This document shows positions 1 through 59,390 of a stretch of 59,390 bases of DNA, one piece after another. The position numbers were made by a program, and so were the translations under genes. How positions within the stretch are numbered: position 1 is the first letter of the stretch; each line of letters opens with the position of its first letter. The stretch lies in NCBI GenBank assembly GCA_947365805.1, contig CANAZY010000006.1:1-59390 (forward strand), in the 5' to 3' direction. Under the pieces are notes generated by a model, which was not told the DNA's origin, made no database searches, and saw only the letters and a list, made by a program, of their open reading frames with translations. Source of the stretch: an uncultured Clostridium sp. (GTDB lineage Bacteria; Bacillota; Clostridia; TANB77; CAG-508).

Positions 1-30
1 ATTGTTCACTTGTTAAATGGACTAATATAA
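1..30 (+). CDS. rimM: RimM, 3' end only
   Basis: The first thirty bases read as nine codons (I-V-H-L-L-N-G-L-I) and a TAA in one frame. The L-L-x-G-L ending is typical of the C-terminus of the 16S rRNA processing factor RimM. The stop lies nine bases before the trmD start, and rimM-trmD-rplS is the usual order. Only this tail is visible, so the call rests mostly on context. Confidence 0.55.
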   Translation: MVHLLNGLI

Positions 31-39
31 GGAGTTATT

Positions 40-759
40 ATGAAATTTGATGTTTTAACATTATTTCCAGAAATGTTTACACCTCTAAAGGAAAGCATTA
101 TTGGAAGAGCAATGAAAAATGGACATATTGATATTAATATTACGAATATTAGAGATTTTTCAAAAGATAAACACAAAAAAGTAGATGATACTCCATATGG
201 TGGTGGAGCTGGTATGGTAATAAGACCAGATGTTGTGTATGATGCTTATGCCTCAGTAAAAACGGATGGTGCAAAAGTAATTTATTTAACTCCACAAGGA
301 AAAACATTAGACCAGAAAAAAGTTCAAGAATTAAGTAAAGAAAAGCATATCATTCTTTTATGTGGACATTATGAGGGAATTGATGAAAGAGTAATTGATG
401 AAATTGCTCCAGAAGAAATTTCAATTGGCGATTATGTCTTAACAGGAGGAGAACTTCCTGCAATGGTATTAATTGATAGTGTAGCAAGATATGTTGAAGG
501 GGTACTAAATTCTGATTCTATAAAAGAGGAATCTTTTGCAAGTGGAATATTAGAATATCCGCAATATACAAGGCCAGAAACTTTTAAGGGGCGAGAGGTT
601 CCAGAAATATTAAAGTCTGGACATCACGAAAACATTGAAAAATGGAGAAGAAAAAAGGCAATCGAAACGACCTATCAAAAAAGACCAGATTTGCTAGAAA
701 AGGAAAGTTTTACGAAAGAGGAAATAGAATATATCAAAAATTTGAAAGAAAATAAATAA
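40..759 (+). CDS. trmD: tRNA (guanine-37-N1)-methyltransferase TrmD
   Basis: TrmD transfers a methyl group from S-adenosylmethionine to N1 of G37 in tRNAs reading CNN codons, which protects the reading frame. The 239-residue protein has the family's usual length and its SPOUT trefoil-knot signatures: the start [21 protein letters not shown] near residue 53, [12 protein letters not shown] near 107, and the long [13 protein letters not shown] stretch near 130. An AAGGAG ribosome site lies at 29-34. It follows rimM and precedes rplS by 20 bases, so the three are probably co-transcribed. TrmD is noteworthy here because loss of its modification promotes +1 frameshifting in other bacteria, and this window carries a recurrent +1 shift signal. 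The enzyme itself looks intact. Confidence 0.97.
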
Positions 760-779
760 AGAAGGAGGAAAATTTTCAA

Positions 780-1337
780 ATGGATATTATAAAATCAATT
801 GAACATGAACAATTAAAAAACAAAGTTCCAGTATTAGATGTTGGAAATACAGTAAGAGTTCATGTTAGAATTAAAGAAGGAAATAGAGAAAGAATTCAAG
901 TATTTGAAGGAATCATCATTAAAAAACAAGGTGGAGGACTAAACGAAACATTTACAGTAAGAAGAATTTCTTATGGTGTAGGTGTTGAAAAAACATTCTT
1001 AGTTCACTCACCATTAGTTGAAAAAGTAGAATTAATAAGAGTAGGTAAAGCAAGAAGAGCTAAATTATTCTACTTAAGAGATAGAGTAGGTAAAGCATCT
1101 AAGACAAAAGAAAAATTAGGTGCAAGAATTGAAAATAAAGAAATCGTTTTAAAAGAAGAAATGGTAGAAGAACCAGCCAGCGAAGTTGTAGAAGAAACAG
1201 CTGTGGCTCCAGAAGAAGCTCCAGCAGTAGAAACTACAGAAGTAGTAGTAGAAGAAGTTGTTGATACAGTAAAAGAAGAAGTTGTAGAAACAGCTGAAGT
1301 TGCTCCAGTTGCAGAAGAAGCAAAAACAGAGGAATAA
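780..1337 (+). CDS. rplS: 50S ribosomal protein L19 with acidic C-terminal extension
   Basis: L19 sits at the interface between the ribosomal subunits. Residues 1 to about 115 are a normal L19, with [31 protein letters not shown] and the basic [19 protein letters not shown] region. The protein then continues for about 70 residues of low-complexity sequence almost wholly made of E, V, A, P and T, which ordinary L19 (about 115 residues) lacks. The codons of the tail are those of the body, so it looks native rather than a misassembly. The ribosome site AGGAGG lies just upstream and trmD ends 20 bases before. The function of the tail is unknown. Confidence 0.95.
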
Positions 1338-1353
1338 AATAATAAAGTAAAAG

Positions 1354-1386
1354 CCTTGACGAAATTTGATTTCGTCAAGGTTTTTA
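1354..1386 (+). terminator. Intrinsic terminator of the rimM-trmD-rplS operon
   Basis: A perfect 12-bp stem (CCTTGACGAAAT at 1354-1365 with ATTTCGTCAAGG at 1369-1380) and a 3-base loop are followed by a T run. It lies between convergent rplS and the Lon-family gene, and the A-rich left flank means it may also stop transcription from the other strand. Confidence 0.9.
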
Positions 1387-1396
1387 CAATTCTTTT

Positions 1397-3781
1397 TTAT
1401 TTACTACTTACTTCAGCATATTTCTTTAACTTCTCATAAACTAATGCATTAACAGTTCCTGATGAAAAATGTCCATTTTTATCTTTCTTACCAGCAGGAA
1501 CACCAGTTAATACTTCAATTCCTTCTTCAATCGAAGAAACAGCATAAATGTAGAAATTACCATTTTTACAAGCATCAACAATTTCATCAGAAAGGCTTAA
1601 ATTATCGATATTTTGAACTGGTATCATAACACCATGAGAACCATCTAATCCTCTCATTTTACAAATCTGATAAAATCCTTCTATTTTTTCATTCACACCA
1701 CCAATTGGTTGAATTTCACCTTTTTGGTTAACAGATCCTGTAACTGCAATGGATTGATTAATTGGTACACCAGATAAACTAGAAAGTAGGGCATATAATT
1801 CTGTACTAGATGCACTATCGCCATCCACTCCATTATATAATTGCTCAAAACAAATACTTGCCGTTAGTGATAACGGAATATCTTGTGCAAACATTTCTCC
1901 TAAATATCCACTTAAAATATATACACCTTTTGAATGAGAAGAACCAGAAAGTTCAACTTCACGTTCAATATTAATAATACCAGATTTACCAGTATAGGTG
2001 TTTACTGTTATTTTAGAAGGTTTTCCAAAAGAATAATCTCCAATGGTCATAACGGTTAAACCATTAATTTGACCAACCTTAAACCCAGAAGTGCTAATTA
2101 ATAAAGTGTTTTCACGAATCATTTCCGTATATTTAGAATCGTATTTTTTGACACGGTCAATACGTTCTTCTAATGTCTTGGTAATAAAATCTGCTGTTAC
2201 TACTTTTGATTTTGCAAGTTTTGCCCAAGTACATGCTTCTGCAACAATTTCAGAAAGGTCATTAAATCTTGTTGATAGCTTTTTCTTACTATTAGCAAGT
2301 TTCGAAGAATATTCTACCATTTTTGCAACAGCACCAGCATCAAGAGGTGGTAATTCTTCTTGTTCACAAAAGCCATGAATAAAGCGAGCAAGTTTTAATT
2401 CGTTTTCTTCATTTTTTGGTGCATCATCTTCAAATTCTACTTTTACTTTAAATAGCTTTTTAAAATCGGAATCCATAGCAAGTAGGGTATGATAAATATT
2501 AGAACTTCCAATTAAGATAACTTTTAAATCTAATGGAATAGGCTCTGGTTTTAAAGAAACCATAACCATAGAACTACGTTGGTCAACTGCATTTTCAATA
2601 TTTAATTCTTTAATACGTAATGCTTTTTTTAAGGCTTCATAACATAAAGAATTTGATAATAAATCTTTTGCTTGTAATATAATATAACCACCATTTGCAC
2701 GGTGTAACAAACCTGGTTGTAACATCGTATAATCTGTTTTTAAAGCACCATAATAATTCTCGTATTCTAGTTTTCCAAATAAGTTGTGATAAGAATAGTT
2801 AGAATCCATAATAACAGGAGAACCTTCTAATTCACTATTATCAATAAACAAATTAACACGATAATTAAGCCATGGTTGTTTTGGCTCTTGTCTTGGACCT
2901 GCTTGAGGTTGCTGATTTTGATTATTGTTAGGTTGCTCTAAAAATAATGGTACATTTTTTAAAATATCTTTTTTTACACTATCTAAAAATTTATTAATCT
3001 TTTTATTTCGTTTATATTTTGATTTAATATAATTAACATGAGTATTAATCGTAAGTAGGGCAATATTGGATTGCCATTCTTCAATTTTCTTATCCGATGC
3101 TTTTTCAATTGCTTTTATTTCAGCAATTGCAGTTAGAATTTGCTCTTGGACAATACCAGATTTGCTTTCAAATTCTTTTTTTATGTTTTCATCTAACTTT
3201 TCAAATTCTTCTTCTTCAATAGTTTTTCCATCTATGACAGGCATCATATAAATACCATTTTGAGCCGTTTTTACTTGGAAGCCATATTTCATAGATTCTT
3301 GGTTTAATTTTTCTAAAAGAGAAGAACGTTTTTGCTCAAATTCTTGTTTGATTAAGGATTTTTCTTTTTCGAAATCCTCATTACTAAAGGTTTTATTAAT
3401 ATCTGCTTTAATATCTTTAATAAAACCATCCATATCGTCTTTAAATTCTTTTCCTTGTCCTGCATGTAAAGAAACAGCAACAGGTTCATTTGGATTATCA
3501 AAATTATAAATATAACACCAATCAGAAGGCGTTTTTTCTTTTTTCGAAATTTTATTTAAGTAGTTTTTGGTATACATGGTTTTTCCAACACCATCTGGAC
3601 CTTCTAAGTATAAGTTATATCCTTTTACATCCACACTAATTCCAAATTCAAGAGCTTTAATTCCTCTTTCTTGTCCAATTCCGGTATGAATGGATTCGAT
3701 TTCAGAAGTATCATTAAAATTAAAAATATTAGGATTACAATAATCCTTTAATTGTTTGTAACTTAATTCGTTTTTTTTCAT
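1397..3781 (-). CDS. Lon-family AAA+ protease (LonC / AAA_32 type)
   Basis: A 794-residue protease with an AAA+ module joined to a C-terminal Lon peptidase domain. The P-loop GPDGVGKT is at residues 61-68. The peptidase dyad is visible as Ser656 in GDSAS and Lys699 in NEKIEGF, 43 residues apart as in classic Lon. There is no N-terminal substrate domain of LonA and no membrane anchor. Instead a charged, probably coiled-coil segment (about 120-290) interrupts the ATPase module. Where a Walker B acidic pair is expected, the strand reads GGYIILQAKD, so ATP hydrolysis may be weak or absent, as reported for LonC-type proteins. It is the last gene of the minus-strand tsaE operon, 22 bases after rimI. 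It probably degrades unfolded cytoplasmic proteins. Confidence 0.88.
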   Translation of the reverse strand: MKKNELSYKQLKDYCNPNIFNFNDTSEIESIHTGIGQERGIKALEFGISVDVKGYNLYLEGPDGVGKTMYTKNYLNKISKKEKTPSDWCYIYNFDNPNEPVAVSLHAGQGKEFKDDMDGFIKDIKADINKTFSNEDFEKEKSLIKQEFEQKRSSLLEKLNQESMKYGFQVKTAQNGIYMMPVIDGKTIEEEEFEKLDENIKKEFESKSGIVQEQILTAIAEIKAIEKASDKKIEEWQSNIALLTINTHVNYIKSKYKRNKKINKFLDSVKKDILKNVPLFLEQPNNNQNQQPQAGPRQEPKQPWLNYRVNLFIDNSELEGSPVIMDSNYSYHNLFGKLEYENYYGALKTDYTMLQPGLLHRANGGYIILQAKDLLSNSLCYEALKKALRIKELNIENAVDQRSSMVMVSLKPEPIPLDLKVILIGSSNIYHTLLAMDSDFKKLFKVKVEFEDDAPKNEENELKLARFIHGFCEQEELPPLDAGAVAKMVEYSSKLANSKKKLSTRFNDLSEIVAEACTWAKLAKSKVVTADFITKTLEERIDRVKKYDSKYTEMIRENTLLISTSGFKVGQINGLTVMTIGDYSFGKPSKITVNTYTGKSGIINIEREVELSGSSHSKGVYILSGYLGEMFAQDIPLSLTASICFEQLYNGVDGDSASSTELYALLSSLSGVPINQSIAVTGSVNQKGEIQPIGGVNEKIEGFYQICKMRGLDGSHGVMIPVQNIDNLSLSDEIVDACKNGNFYIYAVSSIEEGIEVLTGVPAGKKDKNGHFSSGTVNALVYEKLKKYAEVSSK

Positions 3782-3802
3782 TTGTTTTTCTCCTTTATAT
3801 TA

Positions 3803-4237
3803 TTAAAAATAGTATGTCATAATAATAGCATTCTCATTTTGGTTATAATAATTCTTTCTTTGCCCAATTTTTTGAAAATCATGACCTTCATATAATTTAA
3901 TAGCAGGTTCATTTTTTTCATTTACTTCTAAAGTAAGAGAAGATAATTCTTTTTCTTTAGATATTTTTATTAAATGTTCTAATAATTTTGTTCCGATTCC
4001 ATGATTCCTACAAGATTTTTTGGTTACAATATTAGTAATATGAATATCATCGACACTAATCCAAATACCAGCAAAACCAACAATTGTATCATTTTCTATA
4101 GCAACAAAATATTCAGAATTTGGATTTTCTAATTCAGATTTAAACACATTGTAATTCCAAAAGTCATCAAATTCTTGTGTTAATGTGTCTTTAATTGTTT
4201 CTAAATCCAAAATTGTCATAGAACGAATTTGTATCAT
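3803..4237 (-). CDS. rimI: Ribosomal-protein-alanine N-acetyltransferase RimI
   Basis: A 144-residue GNAT-fold acetyltransferase, the usual RimI length. The acetyl-CoA pyrophosphate loop reads C-R-N-H-G-I-G-T (R/Q-x-x-G-x-G type) near residue 80, followed by the LEVNEKNEPAIKLYEGHDF stretch typical of RimI. RimI acetylates the N-terminal alanine of ribosomal protein S18 in E. coli; broader Nt-acetylation is possible. Its start overlaps the end of tsaB by four bases, so the two are translationally coupled, and tsaE-tsaB-rimI is the common order in Firmicutes. Confidence 0.9.
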   Translation of the reverse strand: MIQIRSMTILDLETIKDTLTQEFDDFWNYNVFKSELENPNSEYFVAIENDTIVGFAGIWISVDDIHITNIVTKKSCRNHGIGTKLLEHLIKISKEKELSSLTLEVNEKNEPAIKLYEGHDFQKIGQRKNYYNQNENAIIMTYYF

Positions 4238-4927
4238 TTACGTTTTTCCTCCAATTCTCTTTCGGCATTTGATTTTTTTAAGTAAAGAGGGGAAATCGAT
4301 GCAATTTCATTTTTAGAAAACATATCAAATGCAGCTCTTCCTGTGTGATAAGCATTTAAATTCATATAATCTGAACGATTTTGGATAATGGCATTTTTAT
4401 CCAAAATTGATTCTAACACATCTTGGTAAATCGTGCTACCATTTCCGACAAAAAAGACAGGTTTGTTACAAACTTTTAATATTTCTGTAATATTAAAAAT
4501 GGTATCTGCTAAAAATTCTCCAACTTGTGTATAAATTCCGTTTTTTATGTTCAAATAATCCATAATATACATTATTATTTTTGGCATCAATTAAAGAACA
4601 AATTAGTCCTTCATAATTGGAAGAATAGGCAAGAGATGTAAGAGAGCTAATACCAACACTTGGTTTTAATGTTGCATCACAAAATGCTTTTATGGTAGAA
4701 ATGCCAATACGAATACCAGTAAAAGAACCAGGACCTTTGTCACAAGCAAATAAATCAATATCTGAAACAGATAAATTTGTTTTACAAAATAGCTCATCAA
4801 TTAAGGGCATTAATTTTACCGAATGGGTATTAGCATCATCAATTGTGATCTCTTTTATTAAATTAGTATCTTCCAAAATAGCAACAGAGCATATATTAGA
4901 AGAAGTATTAATACTTAAAATTTTCAT
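4234..4927 (-). CDS. tsaB: tRNA threonylcarbamoyl-adenosine protein TsaB, +1 frameshift at CGGA
   Basis: TsaB is the scaffold of the TsaBDE complex that makes the t6A37 modification of ANN-reading tRNAs, a function essential in most bacteria. The N-terminal part (129 codons) has the ASKHA signatures MKILSINTSS and DKGPGSFTGIRIG. In that frame the gene would end 15 codons after an in-phase CGG at 4540-4538. Moving +1 at that codon (C4540 skipped, then GGA) continues into FFVGNGS and the RAAFDMF region and gives 230 residues, the normal length. Removing one A of the neighbouring A6 run (4541-4546) would also restore the frame, so a homopolymer indel cannot be excluded for this site alone. It overlaps tsaE and rimI by four bases each. 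Confidence 0.88.
4537..4540 (-). other. CGGA +1 frameshift site in tsaB
   Basis: The in-phase context on the minus strand is CAT AAA AAA CGG AAT. Read in frame, the product stops early. Skipping C4540 gives AAA AAA GGA ATT and rejoins the second half of TsaB. This is one of five such sites in the window. Confidence 0.72.
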
Positions 4928-5382
4928 AGTAACTCCTTTATTAATCTTTCATATTTTTCACCATATGGTTGTATTGTTAAAACTCGTTTCGATTCGTGCT
5001 CTAAATCTCGTTCAAATGTAATATGTAAATATTCCTTTGGTAGAACATCTTTAATTTGTTCACCCCATTCAACAATACAAATACCATTTTCAAAATATTG
5101 CTCACCACCAATGGCATAAAATTCATCACTTGAAGATAGGCGATATACATCGAAATGATAAATATTTGTACTATTTTTTTGGTATTCGTTTACAATCGTA
5201 AATGTTGGGCTAGAAATTTCGTCTTCAAGTCCAAAATAAGATAAGAAGCCTTCCGTAAATTTTGTTTTACCAGAACCTAAATTACCAGATAAAACAACAA
5301 CATCACCATGGTGTAATTTACTTGCTAAATTACAAGCAAGATTCATAGTATCATTTTCTGAGTTTGAAATATAATTATACAT
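4924..5382 (-). CDS. tsaE: tRNA threonylcarbamoyladenosine ATPase TsaE
   Basis: The small P-loop ATPase of the t6A synthesis complex, driving turnover of TsaB-TsaD. The Walker A motif GNLGSGKT follows the VVVLS strand, and the typical ISSPTFTIVNEY and HFDVYRL segments are present. I place the start at 5382 (152 residues) rather than 5403, because AAAGGAAG lies seven bases before the 5382 ATG and the family begins close to this point. It is the first gene of a minus-strand operon with tsaB, rimI and the Lon-family protease, and it overlaps tsaB by four bases. Confidence 0.93.
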   Translation of the reverse strand: MYNYISNSENDTMNLACNLASKLHHGDVVVLSGNLGSGKTKFTEGFLSYFGLEDEISSPTFTIVNEYQKNSTNIYHFDVYRLSSSDEFYAIGGEQYFENGICIVEWGEQIKDVLPKEYLHITFERDLEHESKRVLTIQPYGEKYERLIKELL

Positions 5383-5416
5383 AAGTAATCTTCCTTTATT
5401 CATATATTATATATGT

Positions 5417-5445
5417 ATTCTATATTATTCTACGCAAAATGTAAA
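5417..5445 (-). promoter_or_regulatory. Promoter of the tsaE-tsaB-rimI-lon operon
   Basis: On the minus strand TTTACA (5445-5440) and TAGAAT (5422-5417) are separated by 17 bases and point at tsaE. Both hexamers are near the sigma-A consensus. Confidence 0.6.
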
Positions 5446-5486
5446 TTAATATCGAAAAAAAGATGAAAAAAACTTTTAAAAAAGTA

Positions 5487-5515
5487 TTGACAAACAATTT
5501 AATAACCATTATAAT
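5487..5515 (+). promoter_or_regulatory. Consensus sigma-A promoter of the tRNA cluster
   Basis: Perfect TTGACA (5487-5492) and perfect TATAAT (5510-5515) hexamers with 17-base spacing, 24 bases upstream of tRNA-Gly. This is the strongest promoter visible in the window. Confidence 0.9.
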
Positions 5516-5538
5516 TTATAAATGTCGGTAGAAGAGAT

Positions 5539-5612
<74 letters not shown>

Positions 5613-5625
5613 ACCAACTTGACAC

Positions 5626-5702
5626 GCGCCCTTAGCTCAGTTGGTCAGAGCAACCGGCTCATAACCGGTGGGTCCAAGGTTCGAATCCTTGAGGGCGCAC
5701 CA
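5626..5702 (+). tRNA. tRNA with CAU anticodon (probably elongator Met)
   Basis: A 77-base cloverleaf with encoded CCA and acceptor stem GCGCCCT/AGGGCGC. The anticodon loop CTCATAA gives CAU. The first base pair is G-C, so it is not a typical initiator. Elongator tRNA-Met is most likely; the lysidine-modified tRNA-Ile2 also carries a CAU gene anticodon and cannot be ruled out by eye. Confidence 0.9.
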
Positions 5703-5718
5703 TTTATTAACTAAATAT

Positions 5719-5804
5719 GGACAGGTGGCCGAGTGGCTAAAGGCGGCAGACTGTAAATCTGTTCTCATACGAGTACGAAGGTTCGAATCCTTCCCTGTCC
5801 ACCA
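5719..5804 (+). tRNA. tRNA-Tyr (anticodon GUA)
   Basis: An 86-base tRNA with the long variable arm of class II tRNAs, acceptor stem GGACAGG/CCTGTCC, anticodon loop CTGTAAA (GUA) and an encoded CCA. It is the last of three tRNAs behind one promoter. Confidence 0.96.
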
Positions 5805-5833
5805 AAATCCACAACTATACGGTTGTGGATTTT
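5804..5833 (+). terminator. Terminator of the tRNA cluster
   Basis: AATCCACAAC pairs with GTTGTGGATT around a short loop, directly after the tRNA-Tyr CCA. The stem extends through A/T pairs, so the T tract is inside its 3' arm. Confidence 0.75.
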
Positions 5834-5983
5834 ACTATTCATTACATTTATTTCAAAATCAAATTTTATTTCAAGGAGTTTTTATCTATGAATTTTAAAA
5901 CAAATTTTCGTAAAAACTATTGCAATTATTATAACACTCATATATAATAACAAAAAGACAAAATACAAAGGAAATGGTTTAAT

Positions 5984-6824
5984 ATGAATAAACTAGAAAA
6001 AGAGGAAAATTATAATAATCAAACTTTTGAAGACATTAAACGCATTGACGAAAATGGAATTGAATATTGGTATGCAAGAGAGCTACAAATTGTTTTAAGC
6101 TATAAGGAATGGCGAAAATTTGAAGGAGTAATACAGAAAGCAAAAGAATCTTGTAAAAACAGTGGAATTAGTGCATTTGAGCATTTTGTCGACGTCGACA
6201 AAAAGGTACAAATAGGTTCAGGAGCAGAAAGAAAACAAAAAGATTATAAATTGACACGTTATGCATGTTATTTAATAGCACAAAACGGTGATACTAGGAA
6301 AAAAGTTATTGCTCTTGCACAAACATATTTTGCAATTCAAACGAGAAAACAAGAAATTAGTGAAAAAGAATATAGCTCGTTAACAGAAGATGAAAAGAGA
6401 TTCTATCAAAGAAATTTAACAAAGAAGGGTAATTACTCACTTAATCAAACTGCTAAAAATGCAGGAGTTAAAAAATTTGATAAGTTTCATAATGCTGGAT
6501 ATAAAGGTCTATATAATGGAGAAACTGCTGATGACATTGCTAAAAGAAAAGGATTAAGATATAGAGAAGATATTTTAGATAATATGGGAAGTGAAGAACT
6601 TGCAGCTAATCTATTTCGTATTACGCAAACTGAATCAAGATTAAAAAGAGATAAAGTTGATACTGAAAAGAAAGCTTGTGACACACATAACAAAATTGGA
6701 AAAATTGTTAGAAAAGCAATTAAACAAGCAGGACGGAACTATGCCAGAAGAATTGCCCACACCTAAAAAGAGTTTAAAACAATTGGAAAAAGAAAATAAA
6801 GACCTTGAAAAAGCAATAAAATAA
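5984..6824 (+). CDS. dinD: DNA-damage-inducible protein D (DinD), +1 frameshift at CGGA
   Basis: DinD is an SOS-associated protein that inhibits RecA filament activity in E. coli. Residues 1-250 follow the family, including YWYARELQIVLSYKEWRKF, the LTRYACYLIAQNGD core and a C-terminal helical region. In frame the gene would end 13 codons after an in-phase CGG at 6734-6736 with unrelated residues. Moving +1 there gives GGTMPEELPTPKKS, the hallmark DinD C-terminus, and ends at 6824 after 279 residues, the family's normal length. The ribosome site AAAGGAA precedes the ATG. I saw no clear LexA box upstream. It is followed by a MazG-like gene. Confidence 0.88.
6734..6737 (+). other. CGGA +1 frameshift site in dinD
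   Basis: The context is GCA GGA CGG AAC TAT. With C6734 skipped it reads GGA GGA ACT ATG CCA, restoring the conserved G-G-T-M-P-E of DinD. This is the clearest of the five sites, because the restored residues are a family signature. Confidence 0.78.
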
Positions 6825-6917
6825 AGATAAAATAAAAAATGAAGAGTTTATCAAAAACAGATGGCAATTTGTTAGCAAAATTTTGAAACAAGAGATTGAA
6901 TAATAGGGAGAAAAGAT

Positions 6918-7256
6918 ATGGAATTAAAAGAAAAATTAGAATTATTAAATGAAAAAAGTTCAATTGCAGAAATTCAAACATACATAAAAGATATGAAAAA
7001 AGATAGAAAATTTGATGGTGTCACAATTGAAAGAGAAATGATGTTATTTTTAGAAGAATTAGGAGAACTTGCTAAAGCAATCAGAAAAAATACAAAAGGG
7101 CGTTTAGATATCACAAAAGAATATAATACTAATGTAGAAGAAGAATTAGCAGATTGTTTTATATATTTGCTTAGTATAGCAAATATGAATCATGTAGATA
7201 TGTTTAAAGCATTTAAAGATAAAGAAACTAAAAATTGTGAACGAGTGTGGAAATAA
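6918..7256 (+). CDS. MazG-like nucleotide pyrophosphohydrolase
   Basis: A 112-residue all-alpha NTP pyrophosphohydrolase of the MazG superfamily, which hydrolyses (d)NTPs to monophosphates. The metal-binding signature is visible as EELGELAKA near residue 50 and EELADCFIYLL near 78 (ExxE then ExxD). A GGGAGAAAAG ribosome site precedes the start. It sits just after dinD and could belong to the same damage-related unit, but the substrate cannot be told from the sequence. Confidence 0.8.
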   Translation: MELKEKLELLNEKSSIAEIQTYIKDMKKDRKFDGVTIEREMMLFLEELGELAKAIRKNTKGRLDITKEYNTNVEEELADCFIYLLSIANMNHVDMFKAFKDKETKNCERVWK

Positions 7257-7359
7257 GAATAGAGCAAATTCAACAATATATTAAATCAATTTCTTTAGAT
7301 AAAATGCTAGCATTATATGTATACTTATGATAAAATGTTACTACAAAGGAGAGGTAACG

Positions 7360-7894
7360 ATGGATATTTTATTTATATTAGCACAAATCCTAGCAGTTGT
7401 AGCATTTGCATTAACAACACTAAGTATGCAGTTTAAAAAGAAAAGTAGTATTTTAGGAATGCAAATTGCATCAAATGTAGCATATATGTTAGAGTACGCT
7501 TTTTTAGGCGGAATTTCACGGAGGAGTTACTTTCATTATTGGAACGATACGCAATATTACCTACTATATATTAGATAAAAAGAAATTCAAACCAAATTTA
7601 ATTGTGTTATTTATTTTTATTATTCTTCTCGTATTAGCTGGAATTTTTACTTATGAAAATTGGGTAAGCTTAATTCCAATTGTAGCAGTTATCATATGGA
7701 CGATTGTTTCTTGGCAAGAAAATCCAAAATGGATGAGAATAGGAGAAGCAGGAATTAGTGCTATGTGGATTGTTTATGATATAATTATTGGAGCATATAC
7801 AGGAATGATTACAGAATGCATTATTATTATTTCTTGTGTAATAGGAATAATTCGACATGATATAAAAAAGAAAGAAAACAAGATAGAGGCATAA
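7360..7894 (+). CDS. YgjV-family inner membrane protein, +1 frameshift at CGGA
   Basis: A polytopic membrane protein of the YgjV family, function unknown. The ATG at 7360 has AAAGGAGAGG eight bases before it. Codons 1-53 encode two hydrophobic segments and reach an in-phase CGG at 7519-7521; read in frame, the product ends 19 codons later in hydrophilic residues. Shifting +1 gives GGVTFIIGTIRNITYYILDKKKF and then several membrane helices, with VSWQENPKWMRIGEA typical of the family, ending at 7894. The shifted product is 177 residues, close to the 183 of E. coli YgjV. A terminator follows directly. Confidence 0.82.
7519..7522 (+). other. CGGA +1 frameshift site in ygjV
   Basis: The context is ATT TCA CGG AGG AGT. 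With C7519 skipped it reads TCA GGA GGA GTT ACT, which joins the two halves of a YgjV protein without gap or overlap. Confidence 0.75.
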
Positions 7895-7903
7895 CAAAAA
7901 TGA

Positions 7904-7927
7904 AGAGGAATGAAAGTTCCTCTTTTT
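7904..7927 (+). terminator. Terminator after ygjV
   Basis: AGAGGAA (7904-7910) pairs with TTCCTCT (7917-7923), then a T run. It includes a spurious upstream ATG of the following gene, which supports the later start chosen for that gene. Confidence 0.8.
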
Positions 7928-7935
7928 AAATTTTA

Positions 7936-7944
7936 TGTTATAAT
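7936..7944 (+). promoter_or_regulatory. Extended -10 promoter of the radical SAM gene
   Basis: TGTTATAAT matches the extended -10 form TG-N-TATAAT. It sits between the ygjV terminator and the ATG at 7976. Confidence 0.55.
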
Positions 7945-7975
7945 AGAGGAAAATAAAAATAATAGAGGAAGAAAT

Positions 7976-8872
7976 ATGATAGAAAAGTTAAGTAGTTGTA
8001 AATTATGTCCATTCGAATGTGGAGTAAATCGTTTAGAAGGAAAAAAAGGAAGATGCCAATGTGATGATAAGTTAAAGATTGCTTTGGCATCATTACATTA
8101 TTACGAAGAGCCATGCATTAGTGGAAAAAATGGTTCTGGAACTGTGTTTTTTACTAACTGTAATATGAAGTGTAAGTATTGTCAAAATTATGAGATAAGC
8201 CAGTGCGGAAAAGGAAAAGAGATAACTGTAGAGCATTTAGCGGAAATATTTCTAAAACAACAGGAAAAAGGTGCTCATAATATCAATTTAGTAACACCAA
8301 CATCCTATGTGTATCAGATAATAGAAGCATTAGATATTGCTAAAAAACAAGGCTTAAGTATTCCTATTGTTTATAATACAAATGGATATGAAAAGAAAGA
8401 AACAATTCAGTTGTTAAATGGATATGTAGATGTGTATTTGCCAGATTTAAAGTATTATTCAGATGATATTGCTAAAAAATATTCTAGTGTAGATAATTAT
8501 TTTAAAATAGCAACAAATGTAATTAAAGAAATGTATCAACAAGTAGGAACACCTAAATTTGATGAAGATGGAATGATTCAAAAAGGAATAATTATTCGTC
8601 ATCTGGTTTTGCCAAATCATATATTAAATACAAAGCATATTTTAAAATGGGTAAAAGAAAACTTACCAAATGATGTTTATATCAGTGTAATGGCACAATA
8701 TTTTCCAACCTATCAAGCAAAAGAAGATTGCTTAATCAATCGAAAATTAACAAAAAAAGAGTACAAGCAAGTAGAAGAATATTTATATTCTTTAAACTTA
8801 GAAAATGGATATATGCAAGAACTAGGAGAACACGAAGAAGAATACGTACCAGAGTTCAATTTTAGTGAGTAA
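7976..8872 (+). CDS. Radical SAM protein, PflX-like (COG1313)
   Basis: A 298-residue radical S-adenosylmethionine enzyme. The cluster motif is C-N-M-K-C-K-Y-C (CxxxCxxC) near residue 62. A cysteine-rich N-terminus (CKLCPFECGVNR and GRCQC) may hold a further metal site. Family members resemble pyruvate formate-lyase activating enzymes and are called PflX; their substrate is unknown. I chose the ATG at 7976 because the longer reading begins inside the preceding terminator and lacks a ribosome site, while AGAGGAAG lies just before 7976. It is transcribed alone from its own promoter. Confidence 0.85.
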   Translation: MIEKLSSCKLCPFECGVNRLEGKKGRCQCDDKLKIALASLHYYEEPCISGKNGSGTVFFTNCNMKCKYCQNYEISQCGKGKEITVEHLAEIFLKQQEKGAHNINLVTPTSYVYQIIEALDIAKKQGLSIPIVYNTNGYEKKETIQLLNGYVDVYLPDLKYYSDDIAKKYSSVDNYFKIATNVIKEMYQQVGTPKFDEDGMIQKGIIIRHLVLPNHILNTKHILKWVKENLPNDVYISVMAQYFPTYQAKEDCLINRKLTKKEYKQVEEYLYSLNLENGYMQELGEHEEEYVPEFNFSE

Positions 8873-8901
8873 AATACTTGATAATAGTAAATAAAATGAT
8901 A

Positions 8902-9015
8902 TATAGTATGAATATACTATAGGGGATGAAGGAAAAACGCTAACTGATATGCGTTGATGATAAATAATCAGTATGAAGGAATGGGGGATTTCAATAGAAG
9001 TTCCTCTTTTATTTT
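8902..9015 (+). other. Structured intergenic element of unknown class
   Basis: The 300 bases between the radical SAM gene and the LysM gene hold no gene. They hold an 8-bp hairpin TATAGTAT-GAAT-ATACTATA (8902-8921). A possible H-type pseudoknot follows, with stem AACGC (8936-8940)/GCGTT (8951-8955) whose loop ACTGAT (8943-8948) pairs ATCAGT (8967-8972). ATGAAGGA is repeated on both sides (8926-8933 and 8973-8980). The second copy can pair with TTCCTC just before a T run, like a terminator. I do not recognise a known riboswitch. Confidence 0.4.
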
Positions 9016-9055
9016 ATTTTGAAAAAAGTTTTTGAAGAATCTCAAATCTAAAAAT

Positions 9056-9084
9056 TTGAATAATTTACATAAATGTGATATAAT
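9056..9084 (+). promoter_or_regulatory. Promoter of the LysM gene
   Basis: TTGAAT (9056-9061), 17 bases, then TATAAT (9079-9084), about 90 bases before the start codon. Confidence 0.7.
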
Positions 9085-9172
9085 GTAGTTAATATTTGGT
9101 ATAAAGTAATCATTTTGTTTTTGTGATTGCAAAAAACCAACAAAATAACCTAAAAGAAAAGGAGAAATTAAA

Positions 9173-9691
9173 ATGAAGAAGAGATTAGCAACAATGGTTA
9201 TGGCAATGGTAACAGCAGTATGTATGTGCGGAGCAATGCGGGTAGAGGCAGCTGAAATAACTCCTGACAAATTTGTTAGGGAAGATGACCCGCAACGACA
9301 ACCTATAGCAGTTATCCAAACCATTCATACACAGATGTATGAGGCGTATGATGGTGAGGAGATAGTAACAGCTTATTATGTTGTAACACAGGACAACGAG
9401 ACAATTGAGTCTATTGCAAGGCGCTTGCAGGTTACAGAGGAATATCTGCTTACGGTAAATCCAGACTGCAAATTGGATGTGGACGAAAGTTTTCCTAAAT
9501 TTGCATATGTGGAAATTCCTGAAATGTACTGGGGCGAGATGAAAAATGTTTATTACATTGTTTCATCAGGCGATTGCCTTAACACCATATCAAACTATTT
9601 TCATACTGATATGGAAGAACTGATGGAAATGAATCCTGATATCAAAAATGCGAATCTGATTTATGTAGGAGACGCCATAAGAGTAAAATAG
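9173..9691 (+). CDS. Secreted protein with LysM-like repeats
   Basis: A 172-residue exported protein. Residues 1-27 form a signal peptide: KKR, a hydrophobic core with repeated M/A/V, then a likely cleavage after VEA-A. Two LysM-like units follow, one near residues 70-105 (DNETIESIARRLQVTEEYLL) and one near 125-170 (SSGDCLNTISNYFHTDMEEL), so it probably binds peptidoglycan. Its composition is richer in G and C than its neighbours, and it uses codons rare here, including one in-phase CGG (9239-9241, Arg23) followed by G. Shifting +1 there would stop at once, so this CGG must be read normally for the gene to work. It has its own promoter and terminator, which suggests acquisition as a unit. Confidence 0.75.
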   Translation: MKKRLATMVMAMVTAVCMCGAMRVEAAEITPDKFVREDDPQRQPIAVIQTIHTQMYEAYDGEEIVTAYYVVTQDNETIESIARRLQVTEEYLLTVNPDCKLDVDESFPKFAYVEIPEMYWGEMKNVYYIVSSGDCLNTISNYFHTDMEELMEMNPDIKNANLIYVGDAIRVK

Positions 9692-9700
9692 GTTATAACA

Positions 9701-9735
9701 AACCCCGGTGCAAGTAGAATTGCGCCGGGGTTTTG
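9701..9735 (+). terminator. Strong terminator after the LysM gene
   Basis: AACCCCGG (9701-9708) pairs with CCGGGGTT (9725-9732), with the stem extended inward, then T-rich sequence. It lies between convergent genes. Confidence 0.88.
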
Positions 9736-9737
9736 TT

Positions 9738-10964
9738 TTATTTTTCTAATTTATAAAATACTTTTTTCCCTTTTTTTAGAATTGCATATCCATCTGTGAA
9801 ATCATTTTCAGATAGCGTATAAGTTGTATCTTCAATCTTGTTATCGTTTAAGCTAATTCCGCCTTGTGAAATTAAAGTTCTTGCTTGACCTTTTGAAGGA
9901 GCTATACCGGTTAATAAAATAGCATCTAAAATAGAAATATTTGTGCTTTCTACTTTTACAGTAGGCATATTTTCTAATGAACCAGAACCTTCAAATAATG
10001 CTTTTGAAGCTTCTTCGGCTTTTAAAGCTTCTTCTTCACCGTGAATTAGTTTTGTGATTTCAAAAGCTGCAATTTTTTTAGCTTCATTGATTTGTTCTCC
10101 TGGTAAAGAAGCAAGTCTTTTTACTTCTTCCATTGGTAGGTAAGTAAGCATTCTTAAAACATCGTAAACTTCTTTATCTCCAATATTTCTCCAGTATTGG
10201 TAAAACTCATATGGAGAAGTCTTAGTAGCATCTAGCCATAAAGCACCACTAACTGTTTTTCCCATTTTTTTACCTTCCGAATTTAATAAAAGAGGGCAAG
10301 TTACACAAAAGCTTCCATTTTGGTGAATTTTACGAATTAAATCAACACCTGCAAGCATGTTAGACCATTGGTCATCTCCACCAATTTCAACTTTACAACC
10401 TTTGGTTTCAAATAAGTGTAAAAAGTCGTAACTTTGCATTAACATGTAATTTAATTCAAAAAAGGTAAGACCTTTTTCCATACGTTGTTTAAAACATTCT
10501 GCATCTAACATACGATTCACATTAAAGTAAATTCCATAAGTGCGAATAAATTCCATGTAATTTAAATCTAAAATCCAATCACCATTATTAACAATAATAG
10601 CAGCGTTATCGCCTTCAAAAGAAATGAATTTACTTACTTGTTTTATGATGTTATCTACATTTTTTGAAATTTCTTCTTTGGTAAGCATTTTTCTCATATC
10701 CGTTTTTCCGCTTGGGTCACCAATAAAAGCAGTTCCACCACCAACTAAGATAATTGGTCTATGACCACATTTTTGAAAATAAGACATCATCATAAGAGGA
10801 ATAAAGTGTCCAATATGAATACTATCTGCAGTAGGGTCAATGCCTAAATAAACAGAAAAACTTTCGTTACTTTCTGCCATTTTCTTAAATTCATCTTCAA
10901 AAGTAATTTGTTTTATTAAATCTCTTTGTTTTAATACATCATAAATTGATTGTAGTTGTGCCAT
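9738..10964 (-). CDS. tyrS: Tyrosyl-tRNA synthetase
   Basis: Charges tRNA-Tyr with tyrosine. The 408-residue class Ic synthetase has the HIGH motif verbatim (S-I-H-I-G-H-F), the KMSKS loop as KKMGKTVSG, GGDDQWSNMLAGVDL in the tyrosine-binding region, and a C-terminal S4-like RNA-binding domain (KGQARTLISQGGISLN). A ribosome site AAGGAGG lies a few bases before the ATG. The 74 bases upstream hold the terminator of the preceding gene; I saw no T-box leader there. A cognate tRNA-Tyr gene is 4 kb away. Confidence 0.96.
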   Translation of the reverse strand: MAQLQSIYDVLKQRDLIKQITFEDEFKKMAESNESFSVYLGIDPTADSIHIGHFIPLMMMSYFQKCGHRPIILVGGGTAFIGDPSGKTDMRKMLTKEEISKNVDNIIKQVSKFISFEGDNAAIIVNNGDWILDLNYMEFIRTYGIYFNVNRMLDAECFKQRMEKGLTFFELNYMLMQSYDFLHLFETKGCKVEIGGDDQWSNMLAGVDLIRKIHQNGSFCVTCPLLLNSEGKKMGKTVSGALWLDATKTSPYEFYQYWRNIGDKEVYDVLRMLTYLPMEEVKRLASLPGEQINEAKKIAAFEITKLIHGEEEALKAEEASKALFEGSGSLENMPTVKVESTNISILDAILLTGIAPSKGQARTLISQGGISLNDNKIEDTTYTLSENDFTDGYAILKKGKKVFYKLEK

Positions 10965-10985
10965 ATAAATCCTCCTTAAAATAAT

Positions 10986-11016
10986 ATAAAAGAAAGGCAG
11001 ACGAGAAATGCTGCCT
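10986..11016 (-). terminator. Terminator of the zinc-ribbon gene upstream of tyrS
   Basis: On the minus strand AGGCAG pairs with CTGCCT around a ten-base loop and is followed by TTTCTTTTAT. The plus-strand flank is also T-rich. Confidence 0.65.
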
Positions 11017-11038
11017 ATTTTATATTTTTATTTTATTT

Positions 11039-11293
11039 TTATAATTTTACATTTCCTATATTTAATTTACTAGATATTTTTGAAAATTCCTCGTTTTCAA
11101 GATATCTATTTAAATTTTTTACTGAAATTCCTGTATCAACTGCAATGGAATCAATAGAAGTAGTGTTAACATCTCCTTCAAAATAAGTTCTTAACTTAGA
11201 AAGCTCAAAAGTATCTTTTGGGCTACAGTTTCCACAAATATTGCTTTCTGATAAGAAAAAACTTCCACAACGTTCACATTTTTTAAATTCCAT
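11039..11293 (-). CDS. Small zinc-ribbon protein with helix-turn-helix-like tail
   Basis: An 84-residue protein. Residues 5-22 hold two CxxC pairs (KKCERCG and NICGNC) that should bind one zinc. The remaining part is helical, and the segment TSIDSIAVDTGISVKNLNRYL resembles a helix-turn-helix. Similar short zinc proteins occur in flagellar and regulatory loci of Firmicutes, but no flagellar genes are nearby. I chose the ATG at 11293, which has GGAGG upstream, over longer readings that do not. The function is not known. Confidence 0.6.
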   Translation of the reverse strand: MEFKKCERCGSFFLSESNICGNCSPKDTFELSKLRTYFEGDVNTTSIDSIAVDTGISVKNLNRYLENEEFSKISSKLNIGNVKL

Positions 11294-11389
11294 AATTATC
11301 CTCCAAAACTTATAAAAAATCATCTTTTGTTTTCTTACGACACATTCTACCATAAAAAAATAAAAAAGAAAAGAAAAAAATGAAAAATC

Positions 11390-11417
11390 TTGACAAAATT
11401 TTAAAATATGGTACGAT
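11390..11417 (+). promoter_or_regulatory. Promoter of the rubrerythrin gene
   Basis: TTGACA (11390-11395) and TACGAT (11412-11417) with 16-base spacing, about 30 bases before the start codon. No obvious PerR-box palindrome was seen. Confidence 0.65.
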
Positions 11418-11444
11418 ATAAAAAATAAAATTAGGAGGTATATT

Positions 11445-11996
11445 ATGAAAGCTTATGTTTGTAAAGTATGTGGATATGTACATTTTGGAGAAGAAGCTCC
11501 AGAGAGATGCCCACAATGTGGAGTAGGAAGCGATAAATTTGAATTAAGAGAAGAATCTGCTAAAAAAGAATATGTAGATGAACATGTGATTGGAGTAGCA
11601 AAAGGATTAGATGAAGAAGTTGTTAAAGGATTAAAAGATAACTTTATGGGAGAATGTACAGAAGTTGGAATGTATCTTGCTATGAGCCGTCAAGCAGATA
11701 GAGAAGGATATCCAGAAGTTGCAGAAGCATTTAAAAGATATGCATGGGAAGAAGCAGAGCATGCTGCAAAATTTGCAGAATTATTAGGAGAAGTGGTATA
11801 TCCAGATACAAAGAAAAATGTCATGTTAAGAGCAGAAGCAGAATGCGGTGCTTGTATGGGGAAAAAAGAGCTTGCAACACGTGCAAAAGAATTAGGATAT
11901 GATGCCATCCACGATACAGTACACGAAATGTGCAAAGATGAAGCACGTCATGGTAGAGGATTTGATGGATTATTAAAAAGATATTTTAATGCATAA
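11445..11996 (+). CDS. Reverse rubrerythrin
   Basis: A 183-residue peroxide-scavenging non-haem iron protein of anaerobes. The rubredoxin Fe(SCys)4 domain is at the N-terminus (CKVCGY near residue 6 and CPQCG near 23), and the ferritin-like di-iron domain follows, with E-x-x-H motifs [13 protein letters not shown] and [10 protein letters not shown]. This order is reversed relative to classical rubrerythrin and matches the clostridial reverse rubrerythrins that reduce hydrogen peroxide. AGGAGG precedes the ATG. It is monocistronic, between its own promoter and terminator. An N-terminal redox module in this position usually receives electrons from an NADH-dependent reductase encoded elsewhere. 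Confidence 0.93.
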
Positions 11997-12005
11997 ATCA
12001 TAAAA

Positions 12006-12034
12006 GGAGCCAAACTAAAATTGGCTTCTTTTTA
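12006..12034 (+). terminator. Terminator after rubrerythrin
   Basis: GGAGCCAA pairs with TTGGCTTC around an A-rich loop, followed by a TTTTT run. Confidence 0.85.
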
Positions 12035-12118
12035 GTTATGGTACAGCATAGTTAACAAATTATGTACACTGATGTAAAATATAAAAAGATAAATAAATTG
12101 CAGAAGGAGGATTACGTT

Positions 12119-12346
12119 ATGAAGTATTTAGTAATTGAAGAAAAGCGAATGAACCTGAACGAGGCGTTACAGGTAATACGGAGATATTATCCGAGAGTAA
12201 GAAAGCCTAGAACTAAAAGAGGAAAACTTCAGTTTTATTTTCCACAATCGCAACTCACAAAAGAAAATGTGGGTGAGATTGCATACAAGTTAGGTATGAG
12301 GGTGATTAAGCTTTCGGGAGTAAGAGCAGTTATTGGATACGAGTAA
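12119..12346 (+). CDS. Small basic protein of unknown function
   Basis: I do not recognise this 75-residue protein. It is basic, with an arginine/lysine-rich middle (IRRYYPRVRKPRTKRGK) and a short C-terminal domain ending in AVIGYE; nucleic-acid binding is possible. AAGGAGG lies seven bases before the ATG at 12119. Base composition is clearly richer in G and C than the neighbours. It contains an in-phase CGG at 12179-12181 followed by A, the same tetranucleotide that marks frameshift sites in five resident genes. A +1 shift here would end after six more codons, so the long reading needs CGG read as Arg. A strong terminator follows. Confidence 0.6.
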   Translation: MKYLVIEEKRMNLNEALQVIRRYYPRVRKPRTKRGKLQFYFPQSQLTKENVGEIAYKLGMRVIKLSGVRAVIGYE

Positions 12347-12353
12347 CAAAGCC

Positions 12354-12392
12354 TAACACGTCGCCTTGCAATTTAAGGCGATGTGTTATTTT
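12354..12392 (+). terminator. Strong terminator after the small basic gene
   Basis: A 14-bp stem, TAACACGTCGCCTT with AAGGCGATGTGTTA (one G-T pair), followed by a T-rich tract. Confidence 0.88.
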
Positions 12393-12405
12393 ATGTAAAT
12401 TATAG

Positions 12406-12434
12406 TTGATATGTTGTGTAAGATGTAGTATAAT
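12406..12434 (+). promoter_or_regulatory. Promoter of the 12487 gene
   Basis: TTGATA (12406-12411), 17 bases, then TATAAT (12429-12434). Confidence 0.7.
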
Positions 12435-12486
12435 ATAACTATTATATGACAATAAAGTCATGCAAAAAATCTAGGAGGAAGTGTCT

Positions 12487-12762
12487 ATGGACGAAAAAAA
12501 AATTAGACAACGGAAATTCGAAACAGTAGAAGCATTGAGAGGTGCTATTATAAGGCACCATATGAGTAATTCCAAAACTGTCATTTTTGTTGATAAAGAG
12601 CAGTTGGAACAAATTCGCCGTAAAGGTGTATTAATAATAACTGCTGGAGTATGGAGGAGATGGCCAAGGGTTGCAGTAATTGCAAATAATGATGGAAATC
12701 TTTTGAACTTTGAGGAGGCAAGCGACGGAGAAGAAATGTTTTTCTTTGGACTTGACAGTTAA
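12487..12762 (+). CDS. Small protein of unknown function
   Basis: I do not recognise this 91-residue protein. It has a charged N-terminus, a possible beta-strand TVIFVD, a run VLIITAGVWRRWPRVAVIA and an acidic end. The ATG at 12487 is preferred over an upstream GTG because AGGAGG is eight bases before it but only two before the GTG. Codon use (CGC, CGT, AGG) and GC content differ from resident genes. An in-phase CGG followed by A is at 12511-12513; a +1 shift there would stop within five codons. Promoter and terminator are its own. Together with the gene at 12119 it looks like imported one-gene material. Confidence 0.58.
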   Translation: MDEKKIRQRKFETVEALRGAIIRHHMSNSKTVIFVDKEQLEQIRRKGVLIITAGVWRRWPRVAVIANNDGNLLNFEEASDGEEMFFFGLDS

Positions 12763-12770
12763 CTAGAAAC

Positions 12771-12818
12771 AGGAAATGGAACGGGTATCAAATTTAAATC
12801 CGTTCCATTTCCTATTAA
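12771..12818 (+). terminator. Perfect-stem bidirectional terminator
   Basis: AGGAAATGGAACGG (12771-12784) pairs perfectly with CCGTTCCATTTCCT (12800-12813). It lies between convergent genes and probably serves both. Confidence 0.85.
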
Positions 12819-12819
12819 A

Positions 12820-13356
12820 TTAAAATAATGCACTTGTTGGAATATACATATCATCTGGTGGATAGACAAATTCTTCTTTTGGTTTATCACAAGTTTTCAT
12901 TTCCTGTATTTCAATCACAGGAATATCTCCATGGTAATCTCCTTTTGTAATTTTTCCTGTGATTTCTACCCAAGTGTTATCCGAAAATTCAGAAGCATTT
13001 TTGTAATTACATAAAAATCCAACAACTAAGGTTTGATTATCAGAACTTACTACCATATTTCTTGCTAGTACAAATTGCGTTTCATCAAAATCGTAAACTC
13101 GATATACATATCCTATAAAATGAATTTTTTGTCCAATATGTTCATCTAAGCTATCATGAACCGATTTTAAGATGTTTGTATAATTGTTAGCAGTAATATT
13201 GGAAACATCTGGAGTTGGGATTACATCATTAACTCGTTCTGCATAAAAAACCTTATAAATACTAAATCCAGCAAGAATTAACACAATAATAAATAAACAT
13301 ACAAAACCAATTTTAAAAATAAATTTATGGTCTAATTTTAAATTACAAATAAACAT
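12820..13356 (-). CDS. Membrane-anchored protein, TIGR03943-like C-terminal domain
   Basis: A 178-residue protein with one N-terminal membrane helix (about residues 14-36, FKIGFVCLFIIVLILAGFSI) and an extracellular domain. The domain runs GQKIHFIGYVYRVYDFDETQ, QTLVVGFLCNY and TWVEITGKI, which resembles the OB-like domain of the TIGR03943/YcgQ family. In those operons YcgQ works with a YcgR-type permease, but no permease is adjacent here. The ribosome site AGAGG precedes the ATG. The function is not established. Confidence 0.6.
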   Translation of the reverse strand: MFICNLKLDHKFIFKIGFVCLFIIVLILAGFSIYKVFYAERVNDVIPTPDVSNITANNYTNILKSVHDSLDEHIGQKIHFIGYVYRVYDFDETQFVLARNMVVSSDNQTLVVGFLCNYKNASEFSDNTWVEITGKITKGDYHGDIPVIEIQEMKTCDKPKEEFVYPPDDMYIPTSALF

Positions 13357-13431
13357 AGCATACCTCTTTTCTATATAAGAACCTTACTAAAACGTATGCT
13401 AAAAAATAAAAAATATGCCAACATGTAAGTA

Positions 13432-13493
13432 GTAGAGTAAAGGCACCTTTATTCAAGGGGGCTGTCGCCATAGCCGACTGGGGGTCTAAAATT
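13432..13493 (+). repeat. Interspersed repeat, AGTAGAGTAAAG family, copy 1
   Basis: The segment begins AGTAGAGTAAAG and ends CGACTGGGGGTCTAAAAT, with a GTCGCC..GCCGAC hairpin inside. The same beginning and end recur at 26760-26800 around a shorter hairpin. Both copies are in intergenic DNA upstream of plus-strand genes (secA and PBP1A). This copy carries about 20 extra bases. Confidence 0.6.
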
Positions 13494-13588
13494 TATCATG
13501 AATTATTCTAAAATTACCTTGCTAAAAGTGAAGATTAGTGATATAGTTACAAACGAATTATTTTAAGTTTTAGGAGGCAAAGGAAAAA

Positions 13589-16312
13589 ATGGGACTATTT
13601 AAGTCATATAGCGAAAAAGAAGTAAAAAGAATTATGCCAATAGTTAACAAGATTAATGCATTTGAAGAAGAAATTTCAAAATTATCAGATGAAGCATTAA
13701 AGGCAAAAACAACATATTTTAAAAACGAATTAAAAGAAGGAAAAACATTAAATGATATATTACCAGAAGCTTTTGCAGTTGTAAGAGAAGCTTCTAAAAG
13801 AGTATTAGGCATGAGACATTTTGATGTGCAATTAATTGGTGGTATTATTCTACACCAAGGTAGAATTGCTGAAATGAAAACAGGAGAAGGAAAAACATTA
13901 GTAGCAACACTTCCAGTATATCTAAATGCACTAACAGGAAAAGGGGTTCATGTTATTACTGTTAACGACTATCTTGCAAAACGTGATAGTGAGTGGATGG
14001 GAAAATTATATAAATTTTTAGGATTAAGTGTAGGTCTCGCTATTTCTGGAATGGAGCCAGATGAGAAAAGAAAAGCTTATGCATGTGATGTAACCTATGG
14101 AACCAATAATGAATTTGGATTTGATTACTTAAGAGATAATATGGTAATTTATAAAAACCAAGCAGTACAAAGAGACTTACATTTTGCGATTGTCGATGAA
14201 ATTGATAGTATTTTAATTGATGAAGCTCGTACGCCATTAATTATTTCAGGACGTGCAAACCAATCATCAGACCTATATAAAAAAGCAAATGACTATGTAA
14301 AACGTTTAAATGCAAAAGTAATTGTAGAAGAAGATATTAAAGATGAAGAGCAAACACAAGATAATGAAAACTATGATTATATCGTAGATTTAAAAGCAAA
14401 ATCAGCTTCTCTTACAGCAAAAGGAATTAAAAAAGCAGAAGACTTTTTCCATATTGATAATTTTAACGATTTAGACAATTCTGAAATTGTTCACCATGTA
14501 AACCAAGCATTACGTGCTCATGGTGTTATGAAACGTGATATTGATTATATGGTAAAAGATGGAGAAGTGCTAATTGTTGATGAATTTACGGGAAGAATTA
14601 TGTATGGAAGAAGATATAACAATGGTCTTCATCAAGCAATTGAAGCAAAAGAAAATGTTAAGATTGCAGATGAATCTAAAACTCTTGCAACCATTACATT
14701 CCAAAATTATTTTAGAATGTATGAGAAATTAGCAGGTATGACAGGTACTGCTATGACAGAAGAATCGGAATTTAGAGAGATTTATAACTTAGACGTTATT
14801 GCCATTCCAACCAACAAACCAATGGTTCGTAATGATGAAAATGATGTTATTTATAAAAATGAAGCAGCAAAATATAGAGCAATTGTAAGAAGTGTAAAAG
14901 AAAGCTACCAAAAAGGTCAACCAGTACTAGTAGGTACTGTATCAATTGAAAAATCAGAAAAATTAAGTAGAATTCTAAAACAAGAAGGAATTCCACATTC
15001 TGTATTAAATGCAAAATACCATGAACAAGAAGCAACCATTATTGCACAAGCTGGTAAATTTGGAGCAGTTACCATTGCAACAAACATGGCAGGACGTGGT
15101 ACGGATATTATGCTTGGTGGAAACAGCGAATATTTAGCAAGAGAAGCCATGAAAAGAGCAAGGTATACAGATGAACAAATTGAAGAAGCAATGGCATTTA
15201 ACGAAACAGATGATAAAGAAATATTAGCTTCAAGAGAGAAATTTAGAAGTTTAGTAAAACAATATGATGAAGAAATTAAAGAAGAAAAAGAAAAAGTAAT
15301 TGCAGCTGGTGGTTTAAAAATTATTGGTACAGAAAGACATGAATCTAGAAGAATTGATAATCAGCTTCGTGGACGTAGTGGACGTCAAGGAGATGTGGGT
15401 GAATCTAAGTTCTATATTGGACTTGATGATGATTTAATGAAGATTTTTGGTGGAGACATGATTACCAATGTTTATAACACACTTGGTGCGGAAGAAGATA
15501 TGCCAATTGAATCTAAAATTATTTCTGGTGCAGTTGAAAAAGCACAAAAAAGAGTAGAAGGAAGAAACTTTAGTATTCGTAAACACGTTCTTCAATATGA
15601 TGATGTTATGAATACACAAAGAGAGATTATTTATGCACAAAGAAAGCAAGTATTAGACGGAAACAACTTAAAAGAAAGCATTATCCACATGATTACAGAA
15701 CTTGCAACTGGTTTAATTAATGCATATTCTGTAGAAGAAGTAGTAAACAAAGAATCTTTAAAAGAAGAAATTAGAACAATTTTTGGATTAGAAAACTTAG
15801 AAAGTTTACAAGAAAAACGATTTGATGAACAAAAAGTATTAAAAGAATTAATCGAAAAAGCATTAGCTCGTTACGAACAAAAAGAACAAGAAATAGGAGA
15901 AACCGATTTAAGAGAATTAGAACGAGTTGTTATGCTAAAAGTAGTAGACCAAAAATGGATGGATCATATTGATGCAATGGACGAATTAAAAGATGGAATT
16001 GGACTTCGCGCATATGGTCAAAAAGACCCAGTTGTTCAATATCGTATTGAAGGAACCGATATGTTCGACCAAATGATTTACGATATTCAATATGATGTAG
16101 TAAAAATTCTATTAAACATCCAAAAACAAGCGGAAATTAGAAGAACAGAAGCTGCAAGAATTACCAATGCTTCCTTAGAAAACATAAACGACGTAAACGG
16201 AGGAGCAGAACAAGCTCATGTAACTGTAAAAAATGAAGAACCAAAAGTAGGAAGAAACGATCCATGTCCTTGTGGAAGTGGGAAGAAGTATAAGAACTGT
16301 TGTGGAAAATAA
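13589..16312 (+). CDS. secA: Protein translocase ATPase SecA
   Basis: The motor that pushes preproteins through SecYEG. At 907 residues it is full length. Visible landmarks are [17 protein letters not shown] (Walker A, near residue 95), the [19 protein letters not shown] region near 205, [14 protein letters not shown] in the second ATPase domain near 500, GRSGRQGD, and the C-terminal zinc motif [13 protein letters not shown] that binds SecB or ribosomes. AGGAGG lies upstream of the ATG. Frame and length are undisturbed even though CGGA occurs out of phase at 15102, 15489, 15658, 16131 and 16198, a useful control for the recoding pattern. Confidence 0.98.
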
Positions 16313-16326
16313 TAGGAGGTAAGCAT

Positions 16327-16725
16327 ATGAAAATTGAAAACATTAAACCAGAAGGATATGTTATGAAAGGTGTATATACACCAGCTAAAAAAATTGATTT
16401 AGGAGATTCTTATTTGATTTTTGTTTCTGGAGTTCAAGCTCCAGCAGGAGAAGTAAATGAAGTTGCAACAGAAGATGTGGCAGAACAAACAAGATTAGTA
16501 TTTGAAGAAATTAATGATATATTAAAACAAGCAGGAGCAACTTTAGATAATGTTGTTAAAGCGGTTATATATTTAAAAGATATTAATGATTTTAAAATTG
16601 TATCACCGATAAGAGCAGAATACTTTAAAAATTCAATGCCTGTTTCTACCATGGTAGAAGTTGGGGGATTTGTAAGAAATGGCTCAAAAATTGAAATAGA
16701 AGTAACTGCAATATTAGAAAAATAG
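16327..16725 (+). CDS. ridA: RidA-family reactive enamine/imine deaminase
   Basis: RidA (YjgF/YER057c/UK114) hydrolyses reactive enamines and imines made by PLP enzymes. The protein is 132 residues, normal for the family. The features LIFVSGVQAP, NDILKQAGATLDNVVKAVIYLKD and FKNSMPVSTMVEVG match the trimeric fold, although the usual active-site Arg region reads IRAEYFKN. AGGAGG is eight bases before the ATG at 16327. It follows secA by 14 bases and may be co-transcribed with it. Confidence 0.85.
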   Translation: MKIENIKPEGYVMKGVYTPAKKIDLGDSYLIFVSGVQAPAGEVNEVATEDVAEQTRLVFEEINDILKQAGATLDNVVKAVIYLKDINDFKIVSPIRAEYFKNSMPVSTMVEVGGFVRNGSKIEIEVTAILEK

Positions 16726-16799
16726 CATTATTTATAGAAAATCAAGTGAATTCTAGCAATAAGCTTGAAAATGTAATTTTACAAACTTTATTAAAAATA

Positions 16800-16824
16800 T
16801 TGACATAGTAGAAAATAGTATAAT
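16800..16824 (+). promoter_or_regulatory. Probable promoter of the ToxI antitoxin RNA
   Basis: A perfect TTGACA (16800-16805) and a perfect TATAAT (16819-16824) lie before the repeats, but 13 bases apart, shorter than ideal. Other AT-rich -10 options lie a few bases further on. Confidence 0.4.
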
Positions 16825-16849
16825 AAATATACTAAAAGAGAATAGCTAT

Positions 16850-16978
16850 TCATAATTCGAGTGTTTCGCAACTCAATTCAAAATGGCGAACGATATATTC
16901 GAGGTTTCACACCTCATAAAAAATAGTGAACGATATATTCGAGTTAATGCTAACTCAAAACAAAATAGCATAATTTAA
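16850..16978 (+). ncRNA. ToxI-type antitoxin RNA (type III TA), three tandem repeats
   Basis: Three tandem units of about 41 bases, each starting with TTCGAG (16856, 16898, 16938). Each folds a short hairpin: GAG-TGTTTCGCAA-CTC, GAGG-TTTCACA-CCTC and GAGTT-AATGCT-AACTC. Each ends in an A-rich segment like AAATAGTGAACGATA. In type III systems the toxin RNase cuts such a precursor into units that fold as pseudoknots and lock the toxin. Repeats, then a terminator, then the toxin gene is the diagnostic layout and is seen here. The remaining bases of this 300-base gene-free stretch hold only the promoter. Confidence 0.85.
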
Positions 16979-16985
16979 TTAATGG

Positions 16986-17019
16986 GGGTTAAAATTTAAT
17001 TTTAACTCTCATTTTTTTT
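16986..17019 (+). terminator. Leaky terminator between ToxI and toxN
   Basis: GGGTTAAAA (16986-16994) pairs with TTTTAACTC (17000-17008), followed by an eight-T run. In ToxIN loci this terminator sets the excess of antitoxin RNA over toxin mRNA. Confidence 0.82.
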
Positions 17020-17037
17020 GTATAAGGAGATGTTACA

Positions 17038-17535
17038 ATGAAGTTGAAATTTTATGAAGTAGATAGTGAATATATTAAATATTTAAAAGAAAATGGTGAT
17101 AATAAGATTCCTAATGTTGATTATGAAAAACATAAAAAATTCTTTTGTGGTATAGTACTTACAATAAATAAATTTAATTATTTTGCTCCAGTATCTTCTT
17201 ATAATAAAAAGGCTTACACTACATTCTTGATTATGGATAAAGATATGAAAACAAAAGAACTTAAACCTATATCTTCATTAAGATTTTCCTTTATGTTTCC
17301 ATATCCAATAGAATATTTAAATTAAAAAGACTTTTCTAAAGAAGATGAAAAGTATCAAGTTTTATTAAGAAAAGAATTACATTATTGTAATATGAATAGA
17401 GAGAAGATTAAAAAGTTAGCAAATCAAGTATATAAATTAGGATTAAATGAAGTAAGTAGAAAAAGATTCAATATATGTGATTTTAAAAAATTAGAAGAAA
17501 AGTGTATGGAATATATAGAAAAGAAGAATATTTAA
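17038..17535 (+). pseudogene. toxN: ToxN-family endoribonuclease toxin, interrupted by a stop
   Basis: Residues 1-95 match ToxN/AbiQ toxins: MKLKFYEVDSEYIKYLKENGD, the FFCGIVLTINKFNYFAPVSS strand region and FMFPYPIEYL. A TAA at 17323-17325 then ends the frame. The same frame continues without any shift for 69 more codons (KDFSKEDEKYQVLL, REKIKKLANQVYKL, KKLEEKCMEY) to a TAA at 17533, and this is exactly the expected C-terminal half. Intact, it would be about 165 residues, normal for ToxN. A single nonsense change has therefore probably disarmed the toxin while the ToxI repeats remain. AAGGAG precedes the ATG. Confidence 0.85.
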
Positions 17536-17642
17536 ACCTTTATAACTAAAACTATTGTGTAAAAAGAAAAAATAAGATATTATAAATAAAAAGATAAGAT
17601 TGTCAGCATTTTGTTATACGAAATTTTAAGGACATATAAAGA

Positions 17643-18065
17643 ATGGAGCCATATATTAAAGTTGGAATTGGAGTAATGATTTTAGAGGGCAATAAAATAT
17701 TATTAGGACATAGAGCTAAAGATAAGAAAGATACAGGCGGAATATACGAAGTTGATTGTTGGACTGTACCTGGTGGAAAGCAAGAATATGATGAAACATT
17801 TTTTGAAGGTGCTAAACGTGAAGTAAAAGAAGAAACAAATTTAGATGTAGATGATTTAGAACTATTTAATGTAGCAGATGATATTCAGCAAGACCGACAT
17901 TATATAACATTACAAATTATAGCAAGAAAGCATAGTGGTGAATTAAAAGTAATGGAACCAACAAAAGAAGATGATTGGCAATGGTTCGACTTAGATAACT
18001 TGCCAGAAAAATTATATTCACCATCAAGAAAATTTATTGAAACATATTTAAAATTAAGAAAATAA
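17643..18065 (+). CDS. NUDIX hydrolase (MutT-like)
   Basis: A 140-residue NUDIX enzyme that cleaves a nucleoside diphosphate linked to another group. The NUDIX box GX5EX7REUXEEXGU is visible as GKQEYDE, then AKREVKEETN near residue 52. The segment WTVPGGKQEYDE before it is typical of MutT-like enzymes. The substrate (oxidised dNTP, dCTP or sugar nucleotide) cannot be told. The next gene follows by about 45 bases. Confidence 0.85.
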   Translation: MEPYIKVGIGVMILEGNKILLGHRAKDKKDTGGIYEVDCWTVPGGKQEYDETFFEGAKREVKEETNLDVDDLELFNVADDIQQDRHYITLQIIARKHSGELKVMEPTKEDDWQWFDLDNLPEKLYSPSRKFIETYLKLRK

Positions 18066-18111
18066 GGTTAAGATAGGAAAATTAATTTATGAAATTAGAA
18101 GGTGAAGTATC

Positions 18112-18684
18112 ATGCAAACAAGGAGCAATGATGGTCCAATTCAATATGAAGATGAAATAAGAATGATGACACATAGTGAATTTAAAAAGCATGTGTTAAA
18201 AGTAACAAGAGAAATTGAAAAGTATACTATGGAAAATAATATAAGAATCGACTATGTTGTGCCAATTTTAAGAAGTGGTGCGGTACCTGCAGTGTATATT
18301 GCAAATGAGTTAAATTTAATCAAGTTTGCTCCTATTCAGGTAAAAAAGATAAAACAAAATGGTAAGTATGACCACATTGTTTTATTAAATTCTTTAAAGG
18401 ATTTAGATAAAGAAAGAAAACTCAATTTGCTTGTGGTAGAAGGTACATATAGTTCAGGAGAAACAATGCATACAGCACTTAATGAAATAAACAAAACATT
18501 ACCAAATGCAAATATTTTACTTGCTTGTGTTTGCGTAAGAGGAGAAGAAAATTTACCAAAAGATATACAAAAAAGTTTCTATGGATTTAGCTTAGCAAGA
18601 GAAAAACTATTTATCTATCCATGGGAATTAAAAGAACAAAAAGAAACACATCCAGACCAAAAGATAGAAAACATTTTTTATTAA
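18112..18684 (+). CDS. Phosphoribosyltransferase-like protein
   Basis: A 190-residue protein with a type I phosphoribosyltransferase-like core. The strand LNLLVVEGTYSSGETMHTAL fits the PRPP-binding loop (hhhhDDxxxTGxT form), but the usual acidic pair is replaced by V-E-G, so activity is uncertain. YVVPILRSGAVPAVYIANEL is the preceding substrate-side helix. The C-terminal KLFIYPWEL also occurs in nucleobase phosphoribosyltransferases. A role in base salvage or in regulation is possible. It lies between a NUDIX gene and a polytopic membrane protein. Confidence 0.6.
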   Translation: MQTRSNDGPIQYEDEIRMMTHSEFKKHVLKVTREIEKYTMENNIRIDYVVPILRSGAVPAVYIANELNLIKFAPIQVKKIKQNGKYDHIVLLNSLKDLDKERKLNLLVVEGTYSSGETMHTALNEINKTLPNANILLACVCVRGEENLPKDIQKSFYGFSLAREKLFIYPWELKEQKETHPDQKIENIFY

Positions 18685-18730
18685 ATTTTGAGTAAACAAA
18701 AGTAATTTGGAGAAAAAAGGTTAGAAGGAA

Positions 18731-19942
18731 ATGAAACGATTATTAAGAATAAGTTTTAACCAAGCAATTTTTTCATTTATACCAATATTATCATGGATGA
18801 TGCTTGGTTTGGTATTGGACAAAAATTTGGCAAATGTGTTTACCCTTACATATCCAATACAATTTATATGGCAAATATTTCGATCCATATTTGCCACAGG
18901 AGCTAATATAAGTAAAGAAAAAGATAAAAAAGAAAATGCAGTTTTATCTTCAATGACATTAGGAATCATTGTGGGATTTGTTGTATTTGGATTTATTGCA
19001 ATTAATATAAAAAGTTATATCGAATTTATGAATATGGATTATAACATATACAAAGAATTTGCATTATATTCTATTATTCAATTATACATACAATTAATAT
19101 TTTCTTTTGTTATGGAAAAATTATATTTTGAAGGAAAAGAAAAGCTAGCCAATCGATATATGCTAATTTTAAATTTATTAAATTTTGGCGTGCTAATGGC
19201 AACTGCTGTATTTGTAAGAGATAAAACAATCGTAGTTTTAACTACATTAATTACTATTTTTATTTATACATTATTTGTTACAATAAAACAATATAAAAAA
19301 TTTAAATTTGAAGTACACCCATTACAGTATATAAAATATGAGTCTGTTTCAATAGCAAGAGACTTATGCTTCTTTTTAACATATTTATTTGGATTTAGTA
19401 ATGCCTTAGAGTTTGGAGAAGAATATGTTACTGCATTAAATTTTGCAGCATTAGTAACAGATACACAGTGGGATTCTTTTGGTGCAGTTCATACTGTTGC
19501 AAAAATAGATATAAGCAAAGGAAAATTCAATTATAAAGAACATAAAAGAAATGCTTATAAGTTACTAGGAATTTTGCTATTTACAACATTTGTAATGTTA
19601 GCATTTTCATATCAATATTATGAGTTAAATATAATCATTACATTACTATATTTAAGTGTTGAAATAATAAACTTTTTATTAGAACCACTATATGAATTAA
19701 AAACATGTTATTTACAATTGGCTGATACATTTGAAGCAAAAGTAACTTCAAATAAAGTGGTAGCATCTGGCATAAGAGTTATAACATCATTTCTAAAAAC
19801 ACCATTTTGCACAGCAATAGGACAAATGCTTTCAATGGTAGAGCAACTTGTGGTTGTAAATGTTATGTTTTATAAGAATTTTAAAATAAATAAAGAAGGA
19901 CAAGTTGTAAAAAATAGTATGGGTAAAGATGATGGAAGATAA
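18731..19942 (+). CDS. Polytopic membrane protein, flippase/MATE-like
   Basis: A 403-residue protein with about ten to twelve hydrophobic segments spread over its length and short loops. The overall layout resembles MATE or polysaccharide-flippase proteins, but I see no signature residues that fix the family. The ribosome site GAAGG precedes the ATG. It ends just before a strong terminator, closing the run NUDIX, phosphoribosyltransferase-like, membrane protein. The substrate is unknown. Confidence 0.5.
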   Translation: MKRLLRISFNQAIFSFIPILSWMMLGLVLDKNLANVFTLTYPIQFIWQIFRSIFATGANISKEKDKKENAVLSSMTLGIIVGFVVFGFIAINIKSYIEFMNMDYNIYKEFALYSIIQLYIQLIFSFVMEKLYFEGKEKLANRYMLILNLLNFGVLMATAVFVRDKTIVVLTTLITIFIYTLFVTIKQYKKFKFEVHPLQYIKYESVSIARDLCFFLTYLFGFSNALEFGEEYVTALNFAALVTDTQWDSFGAVHTVAKIDISKGKFNYKEHKRNAYKLLGILLFTTFVMLAFSYQYYELNIIITLLYLSVEIINFLLEPLYELKTCYLQLADTFEAKVTSNKVVASGIRVITSFLKTPFCTAIGQMLSMVEQLVVVNVMFYKNFKINKEGQVVKNSMGKDDGR

Positions 19943-19989
19943 AAAAGCAAAGAGAACCATTTTATCTGGTTCTCTTTGCTTTTTTTTGT
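19941..19989 (+). terminator. Strong terminator between convergent genes
   Basis: AGCAAAGAGAACCA (19946-19959) pairs perfectly with TGGTTCTCTTTGCT (19967-19980), with an A run before it and a T run after it, so it can work in both directions. Confidence 0.93.
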
Positions 19990-20062
19990 TTTTTGATGTT
20001 ACAATTCCCAGATTCTGTACACATTGTCTGCTACTTTGGAATAAGAGAATTTAGTTAATTAC

Positions 20063-22685
20063 TTATATCCATTCACTGTATTTCCTAATATATAATTTTT
20101 TAACAATGCTAGCAATAAAACAATATAAGATAGGAAATCCAATGATAACAATAAGGTATATTGGCGAAAAGGCGACAAGACCTATCCATTTTCCTAAAAC
20201 AGTAAATGGTACAATTAGGGCAATGATGCTTAAGGTAATAGAGGTTGCATATACGGGAAGTGATGCATTGCTTTTGATAAATGGTGTTTTAGCAGTTCTG
20301 ATAATATGAAGGCCAATTAAGTTTGATACCACTCCATACGAAAACCAAATAGTTTGGAAAAGCGCAGCGTCTGGAAGTCGTAGTCCAAAACCAAACCATA
20401 AAGATGCAAATACCATTAAATCAAAAATTGAGCTAGTTGGTCCCATGAAAAACATGAAATTTCTTAAGTCTTTTAAATTCCATCTTCTTGGCTTTGTTAC
20501 ATATTCATTATCCACATTATCAAAAGGAAGAGAGAGTTGTCCAAAATCGTATAACAAACTTTGTACTAATAATTGAATTGGAGTGATTGGTAAAAATGGA
20601 AGTACAATGCTTGCAATTAGGACAGAAAGTACTTCACCAAAATTAAAGCTAACTGCCATTTTAATGTATTTTAAAAGATTGGCAAATGTTTTTCTTCCTT
20701 CAATGGCACCATCTAACAATACATTTAAATCTTTTTCTAATAAAATAATATCAGACGTTTCTTTGGCAATATCAACTGCGGTATCAACACTAATTCCAAC
20801 ATCAGCATTGGTAAGAGAAGGACTATCATTAATACCATCTCCCATATAACCAACAATATTTCCTGCCTCTTTTAACAATCTTACAATTCTTGCTTTTTCA
20901 ATAGGAGAAAGTTTTACAAAAATATTAGTATCATACAGTAAACGAAGTAAGGCTGCATCCGAAGCGCGATTTACTTGACTACCAGATACAATACGAGAAG
21001 AACGAATTCCTACTTTTTCACAAATACATCTTGTAACTTCTTCATTATCTCCTGTTAATACAATCACACGAATTCCTTTTTCATTTAACTTATCAATTGC
21101 AATTTTAGCACTTTCTTTTGGTGGATCTAAAAAGCCAATAAATCCCATTAATACCATTTTAGATTCATCTTTTACATGAAAATGGGTAATTCCATTAATC
21201 TCATTTTTTTGACAAACAGCGATAACACGTAATCCATCGGAATTTAATTTTTTTGTAAAACTTCGAATGGTTTGTTTTATTTGTGGTGTGATTTCGTGCA
21301 CAGAACCATTATCATAAACCAACGTACAAATCGATAAAATTTCTTCTACAGCACCTTTTGTAATTAACTGTGTTTTTTGTCCATCTGAGACGATAACAGA
21401 TAAACGTCTTCTTGCAAAATCAAAAGGAATTTCATCGATTTTAGTATAGTTATTTACAATATTGCTTAATTCCATTTCATTTGCTTTTTCGACAATGGCA
21501 GTATCGATATTTCCCTTTAAACCTGTTTGAAAAAAAGCATTTAAAAAAGCATGTTTTAAAACACCATAATTTTCGTTTCCATTAATATCTAAATATGTTT
21601 GAAGAACAATTTCGTCTTTGGTTAATGTTCCTGTTTTATCGGTACAAAGAATGTTCATTGCACCAAAACTTTGAATGGAATCTAGTTTTTTAACAATGGT
21701 TTTTTTCTTAGACATCCTTATAGCGCCTTTGGCAAGAGAAGAGGACAAAATAACAGGAAGTAGAAGAGGGGTAATTCCAATAGCAATGGCAACAGAAAAG
21801 GTAAAGGTAATTAAAATATCATGTTTTCCAATATTAACTAAAAAGGTAATTGGAATCATAACAAGCATAAAACGAATAAGTAGTTTACTAATGTTTTTAA
21901 TTCCTTTTTGGAAAGCAGTTTCTGGTTTTCCTGTTGTAATTGTTTTTGCAATTTTTCCTAAATAAGTATCGTTTGCGGTCTTAATGACAACACCTTTTGC
22001 ACTACCACTAATAACATTTGTACCCATAAAACAAATTGTATCTAAGTCGGTGACACTTTTAATATCTTTCGAAGAAGTTAATTCAGAAAAAGCAAGTTTC
22101 CTAACAGCTTCCGATTCTCCAGTAAGAGTGGATTGTCCAACATGTAAATCTTTTTCTTCAATAATGCGTAAGTCTGCTGGAATCATATCACCAGCAGAAA
22201 GAAAAACAACATCTCCTACTACAATTTCTTTAATTGGAATTTGAATTTTTTTGCTATCACGAAGAACCATACAAGTAGTAGCAACAAGACTTCGAAGCTT
22301 AGCTGCTGCTTTATTGGAGCGATATTCTTGTATAAATTCAAGAAGGGTGCTTGCAATTACCAATACCAAAATAACGATGATATTAGCATAACTTGGAACA
22401 GCTGGTAAAATTACATCTGTATAAATAAGTACGACACAAATTAATAATAAAATAATATTAAAAGGACTAAATAAGCTTTCGAATAGGTAATGATACCACT
22501 TTTTTTCTTTGGCTTGTTTTAATTCGTTTAATCCGTTTTTTAATAATAAACTCTTTGCAAAATCAGTTGTTAGGCCAGTTCCGCAAAAAATTCATTTTTG
22601 TTAAAAATTCGTTAGGTGCAAGAACTGCTTCAAGCCCATATTTTTCTTCTAAATCAATTTCTTCTAATTTTAAATTTGTACCCAT
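20063..22685 (-). CDS. mgtA: Magnesium-transporting P-type ATPase MgtA, +1 frameshift at CGGA
   Basis: A P3B-type ATPase importing Mg2+. The start ATG at 22685 opens a frame of 34 codons, then an in-phase CGG (22583-22581); read in frame, the product ends six codons later. A +1 shift gives GTGLTTDFAKSLLL and KNGLNELKQAKEKK, the cation-ATPase N-domain, then FSPFNIILLLICVV (first helix) and the whole pump. Downstream landmarks are STLTGES, CTDKTGTLTKD (phosphorylated Asp), GFLDPPKESA and GDGINDSPSL. The shifted product is 873 residues, normal for MgtA. Without the shift the only internal starts would lack the first membrane helices. I saw no recognisable Mg2+ leader. Confidence 0.88.
22580..22583 (-). 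other. CGGA +1 frameshift site in mgtA
   Basis: Minus-strand context: AAT TTT TTG CGG AAC TGG. Skipping C22583 gives TTG GGA ACT GGC CTA ACA, which runs into the conserved G-L-T-x-x-x-A-K motif of the ATPase N-terminus. The unshifted frame stops (TGA) six codons on. Confidence 0.78.
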
Positions 22686-22758
22686 TAGTTCACCTCTTAA
22701 AATCTTTCTTACAGTATGTCACAAATAAAGAAAAAACATACCTATAAACTATTTTTGC

Positions 22759-22787
22759 TTGAAATTTACATAAAAGTAAGATATAAT
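22759..22787 (+). promoter_or_regulatory. Promoter of the 22829 gene
   Basis: TTGAAA (22759-22764), 17 bases, then TATAAT (22782-22787). Confidence 0.7.
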
Positions 22788-22828
22788 ATAAAAAGCAACA
22801 AAAAAGTAAAGCAGAAAGGAGAACTATA

Positions 22829-23179
22829 ATGACGACAGCGGTTAAACTAAAAGATGGTGGAAAGATAGAAGTCAAGATAAGTGATGGACAGATTGAAACC
22901 ATCTATTACGAAAACCATGGACATGGAACGTGCTATGAAAGAAGGCAAAAACAAGATATACAAATTCAACTGAAAAACATTTTTGATGAAGATGTCGAAA
23001 AATTAAAACAGATTTTGGTAAACATCAAAAATGATGAAGAGTTTTTTGCCTATGGAAAGCAGTTCTTGGATGCTAAAAGAGAAAGGCTTTTAGCAAATTT
23101 TTCAAGCTATAAGCAGGAAGTCCAAAGAAGAATGCAACAGATGGAAAAAGAGATTGACAGGTTTAGGTTGCCGAACTAG
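22829..23179 (+). CDS. Small coiled-coil protein of unknown function
   Basis: I do not recognise this 116-residue protein. The first 30 residues suggest a small beta unit (VKLKDGGKIEVKISDGQIET). The rest is strongly helical and charged, ending in a heptad-like KQEVQRRMQQMEKEIDRF. AAAGGAG precedes the ATG. It has its own promoter and a GC-rich terminator, and composition slightly richer in G and C than its neighbours, like the one-gene units at 9-13 kb. It contains no in-phase CGG. Confidence 0.55.
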   Translation: MTTAVKLKDGGKIEVKISDGQIETIYYENHGHGTCYERRQKQDIQIQLKNIFDEDVEKLKQILVNIKNDEEFFAYGKQFLDAKRERLLANFSSYKQEVQRRMQQMEKEIDRFRLPN

Positions 23180-23188
23180 TTCTAAACG

Positions 23189-23222
23189 CAGGGGGAGACA
23201 TATTTCCCCTTGTTTTTTTTAT
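23189..23222 (+). terminator. Terminator after the coiled-coil gene
   Basis: CAGGGGGA pairs with TTCCCCTTG around a seven-base loop, followed by a run of eight T. Confidence 0.88.
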
Positions 23223-23229
23223 TTTTTAC

Positions 23230-23258
23230 TTGACACATTAAAACGTATGTTCTATAAT
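23230..23258 (+). promoter_or_regulatory. Promoter of dinB
   Basis: Perfect TTGACA (23230-23235) and TATAAT (23253-23258), 17 bases apart. Confidence 0.85.
23241..23252 (+). promoter_or_regulatory. Candidate LexA (SOS) operator in the dinB promoter
   Basis: AAACGTATGTTC matches the Gram-positive LexA core GAAC-N4-GTTC with one mismatch. It lies exactly in the spacer between -35 and -10, where repressor binding would block RNA polymerase. Confidence 0.65.
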
Positions 23259-23273
23259 AAGGCTGGTGATATT

Positions 23274-24494
23274 ATGGAAAGACAAATATTACATGTAGAT
23301 GTAAATAATGCGTTTTTATCGTGGACAGCAATTGATAGGCTAGCTTTAGGAGAAACATTAGATATTCGAACGATTCCTGCTGTTATTGGTGGAGATGAGG
23401 CAAGCAGACATGGAGTGGTACTTGCCAAAAGTATGAGAGCAAAAGAGTTCGGAATTAAGACAGGAGAACCACTTTATCAAGCTAGAAAGAAGTGTCCTAA
23501 TTTACAGGTGTTTCAAGGTGATTATGCTTCTTATCAAAAACATTCGAATGATTTATATCAATTATTATTAGAATATACAGACCAAATTGAACGCTTTTCA
23601 ATTGATGAGTGTTTTATGGATATGACCTTATTTTTACATCCAAATGAAAAATTGATTGATAAAGCATATGAAATTAATAAACGAGTAAAAGAAGAATTAG
23701 GTTTTACGGTTAATATAGGTGTTGCAAATAATAAGTTACTTGCAAAAATGGCATCAGATTTTAAGAAACCAGATAGAGTGCATACGTTGTATCCAGAAGA
23801 AATAAAAACAAAGATGTGGACTCTTCCTATTTCTGAGCTATTTATGGTAGGAAGGAAAAGCATTCCGAAACTAGCACAAATGGGGATTAAAACAATAGAA
23901 GATTTGGCCAGTCAAGATGAAAAAATACTTATCAAACAATTTGGAAAACATGGTAAGTTGATGTGGGAATATGCCAATGGAATTGACCAAAGTCCAGTTG
24001 TATATGAACCAGAACAACCGAAATGCATTGGAAATTCCATTACTCTTCCAGAAGATATCTATAACATTAATCGATTAAATGAGGTATTACTTGCATTATC
24101 GGAACAAGTAGCATTTCGATTACGAAAACATGGATTAAAAGCAAATGTGGTTAGTGTACAAATTAAAACAAAAGATTTTATAAGTTATTCACGCCAAAAA
24201 ACATTAGCATTACCAACCAATATTACAAAGGAAATTTATGAAACTGGTAAGGAATTATTAGGTAACTTACATCAAAATAGAGGAATACGACTAATTGGGA
24301 TTCAAACTAGCAAATTAGTGGAAAAAGACCAAATGCAATTATCTATGTTTGAAGAACAAACAAATCAAAAACAAGAGAAAATAGATGATGCCATGGAAGC
24401 GTTAAAAAGGAAATATGGATATGGAATTATTACAAGAGCTGGTGAAATGAAAGTAAAGAATATGATAAACATTCGAGAAGAAAAGAAAGAATAA
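23274..24494 (+). CDS. dinB: Y-family DNA polymerase IV
   Basis: An error-prone translesion polymerase. The 406-residue protein starts ILHVDVNNAFLSW (first catalytic Asp), has YSIDECFMD-type residues as FSIDECFMDMT (the second acidic pair), a FTVNIGVANNKLLAKMASDFKKP palm-fingers segment, helix-hairpin-helix ELFMVGRKSIPKLAQMG, and a little-finger domain from about residue 240. It ends with QLSMFEEQ, close to the QLSLF-type beta-clamp motif. I start at 23274, because a longer reading begins inside the preceding gene and ignores the promoter. The candidate LexA site suggests SOS control. Confidence 0.93.
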   Translation: MERQILHVDVNNAFLSWTAIDRLALGETLDIRTIPAVIGGDEASRHGVVLAKSMRAKEFGIKTGEPLYQARKKCPNLQVFQGDYASYQKHSNDLYQLLLEYTDQIERFSIDECFMDMTLFLHPNEKLIDKAYEINKRVKEELGFTVNIGVANNKLLAKMASDFKKPDRVHTLYPEEIKTKMWTLPISELFMVGRKSIPKLAQMGIKTIEDLASQDEKILIKQFGKHGKLMWEYANGIDQSPVVYEPEQPKCIGNSITLPEDIYNINRLNEVLLALSEQVAFRLRKHGLKANVVSVQIKTKDFISYSRQKTLALPTNITKEIYETGKELLGNLHQNRGIRLIGIQTSKLVEKDQMQLSMFEEQTNQKQEKIDDAMEALKRKYGYGIITRAGEMKVKNMINIREEKKE

Positions 24495-24577
24495 AGTCGA
24501 AACTTGTCACAAAAAGAAAGAAAATTCATAATATATTATATAACTATCTTCAAGGTAGTTTAAGGAGGTGAAATATA

Positions 24578-24835
24578 ATGGATATGGAACCAAAATGTTA
24601 TTATGAACAACCAAAATGTTGTTGCAAAGAAAAAAGATGTTGTGTTGATTTAATATTAACCATTCTATTAGTTGCATTTGCATTTGTTTTAGGACTTATT
24701 ATAGGTGCGCTTACTGGAATTCTAGTTCTTTTAGGATTAGGTGCTTTTATAGCTGTTGCGGTAATATTAGGACTATTAATTGTTTTAAGAATTGTTATGT
24801 TAGTTTGTTGTAGAAAAGAAAAGAAATGTTGCTAA
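24578..24835 (+). CDS. Small Cys-rich membrane protein
   Basis: An 85-residue protein with a symmetric design. The short N-terminus has six cysteines (KCYYEQPKCCCKEKRCC). Two hydrophobic helices follow (about 23-50 and 53-76), and the C-terminus holds four cysteines (VCCRKEKKCC). The cysteines flank the membrane on what should be the same side, suggesting metal or disulfide clusters. AAGGAGGTG precedes the ATG. I know no family function. It stands alone between dinB and folD. Confidence 0.65.
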   Translation: MDMEPKCYYEQPKCCCKEKRCCVDLILTILLVAFAFVLGLIIGALTGILVLLGLGAFIAVAVILGLLIVLRIVMLVCCRKEKKCC

Positions 24836-24965
24836 TTACTAGCAAATCGTGTGTCATATGGCACACGATACATAAGAAAAGTAAAAAACAAAAAAATAAG
24901 AGAAAAACAATTGCAAAAAAATATGGTTTTATATATAATAAGAAAAAACCAAAGGAGAAACAAAA

Positions 24966-25814
24966 ATGGAATTGATTGATGGAAAAGAACTTGCAAAAAA
25001 TATACGTGCAAACTTAAAAGATGAAGTAGAAGAACTAAAGAAAAAAGGCATTAACCCTAGACTTGCTGTTATTATGGTAGGAGACGATAAAGCATCTAAA
25101 GTATATGTAAGAAATAAATCGAAAGCATGCGAGGAAATAGGAATAGATTATAAAGAATATTTGTTAGATGATAATACAACAATGGACGAGCTATTAAATT
25201 TAATTCATATTTTAAATGTTGATAAAAATATTCATGGGATTTTATTACAAAGTCCATTACCAAAGAACTTAGATATAAATGAAGCATTTAAAGAGATTGC
25301 AACAGAAAAAGATGTAGATGGATTTAACCCAATTAATGTTGGAAAACTTAGCTTAAATCAAGATTGTTTTGTATCTTGTACACCATATGGAATTATAAAA
25401 ATGTTAGAAGCTTATAACGTACCAACAGAGGGCGCGCATGCTGTTATTGTTGGGAGAAGTAACATTGTTGGAAAACCATTATTACAATGCTTATTAAACA
25501 AAAATGCAACAGTTACCATTTGTCATTCCAAAACAAAAAATATAGAAGAAACAACAAAAAATGCAGATATACTAATAGCTGCACTTGGAAAACCAAACTT
25601 TATAAAAGCAAGTATGGTAAGAGAAGGTGCTGTTGTAATTGATGTAGGAATTAATAGAGATGAAAATGGTAAAATTGTAGGAGATGTTGATTTTGAAGAT
25701 GTATCAAAAAAGGCATCATACATAACACCAGTACCAGGTGGAGTTGGACCAATGACAATTGCTATGCTTATGACAAATGTAGTAAAAGCTGCAAAATATA
25801 GAGAACAAAAATAA
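24966..25814 (+). CDS. folD: Methylenetetrahydrofolate dehydrogenase/cyclohydrolase FolD
   Basis: A bifunctional enzyme interconverting 5,10-methylene- and 10-formyl-tetrahydrofolate with NADP. The 282 residues are typical. Landmarks are VGDDKASKVYVRNKSKAC with the catalytic Lys and Tyr region, GILLQSPLPKNL, EKDVDGFNPINVGKL, the Rossmann loop VIVGRSNIVGKPL and the closing TPVPGGVGPMTIAML. AAAGGAG lies before the ATG. A terminator follows, so it seems monocistronic. Confidence 0.97.
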   Translation: MELIDGKELAKNIRANLKDEVEELKKKGINPRLAVIMVGDDKASKVYVRNKSKACEEIGIDYKEYLLDDNTTMDELLNLIHILNVDKNIHGILLQSPLPKNLDINEAFKEIATEKDVDGFNPINVGKLSLNQDCFVSCTPYGIIKMLEAYNVPTEGAHAVIVGRSNIVGKPLLQCLLNKNATVTICHSKTKNIEETTKNADILIAALGKPNFIKASMVREGAVVIDVGINRDENGKIVGDVDFEDVSKKASYITPVPGGVGPMTIAMLMTNVVKAAKYREQK

Positions 25815-25840
25815 AAATATGGGGGGAGTATATAAATCGA

Positions 25841-25872
25841 AGGGAGCGATTTTATTTACGCTCCCTTTTTAT
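25841..25872 (+). terminator. Terminator after folD
   Basis: AGGGAGCG (25841-25848) pairs with CGCTCCCT (25859-25866), followed by a T run. Confidence 0.88.
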
Positions 25873-25893
25873 TTATATTGTAGGAGGTAAAAA

Positions 25894-26751
25894 ATGGAAT
25901 ATTGGATTTGGTTATCTAGAATTGAGGGTTTAGGTCCAATTAAAATAAAGCAATTATTAGAAATTTATCAAACACCAGAAAACATTTGGAAATTATCAAA
26001 AAAAGAATTAATGAAAATAAAAGGGATTGGTGAAAAAATAGCAAATAAAATTGTAGATGCGACCTACCGAGAAAATTTAGAAAAGTATGCGAAGTACATG
26101 AAGAAATATGATATTGGGATGATTACCATATTGGATAAGGATTATCCAGAAAGGTTAAAGCATATTTATGATGCACCAATGATACTATATTACAAAGGAA
26201 ATAAGAAATTATTAAAACATAGTTATACGATAGGAATGATTGGATGTAGAGAGTGTAGCGAGTATGGAAAACAAGTAAGTCTAACATTTTCAAATAAACT
26301 TGCCAAACAAGGTGTCTGTATTATAAGTGGAATGGCAAAAGGAATTGATAGCTATTCTCATAGGGGCTGTATACAAGCAGGCGGCAAAACAATTGCTGTT
26401 TTGGGAAATGGGCTAGACCAAATTTATCCAAAAGAAAATCTAGGTCTATATAATAAAATTCTTGAAACAGAAGGATTAATTTTATCAGAATATGTGATTG
26501 GAACAAAACCAAATAAATTAAATTTTCCAGCAAGGAATCGAATTATTAGCGGATTAAGTGATGGGGTTATTGTAGTAGAAGCAAAAGAAAAAAGCGGGAC
26601 ATTAAACACCGTTGATTTTGCATTAGAACAAGGAAAAGATGTGTTCGTTATACCAGGAAACATCACAAGCAAAAGTTCCATAGGCACCAATGACCTAATA
26701 AAACAAGGAGCAAAATGCATAACTTGTGTAGAAGATATACTGATATGTTAG
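25894..26751 (+). CDS. dprA: DNA processing protein DprA
   Basis: DprA loads RecA on incoming single-stranded DNA in natural transformation. The 285-residue protein has an N-terminal helix-hairpin-helix part (LSKKELMKIKGIGEKIANKI) and the Rossmann-like core: IGMIGCRECSEYG, IISGMAKGIDSYSHRG, GKTIAVLGNGLDQIYP, FPARNRIISGLSDGVIVVEA and SGTLNTVDFALEQGKDVFVIPG. A C-terminal winged helix is absent, as in short DprA forms. AGGAGG precedes the ATG. No other competence gene is adjacent. Confidence 0.94.
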   Translation: MEYWIWLSRIEGLGPIKIKQLLEIYQTPENIWKLSKKELMKIKGIGEKIANKIVDATYRENLEKYAKYMKKYDIGMITILDKDYPERLKHIYDAPMILYYKGNKKLLKHSYTIGMIGCRECSEYGKQVSLTFSNKLAKQGVCIISGMAKGIDSYSHRGCIQAGGKTIAVLGNGLDQIYPKENLGLYNKILETEGLILSEYVIGTKPNKLNFPARNRIISGLSDGVIVVEAKEKSGTLNTVDFALEQGKDVFVIPGNITSKSSIGTNDLIKQGAKCITCVEDILIC

Positions 26752-26759
26752 TCTAAAAT

Positions 26760-26800
26760 AGTAGAGTAAAGTCGCTATAGGCGACTGGGGGGTCTTAAAA
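26760..26800 (+). repeat. Interspersed repeat, AGTAGAGTAAAG family, copy 2
   Basis: AGTAGAGTAAAG, a GTCGC-TATAG-GCGAC hairpin, then TGGGGGGTCTTAAAA. It shares both ends with the copy at 13432-13493 and likewise lies upstream of a plus-strand gene. Confidence 0.6.
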
Positions 26801-26879
26801 TCATTAAATTTTTCTTAAAACTCTTTATCTTTTTCAAATAATGTAATATAATTGTTTCATCACGAAGGAGGATATTTTT

Positions 26880-29588
26880 ATGGGAAATAAAAAAAGAACA
26901 AAAAAGAGCGTGGATAATGATAAAACAAAAAAAGTAAAAACTCTAAAAGATGATAATAAAAAAGGTAAGAAAGCAAAGAAAAAGGGAAAACATCCTAAAT
27001 TAATGCTAGCATTAAAAATAATGTTAATTCTAATGGTAATAGCAGTTATTGTTGGAGCAGGGATAATTGCTGGGGTATTTTTTGGTGTATTTGGTGGTAA
27101 CTTAAAAATATCAGCAGCAGACTTAAACATTAAAACAGAAAATACTGTTTTGGTGGATTTAAATGGTAATGTAGTAGCGACTTTAAATGGTGATGAGAAT
27201 AGAGAAGTTATTCTATTATCGGAAATGGGAGAACACTTACCAAAAGCATTTGTGGCAATTGAAGATAAAAGATTTTATGAGCACAGAGGGGTGGACATTC
27301 AAAGAACACTTGGTGCTGTTTTAAAATTTGCAACAGGAAATTCTAGTTATGGTGGAAGTACCATTACACAACAATTAATTAAAAATGCAACAGGAGATGA
27401 CGATAGAGACTGGAAAAGAAAGGTAAGAGAAATTGCAAAAGCATTTCAAATTGAAAATGAAATGTCTAAAAATCAAATATTAGAATCTTACTTAAATACA
27501 ATTCCTCTTGGAGGAGGAGGGAAAAATGTATATGGTGTTAAGGTAGCAGCAAATTACTATTTCGATAAACAACCAGCAGACTTAAGCCTTGCACAAGCAG
27601 CATACATTGCTGGAATTAACCATTCACCAAATTTATACAATCCATTTAAAGAATCTCCTAATATGGAAAGAATTACCAAAAGAACAAAAACCGTATTAGA
27701 TGAAATGAAAGAACAAGGAAAAATAGAAAAAGAACAATATGATACTGCAATAGCAGAAGTGGATGCAGGATTAGGTTTTAAAGAGGGGCGAATTACAAGC
27801 AATAATTCTTTAACACAAAATGAAGAAGAGGCAGTAAAACAAGTAATTGCACAATATGCAAAAGAACACGACTTAAAGAAAGATATAGCAGAAAAACAAA
27901 TTAAAAGTGGCGGGTATAAAATCTATATTACTCAAAATAAAGAATTTCAAGCAATCTTAGATGATGCTTATACCAATAGCAAGGATTGGGTTAAGACACG
28001 AACAGTCACAAGAAAAGATGCTAATGGAAATAGTTATAAAGAAACAGTTCAATTACAATCTGGTATGGCTGTTATTGACCATAAAACAGGATATGTGGTA
28101 GCAACAAGAGGTGTAATTGGAGAAAAAACACCTTGGGGAAATAATAGAGCAACAAGTGCAACACACCAACCAGGTTCTTCTATTAAACCAATTGCCATTA
28201 TTGCACCATCAATTCAAGAAGGACTAATTACAACAGGAAGTGTTGTAGATGATACACCAGTTAGTTATGGAAAATATACACCAAAGAACGACACAAGAAA
28301 CTTTTATGGACTAATGAATATACGTTATATTTTAAGAGTTTCTAGAAATGTTCCAGAAGTAAAATTAATACAAAAATTAACACCTACAAAGGCAATTGAT
28401 TATTTAAGAAAATTAGGAATTACTACTTTATCTGGAAATGAAGGATTATCTTTAGGGCTAGGTTCAATAGACAATGGAGCAAGCCCATTAGAGATGGCAG
28501 GAGCATATGCTACAATAGCTAATAATGGTGTTTACATTGAACCTACTTTCTATACAAAGGTTGAAGATGGAAATGGCAATATTATTATGGAAAAGAAACA
28601 AGAAACACATCGTGTCTTTTCAGAACAAAATGCATGGTTAATACAATCATTATTGACAGAGCCAACAGGAACTGGTTTAACAGGGGCAAGTGGAGCAACA
28701 GGAACACGAGCAAGAGTAAGTGGAATGCAAACTTGTGGAAAAACAGGAACAACCAATAATTCTACAGCTACTTGGTTTTGTGGATTTACACCATATTATA
28801 CAGCATCTATGTTTTTTGGATTTGATACACCAACCGATGGAAATAGTTCGGTTGTTCCAGGAAGTGGTACAGTATCTAGTAGATGGGGAAGTGTTATGAA
28901 TAAAATTCATAAAGGATTAGCTTCTGCAAGTTTTCCAAAACCAAATGGGCTTGTAACAGCAAGAGTTTGCATGGACTCTGGATTATTGGCAACAGAAAAT
29001 TGTGAACATGACCAAAGAGGTTCAAGAGCATATGGTGAATATTATGTAAAAGGAACAGCACCTTCAGGAAGTTGTACTACACATGTAAAATTAAAAATAT
29101 GTAAAGAAACTGGTAAATTAGCAAATGAATTCTGTAAAGATACAGAAGAGAGGGTATTTATTACAAGACCAAAGAGTGAATCCGATACTTCTTGGCATTC
29201 AGCAGGAGACGCTAAATATATGGCACCAACAGCAAATTGTGATACACATACTGCAAAACCAGATACAGAAAAACCTGTGATTACCATAAAAGATGTAAAA
29301 GATACGATTGAAGTGAAACAAGATGATAAATTTACAATGCCACAAGTTAGTGCAAAAGATAATGTAGATGGTGATATTACAAAAAACATTAAGATAGAAA
29401 TAAAAAAGGATGGAAAAGTAGTTGATAAAATTGATACTTCTAAAAAAGGAACGTATACCATAACATATACAGTAGAAGATAGTGCAAAAAATGTAGCAAC
29501 CAAAACTATTACTGTAAAAGTAGTTGATAAAAGTGATAAACCATCAGAAGGAAATACAACAAATACCATTACAAATACAATTGACTAG
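26880..29588 (+). CDS. Bifunctional penicillin-binding protein 1A with Ig-like tail
   Basis: A class A PBP that polymerises and cross-links peptidoglycan. A lysine-rich cytoplasmic N-terminus (about 40 residues) precedes one membrane helix. The GT51 transglycosylase follows with EDKRFYEHRGVD (catalytic Glu) and GGSTITQQLIKN. The transpeptidase has the Ser motif PGSSIKP, the SRN motif (RVSRNVPE) and KTGT (CGKTGTTNN). The last 110 residues (PVITIKDVKDTIEV onward) form a bacterial Ig-like domain of the DUF5011 kind, a common wall-binding tail in Clostridia. The full length is 902 residues. GAAGGAGG precedes the ATG. Confidence 0.94.
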   Translation: MGNKKRTKKSVDNDKTKKVKTLKDDNKKGKKAKKKGKHPKLMLALKIMLILMVIAVIVGAGIIAGVFFGVFGGNLKISAADLNIKTENTVLVDLNGNVVATLNGDENREVILLSEMGEHLPKAFVAIEDKRFYEHRGVDIQRTLGAVLKFATGNSSYGGSTITQQLIKNATGDDDRDWKRKVREIAKAFQIENEMSKNQILESYLNTIPLGGGGKNVYGVKVAANYYFDKQPADLSLAQAAYIAGINHSPNLYNPFKESPNMERITKRTKTVLDEMKEQGKIEKEQYDTAIAEVDAGLGFKEGRITSNNSLTQNEEEAVKQVIAQYAKEHDLKKDIAEKQIKSGGYKIYITQNKEFQAILDDAYTNSKDWVKTRTVTRKDANGNSYKETVQLQSGMAVIDHKTGYVVATRGVIGEKTPWGNNRATSATHQPGSSIKPIAIIAPSIQEGLITTGSVVDDTPVSYGKYTPKNDTRNFYGLMNIRYILRVSRNVPEVKLIQKLTPTKAIDYLRKLGITTLSGNEGLSLGLGSIDNGASPLEMAGAYATIANNGVYIEPTFYTKVEDGNGNIIMEKKQETHRVFSEQNAWLIQSLLTEPTGTGLTGASGATGTRARVSGMQTCGKTGTTNNSTATWFCGFTPYYTASMFFGFDTPTDGNSSVVPGSGTVSSRWGSVMNKIHKGLASASFPKPNGLVTARVCMDSGLLATENCEHDQRGSRAYGEYYVKGTAPSGSCTTHVKLKICKETGKLANEFCKDTEERVFITRPKSESDTSWHSAGDAKYMAPTANCDTHTAKPDTEKPVITIKDVKDTIEVKQDDKFTMPQVSAKDNVDGDITKNIKIEIKKDGKVVDKIDTSKKGTYTITYTVEDSAKNVATKTITVKVVDKSDKPSEGNTTNTITNTID

Positions 29589-29608
29589 ATGATTATTTTA
29601 TTTGAATT

Positions 29609-29641
29609 AGAGTATAGGCTTAAAAAGTTTTATACTCTATT
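29609..29641 (+). terminator. Possible terminator hairpin after PBP1A
   Basis: AGAGTATA (29609-29616) pairs with TATACTCT (29631-29638), followed by only a few T residues. It could equally be part of a short cysS leader. Confidence 0.4.
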
Positions 29642-29666
29642 TCGAAGTTTAAAAGAAAGGTGGAAA

Positions 29667-31067
29667 ATGTTAGTGGATTTAAAATTGTATAACACACTTA
29701 CAAAATCAAAAGAAATCTTTAAACCAATTGATAAAAATCAAGTAAAAATATATTCATGTGGACCAACGGTATACAAGAATGCAACCATTGGGAATATGAG
29801 AACGAATATATTTCAAGATATTTTAAGAAGAGTGCTTAGGTATAATGACTATCAAATACAACATGCTATAAACATTACTGATGTTGGACATTTAGTATCA
29901 GATGGTGATGAAGGCGAAGATAAAATGTTAAAATCAGCAAGAGAAGAGCATAAAACACCAATAGAAATTGCAGAGTATTATACCAAATTGTTTTTTGATG
30001 ATTTAAAAGATTTAAATATTGAAACACCAGAAATTGTATGTAAAGCAACAGATCACATTTTAGAGATGTTGAAATATGTTGAAAAGTTAATGGAAAATGG
30101 ATATGCTTATGAAACATCGACAGCAATTTATTTTGATGTTTCAAAATTAGATAAGTATCCAATATTAACTAATATTGATGTAGAAAACCAAAAAGCAGGA
30201 GCAAGGGTAGAAGTAGACCAAGAGAAAAGAAATCCATACGATTTTGCTTTATGGATAAAAGCACCTGAAAATCATTTAATGAAATGGGATAGTCCATGGG
30301 GATTAAGTTACCCTGGTTGGCATATTGAATGTTCTGCCATGGGACAAAAATATTTAGGAGAACAATTTGATATTCATACAGGAGGAATCGATTTAATACC
30401 AACTCATCATGAAAATGAAATTGCGCAAAGTAAAGGAAGTTGTGGCAAAATACCAGCCAATTACTGGATGCATGGAGAATACTTGCTAATTAATGGTGGA
30501 AAGATGTCTAAAAGCTTAGGAAATGTATATCTAATAAAAGACATTAAAGAAAAAGGGTATGACCCAATTGTATACAAACTATTTAGTTATTCTTGTCATT
30601 ATCGAAATAAATTAAATTTTACATGGGAAGGCATTGAAGCTGCATCAAAATCATTAGAAAGATTACGTACGAGTTACCAAAATCATTTAAATGGAAAAGA
30701 TGAATTAACCAAAGAAGATAGAGAAAAATTAAACCTTGTAGAAGAAAATTTCCATAAGGCAATTAATGATGATTTAAACATGCCACTTGCTATGAGTTTT
30801 GTATGGGAAGTAGCTCGTTTTGAAAAGAAAAATGTAGAAGTTGCAAAACTACTTTCCAAATTTGACTGTGTGCTAGGAATTAAAATTGATACAATAAATA
30901 ACAAAAAAGAAGAGATTCCAGAAGAGATTATGCAAATTGTAGAACAAAGAAAAGAAGCAAGGAGAAATAGAGATTTCCAAAAATCCGACGAATTACGTGA
31001 TGAACTGTTAAAAAGAGGGTATACTGTAAAAGATACCAAAGAAGAAATGATTGTGGAAAAATGTTAA
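29667..31067 (+). CDS. cysS: Cysteinyl-tRNA synthetase
   Basis: Charges tRNA-Cys. The 466 residues are normal. The HIGH-equivalent lies in CGPTVYKNATIGNMRTN, the zinc site uses the early Cys and the WHIECSAMG and HHENEIAQS motifs, and KMSKS is present verbatim (GGKMSKSLGN). The C-terminal helical anticodon domain follows. I start at 29667, where AAAGAAAGG lies nearby; the longer reading runs through a hairpin and adds 26 atypical residues. The next gene begins 14 bases after the stop. I saw no T-box leader. Confidence 0.95.
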   Translation: MLVDLKLYNTLTKSKEIFKPIDKNQVKIYSCGPTVYKNATIGNMRTNIFQDILRRVLRYNDYQIQHAINITDVGHLVSDGDEGEDKMLKSAREEHKTPIEIAEYYTKLFFDDLKDLNIETPEIVCKATDHILEMLKYVEKLMENGYAYETSTAIYFDVSKLDKYPILTNIDVENQKAGARVEVDQEKRNPYDFALWIKAPENHLMKWDSPWGLSYPGWHIECSAMGQKYLGEQFDIHTGGIDLIPTHHENEIAQSKGSCGKIPANYWMHGEYLLINGGKMSKSLGNVYLIKDIKEKGYDPIVYKLFSYSCHYRNKLNFTWEGIEAASKSLERLRTSYQNHLNGKDELTKEDREKLNLVEENFHKAINDDLNMPLAMSFVWEVARFEKKNVEVAKLLSKFDCVLGIKIDTINNKKEEIPEEIMQIVEQRKEARRNRDFQKSDELRDELLKRGYTVKDTKEEMIVEKC

Positions 31068-31081
31068 AAGGAGAAAGTTAC

Positions 31082-32188
31082 ATGACCAAAGAAAATAGAA
31101 AGAGACTAAGTTTTTTTAGAAGAGCATATTTAGCGATAAAAGATTTTGAACAATATGGTATATTGGGAGCTGAAAAAATATCCATAGCAATAAAATATTG
31201 GTTAAAAATGATGTTGATTTTCGTGATTGTTGTTGCTGGTATTTTTATTTACCAATTTCATACCTACTTTCAAGAGGCACTTGTATACTTTAGAGACAAT
31301 ATAAATGAACTTCATTTTGTAGAAGGCAATTTGGAAATTAACCAAGGGGAAACAGTCGAAATTAAAGATGACCATTCCATTTTGCCATATTTTGCAATTG
31401 ATACTGATGCAACAGAAGAACAAATACAAGATTATACAAAGAAATTAAGTGGCTATGAAGCAGGAATGCTAATATTGGGAGATAAAGTTATTTATAAGAA
31501 TGAACTTTTAACTCAACAAATGGAATATCGTTATCAAGACATTTTGCAAAATTATCCAATTCCAGATTTTGATAAACAAGCAGTTCTAGATTTTGTTTCA
31601 CAAATTGATAAAGTAAGTTTATATATTAGCGTATTTATTGTTATGACAATTTATTTATATATAATTTATCTTGCAAGTACGTTTGTTGATATTATTATGT
31701 TAGCAATATTAGGATTTATTGTAGCAAGGATTGCTGGTATGAAAATACGATTTGCTTCTACTTTTAGTATTGGAATTTATGCATTAACGTTACCACTTTT
31801 ACTAAATTTAATTTATGTAGTGGTAAATAGCTTAACTGGATTTACCGTTCAATATTTTAGTTGGATGTATACAACAATATCCTATATTTATGTAATTGTG
31901 GCAATTTTAATTGTTAAAGCGGATTTTATGAACAAAAAAGCAGAATTAATGAAAATTATAGAAGAACAAGAACGCATAAGACAAGAGAAGTTACGTGAAG
32001 AACAACAAAAACAAGAAGAAACAAAAAAAGAAAATAAAGATAATAAAGATAATAAAGATAAAGAAAATAAAGACGAGGATAACAAAGAAGTAAAAAAGAA
32101 AACGAGGAAAAAGGAAAAAGATGAAACTGGAATAGCTGGCGATGGCTTAGCGCCACAAGAGGCAACGAAATTACAAAATAACGAATAA
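31082..32188 (+). CDS. DUF1189-family membrane protein
   Basis: A 368-residue membrane protein. The N-terminus LSFFRRAYLAIKDFEQYG and the first helix (about 38-60) are followed by an extracellular domain (65-165) and four further helices. It ends in a cytoplasmic tail of about 80 residues made mostly of K, E, N and D with repeated KDN units. The domain plan matches DUF1189, whose function is unknown. AAAGGAG precedes the ATG. It is probably co-transcribed with cysS. Confidence 0.75.
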   Translation: MTKENRKRLSFFRRAYLAIKDFEQYGILGAEKISIAIKYWLKMMLIFVIVVAGIFIYQFHTYFQEALVYFRDNINELHFVEGNLEINQGETVEIKDDHSILPYFAIDTDATEEQIQDYTKKLSGYEAGMLILGDKVIYKNELLTQQMEYRYQDILQNYPIPDFDKQAVLDFVSQIDKVSLYISVFIVMTIYLYIIYLASTFVDIIMLAILGFIVARIAGMKIRFASTFSIGIYALTLPLLLNLIYVVVNSLTGFTVQYFSWMYTTISYIYVIVAILIVKADFMNKKAELMKIIEEQERIRQEKLREEQQKQEETKKENKDNKDNKDKENKDEDNKEVKKKTRKKEKDETGIAGDGLAPQEATKLQNNE

Positions 32189-32194
32189 AATACT

Positions 32195-32223
32195 GTAGGG
32201 GCAGGCGGACCCAGTCGACCCGT
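32195..32223 (+). repeat. GTAGGGG palindromic repeat, copy 1 (degenerate)
   Basis: Begins GTAGGGGC and ends GTCGACCCGT, like the better copies at 50706 and 54286, but the inner arms no longer match. It lies between the DUF1189 gene and ftsH. Confidence 0.6.
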
Positions 32224-32255
32224 TAATGTAAAAAACAATCAAGAAAGGAACCAAA

Positions 32256-34043
32256 ATGGACAAGAAAAAAGACAAAAACAGGAAAAAACAAAAACAATAT
32301 ATACTAATTGCTATTTGTGTTACATTGGTATTAGGTGCAATTGTTGCAGGATTAATGCTAGTAAACCAAAAGAATAATGATAAAGAAAAAAACATGGCAT
32401 ATACAGACTTAATTAAAGAAATTAATGAAGAAATGGTACAAGAAATTGAGATGACAGTAGGAAGTACTTCTGTTAAAGTAAAATTAAAAGATGAAGAAGA
32501 AGAAAAAACAGTCATCCTTCCAAATACACAAGCTTTTATTGAATTATTACATGAAAAAACAGAACAAGGAAAAGAAATTAAATTAAATCAAAAACCAAAA
32601 AATATCTTTTTACAAGTACCAAGTATATTGTTTAGTATGTTACCAACTTTATTAATGCTAGCTGTTGTGATATTAATTATCGAAATGCAAGGGCTTGGTG
32701 ATAAAGGAAAAGTATATGGTGGAGACGAAAATAAAAGTAAAGTGCGTTTTAAAGACATTGCAGGACTAGATGAAGAAAAAAAGGAACTAGAAGAAGTAGT
32801 TGATTTCTTAAAAGAACCAAAACGTTTTCGCAATATGGGAGCAAAAATTCCAAAAGGAATTTTATTATATGGAAAGCCAGGAACAGGAAAAACATTAATT
32901 GCAAAAGCAGTTGCAGGAGAAGCAGGAGTACCATTTATTTCAATGAGTGGTTCTGAATTTATTGAAATGTTTGCAGGACTTGGAGCATCTCGTGTTCGAA
33001 AATTATTTGAAAAAGCAAGAAAACTAGCACCATGTATTGTATTTATTGATGAAATTGATGCCATTGGTTCTAGAAGAACATCCAATAGTGGTGCTGAGTC
33101 AGAAAATAACCAAACGTTAAACCAATTATTAGTAGAAATGGATGGATTTGAAGAAAATGAAACTATTATTGTACTTGCTGCTACAAACCGCCCAGAAATG
33201 TTAGATAAGGCATTATTAAGACCAGGAAGATTTGACCGTCAGATTACCATTGCACCACCAGATGTAAGAGGAAGAGAAGAAATTTTAAAAATTCATTCTG
33301 ATGGAAAGAAGTTTGCACCTACAGTATCATTAAAAAGCATTGCAGAAGATACAGCAGGTTATACAGGAGCAGAACTTGCCAATATTTTAAATGAATCTGC
33401 GATTATCGCGACCATTAATGGCCATGACGCTATCTGCCAAGAAGACATTGAAGAAGCGGTTAAAAAGGTAACAGTAGGTGTACAAAAAAAGACAAGAGTC
33501 ATTTCAGATAAAGAAAAGAAACTAACAGCATACCATGAAGCAGGACATGCTATTGTAGGAAAATTTTTAGAAACTTCAGACCCATTAAAAGAGATTTCTA
33601 TTATTCCAAGAGGGGTTGCTGGTGGCTATACTATGTATAAATCAAATGAAGATAAATTCTATAAATCGAAGACCGAATTAGAAGAAAGATTAGTAGGTTT
33701 ATTAGGAGGACGAGCTGCTGAAAAATTAGCATTAAATGATATTTCAACAGGGGCAAGAAATGATATACAAGTAGCAACCGAAATTGCAAAAGATATGGTA
33801 ACAGCTTATGGAATGAGTGATAGACTTGGACCAATTTCATTAGAAGAAAATGAAAATTTAAATATGTTTGGTGAAAGTATTGAAGATGTGATTGGAGTAG
33901 AAGTAAAAACATTAATTGATACTGCTTACCAAAAAGCACAAGAAATTTTAAAACAAAATTTGGATAAACTAGATATTGTAGCAAATTTATTACTACAAAA
34001 AGAAACGATTACAGCAGAAGAATTTGACGAAATATTTAACTAA
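32256..34043 (+). CDS. ftsH: ATP-dependent membrane metalloprotease FtsH
   Basis: A membrane-anchored AAA+ zinc protease that degrades regulatory and misfolded membrane proteins. The 595-residue protein has two N-terminal helices (about 14-36 and 122-145) around an extracellular domain. The AAA module follows: GILLYGKPGTGKT (Walker A, with K for the usual P), FIDEIDAIG (Walker B), the pore loop MFAGLGASRVR and the second region of homology ATNRPEMLDKALLRPGRFD. The zinc site HEAGH (AYHEAGHAIVG) is intact. AAGAAAGG precedes the ATG. A terminator follows. Confidence 0.97.
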   Translation: MDKKKDKNRKKQKQYILIAICVTLVLGAIVAGLMLVNQKNNDKEKNMAYTDLIKEINEEMVQEIEMTVGSTSVKVKLKDEEEEKTVILPNTQAFIELLHEKTEQGKEIKLNQKPKNIFLQVPSILFSMLPTLLMLAVVILIIEMQGLGDKGKVYGGDENKSKVRFKDIAGLDEEKKELEEVVDFLKEPKRFRNMGAKIPKGILLYGKPGTGKTLIAKAVAGEAGVPFISMSGSEFIEMFAGLGASRVRKLFEKARKLAPCIVFIDEIDAIGSRRTSNSGAESENNQTLNQLLVEMDGFEENETIIVLAATNRPEMLDKALLRPGRFDRQITIAPPDVRGREEILKIHSDGKKFAPTVSLKSIAEDTAGYTGAELANILNESAIIATINGHDAICQEDIEEAVKKVTVGVQKKTRVISDKEKKLTAYHEAGHAIVGKFLETSDPLKEISIIPRGVAGGYTMYKSNEDKFYKSKTELEERLVGLLGGRAAEKLALNDISTGARNDIQVATEIAKDMVTAYGMSDRLGPISLEENENLNMFGESIEDVIGVEVKTLIDTAYQKAQEILKQNLDKLDIVANLLLQKETITAEEFDEIFN

Positions 34044-34047
34044 AAAG

Positions 34048-34075
34048 AAGGACGAAGTAAAGTTCGTCCTTTTAT
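34048..34075 (+). terminator. Terminator after ftsH
   Basis: AAGGACGAA (34048-34056) pairs with TTCGTCCTT (34063-34071), with TTT following. Confidence 0.85.
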
Positions 34076-34109
34076 GAAATAATAAAAAGAGTATGAAACG
34101 GAGAAAAAG

Positions 34110-35207
34110 ATGGAGGAAAAAAAGGATTATTATAAAAAGATTGCAATGAAAATAAGCATATTTGTTGTTGTGCTTGTAGCTGTATATGCTTTATATAAAA
34201 CTGCTTTATTTTATATGCCATTTGTGATTGCACTTATAATTGCAAGTATTGCAGAGCCACTAATTAAACTATTGATGAGAAAATTAAAATGGAAGAGAAA
34301 GCCTGCAAGTGTTGTTTCTTTAATTTTAATTGTAGGTGTTATTGTTGTACTTATTAGCATATTAGTTTCTAGTATTATAACAGAGTCCATTGCATTAGTA
34401 GAAAATTTAAATGGCTATATTTCGAATGCCTATGAATATGGAATGAGTTTGTTACGAGATATACAAGAAGGAAGAACTCAAATTCCAGAAGAAGTGATGC
34501 AAATTGCAGAAAAATCTTATGGAGGATTATTAGAAGGGCTAAAAACATTTATTGTTAATTTCTTTACAGGAGTACTTAATACAATTAGTGCAATGCCATC
34601 TTGGTTTACCTATGGATTTATTACGATTCTGGCAGTAGTGTTTATTTGCTTTGACCGTGATTACATCATGGAAATGTGTAAAAAACATATTCCAAGTAAA
34701 TGGTTACAAACAGCAAAAACATATGGAAAGACAACCTTTAGTGTGGGAATTAATTACATAAAAGCAGAAGCGAAACTATCTTGTATTTGCTTTGTATTGG
34801 TACTAATTGGATTATGTGGAATGGAATTTTTTGGTCTACAAATTGAATATCCAATTATTATGGCAATTTTTATTGGATTTGTGGATTTGTTACCAATTTT
34901 TGGAGCAGGAACGGTTATGATTCCATGGGTAGCATATTTAGCACTAGTAGGAAACATTCCAGCGGCGATGGGTGTAGGCATTTTATGGATTATATGGGCG
35001 ATTATTAAGAATTTAATTGAACCAAAAATGATTAGTCATCAAATGGGATTACATCCAATATTTACATTACTGGCTATGTATACAGGATTTAAATTCCTTG
35101 GTATCTTAGGACTTATGATAGGACCTATTGTACTAATTGTATTAAAAGAAATCTTTTCAGAGGTTATTGAAAAAGGCGTATTAAAAACAATTTTTGAGCA
35201 AGAATAA
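34110..35207 (+). CDS. AI-2E family permease (YtvI-like)
   Basis: A 365-residue polytopic membrane protein of the AI-2E transporter superfamily (PF01594). It has the paired N-terminal helices, a helical external segment around 100-160, and the C-terminal block GFVDLLPIFGAGTVMIPW followed by IIWAIIKNLIEPKMISHQMGLHP, the family signature. Members export autoinducer-like molecules or act in Na+/H+ exchange, and clostridial ones include the sporulation protein YtvI; which applies here cannot be told. It starts 66 bases after ftsH and beyond a terminator. Confidence 0.8.
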   Translation: MEEKKDYYKKIAMKISIFVVVLVAVYALYKTALFYMPFVIALIIASIAEPLIKLLMRKLKWKRKPASVVSLILIVGVIVVLISILVSSIITESIALVENLNGYISNAYEYGMSLLRDIQEGRTQIPEEVMQIAEKSYGGLLEGLKTFIVNFFTGVLNTISAMPSWFTYGFITILAVVFICFDRDYIMEMCKKHIPSKWLQTAKTYGKTTFSVGINYIKAEAKLSCICFVLVLIGLCGMEFFGLQIEYPIIMAIFIGFVDLLPIFGAGTVMIPWVAYLALVGNIPAAMGVGILWIIWAIIKNLIEPKMISHQMGLHPIFTLLAMYTGFKFLGILGLMIGPIVLIVLKEIFSEVIEKGVLKTIFEQE

Positions 35208-35276
35208 AATATAAGAAAAAACCGTCAAAAATTGGGAAAATGTGTTGTTCATTTTTTATTTATATGATAATATATA

Positions 35277-35320
35277 AATCGTATTATGCATAAGTTATAA
35301 TACGGTTTATTTTTTAATTT
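35277..35320 (+). terminator. Terminator before the VanW gene
   Basis: AAATCGTATTAT pairs with ATAATACGGTTT (one G-T pair) around a short loop, followed by a T-rich tract. It lies just 17 bases before the next start codon, so it may also act as a leader attenuator. Confidence 0.7.
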
Positions 35321-35336
35321 TTGGGGAGTTTTAAAA

Positions 35337-37106
35337 TTGAAGGAAAAAGAAATTGAAATGGTTGAAGAAACAATCGAAACAGAAGAAAAACAAGAGGAAG
35401 TTGTAGAAGAGAAAAAAGAAGAAATACAAGATGAAGAAACAGAAGGAAGTACTGTTGAGGAACAACAAGAAGAGATAGTACAACAAGCTGAAGCTACCAT
35501 TTTAGAAGAATGTGAAGAAATAAAAGAGCAAGAAGTTCCCGATGAAGCAAAAAAAGTAGATGGATTATATCGTTATACAAAAGTAATTGCAATTGTATCT
35601 GCTATATTATTAATAGCAGTAATGGTATTTTCTGTTATATTCGCATTAATGAATAAAAGTAATGATAAGATTGTAAAAGGGGTATCCATTAAAGGAATTG
35701 ATGTTAGCAACTTAACAAAAGAACAGGTCGCACAACAATTAAACGAAATATTAGAAAAACAATTGAAAAAAGATATTACCTTAAAACATGGAGAATTTGA
35801 AACTATTGTTACACCAGAGCAAATTGAAATGAACTTTAAATTACAAGAAACCATTGATTTGGCATATAACATTGGAAGAACAGGAAATATTTTAAAAGAT
35901 AATTATGATATTTTAAATGCAAATCTTTGGAAAATAGATATTAATCCAGCATATTCCTATAAAGATGAATTACTAACAAATTTTATTGCATCTACTGAAG
36001 GAAATTTACCAGATGCAGTAAAACAAAGTAGTTATGCAGTAGAGGGCGTAAATCTAATCATTGATAAAGGGCAAGCAGGTGTTGTAATTGAACAAGAAAC
36101 TTTAAAAAAACAAATTGTAGAAGCTTGTAATTCTTTCATAGAAGAAACAGCAACAATTGAAATTCCAGTAATAGAACAACAGCCAAATGCAATTGATTTA
36201 TCGAAAATAAGAAGTGAGATTTATAAAGAAGCAAAAGATGCGTATTATACAAAAGAGCCATTTACTGTTTATCCGCATGTAGAGGGTGTTGATTTTGGGG
36301 TAAGTGTGGAAGAAGCACAAAACCAATTAAATAGTTCTTCTGAAAATACTATAACCATACCACTAAAAATTACGAAACCAAAAGTAACAACTAATCAAAT
36401 TGGAACAGAAGCATTTCCCAATTTACTTGCAAGCTATTCAACAACATTTTCAACAAGTAATACCAACAGAACTACGAATATTAAATTAGCATCAAACAAA
36501 ATTAATGGAGTAGTTTTAATGCCAGGAGAAACTTTTTCTTATAACAAAGTAGTAGGTAAAAGAACTGTAGCAGCAGGTTATAAATCTGCAGCAGTATATG
36601 TAAATGGAAGAGTAGAAAATGGAATTGGAGGAGGAATTTGTCAAGTTTCATCTACCCTTTATAATACAGCATTAAGAGCAAACTTAGAAATAGTAAAGCG
36701 TTCTAACCACCGTTTTGCAACAGGATATGTTCCATTGAGTACCGATGCAACCGTTTCTTGGGGGGGACCAGAATTTATTTTTAAGAATTCTAGAAAATAC
36801 CCAGTAAAGATTGTATCTCACGTAAATGGTGGAAGAATTACGGTTAGTATTTATGGTTGTAAGGAAGAAGTAGAATATGATGTTGTGATTCAATCACAAA
36901 CTTTGCAAACGATTCCAATGAAAACGGTATATAGAGTTAATACTTCATTACCACAAGGAACCAAAAAGACGGTTCAAAAAGGACATGGAGGATATAAATC
37001 AAGGGCATATAGAATCTTAAAACAAAATGGAACAGTTATATCAAAACAATTATTATCAACCGATACGTATGCACAATTAGAAACGATTATTGAACATAAT
37101 CCATAA
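35337..37106 (+). CDS. VanW-family protein with PG-binding domains
   Basis: A 589-residue exported protein. The TTG start at 35337 has GGGGAG eight bases upstream. Residues 1-75 are extremely acidic (long runs of E with Q, V and I), then one membrane helix lies at about 82-105. Outside, two peptidoglycan-binding-4-like repeats (PF12229) fill about 110-360. The VanW domain follows with FSYNKVVGKRTVAAGYKSA, GIGGGICQVSSTLYNTAL and RSNHRFATGYVPLSTDATVSW. VanW-like proteins sit in cell-wall or vancomycin-resistance contexts, with no settled function. No other van gene is nearby. Confidence 0.85.
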   Translation: MKEKEIEMVEETIETEEKQEEVVEEKKEEIQDEETEGSTVEEQQEEIVQQAEATILEECEEIKEQEVPDEAKKVDGLYRYTKVIAIVSAILLIAVMVFSVIFALMNKSNDKIVKGVSIKGIDVSNLTKEQVAQQLNEILEKQLKKDITLKHGEFETIVTPEQIEMNFKLQETIDLAYNIGRTGNILKDNYDILNANLWKIDINPAYSYKDELLTNFIASTEGNLPDAVKQSSYAVEGVNLIIDKGQAGVVIEQETLKKQIVEACNSFIEETATIEIPVIEQQPNAIDLSKIRSEIYKEAKDAYYTKEPFTVYPHVEGVDFGVSVEEAQNQLNSSSENTITIPLKITKPKVTTNQIGTEAFPNLLASYSTTFSTSNTNRTTNIKLASNKINGVVLMPGETFSYNKVVGKRTVAAGYKSAAVYVNGRVENGIGGGICQVSSTLYNTALRANLEIVKRSNHRFATGYVPLSTDATVSWGGPEFIFKNSRKYPVKIVSHVNGGRITVSIYGCKEEVEYDVVIQSQTLQTIPMKTVYRVNTSLPQGTKKTVQKGHGGYKSRAYRILKQNGTVISKQLLSTDTYAQLETIIEHNP

Positions 37107-37121
37107 GATTTGTACGAAGAA

Positions 37122-37170
37122 ATGTAGGAATGTGTGTAAAACCGGTCGCCGAGGGCGTCGATTCCTACAA
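37122..37170 (+). repeat. GTAGG palindromic repeat, copy 2 (variant)
   Basis: TGTAGGAAT at one end pairs with ATTCCTACA at the other, with an inner TCGCC..GGCG(T)CGA hairpin. It is related in layout to the GTAGGGG family but has different outer arms. It lies between the VanW gene and rpiA. Confidence 0.5.
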
Positions 37171-37193
37171 TAAATAAAAAAGGAGAGAATAAT

Positions 37194-37890
37194 ATGAATT
37201 GGGAAGAAAATGTAAAACAAAAATCACTTTGGAATGGAAGTATGAGCAATGTAGAGGCAAAAGAAAGGGTTGCAAGAAAGTTAGCAGAAAAAGTAAAAGA
37301 TGGAGATGTCATTGGAGTAGGTTCTGGTTCAACATCATTTCTTGCAACAAAAGCAATCGCCGAAAAAGTAAAACAAGAGAATTTACATATTACAGCAATA
37401 CCAACTTCGTATGAAGTAAAAATGTTATGTGAAAATCTTGGAATACCAACTACAACTCTTATGGTTCAAAAACCAGATTGGTCATATGACGGAGCAGATG
37501 AAGTAGACTCTCATAATTGGTTAGTAAAAGGAAGAGGTGGAGCAATGTACAAAGAAAAACTAAACATTGCTGCAAGTAAACTTACATATATATTAGTTGA
37601 TGATTCCAAAATGGTGGAACACATTTGTGATAAATTTCCAATTCCAGTAGAGGTAAATCCAGAAGCAATTAATTTAGTAAGACAAGCTTTATTTGAAATG
37701 GGAGCAGAAGATGTTACGTTAAGACTTGCAGTACGGAAAAGACGGACCAGTTGTAACAGAAAGCGGAAATGTAATATTAGATGTTGTATTTCATAATGTA
37801 GATGAAACCTATGAGAAAAAGCTAAAAAGTATTGTAGGCGTTGTAGAAACAGGATTATTTATTGGATATCCTATTATCATAGAAAAGTAG
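37194..37890 (+). CDS. rpiA: Ribose-5-phosphate isomerase A, +1 frameshift at CGGA
   Basis: Interconverts ribose 5-phosphate and ribulose 5-phosphate in the pentose phosphate pathway. Codons 1-180 encode a clear Rpi[61 protein letters not shown] (with DGADEVD and the KGRGGA catalytic loop) and [11 protein letters not shown]. At an in-phase CGG (37734-37736) the frame diverges into basic junk and stops 20 codons on. A +1 shift gives [17 protein letters not shown], then [12 protein letters not shown], the canonical C-terminus, ending at 37890. The shifted protein is 231 residues, the normal length. AAAGGAG precedes the ATG. Confidence 0.92.
37734..37737 (+). other. CGGA +1 frameshift site in rpiA
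   Basis: Context: CTT GCA GTA CGG AAA AGA. Skipping C37734 gives GTA GGA AAA GAC GGA CCA and the conserved V-T-x-x-G-N segment of RpiA. Confidence 0.78.
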
Positions 37891-37925
37891 GAGAAAATCT
37901 TGCTATCTTGAAAAGGGGGACAAGT

Positions 37926-38957
37926 ATGGAAGAAAATAACCTTATTCGTCCAGAATTAGAAAATATAGAAGAGGAAAGACTAGAGAACACATTAAGACCT
38001 AAAACGTTAAAAGAATACATTGGACAAGATAAAGTAAAAGAAAATTTAAAAGTATATATAGAGGCTGCTAAAAAAAGAGGGGAGCCTCTTGACCATGTCT
38101 TATTGTATGGACCGCCAGGACTAGGAAAGACAACTTTATCCAATATTATTTCAAATGAAATGAATTCTAATATTAAAATTACATCAGGCCCAGCGATTGA
38201 AAAACCAGGTGATTTAGCAGCGCTTCTTACCAATCTTTCGGAATTTGATGTATTATTTATTGATGAAATCCACAGATTAAATAAAAACGTAGAAGAAATT
38301 TTATACCCAGCATTAGAAGATTTTACATTAGATATTATTATTGGAAAAGGACCAAGTGCAAGGTCAATAAGACTAGACTTACCAAAGTTTACTCTAATAG
38401 GTGCTACAACAAGAGCAGGTTCTTTAACAACACCTCTACGTGACCGTTTTGGAATTGTAAGTCGACTAGAACTATATACACCAGAACAGTTAGATGAAAT
38501 TGTAAGAAGGTCAGCTTCTATTTTAGGAGTAACAATTAACGAAACAGCATCTTATGAAATAGCAAGACGTTCTCGTGGAACACCAAGAATTGCAAACCGA
38601 ATTTTAAAACGAGTTCGTGATTATGCCTCTGTTTTAGGAGATGGAGAAGTTACGTTAGAAATTGCAAAAATTGCTTTAAATAAATTAGAAATCGATGAAT
38701 TAGGACTAGATGAAACCGACCGTAAAATATTAGAAACGATTATTACGAAATATAATGGGGGACCAGTAGGTTTAGAAACACTTGCAGCGACCATAGGAGA
38801 AGAAGTAGAAACCATAGAAGATGTATATGAACCATATTTAATGCAACAGGGTTTTGTATCCCGTACACCAAGAGGTAGAATTGCAATGAAAGATGCATAT
38901 AGCCATTTGGGGGTTGTATATGAAGAAGAAAAAAGTGAAGATAAGAAGTTTAAGTGA
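37926..38957 (+). CDS. ruvB: Holliday junction branch migration helicase RuvB
   Basis: The hexameric AAA+ motor of RuvABC recombination. It is 343 residues from the ATG at 37926, which has AGGGGG nearby; the upstream alternative adds six atypical residues. Landmarks are [32 protein letters not shown] (Walker A), [10 protein letters not shown] (Walker B), [20 protein letters not shown] (sensor 1), [17 protein letters not shown] (sensor 2) and a C-terminal winged helix with FVSRTPRGR. It starts 35 bases after rpiA ends. ruvA is not adjacent. Confidence 0.97.
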
Positions 38958-39022
38958 TGTGAATCGAAAAGGAATTTTGATGATTTCCACAATATAAAAA
39001 ATAAAAGAACTAGGAGATAAAA

Positions 39023-39745
39023 GTGAAAAGTATAAGAGCATTAATTGTGATGCCAGCATATAACGAGGAAAAAAATATTGAAGAAGTAATTGATGAAATT
39101 AAAAGGGATTTACCAGATTTAGAGTTGTTGGTAATAAATGATGCATCAACCGATAGAACAGAAGAAATTATAAGAAAGAAAAATGAAAAATATATTTCAT
39201 TACCGTTTAACTTAGGATATTCACGAGCTGTTCAAACAGGAATTAAATATGCATATAAACATGGTTATGATTATGTGATACAAATGGATGCAGATGGACA
39301 GCACATTCCAAGTGAAGTAAAAAAACTCTTAGAATATATGGAAGAAAATCATCCAGATATTGTAATTGGGTCTCGTTTTTTAGAACAAACAGAGTATAAA
39401 CATGGTACAATGAGAAAATTAGGAACGAATATTTTATCTGGACTGATAAAAACAATTTGTCATAAAACGATTAAAGATCCAACTTCGGGATTTCAATGTA
39501 TGAACAAAAAAGCAATTTCACATTTTGCTGGAATGGGAAATTACCCAGAATTTCCAGATGCTAATTTAATTATTGAATTATTATTAAATGGATATGAAAT
39601 TTGTGAAATTCCAACCAAAATGAGAGAACGAAAATATGGGACAAGTATGCACAAAGGTGTTATTGGTCCAATGAAATATATGATAAAAGTGTTTTACAAT
39701 ATTATTATCATTATTCTTAGAAATTTGTTTAGAAAGAAGAAATAG
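39023..39745 (+). CDS. GT2 glycosyltransferase, dolichol/undecaprenyl-phosphate type
   Basis: A 240-residue GT-A glycosyltransferase. It opens RALIVMPAYNEEKNIEEVI, has the nucleotide-binding acidic residue in LLVINDASTDRT and the DxD metal motif as QMDADGQH. IKDPTSGFQCMNKKAI is typical of polyprenyl-phosphate mannosyl- or glucosyltransferases. The GTG start has TAGGAG upstream. The next gene is a DUF2304 protein one base after the stop, a pairing often seen with such enzymes. It opens the glycan block at 39-48 kb. Confidence 0.85.
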   Translation: MKSIRALIVMPAYNEEKNIEEVIDEIKRDLPDLELLVINDASTDRTEEIIRKKNEKYISLPFNLGYSRAVQTGIKYAYKHGYDYVIQMDADGQHIPSEVKKLLEYMEENHPDIVIGSRFLEQTEYKHGTMRKLGTNILSGLIKTICHKTIKDPTSGFQCMNKKAISHFAGMGNYPEFPDANLIIELLLNGYEICEIPTKMRERKYGTSMHKGVIGPMKYMIKVFYNIIIIILRNLFRKKK

Positions 39746-39746
39746 A

Positions 39747-40097
39747 ATGAATTTATTGTTTGTTATCATTGGTATTATTTTAATTATATATATTATCAAA
39801 TCGGTTATGAATAAAAACTTTGATATGTATGAAAGTATTTTCTGGATTCTTGCAACTATTGTTATTATTATGCTTGCTATGTTTCCAAAGAGTTTAGATG
39901 CAATTAGTCTTAAGTTAGGAATTAGTTATTCACCATCTTTAGTATTTTTGCTAGGTGTTGTATTTTTACTATTCATTAATTTTAAGCAAAGCAGATTATT
40001 AAATGATGAAAAACAAAGAACCACAGAATTGGCACAAGAACTAGCAATACTAGGCCAAAAAATAGAGGAAATGGATGAGAAAAATGATAAAAAATAA
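39747..40097 (+). CDS. DUF2304 membrane protein
   Basis: A 116-residue protein with three hydrophobic helices (about 1-20, 31-48 and 63-80) and a charged C-terminal helix (QSRLLNDEKQRTTELAQELA). This plan fits DUF2304, a small partner commonly encoded beside GT2 enzymes of the DPM type, as here. It may help anchor or regulate the transferase. Its end overlaps the next gene by 23 bases. Confidence 0.75.
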   Translation: MNLLFVIIGIILIIYIIKSVMNKNFDMYESIFWILATIVIIMLAMFPKSLDAISLKLGISYSPSLVFLLGVVFLLFINFKQSRLLNDEKQRTTELAQELAILGQKIEEMDEKNDKK

Positions 40098-41328
40098 TGC
40101 CATATTTCGTAATTTCATATGGAATACTGTTGGGAGCACTCTTGCATCCTTTAATTCCCTATTCTTTTTAATTGCAATTACAAGAATAAATGGATTAGAA
40201 GATGCAGGAATTTTTTCAATTACGGTAACAACAGCAGGTTTGTTGTATATTTTTGCAATATATTCTGGAAGAAATTGTCATATTACCGATATCAAAAATC
40301 AAATAAAAGATAAAGATTATATGGCAAGTAGAGTTTTAACTTGTATAGCAATGATAATTATTACAATCGTAGTTATTTTTTTCTGTCAATATGATATTTA
40401 TCAAAAATGGATTTTATTATTTTTAAGTTTGTGGAAGGCAATAGAGGCGTTTGTCGATGTATTTTATGCTATTTTACAAAAACAAGATAAATTATATGTA
40501 GTTGGACAATCTTTGGTGATAAAATCAATATTAACTATTATGCTATTTATTCTAGTAGATATGGTATTTAAAAATTTAGTAATTGCATGTATGACATTGC
40601 CAGTGGTAAGTTTGATGGTTCTTTTTATATTTGATTTACCAAGAATTCTTCCAAATATTTCCAAACAAGAAAAAGTGAGTTCTAAAAATGTGTATGCAAT
40701 TTATAAAGGCGAGTTTTTCTTATTTGCAGGTACTTTTTTAACAATGTACTTAATGAATGCACCTAAATATGCAATTGAGAAATATTTAAATAATGAAATT
40801 CAAGGGATTTATGGGATAATTTTAATGCCTGCAAGTATTTTACCATTATTTGCACAATTTATTTTAGCACCAACCATTACAATGTTAACCAAAAGTTATA
40901 AAGAAAGCAAATGGAGACAAATGAATCAAATAGAACATATAGCAATATGGTTCATTATAGGATTTGGAATGGTGAGTACAATGATTGGCTATTTCATAGG
41001 AATACCAGTTTTAAATACCATCTATAAGGTGGATTTATCAATATATCGATGGGATTTAGTATTTATTTTAATTGCTTATGTGATATATGCAATTGCTTTT
41101 GTTAAAACAACGATATTAACAATATATCGAAACATAAAAGAACAATTTGCAATTTATTTACTAGTTGGTATAATTGCATGGATTTGTTCTACAGTTTTTA
41201 TAAAACAGTGGCAAGAAAGAGGGATTATAGTTGCATATTTAGTAATAATGGGAATTTATTGCTTATTAGCTACATCCACAAAATATATTCAATATCGTAG
41301 AAAGGTAAGAAAAAATGAAATTGCCTAA
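40075..41328 (+). CDS. Polysaccharide flippase (Wzx-like)
   Basis: A 417-residue protein with about twelve membrane helices. The N-terminal pattern FIWNTVGSTLASFNSLFFLIAITRINGLEDAGIF, with SGRNCHITD later, is typical of MOP-superfamily O-antigen or teichoic-acid flippases. It probably moves lipid-linked glycan across the membrane. It overlaps the genes on both sides (23 and 14 bases), so it belongs to the glycan operon. The exact start (40075 or 40084) is uncertain. Confidence 0.78.
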   Translation: MRKMIKNNAIFRNFIWNTVGSTLASFNSLFFLIAITRINGLEDAGIFSITVTTAGLLYIFAIYSGRNCHITDIKNQIKDKDYMASRVLTCIAMIIITIVVIFFCQYDIYQKWILLFLSLWKAIEAFVDVFYAILQKQDKLYVVGQSLVIKSILTIMLFILVDMVFKNLVIACMTLPVVSLMVLFIFDLPRILPNISKQEKVSSKNVYAIYKGEFFLFAGTFLTMYLMNAPKYAIEKYLNNEIQGIYGIILMPASILPLFAQFILAPTITMLTKSYKESKWRQMNQIEHIAIWFIIGFGMVSTMIGYFIGIPVLNTIYKVDLSIYRWDLVFILIAYVIYAIAFVKTTILTIYRNIKEQFAIYLLVGIIAWICSTVFIKQWQERGIIVAYLVIMGIYCLLATSTKYIQYRRKVRKNEIA

Positions 41329-42226
41329 AGTAGTCGTATTGCTTTCAACCTATAATGGAGAAAAGTATTTGCAAGAGCAACTAGAAAGTATATATAATCA
41401 GACTTATTCAAACATCGAAATTTTAGTAAGAGATGATGGGTCGAAAGATAACACGAAAAATATTTTACAAAATGCTAAACAACAAAATAAAGTGAAGCTA
41501 ATCATGGGGGAAAATGTAGGGTTTGTAAATAGTTTTTTTGAACTATTAAAACAAGCACCATTAGCAGATTATTATGCATTTGCAGACCAGGATGATGTAT
41601 GGGAAAAAGAGAAAATACAAAGAGCAGTAGAAACTTTAGAAAAGAATAAAAATCAAACGATACCAATTATGTATTATACCAATTATGATTTTTATGATGA
41701 GAATATGGAATTTGTGTTACATTCAAAGAAAAGAAATAAAACCCATTTTTTAAACTCATTAGTAGAATGTGTCAATATAGGAACAGCGACATTAATGAAT
41801 GAGCAAGCAAGAAAGAAAATGCTACAGTATATTCCAACAAACAATTGCTTAGGACATGATTGGTGGCTGTATATAATTTGCTCTGCTTTTGGAGAAGTAA
41901 TTTATGATGATTTACCACAAGTAAAGCACCGTATGCATAGAAACAATACAAGTAGATGTGGAGAAAGTGTATTAGAAAAGTATATAAGAAGAATCAAAAT
42001 ATTATTGGGAGACAATCATTTTAAGAAATTAAACAAACAAATTGAAGAAATTAAAAAATGTTTTTATTCACAATTAACTAAAGAAAATCAACAAATGATA
42101 GAACTATTTCTTAAACCGAGAACATTTAAAAAGCAAATTCAAAAAATATGTTATACAAAAAAGATTATGAATCGATGGAATGAAGAAATTATTCTAAGAA
42201 TTGGTTTTTTACTTTGGCTAATATAA
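41315..42226 (+). CDS. GT2 glycosyltransferase (rhamnosyltransferase-like)
   Basis: A 303-residue GT2 enzyme. It begins VVVLLSTYNGEKYLQEQLESI, continues ILVRDDGSKDNT and has the motif ADQDDVWEKEKI, which is characteristic of rhamnosyl- and related transferases of cell-surface glycans. GHDWWLYII lies near the acceptor site. It overlaps the flippase gene by 14 bases and is followed 16 bases later by a GT4 enzyme. Confidence 0.85.
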   Translation: MKLPKVVVLLSTYNGEKYLQEQLESIYNQTYSNIEILVRDDGSKDNTKNILQNAKQQNKVKLIMGENVGFVNSFFELLKQAPLADYYAFADQDDVWEKEKIQRAVETLEKNKNQTIPIMYYTNYDFYDENMEFVLHSKKRNKTHFLNSLVECVNIGTATLMNEQARKKMLQYIPTNNCLGHDWWLYIICSAFGEVIYDDLPQVKHRMHRNNTSRCGESVLEKYIRRIKILLGDNHFKKLNKQIEEIKKCFYSQLTKENQQMIELFLKPRTFKKQIQKICYTKKIMNRWNEEIILRIGFLLWLI

Positions 42227-42242
42227 AGAGAGGAGCAATATT

Positions 42243-43358
42243 TTGAAAACAATTGCTATTTTTACGGGCTATTATTTGCCACATACAGGAGGCGTAGAAC
42301 GTTATACGTATCATATTGCAAAAGAGCTTATAAAACAGGGATATCATGTTTTGATTATAACAAGTAGATATGAAGAAAACTTAATGGAAATAGAACAATT
42401 AGAGGGCATTACAATTTATCGATTGCCAACTTACCACTTGTTTGTTAATCGCCATCCAATTCTAAAATTCAATAAAAGGCAAAAAGAATTGCTACAACCA
42501 TTAGAAAAGGAAAAAATCGATTTTGTGATATTGCAGACAAGATTTTGGTTAACAACACTAGTAGGAGGAAAATTTGCAAAAAAGCATGGAATTCGAAGGA
42601 TTTTAATTGAACATGGAACAACTCATTTTACAGTACATCATCCAGTTTTAGATTTCTTAGGAAGAATTTATGAACATATATTAACAGCTTATGTAAAAAC
42701 ATTAGTAAAAGAGTGCTATGGAGTTTCAAAAGAATGTGTAAACTGGTTAAAGCATTTTAATATAAAAGCAAAAGGAGTTTTGTATAATTCAATTGATATA
42801 GCACAGTATAAAAAATTTCATACTGTTCCAGTGTCATTAGAAAAAGATACCATTAAGATTCTGTTTGTTGGAAGAATGATTAAAGATAAAGGTATTATTG
42901 AATTGATAGAAGCATATCAAAAACTAAAGAAAAAATATGATATTAGTTTCGTATTAGCAGGGGAAGGACCACTGTTGGAAACATTAAAAAAAGAAAATCA
43001 AGATATTATTTTTACGGGAAATTTAGAACATGAAGATATTATGAAATTATATCCTAAGATGGATATTTTCGTAAACCCATCTTATTCAGAAGGATTGCCA
43101 ACAACAGTTTTAGAAGCAGGGCTTATGAAGTGTGCTGTTGTTGCAACAGATGTAGGTGGAACATCGGAAATTATAGAAAATGGAAAAGAAGGTTTGCTTT
43201 GCAAACCTAACATAGAAGATATTAAGGAAAAATTAGAAGAAATGATTCAAAATGAAGAGTTAAGACAGATGTGTAAAGAAAATTTACATCGAAAAGTAAT
43301 TCAAAAATTCTCATGGGAAGAAACGACAAAACAACTTCAAAATATCATAGAAAAGTAA
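42243..43358 (+). CDS. GT4 glycosyltransferase
   Basis: A 371-residue GT-B fold transferase of family GT4. FTGYYLPHTGGVERYTYHIAKEL is at the N-terminus. The C-terminal nucleotide-sugar domain has ILFVGRMIKDKGIIELIEAY, VLAGEGPLLETL, and the E-x7-E motif in PSYSEGLPTTVLEAGLMKC. The start is TTG at 42243, with AGAGGAG at the right distance. It sits within the glycan operon. Confidence 0.9.
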   Translation: MKTIAIFTGYYLPHTGGVERYTYHIAKELIKQGYHVLIITSRYEENLMEIEQLEGITIYRLPTYHLFVNRHPILKFNKRQKELLQPLEKEKIDFVILQTRFWLTTLVGGKFAKKHGIRRILIEHGTTHFTVHHPVLDFLGRIYEHILTAYVKTLVKECYGVSKECVNWLKHFNIKAKGVLYNSIDIAQYKKFHTVPVSLEKDTIKILFVGRMIKDKGIIELIEAYQKLKKKYDISFVLAGEGPLLETLKKENQDIIFTGNLEHEDIMKLYPKMDIFVNPSYSEGLPTTVLEAGLMKCAVVATDVGGTSEIIENGKEGLLCKPNIEDIKEKLEEMIQNEELRQMCKENLHRKVIQKFSWEETTKQLQNIIEK

Positions 43359-43370
43359 GGAAAGGAAACA

Positions 43371-45164
43371 ATGATGTCAATTATTTATTTCATTTCAGTT
43401 TTAGCATTATTAGCAACTACATTTTTTATTAAAAAGAGTAATAAAAAGGTGGATGGTCTTAAATCAATAGCAATTACAATGGTGCTGTTTTTATGCTATC
43501 AAACATTTATAAGCTATGTTTGTACAATGCTTCATATTCCCATTACGCTATTATCGTTAAGTATAATCAATAGCATTGTTAGTGTACTATTAGTAGGAAG
43601 AATGATTTATAAAAAAGAAATACAAACATACAAATTTGATTTGAGAGATATCATTTTTATTATTGTTTTGGCTTTTGTTGTATATTTGGTTTCATACTGT
43701 GATTTTGGTATGCCATGGAATATTAAATATTTAACAACCGATTCGGCAATCCATTACATTTCAGCCAGAGAATTCTATGAAAATGAAAGCTTATTATTAA
43801 CAGTAGATAACATAGAAACATCAAATGCAATGATGCCGGGAGCGTATTCAAATATTGGGATTTTATTTAAAGCATTTGTACCTTTTGTTGGAGAAATGAA
43901 TTTATATCAAGTGTTTATTGGGTTTGATATTATTACTCTTTTTATAAGTGGAATGGTATTTTTTGTAACAATTAAAAAGTATGCGAAAACGAAAATAACT
44001 TATTTTTTAGCAGGAGTGGTATCGATTATCTATCTATTAGGATATCCCTTAAATAATATGGTATTTGGCTATTTTTATTTAGGAATAGGAGTATTAGTGA
44101 TTAATACAATTGTGGCAGTTATGCAAGATTGGATGGAAGAGCAAAATCGATGGGACATGATACCAAGTATATTTTTACTATGTTTTGAATTGTTCTTCTC
44201 TTATTACTTATTTGTACCACCAATCTATGGAGCAATTTTTGTTTATTATGTATTTTACTTTCGTAAGCAAACGAAAAAGTGGATTAATAAGAAGGTATTC
44301 TTATATTGTGTTATTACACTAATTATTCCTACTATAATGGGATTTTGCTATCATGTGCTTCCAGGGCTGTTATCGAATGACCAAATTCAAGTGGGAAATG
44401 TAATTCAGGTAGAAGGGTATATTTATCGAAATCTATTCTCAAATGTGTTATTTTTCATTCCTTTTATGTTATACTATTTAATAAAAGAAAAGAAGATACC
44501 ATTTGTTGTAATAGGGAGCATTTTTTGGATTTTATACATGTGCGTACTGTATCTTAGTATTTTTAAGTTAAATGTATCAACCTACTATTTCTTTAAAACT
44601 TATTTTGTATTATGGCAATTCGTAATTTGCTTATTTTTTAAAGGAATATGTTGTCTGGTAGAAGAAAAAAAGTATGGAAATGTAGTAGTAACAATGTATG
44701 TTGGTATTTATGTTGCATTAATGATACATTCATTTTTAACAAGTAATGTTATGGTCACAAAAGATACATTTAATCGAAATGAAAAAATAACAGATGTTAT
44801 GGACATTTATGGGATTAATAAAACGGTACTGTTTCGAGTGGAAACAGATTATACCAAAGAAGAATTAGAATTATTAAATTATGTAAAAGAAAATACTCTA
44901 CCACTAGAAAATAACAATACATTAATTCTTGCGAATCAAAGACAAGAATATTGGTTTTGGGCAATATTACAATATCGTTTTAAAGATAATTTAAATTATG
45001 CAACAACACCAGAACATATAAAACTATGGAATAATGATAAGTATGAATATTTAATTTATTTTAATCGAAGTAACTACTATAATTCTTATAAAAATGTTGT
45101 TGATGTAGAAGGAAGTAAAGTGATTTTTAAAAATAATAGTGGAGCAATTATTAAAAATCAATAG
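43371..45164 (+). CDS. Large polytopic membrane protein of the glycan block
   Basis: A 597-residue protein with about twelve to fourteen hydrophobic helices through residue 470, and a soluble C-terminal part of about 130 residues. An extracellular-looking loop near 115-145 contains TTDSAIHYISAREFYENE; acidic loops of this kind occur in GT-C membrane glycosyltransferases. No definite family is visible. By position, 12 bases after a GT4 gene, it probably transfers or polymerises sugars at the cell surface. Confidence 0.55.
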   Translation: MMSIIYFISVLALLATTFFIKKSNKKVDGLKSIAITMVLFLCYQTFISYVCTMLHIPITLLSLSIINSIVSVLLVGRMIYKKEIQTYKFDLRDIIFIIVLAFVVYLVSYCDFGMPWNIKYLTTDSAIHYISAREFYENESLLLTVDNIETSNAMMPGAYSNIGILFKAFVPFVGEMNLYQVFIGFDIITLFISGMVFFVTIKKYAKTKITYFLAGVVSIIYLLGYPLNNMVFGYFYLGIGVLVINTIVAVMQDWMEEQNRWDMIPSIFLLCFELFFSYYLFVPPIYGAIFVYYVFYFRKQTKKWINKKVFLYCVITLIIPTIMGFCYHVLPGLLSNDQIQVGNVIQVEGYIYRNLFSNVLFFIPFMLYYLIKEKKIPFVVIGSIFWILYMCVLYLSIFKLNVSTYYFFKTYFVLWQFVICLFFKGICCLVEEKKYGNVVVTMYVGIYVALMIHSFLTSNVMVTKDTFNRNEKITDVMDIYGINKTVLFRVETDYTKEELELLNYVKENTLPLENNNTLILANQRQEYWFWAILQYRFKDNLNYATTPEHIKLWNNDKYEYLIYFNRSNYYNSYKNVVDVEGSKVIFKNNSGAIIKNQ

Positions 45165-45176
45165 GAGGAAAAGAAA

Positions 45177-45731
45177 ATGAAATTACTAATGCATACATGT
45201 TGTGCACCATGTAGTGTTTATTGTATCGATACATTGAGAAAAGAACAAATAGAACCAACTCTATATTGGTATAATCCGAATATTCATCCATATATGGAAT
45301 ATAAAGCAAGAAGAGATTGCTTAAAAGAATATGCAAAGGCAATTGATGTAGAAGTAATATTGGAAGAGGATTATGGATTAAGAGAATTTGCAAAAAGTGT
45401 TATCGATAATTTGCCAAACAGATGCCAAAACTATTGCTATCAAGTACGTTTAGAGCAAACAGCACGTTATGCAAAAGAACATGGTTATGATACCTTCACA
45501 ACAACTTTACTTGTAAGTCCATACCAAAACCATGAGAGAATAAGAGAAATAGGAGAAAAACTTGCAAATCAATATGGAATAACCTTCTTATATCATGATT
45601 TTCGAGTAGGCTTTCGAGAAGGGCAACAAAGAGCAAGACAATTAGGTTTATACATGCAAAAATATTGTGGATGTATTTTTTCAGAGGAGGATAGGTATAA
45701 AAAGCAAATAGAAAAGGATATAGGAGGTTAA
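45177..45731 (+). CDS. queH: Epoxyqueuosine reductase QueH
   Basis: Catalyses the last step of queuosine synthesis, reducing epoxyqueuosine in tRNA. The 184-residue protein carries the QueH signatures: the early HTCCAPC (Cys8, Cys9, Cys12), RCQNYCYQ near 82, and the late KYCGCIFSEEDR. The paired cysteines bind an iron-sulfur cluster and a mononuclear metal. AGGAGG lies before the ATG. It lies between a glycan membrane protein and a Fic gene, with only 7-13-base gaps, so it is co-transcribed with genes of unrelated function. Confidence 0.93.
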   Translation: MKLLMHTCCAPCSVYCIDTLRKEQIEPTLYWYNPNIHPYMEYKARRDCLKEYAKAIDVEVILEEDYGLREFAKSVIDNLPNRCQNYCYQVRLEQTARYAKEHGYDTFTTTLLVSPYQNHERIREIGEKLANQYGITFLYHDFRVGFREGQQRARQLGLYMQKYCGCIFSEEDRYKKQIEKDIGG

Positions 45732-45738
45732 GAAAATA

Positions 45739-46365
45739 ATGCTAGAAAATAAATTAGGAATTGATAATGAAATTGAACTTGCAAAAGAAGAAGAGAGAAT
45801 TACAAAAATAAAGGCATTACAATTGTTTGAAACAAAACAATTGGAGTCTTTTGAAATAGGAACGTTTAAGGCTTTAGCACAAATTCATGAATTTCTTTTT
45901 GAAGATGTATATGAATTTGCAGGAAAGATTCGAAAAGAAAATATTGCAAAAGGCAATTTTCGATTTGCGTCTTCGATGTATTTAAAGGAAGCTTTAAATC
46001 AAATTAACAAAATGCCACAATCAAATTTTGATGAAATAATAGAAAAATATATTGAAATGAATGTAGCACATCCTTTTCGTGAGGGAAATGGTAGAAGTAC
46101 AAGAATTTGGTTAGATGCTATTTTGAAAAAAGAAATTAATAAGGTAATTGATTGGAGCAAAATTAATAAAGAAGATTATTTACTAGCAATGGAAAGAAGC
46201 CCAATAAAAGATGTAGAAATTAAGCTTTTGTTAAAACAAGCGTTAACAGATAAAATAAATGATAGAGAAGTCTATATGAAAGGTATTGATGCAAGCTATC
46301 ATTATGAGGGGTATAGCATATATAGTATAGATGATTTAAAAAATGATTCAAAACCAGTGGAATAA
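45739..46365 (+). CDS. Fic-family AMP transferase, class III (autoinhibited)
   Basis: Fic enzymes attach AMP (or another nucleotide part) to Ser, Thr or Tyr of target proteins. The 208-residue protein has a perfect catalytic motif HPFREGNGR at 111-119, with Arg at 122. Near the C-terminus, SYHYEG (186-191) matches the inhibitory [S/T]xxxE[G/N] motif. A C-terminal placement defines class III, whose best-known member (Neisseria meningitidis Fic) is regulated by oligomerisation and autoAMPylation. No separate antitoxin gene is needed. GGAGG precedes the ATG. The target is unknown. Confidence 0.9.
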   Translation: MLENKLGIDNEIELAKEEERITKIKALQLFETKQLESFEIGTFKALAQIHEFLFEDVYEFAGKIRKENIAKGNFRFASSMYLKEALNQINKMPQSNFDEIIEKYIEMNVAHPFREGNGRSTRIWLDAILKKEINKVIDWSKINKEDYLLAMERSPIKDVEIKLLLKQALTDKINDREVYMKGIDASYHYEGYSIYSIDDLKNDSKPVE

Positions 46366-46457
46366 AACCTAATTAAAAATGTGAAAAGATATAGATTTCT
46401 AGTTGGATGAAGAACCGATTAGGAGACAGTTTAAATTTGATAAATGTGAGGAAAAAT

Positions 46458-47885
46458 ATGGAAAGAATAAGGAATAAAGTGAATTTGAAAGTTATATTTG
46501 TTTTGCTATGCATATGTATGGCAATTCCTTCTGGAATGTATGTGTTAAAAGGAAATACCATAATAGATTTAACTTCTAACTTTTCTTTTTTTATGAACCC
46601 ATCTAATCAAATTCTTACCTCCCAAAAAATAATAGAAACAACTTTGTTTATGGGGGTATGGCTTGGAATTACTATTATTTACTTTTATTTTATAAAACGT
46701 TGCGATACCATCTTTCCAAATTGGAAAAGTCTTATTCGATGTATTCTAATTGTTGCTATTATATTTCTAATTATTTTGCCGATGACTAGTACCGATATTT
46801 TCTATTATATAGGAACTGGTTGGAGTGAAGCACATTATGGGGTAAATCCATATTATACATCTGTTAATGAATTAATGGCGAATAACGAACAAGCAAGACA
46901 AGATACAATGCTTTTAAAAATGCAAGGAATTTGGAGCGGACAAACTGTTGTATACGGGCCGATTTGGCCACTTGTTTGTAAGGTGTTAAGCTATTTATCT
47001 TTTGGAAACTTAAGTTTAGCATTATTTGTTTATAAAATGTTTAATTTGTTTTTACATCTTGCAAATACTTATTTTGTGTATAAAATAACCAATCAAAGTA
47101 AAAAATATAGTATCTTATATGCATTAAATCCACTGATTTTGTTTGAAGGGTTATCCAATGTACATAATGAAATGTTAGTTGTTTTCTTTGTACTACTGGC
47201 AATTTACTTTTTGATTACCAAAAAGAAGATATTACCAGCAATTATCATGCTTGCTTGTGCAACAGCAATAAAATACTTTGCGATTTTACTTGCTCCATTT
47301 TTTGTGTTATATTATTATCGAAAAGAAAATATGTTACGAAAAATCGTATATGGTTTTTTATGGGCTTTGGTATTTGTAGCAGTATTAGCAATGTGTTATA
47401 GCATGTATATGCAAGATTTTTATGTATTAAGAGGGATTTTAACGCAACAAGAAAAATTTGCAAATTCATTTTTTGCAAGTATTGCTGTACAAAAATTTGA
47501 TTTTGCAATAACATTTTCAAAAGGCTGTATGCTAGGATATATGTTAATTTATATCTTAGAAATTTTAAAATTGGTTATTGGCAAAAAAGAATATACATGG
47601 GAAGAAATGATGCAAACATATAATGGATTATTGCTATTATTTATTTTTATGACAATTACCAATTTACAATCATGGTATTTTATATGGATATTACCAACGA
47701 TTTTTTGGCAACGAGATAGCATGCAAAAACTATTGCAAGCAATGACAGCTATAGCAATAGTATCGACAATTGTTTATTTTTTATTTAATGAGTCTTATAT
47801 TTTTGGACAGTATTATAGTTATGTGTTTGCTTTTTTAATACTACTTTTCATGTTAATACAAAAGAAAAAAGCATTAAAAGAATAG
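46458..47885 (+). CDS. GT-C type membrane glycosyltransferase (mannosyltransferase-like)
   Basis: A 475-residue polytopic protein with about twelve helices. The first external loop contains an acidic pair context, TSTDIFYYIGTGWSEAHYGVNPYYT, followed by VYGPIWPLV. These are typical of polyprenyl-phosphate-dependent mannosyltransferases of the GT87/MptA kind. I chose the ATG at 46458, with GTGAGG upstream, over 46407, which lacks a good ribosome site. It probably extends the glycan made by the preceding genes, using a sugar supplied on lipid by the DPM-like enzyme at 39 kb. Confidence 0.7.
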   Translation: MERIRNKVNLKVIFVLLCICMAIPSGMYVLKGNTIIDLTSNFSFFMNPSNQILTSQKIIETTLFMGVWLGITIIYFYFIKRCDTIFPNWKSLIRCILIVAIIFLIILPMTSTDIFYYIGTGWSEAHYGVNPYYTSVNELMANNEQARQDTMLLKMQGIWSGQTVVYGPIWPLVCKVLSYLSFGNLSLALFVYKMFNLFLHLANTYFVYKITNQSKKYSILYALNPLILFEGLSNVHNEMLVVFFVLLAIYFLITKKKILPAIIMLACATAIKYFAILLAPFFVLYYYRKENMLRKIVYGFLWALVFVAVLAMCYSMYMQDFYVLRGILTQQEKFANSFFASIAVQKFDFAITFSKGCMLGYMLIYILEILKLVIGKKEYTWEEMMQTYNGLLLLFIFMTITNLQSWYFIWILPTIFWQRDSMQKLLQAMTAIAIVSTIVYFLFNESYIFGQYYSYVFAFLILLFMLIQKKKALKE

Positions 47886-47897
47886 GAGGAAAGTATT

Positions 47898-50615
47898 TTG
47901 GCTAGAATTTTATTAATTGATGGAAATAGTATATTAAATCGTGCTTTTTATGGAATTATGGGTAGCAAAATGTTAATGACAGAAGATGGAACATACACCA
48001 ATGCAGTATATGGCTTTTTAAGTATTTTATTTAAAGTACAAGAAGAACTTTCTCCAGAATATTTGGTAGTTGCTTTTGATAAAAAGGGAAAGACCAAACG
48101 TCATGAACTTTATAGTGAGTATAAGGCAAATCGAAAAGGAATGCCAGAAGAGCTAGCAACGCAAATGCCGATGATAAAAGAAGTATTGCAGGCGATGAAC
48201 ATTAAAATAATTGAAAAAGAGGGATACGAAGGCGACGATATAATTGGAACCTTATCTCGTTTTGGAGAAAGAAATGGCTTAGATGTTACGATTCTTTCTG
48301 GTGATAGAGATAATTTTCAACTTGCAACCGACAAAGTTACCATTGAAATTCCAAGAACCAAAGCAGGAAAAACAGAAACCGATTATTACGATAGAAATAA
48401 AGTAATAGAAGAATATGGAGTAGAGCCATATCAACTAATCCAAGTAAAAGGACTAATGGGAGATACTTCAGATAATATTCCTGGAGTCCCAGGTGTTGGT
48501 GAAAAAACAGCATTAGGTCTTATTAAAGAATATATAGATATTGATAAATTATATGAGGCTTTAGAGCAAGGAACCGATCATATTAAAGGGAAATTAAGAG
48601 AAAAATTAGTAGAACATAAAGAACTAGCGCTTCTTTCTAGAGAACTAGGAAGAATTAATATTGATTCTCCGATTGAAGAAAACTTAGAAGAGATGAAGGT
48701 AGAAGAGTGGAATAAAGAAAAAGTACTAGAATTATTTAAAAAATATCGTTTTAATCGTTATATTGAACGCTTTTCGTTAAGAGGAGAAGAACAGACGAAA
48801 GAAGAACAAGGCACCCAATTCGAAACAAAAGAAATTACAACAAAAGAAGAATTAGAAGAGTTAATAAAACTTTTAAATAAAGAAGAAAACATGATTTACT
48901 ATTTTGGAATAAAGGATAAAAATGGTGATGAGGGGTATATTATTCCAAAAGAAATAATAAGTATAAGTGTGTATTGTAATAGTACGGTATATTATTATCA
49001 ATTTGAAAACAAACAAGAAGAATTTATAAATGCGTTTACTAGTATTTTTGAAGAAAAAAAATTAATAGGCTATGAATTAGCAAGAGACTATATTTTATTA
49101 AAACAAATAGGAATAATACCAAAGCACTTTGCTTTTGATATAAAAATTGCAGCCTATTTATTAAATCCAGTAGCTTCTAAATACCCATTAGATGGGCTAA
49201 GTATGAGCTATGCTGAAATTGATGTAGTGGAATACTTAAATAAAAAGGGAGTAAAAGAGCAAAGACAGCAATTAAATTTATTTGAGACAAATGAAGATGA
49301 TGGAGATTCCAAGCAAAAACAAGAAACAATCATATATGTGTATGTAATATCGAAATTAGAAGAAATCTTAAAAGAAAAGTTAAAACAAGAGGAAGCTTTT
49401 GAATTATTTACCAATATCGAAATGCCACTGGTAAAGGTGCTTGCGGATATGCAATATGCTGGCATGAAAGTGGATAAAGATGAGTTAATTGCTTATGGAA
49501 ATATCTTAAAGAGTCAACTAGAAGAATTGACTAAAGAAATTCATCATCTGGTGGGAGAAGAATTTAATATTAATTCACCAAAACAATTAGGAGAAATCTT
49601 ATTTGAAAAATTAAAATTGCCATTTGCAAAAAAGACGAAAAGTGGTTATTCAACGGATGTTGATGTATTAGAAAAAATAAGAGAGGAACATCCAGTAGTA
49701 GAAAAAATACTAGACTATCGTGCAATGGCAAAACTAAATTCTACTTATGTAGAAGGATTATTACCATATATTAATACTTGTGACCAAAAAATTCATTCTT
49801 ATTTTCATCAAACGGTAACAGCTACTGGTAGAATTAGCTCTACAGAACCAAATTTACAAAACATTCCTACAAGAAATGATGCTGGAAAGAAAATAAGAAA
49901 AGCCTTTAAACCAAGTGAAGGTTGTATCTTTTTAGATGCGGATTATTCACAAATAGAGTTAAGAGTTCTTGCTCATATTTCGGAAGATGAGCATATGATA
50001 GATGCATTTATAAACGATGAAGATATTCACAAACAAGCAGCTTCTAAAGTGTTAAACATACCAATTAAAGAAGTGACACATGAACAAAGGTCAAGTGCAA
50101 AGGCAGTTAATTTTGGGATTGTTTATGGCATTAGTGACTTTGGACTTGCAGGACAACTAGGAGTATCTAGAAAGCAAGCAAAAGAGTATATTGACCAATA
50201 TTTAGAAAAATATTGTGGTATTAAGAAGTTTATGGATGATATTGTAGAAGAGGCAAAAGAAAAAGGATATGTGGAAACATTATTCCATAGAAGAAGACAA
50301 ATCCCAGAATTAAAATCATCTAACTATATGGTAAGACAATTTGGTGCAAGAGCTGCCATGAATACACCAATTCAAGGAACAGCAGCAGATATTATGAAAA
50401 TAGCCATGGTTGACGTATTTAATAGGCTAAATGAAGCAGGACTAAAGTCAAAACTTGTTCTACAAGTTCACGATGAATTAATGATTGATACGTTATTAGA
50501 AGAAAAAGAACAAGTAAAAGAGATTTTAAAAACATCAATGGAAAATGCAATTAAATTACGTGTTCCATTAAAAGTAGAGTTATCAGAAGCAAACGACTGG
50601 TATGACGCAAAATAA
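47898..50615 (+). CDS. polA: DNA polymerase I
   Basis: A 905-residue polymerase for repair and Okazaki fragment processing. The 5' nuclease domain (1 to about 300) has LLIDGNSILNRAFYG, VAFDKKGKTKRHELY, YEGDDIIGTL and GDTSDNIPGVPGVGEKTA. The polymerase domain has ATGRISSTEPNLQNIPTR, LDADYSQIELRVLAH (motif A), RSSAKAVNFGIVYG (motif B) and LQVHDELMI (motif C). The middle exonuclease-like domain lacks the expected D-x-E (YYFGIKDKNGDEG instead), so proofreading is probably lost, as in Bacillus Pol I. The start is TTG at 47898, with AGGAGG upstream. Confidence 0.97.
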   Translation: MARILLIDGNSILNRAFYGIMGSKMLMTEDGTYTNAVYGFLSILFKVQEELSPEYLVVAFDKKGKTKRHELYSEYKANRKGMPEELATQMPMIKEVLQAMNIKIIEKEGYEGDDIIGTLSRFGERNGLDVTILSGDRDNFQLATDKVTIEIPRTKAGKTETDYYDRNKVIEEYGVEPYQLIQVKGLMGDTSDNIPGVPGVGEKTALGLIKEYIDIDKLYEALEQGTDHIKGKLREKLVEHKELALLSRELGRINIDSPIEENLEEMKVEEWNKEKVLELFKKYRFNRYIERFSLRGEEQTKEEQGTQFETKEITTKEELEELIKLLNKEENMIYYFGIKDKNGDEGYIIPKEIISISVYCNSTVYYYQFENKQEEFINAFTSIFEEKKLIGYELARDYILLKQIGIIPKHFAFDIKIAAYLLNPVASKYPLDGLSMSYAEIDVVEYLNKKGVKEQRQQLNLFETNEDDGDSKQKQETIIYVYVISKLEEILKEKLKQEEAFELFTNIEMPLVKVLADMQYAGMKVDKDELIAYGNILKSQLEELTKEIHHLVGEEFNINSPKQLGEILFEKLKLPFAKKTKSGYSTDVDVLEKIREEHPVVEKILDYRAMAKLNSTYVEGLLPYINTCDQKIHSYFHQTVTATGRISSTEPNLQNIPTRNDAGKKIRKAFKPSEGCIFLDADYSQIELRVLAHISEDEHMIDAFINDEDIHKQAASKVLNIPIKEVTHEQRSSAKAVNFGIVYGISDFGLAGQLGVSRKQAKEYIDQYLEKYCGIKKFMDDIVEEAKEKGYVETLFHRRRQIPELKSSNYMVRQFGARAAMNTPIQGTAADIMKIAMVDVFNRLNEAGLKSKLVLQVHDELMIDTLLEEKEQVKEILKTSMENAIKLRVPLKVELSEANDWYDAK

Positions 50616-50657
50616 AAGAATCATGTCAATTATTTTATGTAAAAAATTAGATATTTA

Positions 50658-50690
50658 AAAATGCGGGGGCGATTTTAATCGCCAGCATTT
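50658..50690 (+). terminator. Hairpin after polA
   Basis: AAATGC/GCATTT outer and GGCGAT/ATCGCC inner arms form an interrupted stem. No T run follows, so termination is uncertain. Confidence 0.4.
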
Positions 50691-50705
50691 GAAAAGAAAA
50701 GAGAT

Positions 50706-50732
50706 GTAGGGGTCGACGCCCTCGTCGACCCG
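50706..50732 (+). repeat. GTAGGGG palindromic repeat, copy 3
   Basis: GTAGGGGTCGACG-CCCT-CGTCGACCCGT: a near-perfect palindrome with arms GGTCGACG/CGTCGACC. The copy at 54286 is nearly identical. It lies between polA and the lytic transglycosylase. Confidence 0.75.
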
Positions 50733-50774
50733 TTTACTAAAAAATGTAAGACAAAAGAAAGGAAGAGGCAAATC

Positions 50775-51344
50775 GTGCAAAAGAGGACAAAAAAGATATT
50801 GTTTATCGCAATAATAATAGCAATTATATTGATTCTATTATTTGGTGTTTTCAAAGTACAAAACATCATATTAAAAAAGATATACCCAATTAAATATTCA
50901 GAATATGTCTATCAATATGCAGAAGAATATAACGTGGATCCATTACTTGTTTTTGCGATTATCAAAGCAGAAAGTAACTTTAATCCAAATGTTGTCTCTT
51001 CAAGTAATGCCATAGGGCTTATGCAACTAATGGATACAACAGCAGAGGAATTGGCAAGAAAACTAGATATCACATTTGTTACAAAATCTTCTTTATACAA
51101 CCCAGATTTAAACATCAGATTAGGAACAAAATACTTTTCAGATTTATTAAAAGAATATAACCAAAATACACTCTTAGCATTAACTGCTTACAATGCAGGA
51201 AAAGGCACCTTAAAAAGATGGATGGAACAAGGAACGATAAAAGAAGATGGAAGTAATATAGAAAACATACCATATAAAGAAACCAATAATTATGTAAGAA
51301 AAATTGTAAGAGATTATAAAATATATCAGGAACTATACAAATAG
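50775..51344 (+). CDS. Lytic transglycosylase (SLT family)
   Basis: Cleaves the glycan strands of peptidoglycan. The 189-residue protein has an N-terminal membrane anchor (about 8-25), then a Slt70/MltE-type domain with the catalytic Glu in FAIIKAESNFNPNV near residue 55, followed by SSSNAIGLMQLM, LNIRLGTKYF and TLLALTAYNAGKGTLKRW, all standard. The GTG start at 50775 has AAAGGAAG upstream. The gene stands alone after polA. Confidence 0.92.
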   Translation: MQKRTKKILFIAIIIAIILILLFGVFKVQNIILKKIYPIKYSEYVYQYAEEYNVDPLLVFAIIKAESNFNPNVVSSSNAIGLMQLMDTTAEELARKLDITFVTKSSLYNPDLNIRLGTKYFSDLLKEYNQNTLLALTAYNAGKGTLKRWMEQGTIKEDGSNIENIPYKETNNYVRKIVRDYKIYQELYK

Positions 51345-51379
51345 GGAACATAAATATATGAAAAGTGCATAAAATAGAA

Positions 51380-51408
51380 TTGACATATGAAAAAGCATAT
51401 GTTATCAT
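51380..51408 (+). promoter_or_regulatory. Promoter of the CptI-like antitoxin RNA
   Basis: TTGACA (51380-51385), 17 bases, then TATCAT (51403-51408), ending seven bases before the first repeat. Confidence 0.8.
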
Positions 51409-51414
51409 ACTATT

Positions 51415-51524
51415 AACAAATAGGTTTCGCAACCCTACTTGCGAAGAACAAATGCGTAGGTGAACAAATAGGTTTCGCAACCCTACTTGCGAAGGACAAA
51501 TGCGTAGGTGAACAAATTAAATAG
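51415..51524 (+). ncRNA. Type III antitoxin RNA with 48-base tandem repeats (CptI-like)
   Basis: Two nearly identical 48-base units (51415-51462 and 51463-51510; they differ by GAAGAACA versus GAAGGACA) and the first bases of a third. Each holds TTCGCAA..TTGCGAA arms that can form a hairpin and an A-rich AACAAATA boundary, where type III toxins cut. The RNA is followed by a terminator and then the toxin gene. This is the diagnostic order of a type III system, and it is not a CRISPR because the repeats are directly abutted with no spacers. Confidence 0.85.
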
Positions 51525-51566
51525 GGGGTTTACTAATTACAGTGGTAGACCCTCTATATTTTTATA
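51524..51566 (+). terminator. Leaky terminator between antitoxin RNA and toxin
   Basis: GGGGGTTTAC (51524-51533) pairs with GTAGACCCTC (51545-51554), with one or two G-T pairs, then ATATTTTT. Confidence 0.75.
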
Positions 51567-51586
51567 CGCAAGTAGGAGGGAAAATA

Positions 51587-52069
51587 ATGAAAATTGAAGA
51601 AGGAAAATTCTATTTTTTAAACGATTCATTTTTTGAAAAAATGAAGGATAATAATTTGGCTAACAATAAAGATAATGGCAATAAAAGACCATGCTATTAC
51701 TGTTTTAAGGACAAGAAGGAAGATGGATTAATTTGGTTTGTTCCAATTAGTTCTAAAGTTGATAAGTATAAGAAAATTTATGAAGATAAACAAAAGAAAT
51801 ATAAACGAGTTGATACATTGGTGTTTGGAAAAGTAAATGGTGAAGAAAGAATCTTTCTAATTCAAAATATGTTTCCAACAATACAAAAGTATATTGAGGA
51901 AGTGTATGTAAGAAAAAAGAGTGAGGTAAGAATTACATATTTATTAGAAAAAGAAATAAAAGAAAAGGCAAATATTATATTAGAAATAGCACAAAAGGGA
52001 AAGAAAGTAGTATTTCCTGATATTATAAAAATAAAAGAAATGCTATTGAAAGAATTAAGAGGAGAATAA
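51587..52069 (+). CDS. Type III toxin endoribonuclease (CptN/ToxN-like)
   Basis: A 160-residue toxin candidate. It begins KFYFLNDSFFEKMKDNNLANN, continues RPCYYCFKDKKEDGLIWFVPISSKVDKYKKIY and has VDTLVFGKVNGEERIFLIQNMFPT. The layout of an N-terminal beta-rich part with FVPISSK and a K-rich helical end is the ToxN/CptN fold. The Clostridia context favours CptN, but the family split is by memory. The frame is intact, unlike the ToxN locus at 17 kb. The ATG at 51587 has AGGAGGG upstream, and that ribosome-site region contains CGCAAGTAGG, complementary to the antitoxin repeats. Likely roles are phage defence by abortive infection and plasmid-like self-maintenance. Confidence 0.8.
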   Translation: MKIEEGKFYFLNDSFFEKMKDNNLANNKDNGNKRPCYYCFKDKKEDGLIWFVPISSKVDKYKKIYEDKQKKYKRVDTLVFGKVNGEERIFLIQNMFPTIQKYIEEVYVRKKSEVRITYLLEKEIKEKANIILEIAQKGKKVVFPDIIKIKEMLLKELRGE

Positions 52070-52203
52070 AAAGTAGAGTCAAATGATTTAATAAAGTTCC
52101 TGAATCTGTGAAATCCAATTATTGTAAATAAATTATAGCAAAAGTAGCTGTTTACAAATTTAAAGTTATGATATATAATGTGAAAAACAAAGGAGGGAAT
52201 TGA

Positions 52204-53205
52204 ATGGCAGTATTGGTTACAGGTGGTGCAGGTTTTATTGGAAGCCACACAGTAGTAGAATTATTAAATGAAGGAAAAGAAGTAGTTATTATCGATAACT
52301 TTTCAAATAGTAAACCAGAGGTTTTAGACGCCATTAAAAAAATTACAGGAAAAGATTTTAAATTTTATAAAATTGATTATTTAGATAGAGAAAAATTAGA
52401 AACAGTTTTTGAAGAAAATGAGATTGAATCAGTATTAAATTTTGCGGGATTTAAAGCAGTAGGAGAATCCGTTCAAAAACCAATTGAATATTATACGAAT
52501 AATATTTCAGGAGCATTAGTATTATTAGATACCATGAAAAAATATAACGTAAAAACATTTGTATTTAGTTCTTCTGCAACCGTATATGGTGATCCAGAAA
52601 CCATTCCAATTACAGAAGACTGTAAAACAGGAGGAACAACCAATCCATATGGAACTTCAAAATTATTTATTGAGCAAATTTTAAAAGATATTTATACATC
52701 AGACCCAACCTGGAATATATGTATCTTAAGATACTTTAACCCAGTAGGAGCACATGAAAGCGGACTAATTGGAGAAGAGCCACAAGGAATACCAAATAAT
52801 CTAATGCCATATGTAGCAAGAGTAGCAGCAGGAACATTAAAAGAATTGTCTGTTTTTGGAAATGACTATGATACACCAGATGGAACAGGAGTAAGGGATT
52901 ACATTCACGTAGTAGACCTAGCAAAAGGACATATTAAAGCATTACAAAAATTAGAAAAAGAACAAAAAGGCCTATATATTTATAACCTAGGTACAGGAAA
53001 TGGTTATAGTGTATTAGATATGGTAAAGGCATTTGAAAAAGCAACGGGAAAAGAAGTGAAATATAAAATAGTACCAAGAAGACCAGGAGATATAGCAACT
53101 TGCTATGCAGACCCTAAAAAAGCTAGTGAAGAATTAGGATGGAAAGCACAACTTGGAATTGATGAGATGTGTAAAGATAGTTGGAATTATATAAATCGTA
53201 AATAA
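52204..53205 (+). CDS. galE: UDP-glucose 4-epimerase GalE
   Basis: Interconverts UDP-glucose and UDP-galactose. The 333-residue short-chain dehydrogenase has the NAD loop [11 protein letters not shown] at the N-terminus, [12 protein letters not shown] with the catalytic Ser, NPYGTSK (Tyr-xxx-Lys) and the GalE-specific [16 protein letters not shown] and [21 protein letters not shown] precedes the ATG. It probably supplies sugars to the glycan block upstream. It is monocistronic, followed by hairpins. Confidence 0.96.
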
Positions 53206-53211
53206 AGTGCA

Positions 53212-53288
53212 AAGTGTCAATGTTTGAACGAGAGCAAATATTGACACTTAACATTTTTAGCTGCCTCCATGGGGCTCTTTTTTATGGA
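53212..53288 (+). terminator. Tandem hairpins after galE
   Basis: AAGTGTCAAT (53212-53221) pairs perfectly with ATTGACACTT (53240-53249), followed by a short T run. A second, weaker stem AGCTGCC..GGGGCT with a six-T run lies at about 53262-53288. Confidence 0.7.
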
Positions 53289-53388
53289 AAAATTCACCAA
53301 AAATTTACAAAAATACCCATAGAATTGGTTTACATATTGTGCGAAAATTGGTATAATGGAAGATATGGAAAATATAAGGAGAAATTAA

Positions 53389-54276
53389 ATGGAGAAAACA
53401 TTAGAAAAAGAAGAAATAATAGAAAATACGGAAGAAAGGCATGAACAAAGGAAAAAAGTAAAGAAAGCTCAAAAGGCTAAAAAGAAATTTACAATTATGG
53501 GAATTAGCATTTGGAGATTGCTTGCTTATTTTATTATTTATAGTGTAGTAGGTTTTATAATTGAAACTGCCTTTGGGTTTGTTACCAAAGGAGTTATTGA
53601 AAGCAGACAAAGCTTTTTATATGGACCATTTTGTGCGATTTATGGTGTTGGTGCAGTTATTATGATTCCGTTATTACAGCGTTTTAAAAAGAATAATTAT
53701 ACCTTATTTTTTGGTGGATTTGTGATTGGTTCCATAGTGGAATATCTAATTAGCTTAGTTGGAGAAGTGATTTTTCACATTAAATGGTGGGATTATTCGG
53801 ATATGGCATTTAATATTGGAGGAAGAATTTGTATTGCGTTTTCTTTCTTTTGGGGAATATTAGCAATTTACCTAATGAGTCATTTTAATCCTATTATTGA
53901 TAAATTAATTGATAAGATAAAAGAAAAAGTATCCATAAAAGCACTAAAAACGGCATGTATTTGCATGATTTTGTTTTTGTTTATTGATTTTCTAATTAGC
54001 AGTTTTGCATTAAAAATGTTTTTTACAAGAATCGTAGCAAAGCATAATATTGAACTTGCATCATATGATGAATATATCTTTGAATGTGCTGAACTTTATA
54101 AAAATGAGGATATTAAAAATTTTACTTTGAAATATTTTTCGGATGAGAAAATGTTAAAGACATTTCCGAATATTAAACTAACAGGAAAAGATGGAAATGT
54201 GATTTGGGTGTGTGATATTTTAAAAGATATTCAGCCTTATTATATAAGAGTATTTACACCAATTCATTCAAAATAA
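53389..54276 (+). CDS. CmpB-like (putative ABC transporter type IV) membrane protein
   Basis: A 295-residue protein. A charged cytoplasmic N-terminus (about 35 residues) is followed by five or six helices with YFIIYSVVGFIIETAFGFV, RQSFLYGPFCAIYGVGAV and WWDYSDMAFNIGGRICIAFSFFWG, the last being the signature of PF06541 (ABC_trans_CmpB). The family's transport role is only inferred from names and no ATPase gene is adjacent. The ribosome site AAGGAG precedes the ATG. Confidence 0.75.
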   Translation: MEKTLEKEEIIENTEERHEQRKKVKKAQKAKKKFTIMGISIWRLLAYFIIYSVVGFIIETAFGFVTKGVIESRQSFLYGPFCAIYGVGAVIMIPLLQRFKKNNYTLFFGGFVIGSIVEYLISLVGEVIFHIKWWDYSDMAFNIGGRICIAFSFFWGILAIYLMSHFNPIIDKLIDKIKEKVSIKALKTACICMILFLFIDFLISSFALKMFFTRIVAKHNIELASYDEYIFECAELYKNEDIKNFTLKYFSDEKMLKTFPNIKLTGKDGNVIWVCDILKDIQPYYIRVFTPIHSK

Positions 54277-54285
54277 TAAAAATAT

Positions 54286-54312
54286 GTAGGGGTCGATGCC
54301 TTCATCGACCCG
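54286..54312 (+). repeat. GTAGGGG palindromic repeat, copy 4
   Basis: GTAGGGGTCGATG-CCTT-CATCGACCCGT, the same frame as the copy at 50706 but with compensating changes in both arms (GACG/CGTC to GATG/CATC), so the stem is conserved. Confidence 0.75.
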
Positions 54313-54340
54313 TGATACAAGAAAGGACGTTGAATTTTAA

Positions 54341-57300
54341 ATGATTTCAAATTATAGTGTAAAAAAGCCATTTACTGTGTTTGTGGCAGTGATTTTAGTA
54401 ATAATATTAGGATTTATTTCCTTTACGAATATGACAACAGATTTGTTGCCTAAAATGGATTTACCATATGCCTTAATTATTACAACATATATAGGAGCAA
54501 GTCCAGAAAAAGTAGAAACAACAGTTACAAAACCAATAGAACAATCAATGGCAACTGTTAGTGATGTAAAGAATATCTCATCTGTTTCTTCGGAAAATTC
54601 TTCTATGGTTATTTTAGAATTTTCCAATGATGTGAATATGGATTCTGCTTTAATTGAATTAAATGGAAAGCTAGATTTGATTAAAGCTACTTGGGATGAT
54701 TCGAATATTGGAGCACCAATTGTTAGTAAAATTAATCCTAATATGTTACCTGTTATGCTAACAGCAGTTGATGTTGGTGAAATGGACCATGCTGAAATGA
54801 AGAGTTTTGTAAATAACAATATATTACCAGAGTTAGAAAGGATTTCTGGGGTAGCATCGGTTAGTTTAACGGGAATGATTGAAGAACAAATTGAAGTTAA
54901 GTTAAACCAAGAAAAAATAGATGATATTAACACAAAACTATTAAACAGTGTTAATAAAACATTAGCGAAAACACAAGGACAATTAAATAAAGCAAAAACA
55001 CAAATTACACAAGGAAAACAAGAACTTACAAAACAATCAAATGAACAAATGGGAAAAATAATCGATGGACTAAAAGGAATTCAATCTGGAATAGAAACAA
55101 TTTCATCTACTGAAAAGGACCTAACCTCAAAAGAACAAACATTAAATTTTACAAAGACAACTTTAGTAAAAACAATTGATGGAATGGATGTAATGCTTAC
55201 TAAAATGAATAATGAAAAAGCAGAACTGGTTAAATTAGGAGATAAGTTAACAGATGCACAAAAAGCAAAACTAGAAACATTAAACCATTCGATTACCAAA
55301 ACAGAAGGACTAAAAAAAGAGACAACTTCAAAATTAAATGAGGTAACAACAGGATTAAATCAAATTACAGTTGGAAAAATAGAACTTGCAAAGAAAAAAA
55401 CAAGCTTACAAGCTCAAGAAAAAGAACTAGAAAAAGCAAAATCAACCTTAACAATAGAACTTACAAAAGCATCTAGCAAGTTAGAACAAGGAGAAGAAGA
55501 ACTAAACAAGGGAATTAAAGAATTTGAGCTGGCTCGTGACCAAGCTTTAAAAAATGCGTCTATTGATGGTGTAATCACAAGTGATATGATTTCCAATATT
55601 TTAATGGCAAATAATTTCTCTATGCCAGCAGGATACATAGAAAATGAAAAAGATAAAATGCTAATTAAAGTAGGGGAAAAGTTTGAGAACATTGATGAAA
55701 TGAAAAACTTAACAATCCTTTCTTTTAATATGGCAGGGTTAGAAAATATTACGCTTGGAGATTTAGCAGATATTCGTTATACCAACAACTCAGATGAAAT
55801 ATATGCCAAGGTAAATGGGAATAATGCTATTATTTTAAGCTTCCAAAAACAAAGTACAGCTTCTACTGCAGAAGTATGTAAAGATATTGAACAAACCATG
55901 AGTAATTTAGAAAATGACAATGAAGGTGTTCGTTTTACAACATTAATGAACCAAGGAATTTATATTGATTTAATTATCGGAACTGTATTAGAAAACTTAT
56001 TCTATGGAGCAATTCTGGCAGTAATCATTCTATTTATCTTTTTAAAAGATTATAGACCAACCATTATTATTGCATTATCGATTCCAATCAGTTTAACATT
56101 TGCAATTGCATTAATGTACTTTACAGGGGTAACCATTAATATCATTTCTTTATCGGGATTAGCACTTGGTGTAGGAATGTTGGTAGATAACTCGATTGTT
56201 GTAATTGAAAATATTTACCGATTACGAAAAGAAGGAAATAGTGTAAAAGAAGCGTGTATTCATGGAGCATCTCGTGTAGCAGGAGCAATTGCTGCATCGA
56301 CTTTAACGACGGTATGTGTATTTTTACCAATTGTATTTATTAAAGGCATTTCAAAACAATTATTTATGGATATGGGATTAACGATAGGTTATTCACTACT
56401 TGCAAGCTTAATTGTAGCACTTACTTTAGTTCCAGCAATGGCTTCTAAAATGTTTAAAAATACAAAACCAAAAGAAACAAAAGTATTCGATAAATTTGCA
56501 AATGTCTATGAAAAATCGCTAAATATAGCATTAAAACATAAAGTAATGGTTGTTATTATTACAATAGTATTATTAATAACAAGTTTTGTGTTAGCAGCAA
56601 ATATGGGAACAGCCTTTATTCCAGAAGTAGATGGAACACAAATGTCTATAACAATAACACCGCCAAAAGACACAACTTCAAAAGAAGCTCAAGAAAAAGC
56701 AAATGAAATTATTGATAGTCTACTTGAAAACATTAAAGATATTCAAACCATTGGAGCAGTTGATTCTAGTGTAATGGGAAGCATGTCAATGTCAAGTGGT
56801 GGAACAAGTTCAATTAATATGTATGCCATTTTAAAAGAGAAAAAAGAATTATCTAATCATGAAATTGAAGCAGAAATTTATGAATTAACAAAAGACTCTG
56901 GTTATGAAATTTCAGTTAGTACTTCTAATATGGATATGTCTTCTATGATGTCATCTGGAATACAAGTTGTAATAAAAGGAAAAGAAACTGATAAACTGAA
57001 AGAAATTTCACAAGAAGTAGCAGGATTATTGGAAGGAATTCATGGAATAGACAAAGTGGATTCTGGAATTAGTGAACTACAAAAAGAACAAAGAGTGATT
57101 GTGAATAAAAATAAGGCAATGGAATATGGTTTAACAGTTGCAGGTGTTTATCAAAAAATAGCAGGAATGGTTTCAAATGAAAAAGAAGCAACAGAAGTGA
57201 CAATCGATAACAAAGATTATCCAGTTGTTGTAGTAAAACAAGAAGAAAAGAAGATAACAACGAAAAATTTAGAGTCGATTACACTATCTGGTAAAAAGAA

Positions 57301-58042
57301 TAATGAGGAAGTAGAAGTAAAATTATCAGAAATTGCAACCATGGAAGAAACCGATAGCTTATCATCTATTTCACGTGATAACCAAGAAAGATATATTACA
57401 GTATCTGCTACTATTAAAGCAGATAGTAACATCGGAATTGTTGGAAGAGAAGTGGAAAATAAATTAAGAGAATACCAAGCACCAACAGGATATCATGTTG
57501 AAGTACAAGGAGAAAGCGAAACGATTAACGAATCATTGAAAGACTTAGGAACTATGATTTTAGTTGCAATTATATTTATTTACTTAATTATGGTAGCACA
57601 ATTCCAATCCCTAAAATCACCATTTATTGTCATGTTTACCATACCACTTGCCTTTACAGGAGGACTTTTTGCATTAGCAATTTGTAACTGTGAAATCAGT
57701 TTAATTGCAATGCTAGGCTTCCTAATGCTTGCTGGAATTGTTGTAAATAATGGTATTGTATTTATCGACTATGCAAATGGTTTACGTTTAGAAAAAGGAA
57801 TGAAAGTAAAAGAAGCATTACTTGAAACTGGTAAAACAAGATTAAAACCAATTTTAATGACAGCACTTACCACTATTTTAGGATTATCCACAATGGCACT
57901 AGGAATGGGTCAAGGAGCAGAAATGATACAACCACTAGGAATAGTAACAATAGGTGGACTTGTATATGCAACCATATTAACACTATACCTTGTACCTGCA
58001 TTATATATGATGATGAATAAGGATAAGAAAATAAAGAAATAG
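54341..58042 (+). CDS. RND efflux transporter with coiled-coil insertion
   Basis: A 1233-residue proton-driven RND transporter (AcrB/HAE1 superfamily). The N-terminal helix opens ISNYSVKKPFTVFVAV. The porter domain has TTYIGASPEKVETTVTKPIE, and the membrane block has GMLVDNSIVVIENIYRLR (helix 4 with the proton-relay Asp) and LGFLMLAGIVVNNGIVFIDYANGLR in the second half. About 200 residues (roughly 195-400), rich in K, E, T and Q with heptad patterns, interrupt the first porter domain, making it longer than the usual 1030-1070. In a Gram-positive cell this insert may bridge the wall or bind a partner. No adaptor gene is adjacent. Confidence 0.88.
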   Translation: MISNYSVKKPFTVFVAVILVIILGFISFTNMTTDLLPKMDLPYALIITTYIGASPEKVETTVTKPIEQSMATVSDVKNISSVSSENSSMVILEFSNDVNMDSALIELNGKLDLIKATWDDSNIGAPIVSKINPNMLPVMLTAVDVGEMDHAEMKSFVNNNILPELERISGVASVSLTGMIEEQIEVKLNQEKIDDINTKLLNSVNKTLAKTQGQLNKAKTQITQGKQELTKQSNEQMGKIIDGLKGIQSGIETISSTEKDLTSKEQTLNFTKTTLVKTIDGMDVMLTKMNNEKAELVKLGDKLTDAQKAKLETLNHSITKTEGLKKETTSKLNEVTTGLNQITVGKIELAKKKTSLQAQEKELEKAKSTLTIELTKASSKLEQGEEELNKGIKEFELARDQALKNASIDGVITSDMISNILMANNFSMPAGYIENEKDKMLIKVGEKFENIDEMKNLTILSFNMAGLENITLGDLADIRYTNNSDEIYAKVNGNNAIILSFQKQSTASTAEVCKDIEQTMSNLENDNEGVRFTTLMNQGIYIDLIIGTVLENLFYGAILAVIILFIFLKDYRPTIIIALSIPISLTFAIALMYFTGVTINIISLSGLALGVGMLVDNSIVVIENIYRLRKEGNSVKEACIHGASRVAGAIAASTLTTVCVFLPIVFIKGISKQLFMDMGLTIGYSLLASLIVALTLVPAMASKMFKNTKPKETKVFDKFANVYEKSLNIALKHKVMVVIITIVLLITSFVLAANMGTAFIPEVDGTQMSITITPPKDTTSKEAQEKANEIIDSLLENIKDIQTIGAVDSSVMGSMSMSSGGTSSINMYAILKEKKELSNHEIEAEIYELTKDSGYEISVSTSNMDMSSMMSSGIQVVIKGKETDKLKEISQEVAGLLEGIHGIDKVDSGISELQKEQRVIVNKNKAMEYGLTVAGVYQKIAGMVSNEKEATEVTIDNKDYPVVVVKQEEKKITTKNLESITLSGKKNNEEVEVKLSEIATMEETDSLSSISRDNQERYITVSATIKADSNIGIVGREVENKLREYQAPTGYHVEVQGESETINESLKDLGTMILVAIIFIYLIMVAQFQSLKSPFIVMFTIPLAFTGGLFALAICNCEISLIAMLGFLMLAGIVVNNGIVFIDYANGLRLEKGMKVKEALLETGKTRLKPILMTALTTILGLSTMALGMGQGAEMIQPLGIVTIGGLVYATILTLYLVPALYMMMNKDKKIKK

Positions 58043-58069
58043 GAAAAATAATATGAAAAACGATTATGT

Positions 58070-58100
58070 AGAGGTTGCATACTATGCAACCTCTTTTTTA
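58070..58100 (+). terminator. Terminator after the RND gene
   Basis: AGAGGTTGCAT (58070-58080) pairs perfectly with ATGCAACCTCT (58084-58094), followed by a T run. Confidence 0.9.
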
Positions 58101-58128
58101 GCAAAATTTAGAATTTTCACAATATGTA

Positions 58129-58181
58129 TTGACAATGCATATCATATATTATATATTAACATATGAACATACATGCATATG
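58129..58181 (+). promoter_or_regulatory. Promoter and operator of the cadC-cadA operon
   Basis: TTGACA (58129-58134), 17 bases, TATATT (58152-58157), followed at 58160-58181 by the imperfect palindrome CATATGAACATACATGCATATG. A palindrome of this type just after the -10 is where ArsR/SmtB repressors bind, so the encoded repressor probably controls its own operon. Confidence 0.75.
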
Positions 58182-58193
58182 AAAGGAGAAAAT

Positions 58194-58562
58194 ATGGAAG
58201 AAAAGGATTTCGTATGTGGAGAGAAATGCCCACATTATCAAAAAATAAATAAAGTAAAACTAGAAGAACCCAACAATGAGGAGATAGAGAATTTATCGAA
58301 TATGTTTAAGTTGTTTGCAGATAATACAAGACTTCGTATTATTTGCAGTATTTTAAACACAGAACTATGTGTTTGTGATTTGTGTGAATTGTTAGATTTA
58401 AACCAATCTACAGTTTCCCATCAATTACAGATATTAAGAAATGCAAAACTTGTAAAATATAGACGCGAAGGAAAACAAATTTATTATAGTTTACAAGACG
58501 AACATATTGAACAAATTATTTCAACAAGCTTAGCACATATTTTAGAAGAGGAGGGGAAATAG
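58194..58562 (+). CDS. cadC: Metal-sensing ArsR/SmtB repressor, CadC-like
   Basis: A 122-residue winged-helix repressor released by metal. Cys8 and Cys12 near the N-terminus (VCGEKCPH) and Cys59 and Cys61 in ELCVCDLC reproduce the four-cysteine site of CadC that senses Cd, Pb or Zn. The recognition helix region is NQSTVSHQLQILRNAKLVKYRREGKQIYY. I start at the ATG 58194, with AAAGGAG upstream; a longer reading begins inside the operator palindrome. It is two bases from the next gene, the pump it should regulate. Confidence 0.92.
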   Translation: MEEKDFVCGEKCPHYQKINKVKLEEPNNEEIENLSNMFKLFADNTRLRIICSILNTELCVCDLCELLDLNQSTVSHQLQILRNAKLVKYRREGKQIYYSLQDEHIEQIISTSLAHILEEEGK

Positions 58563-58564
58563 AG

Positions 58565-59390
58565 ATGGCTTGTCATCATTGTCACCATGAACATTGTGAG
58601 GTAGAAGAGCATCATGATGAAAAAGAAGAGAAATTATCCATATATTTATATGGTATTGGAATTTTGTTTTTAGTATTATCCTTTATTCCAATGCTTGCAA
58701 AATTTAGAATAGAGTTAGTATTTTTAGCAATTCTATTTTCTGGTTATGAACTACTTTGGAATGGAATAAAGAATATATTTCATTTGAACTTTGAAGAAGA
58801 AACGCTTATGACAATTGCAGTTATTGCAGCATTTGCTCTAGGAGAATATACAGAAAGTTGTTTGGTAATTTTACTATATCGTTTAGGTGAATTTTTAGAA
58901 GAAAGAGCAAGTAATAAATCCCAAGAAAGTATTAAAGAAATTGTTAAAATAAAAGCAGATACAGCAAATCGTGTCATTGAAAATACCATAGAAACTGTGG
59001 ATGTAAAAGAGATTAAGGTAGGAGAGATTATTTTAATTAAACCAGGAGAAAAGGTACCAGTAGATTGTAAAGTAATTTATGGAGAATCTGAAATTGACAC
59101 ATCAAGCCTTACAGGAGAAAGCAATCCAGTGTATGTATCAAAAGAAACAGAGCTGTTATCTGGTGGAGTAAATTTAACAGGTGCAATTACATGTGAAGTG
59201 TTAAGAGATGTTAAAAATTCTGCTGCTTCTCAAATTGTAGATTTGGTTTATGAAGCAACCAATAATAAGGGAAAAACAGAAAAATTTATTACAAGATTTT
59301 CTAGAATATATACACCAATTGTTATTGCGGTTTCGGTATTAATTGCAATTGTTCCATTTATTTTTAAATTAGATGTGAAAGAATGGATTA
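58565..59390 (+). CDS. cadA: Heavy-metal P1B-type ATPase (CadA/ZntA-like), truncated by window end
   Basis: The gene starts with ATG at 58565 and runs past the end of the window, so only the first 275 residues are seen. The N-terminus is a His/Cys-rich metal-binding stretch (ACHHCHHEHCEVEEHHDE) instead of the usual HMA domain. Membrane helices follow, then ETLMTIAVIAAFALGEYTES, the actuator domain with KPGEKVPVDCKV and DTSSLTGES (TGES). The phosphorylation and CPC membrane motifs would lie beyond the edge. With cadC it should expel Cd, Zn or Pb. Confidence 0.9.
   Translation, partial: MACHHCHHEHCEVEEHHDEKEEKLSIYLYGIGILFLVLSFIPMLAKFRIELVFLAILFSGYELLWNGIKNIFHLNFEEETLMTIAVIAAFALGEYTESCLVILLYRLGEFLEERASNKSQESIKEIVKIKADTANRVIENTIETVDVKEIKVGEIILIKPGEKVPVDCKVIYGESEIDTSSLTGESNPVYVSKETELLSGGVNLTGAITCEVLRDVKNSAASQIVDLVYEATNNKGKTEKFITRFSRIYTPIVIAVSVLIAIVPFIFKLDVKEWI

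Follow-up and report, generated by a model that had tools for sequence, protein, structure and literature searches.

Organization of the locus

A complete type III toxin-antitoxin locus occupies positions 51380-52069 of the window, the whole stretch of 59,390 nucleotides that was analyzed, with a promoter, two tandem 48-nt CptI antitoxin units, an intrinsic terminator and a CptN toxin gene in this order (Table 1). All four parts listed in the initial annotation were present, and its coordinates were exact. The promoter is predicted to be of the sigma-70 type and to drive a joint antitoxin-toxin transcript. It ends 6 nt before the first repeat, and the predicted transcript start (approximately 51415-51417) is the first base of that repeat. 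The two units are identical at 47 of 48 positions, with the single mismatch falling in loop L2, and the array they form has the top Tandem Repeats Finder (TRF) score (199) among the arrays in the window. The terminator stem is followed by ATTTTTAT, and its hairpin folds with a z-score of -4.45; across the whole stretch, terminator-like sites numbered three (one on the + strand), against 0.2 expected. The toxin reading frame, previously called as a complete 160-residue protein, was confirmed from its ATG at 51587 to its stop codon at 52067-52069, with a Shine-Dalgarno sequence upstream.

Table 1. Features of the CptIN locus, in positions of the window
Feature	Position	Strand	Basis
Predicted promoter: TTGACA, 17-nt spacer, TATCAT	51380-51385, 51403-51408	+	11/12 consensus matches
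CptI antitoxin unit 1, 48 nt	51415-51462	+	Repeats, pseudoknot scan, covariation in relatives
Unit 1, S1	51425-51432/51439-51446		
Unit 1, L1 (C)	51433		
Unit 1, S2	51434-51438/51456-51460		
Unit 1, L2	51447-51455		
CptI antitoxin unit 2, 48 nt	51463-51510	+	Repeats, pseudoknot scan
Unit 2, S1	51473-51480/51487-51494		
Unit 2, S2	51482-51486/51504-51508		
AACAAAT, 7 further repeat bases	51511-51517	+	Sequence
Intrinsic terminator between antitoxin and toxin	51521-51557	+	15-bp stem, T-rich tail
Shine-Dalgarno AGGAGG of the toxin gene	51574-51579	+	Sequence
CptN toxin, 160 aa, ToxN/MazF-like fold, predicted endoribonuclease	51587-52069	+	Family model, 4RMO match, fold

The toxin belongs to the CptN family

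The search with family models that had been proposed as a check supports the assignment to CptIN. The toxin scored 185.6 bits against the CptIN equivalog model NCBIfam NF047359, twice the cut-off of 90, and the same match was recovered in a whole-genome search; the score against Pfam ToxN_toxin was 20.7 bits, under the 25-bit cut-off. PADLOC returned no match. The sole sequence match in the PDB was CptN of Eubacterium rectale (4RMO; E = 2.3e-27, 37% identity), and the solved ToxN and AbiQ chains had no significant sequence match to the toxin in this search. An AlphaFold2 model of the toxin, built from 18 sequences (alignment A1), reached a pLDDT of 89.6. Foldseek again placed 4RMO first (TM 0.86/0.89, rmsd 1.9 Å), followed by MazF-family ribonucleases when ranked by E-value, with AbiQ (4GLK) at a TM of ~0.7. 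The lack of a match to the ToxN fold had been named as an outcome that would speak against the locus, and these structural matches instead favor it.

The residues named for E. rectale CptN are the catalytic triad S51-S52-R53, the base-contacting D81 and S85, and Tyr104 (PMC4627078). In the alignment to 4RMO, the triad corresponds to S55-S56-K57, with lysine at the third position of the expected Ser-Ser/Thr-Arg pattern, and Tyr104 is kept as Y107, while D81 falls in an alignment gap and S85 is replaced by R88, so that neither of these two is conserved. Lysine is the commonest third residue of the triad among the relatives in the 18-sequence alignment, and the change from arginine to lysine therefore looks like a difference between clades, not a loss of function.

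The antitoxin units form an H-type pseudoknot

Both units show the arrangement of an H-type pseudoknot with a one-base L1 and a long A-rich L2: S1 is TTTCGCAA/TTGCGAAG, L1 is C, S2 is CCTAC/GTAGG, and L2 is AACAAATGC or GACAAATGC. A simple pseudoknot scan gave a score of 30.5 for both, a value that none of 200 dinucleotide shuffles attained: their top scores did not go beyond 27.0, nor their second-highest beyond 19.5. When 26 distinct units, taken from the window and from relatives, were aligned, 98.3% of the pair cells were paired, and 7 of the 11 pairs had changes on both sides, a level reached by none of 500 shuffles. When partners were slid by 1-3 columns as a control, pairing fell to 30-47%. 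The CptI units thus form an H-type pseudoknot that is supported by compensatory changes. Folding the 48-base unit, which had also been suggested as a check, proved uninformative: plain folding gave z-scores of -0.8 and -0.2 and returned a nested hairpin whose pairs have no compensatory changes in the unit alignment, which indicates that plain folding cannot detect the pseudoknot. In an Rfam scan, no family of antitoxin RNAs passed the gathering threshold.

The register of cleavage was transferred from a 45-nt unit in a relative (L011), where it adjoins a CptN resembling that of E. rectale. Of the 16 nucleotides that the 4RMO paper names, this unit matches 15 (U4, A7, A10, G13, G22, U23, G24, A27, A29, U30, A31, A33, G35, G44 and A45; PMC4627078), the sole disagreement being C6, which is U. 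On this analogy, cuts are predicted within AACA|AAU at 51418/51419, 51466/51467 and 51514/51515, each to within 1-2 nt. The initial annotation had counted two 48-base repeats plus a partial third. Its two repeats stand, but the seven bases AACAAAT would most simply be the terminal cleavage site that releases unit 2. The functionally required A29 is kept in a near-invariant column.

Compared with the E. rectale system (4RMO; PMC4627078), the locus shares the toxin fold, the gene order, two tandem units and the H-type pseudoknot, including its one-base L1 and a 9-nt A-rich L2 with AAAUG; the toxin also keeps the equivalent of Tyr104. It differs in having units of 48 nt where E. rectale has 45, a lysine in place of the arginine of the triad, no conservation of D81 and S85, and a transcript predicted to begin at the first repeat; in addition, the kink nucleotide U30, which is U in most relatives, is C here. 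ToxIN of P. atrosepticum and B. thuringiensis and AbiQ have the type III class, overall fold and gene order in common with the locus, but have 34-36-nt units and form hexameric complexes.

Relatives of the locus

A scan of the contigs of the genome collection with the single toxin sequence retrieved no relatives, and an alignment-based scan of the collection confirmed 247; nearly all of the 80 of these that were listed come from uncultured Clostridia. CptN was present in 44 of 194 related genomes. Most relatives inspected have the same layout, with the promoter first, then two units, the terminator and the toxin gene, and the unit measures 45-52 nt at the 104 loci with a measurable repeat, 48 nt being the commonest length (57/104).

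A tblastn search of phage records gave no match to the toxin. In a viral contig (IMGVR_UViG_3300029906_000167, L157), positions 4757-5474 hold a CptIN with all its parts (two units, a terminator and a toxin), embedded in an operon of phage structural genes. The genes for a tail protein and the tape-measure protein flank it, and it lies downstream of the major head and tail protein genes; a close relative of its toxin is found at G002:C21 (L008). Two further CptN frames run on into additional C-terminal sequence (363 aa at L037, G019:C17, which looks methyltransferase-like by eye, and 241 aa at L039, G092:C44). These long frames may be fusions, frame overlaps or assembly effects.

Insertion site and selection

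The locus lies between a transglycosylase gene, just upstream, and galE. The transglycosylase gene is present in 21 of the 22 genomes of the genus, and in most of them it is followed directly by galE across a short intergenic region, that is, an empty site. Within the genus, only this genome and G019, which belongs to another species, carry a CptIN after the transglycosylase gene. This distribution is most simply explained if the module entered between two resident genes before the two species split. Two other species of the genus (L064 and L065) carry different small genes in the same intergenic region, and the spot thus seems prone to insertion. We rejected the idea that the promoter dyad CATATG-N6-CATATG is a remnant of the resident terminator hairpin present at the empty site, as 56 of 1000 shuffles reached the local alignment score, which is not significant.

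The syntenic CptIN of G019 (contig C12, JAAWOE010000001.1; L009/L077) has a toxin 81% identical to that of the locus. Its promoter hexamers are identical and both of its units are nearly unchanged; it differs in the sequence of the terminator stem and by loop differences within the promoter spacer. Between the two CptN orthologues, dN is 0.10 and dS 0.61-0.69, and the resulting dN/dS of ~0.15-0.17 indicates that the toxin is under purifying selection. Together with the near-unchanged promoter hexamers and repeats, this low ratio argues that the module has been maintained by selection.

Other type III loci in the genome and genus

The genome carries three type III loci: the CptIN described here, a second CptIN on another contig (G000:C7:37371-37844, minus strand), and a ToxIN 34.5 kb upstream (16855-17537). 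In the latter, the ToxN frame starts with an ATG at 17038 and contains an internal TAA at 17323-17325; this stop is its only interruption before the family profile ends, and repeats and a terminator-like hairpin persist upstream of it. The second CptIN has the same gene order and 48-nt units, and its toxin is 53% identical to that of the locus, but it differs in the stem sequences of its units and in a longer leader. Because these stems differ, the two CptIN systems of this genome probably do not cross-neutralize. The second system is flanked by a serine recombinase and a Mob_Pre relaxase (L036, G000:C7:33000-42000), and its position between them suggests that it is probably carried on an integrated mobilizable element.

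The earlier claim that it is unusual to find two different type III systems within 35 kb holds for the distance only. Among the 22 genomes of the genus, 11 have CptN matches, 16 have ToxN matches and 8 have both (some matches being partial), which equals the 8 expected under independence (11 x 16 / 22). Moreover, the two families lie ~5, 22 and 9 kb apart in G003, G013 and G020, respectively. With co-occurrence at expectation in 8 of 22 genomes and three other genomes spacing the two families within 22 kb, we rejected the view that their closeness is special; in the genus and family, the two commonly occur together and commonly lie near each other. G090 and other members of the family carry up to eight ToxN-family matches, a high load for genomes of ~2 Mb.

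Proposed function and alternative readings

We consider the locus to be a functional chromosomal CptIN type III toxin-antitoxin module, with a probability of roughly 0.94, based on its anatomy, family, fold, pseudoknot covariation, purifying selection and defined insertion site. It had been described as CptIN-like and apparently intact; the family model, the 4RMO match, the fold, the covariation and the selection on the toxin bear this out and make it a genuine member of the CptIN family, that is, an ordinary module of a known kind. The lysine in the triad and the lack of conservation of D81 and S85 count against a functional module, but lysine is the usual residue in the aligned relatives. 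In the mechanism that we propose, one promoter would produce a short RNA with two pseudoknot-forming 48-nt units that mostly ends at the terminator, and partial read-through would provide the CptN mRNA. The steps that follow, from cleavage sites and stoichiometry to toxicity and any benefit through addiction or abortive infection, are modeled on relatives. CptN would act as an endoribonuclease that releases single units from the precursor by cleavage at the A-rich linkers, and these units would bind and inhibit it in a ring of two toxins and two RNAs, as in E. rectale CptIN. Should the supply of antitoxin fail, because the locus is lost or because something such as a phage shuts off host transcription, the RNA, being short-lived, would be depleted, free CptN would cleave cellular RNA, and growth would stop. 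Addiction that stabilizes a plasmid or the locus itself is the role that we infer from relatives, and phage defense is a possible one. In the published test, E. coli gained no protection from E. rectale CptIN against over 200 coliphages (PMC4627078), so phage defense is unproven for the family.

Membership in the ToxIN family instead of CptIN would account for the weak ToxN_toxin match, but that score lies under the cut-off, the CptIN equivalog model is passed at twice its own, 48-nt units with a 9-nt L2 suit CptI and not the 34-36-nt units of ToxI, and the nearest structure in both sequence and fold is a CptN; we rejected this reading, which is scarcely credible. It is also very unlikely that the locus is a decaying remnant, complete in anatomy but with toxin or antitoxin function lost, for example through the arginine-to-lysine change in the triad. 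Such decay would be in keeping with the ToxIN toxin broken by a stop on the same contig and with the interrupted or fragmentary toxin genes of several relatives, as well as with the lysine itself; however, lysine is the common state among aligned relatives, and between the two species dN/dS is low and the promoter and repeats have hardly changed, which is not what a remnant would show.

The leader sequence CGCAAGTAGG (51567-51576) is an exact 10-nt complement of CCTACTTGCG, which occurs in both units (51434-51443 and 51482-51491). Accordingly, the antitoxin could also repress translation of the toxin by pairing with its Shine-Dalgarno region, beyond type III inhibition. In the G019 orthologue, nine of the 10 nucleotides persist despite many changes elsewhere in the leader, and a nested fold of the full transcript pairs the Shine-Dalgarno region with unit 1. 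Yet the complementarity is restricted to this lineage, other loci share the CCTACTTGCG core without a complement in the leader, five swapped antitoxin arrays match the duplex energy, and the pairing strand is already occupied in both pseudoknot stems. As a lineage-specific feature that performs no better than swapped controls, antisense control of the Shine-Dalgarno sequence was rejected as a candidate, and we regard it as improbable. Somewhat less probable again is a dual mode in which the CptI repeats would both bind the toxin and sequester the Shine-Dalgarno sequence of its mRNA, whose translation would then need processing of the read-through transcript by the toxin itself; if true, this would add a type I-like layer to a type III system.

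The locus provides a covariation-supported pseudoknot model (7 of 11 pairs) for a CptI antitoxin that has no Rfam match here. The pair of CptIN systems with different antitoxin stems in one genome offers a natural setting in which to test how antitoxin specificity is maintained. Finally, type III systems are common and multiple in this lineage of uncultured gut Clostridia, to which the locus adds a syntenic and selectively maintained CptIN.
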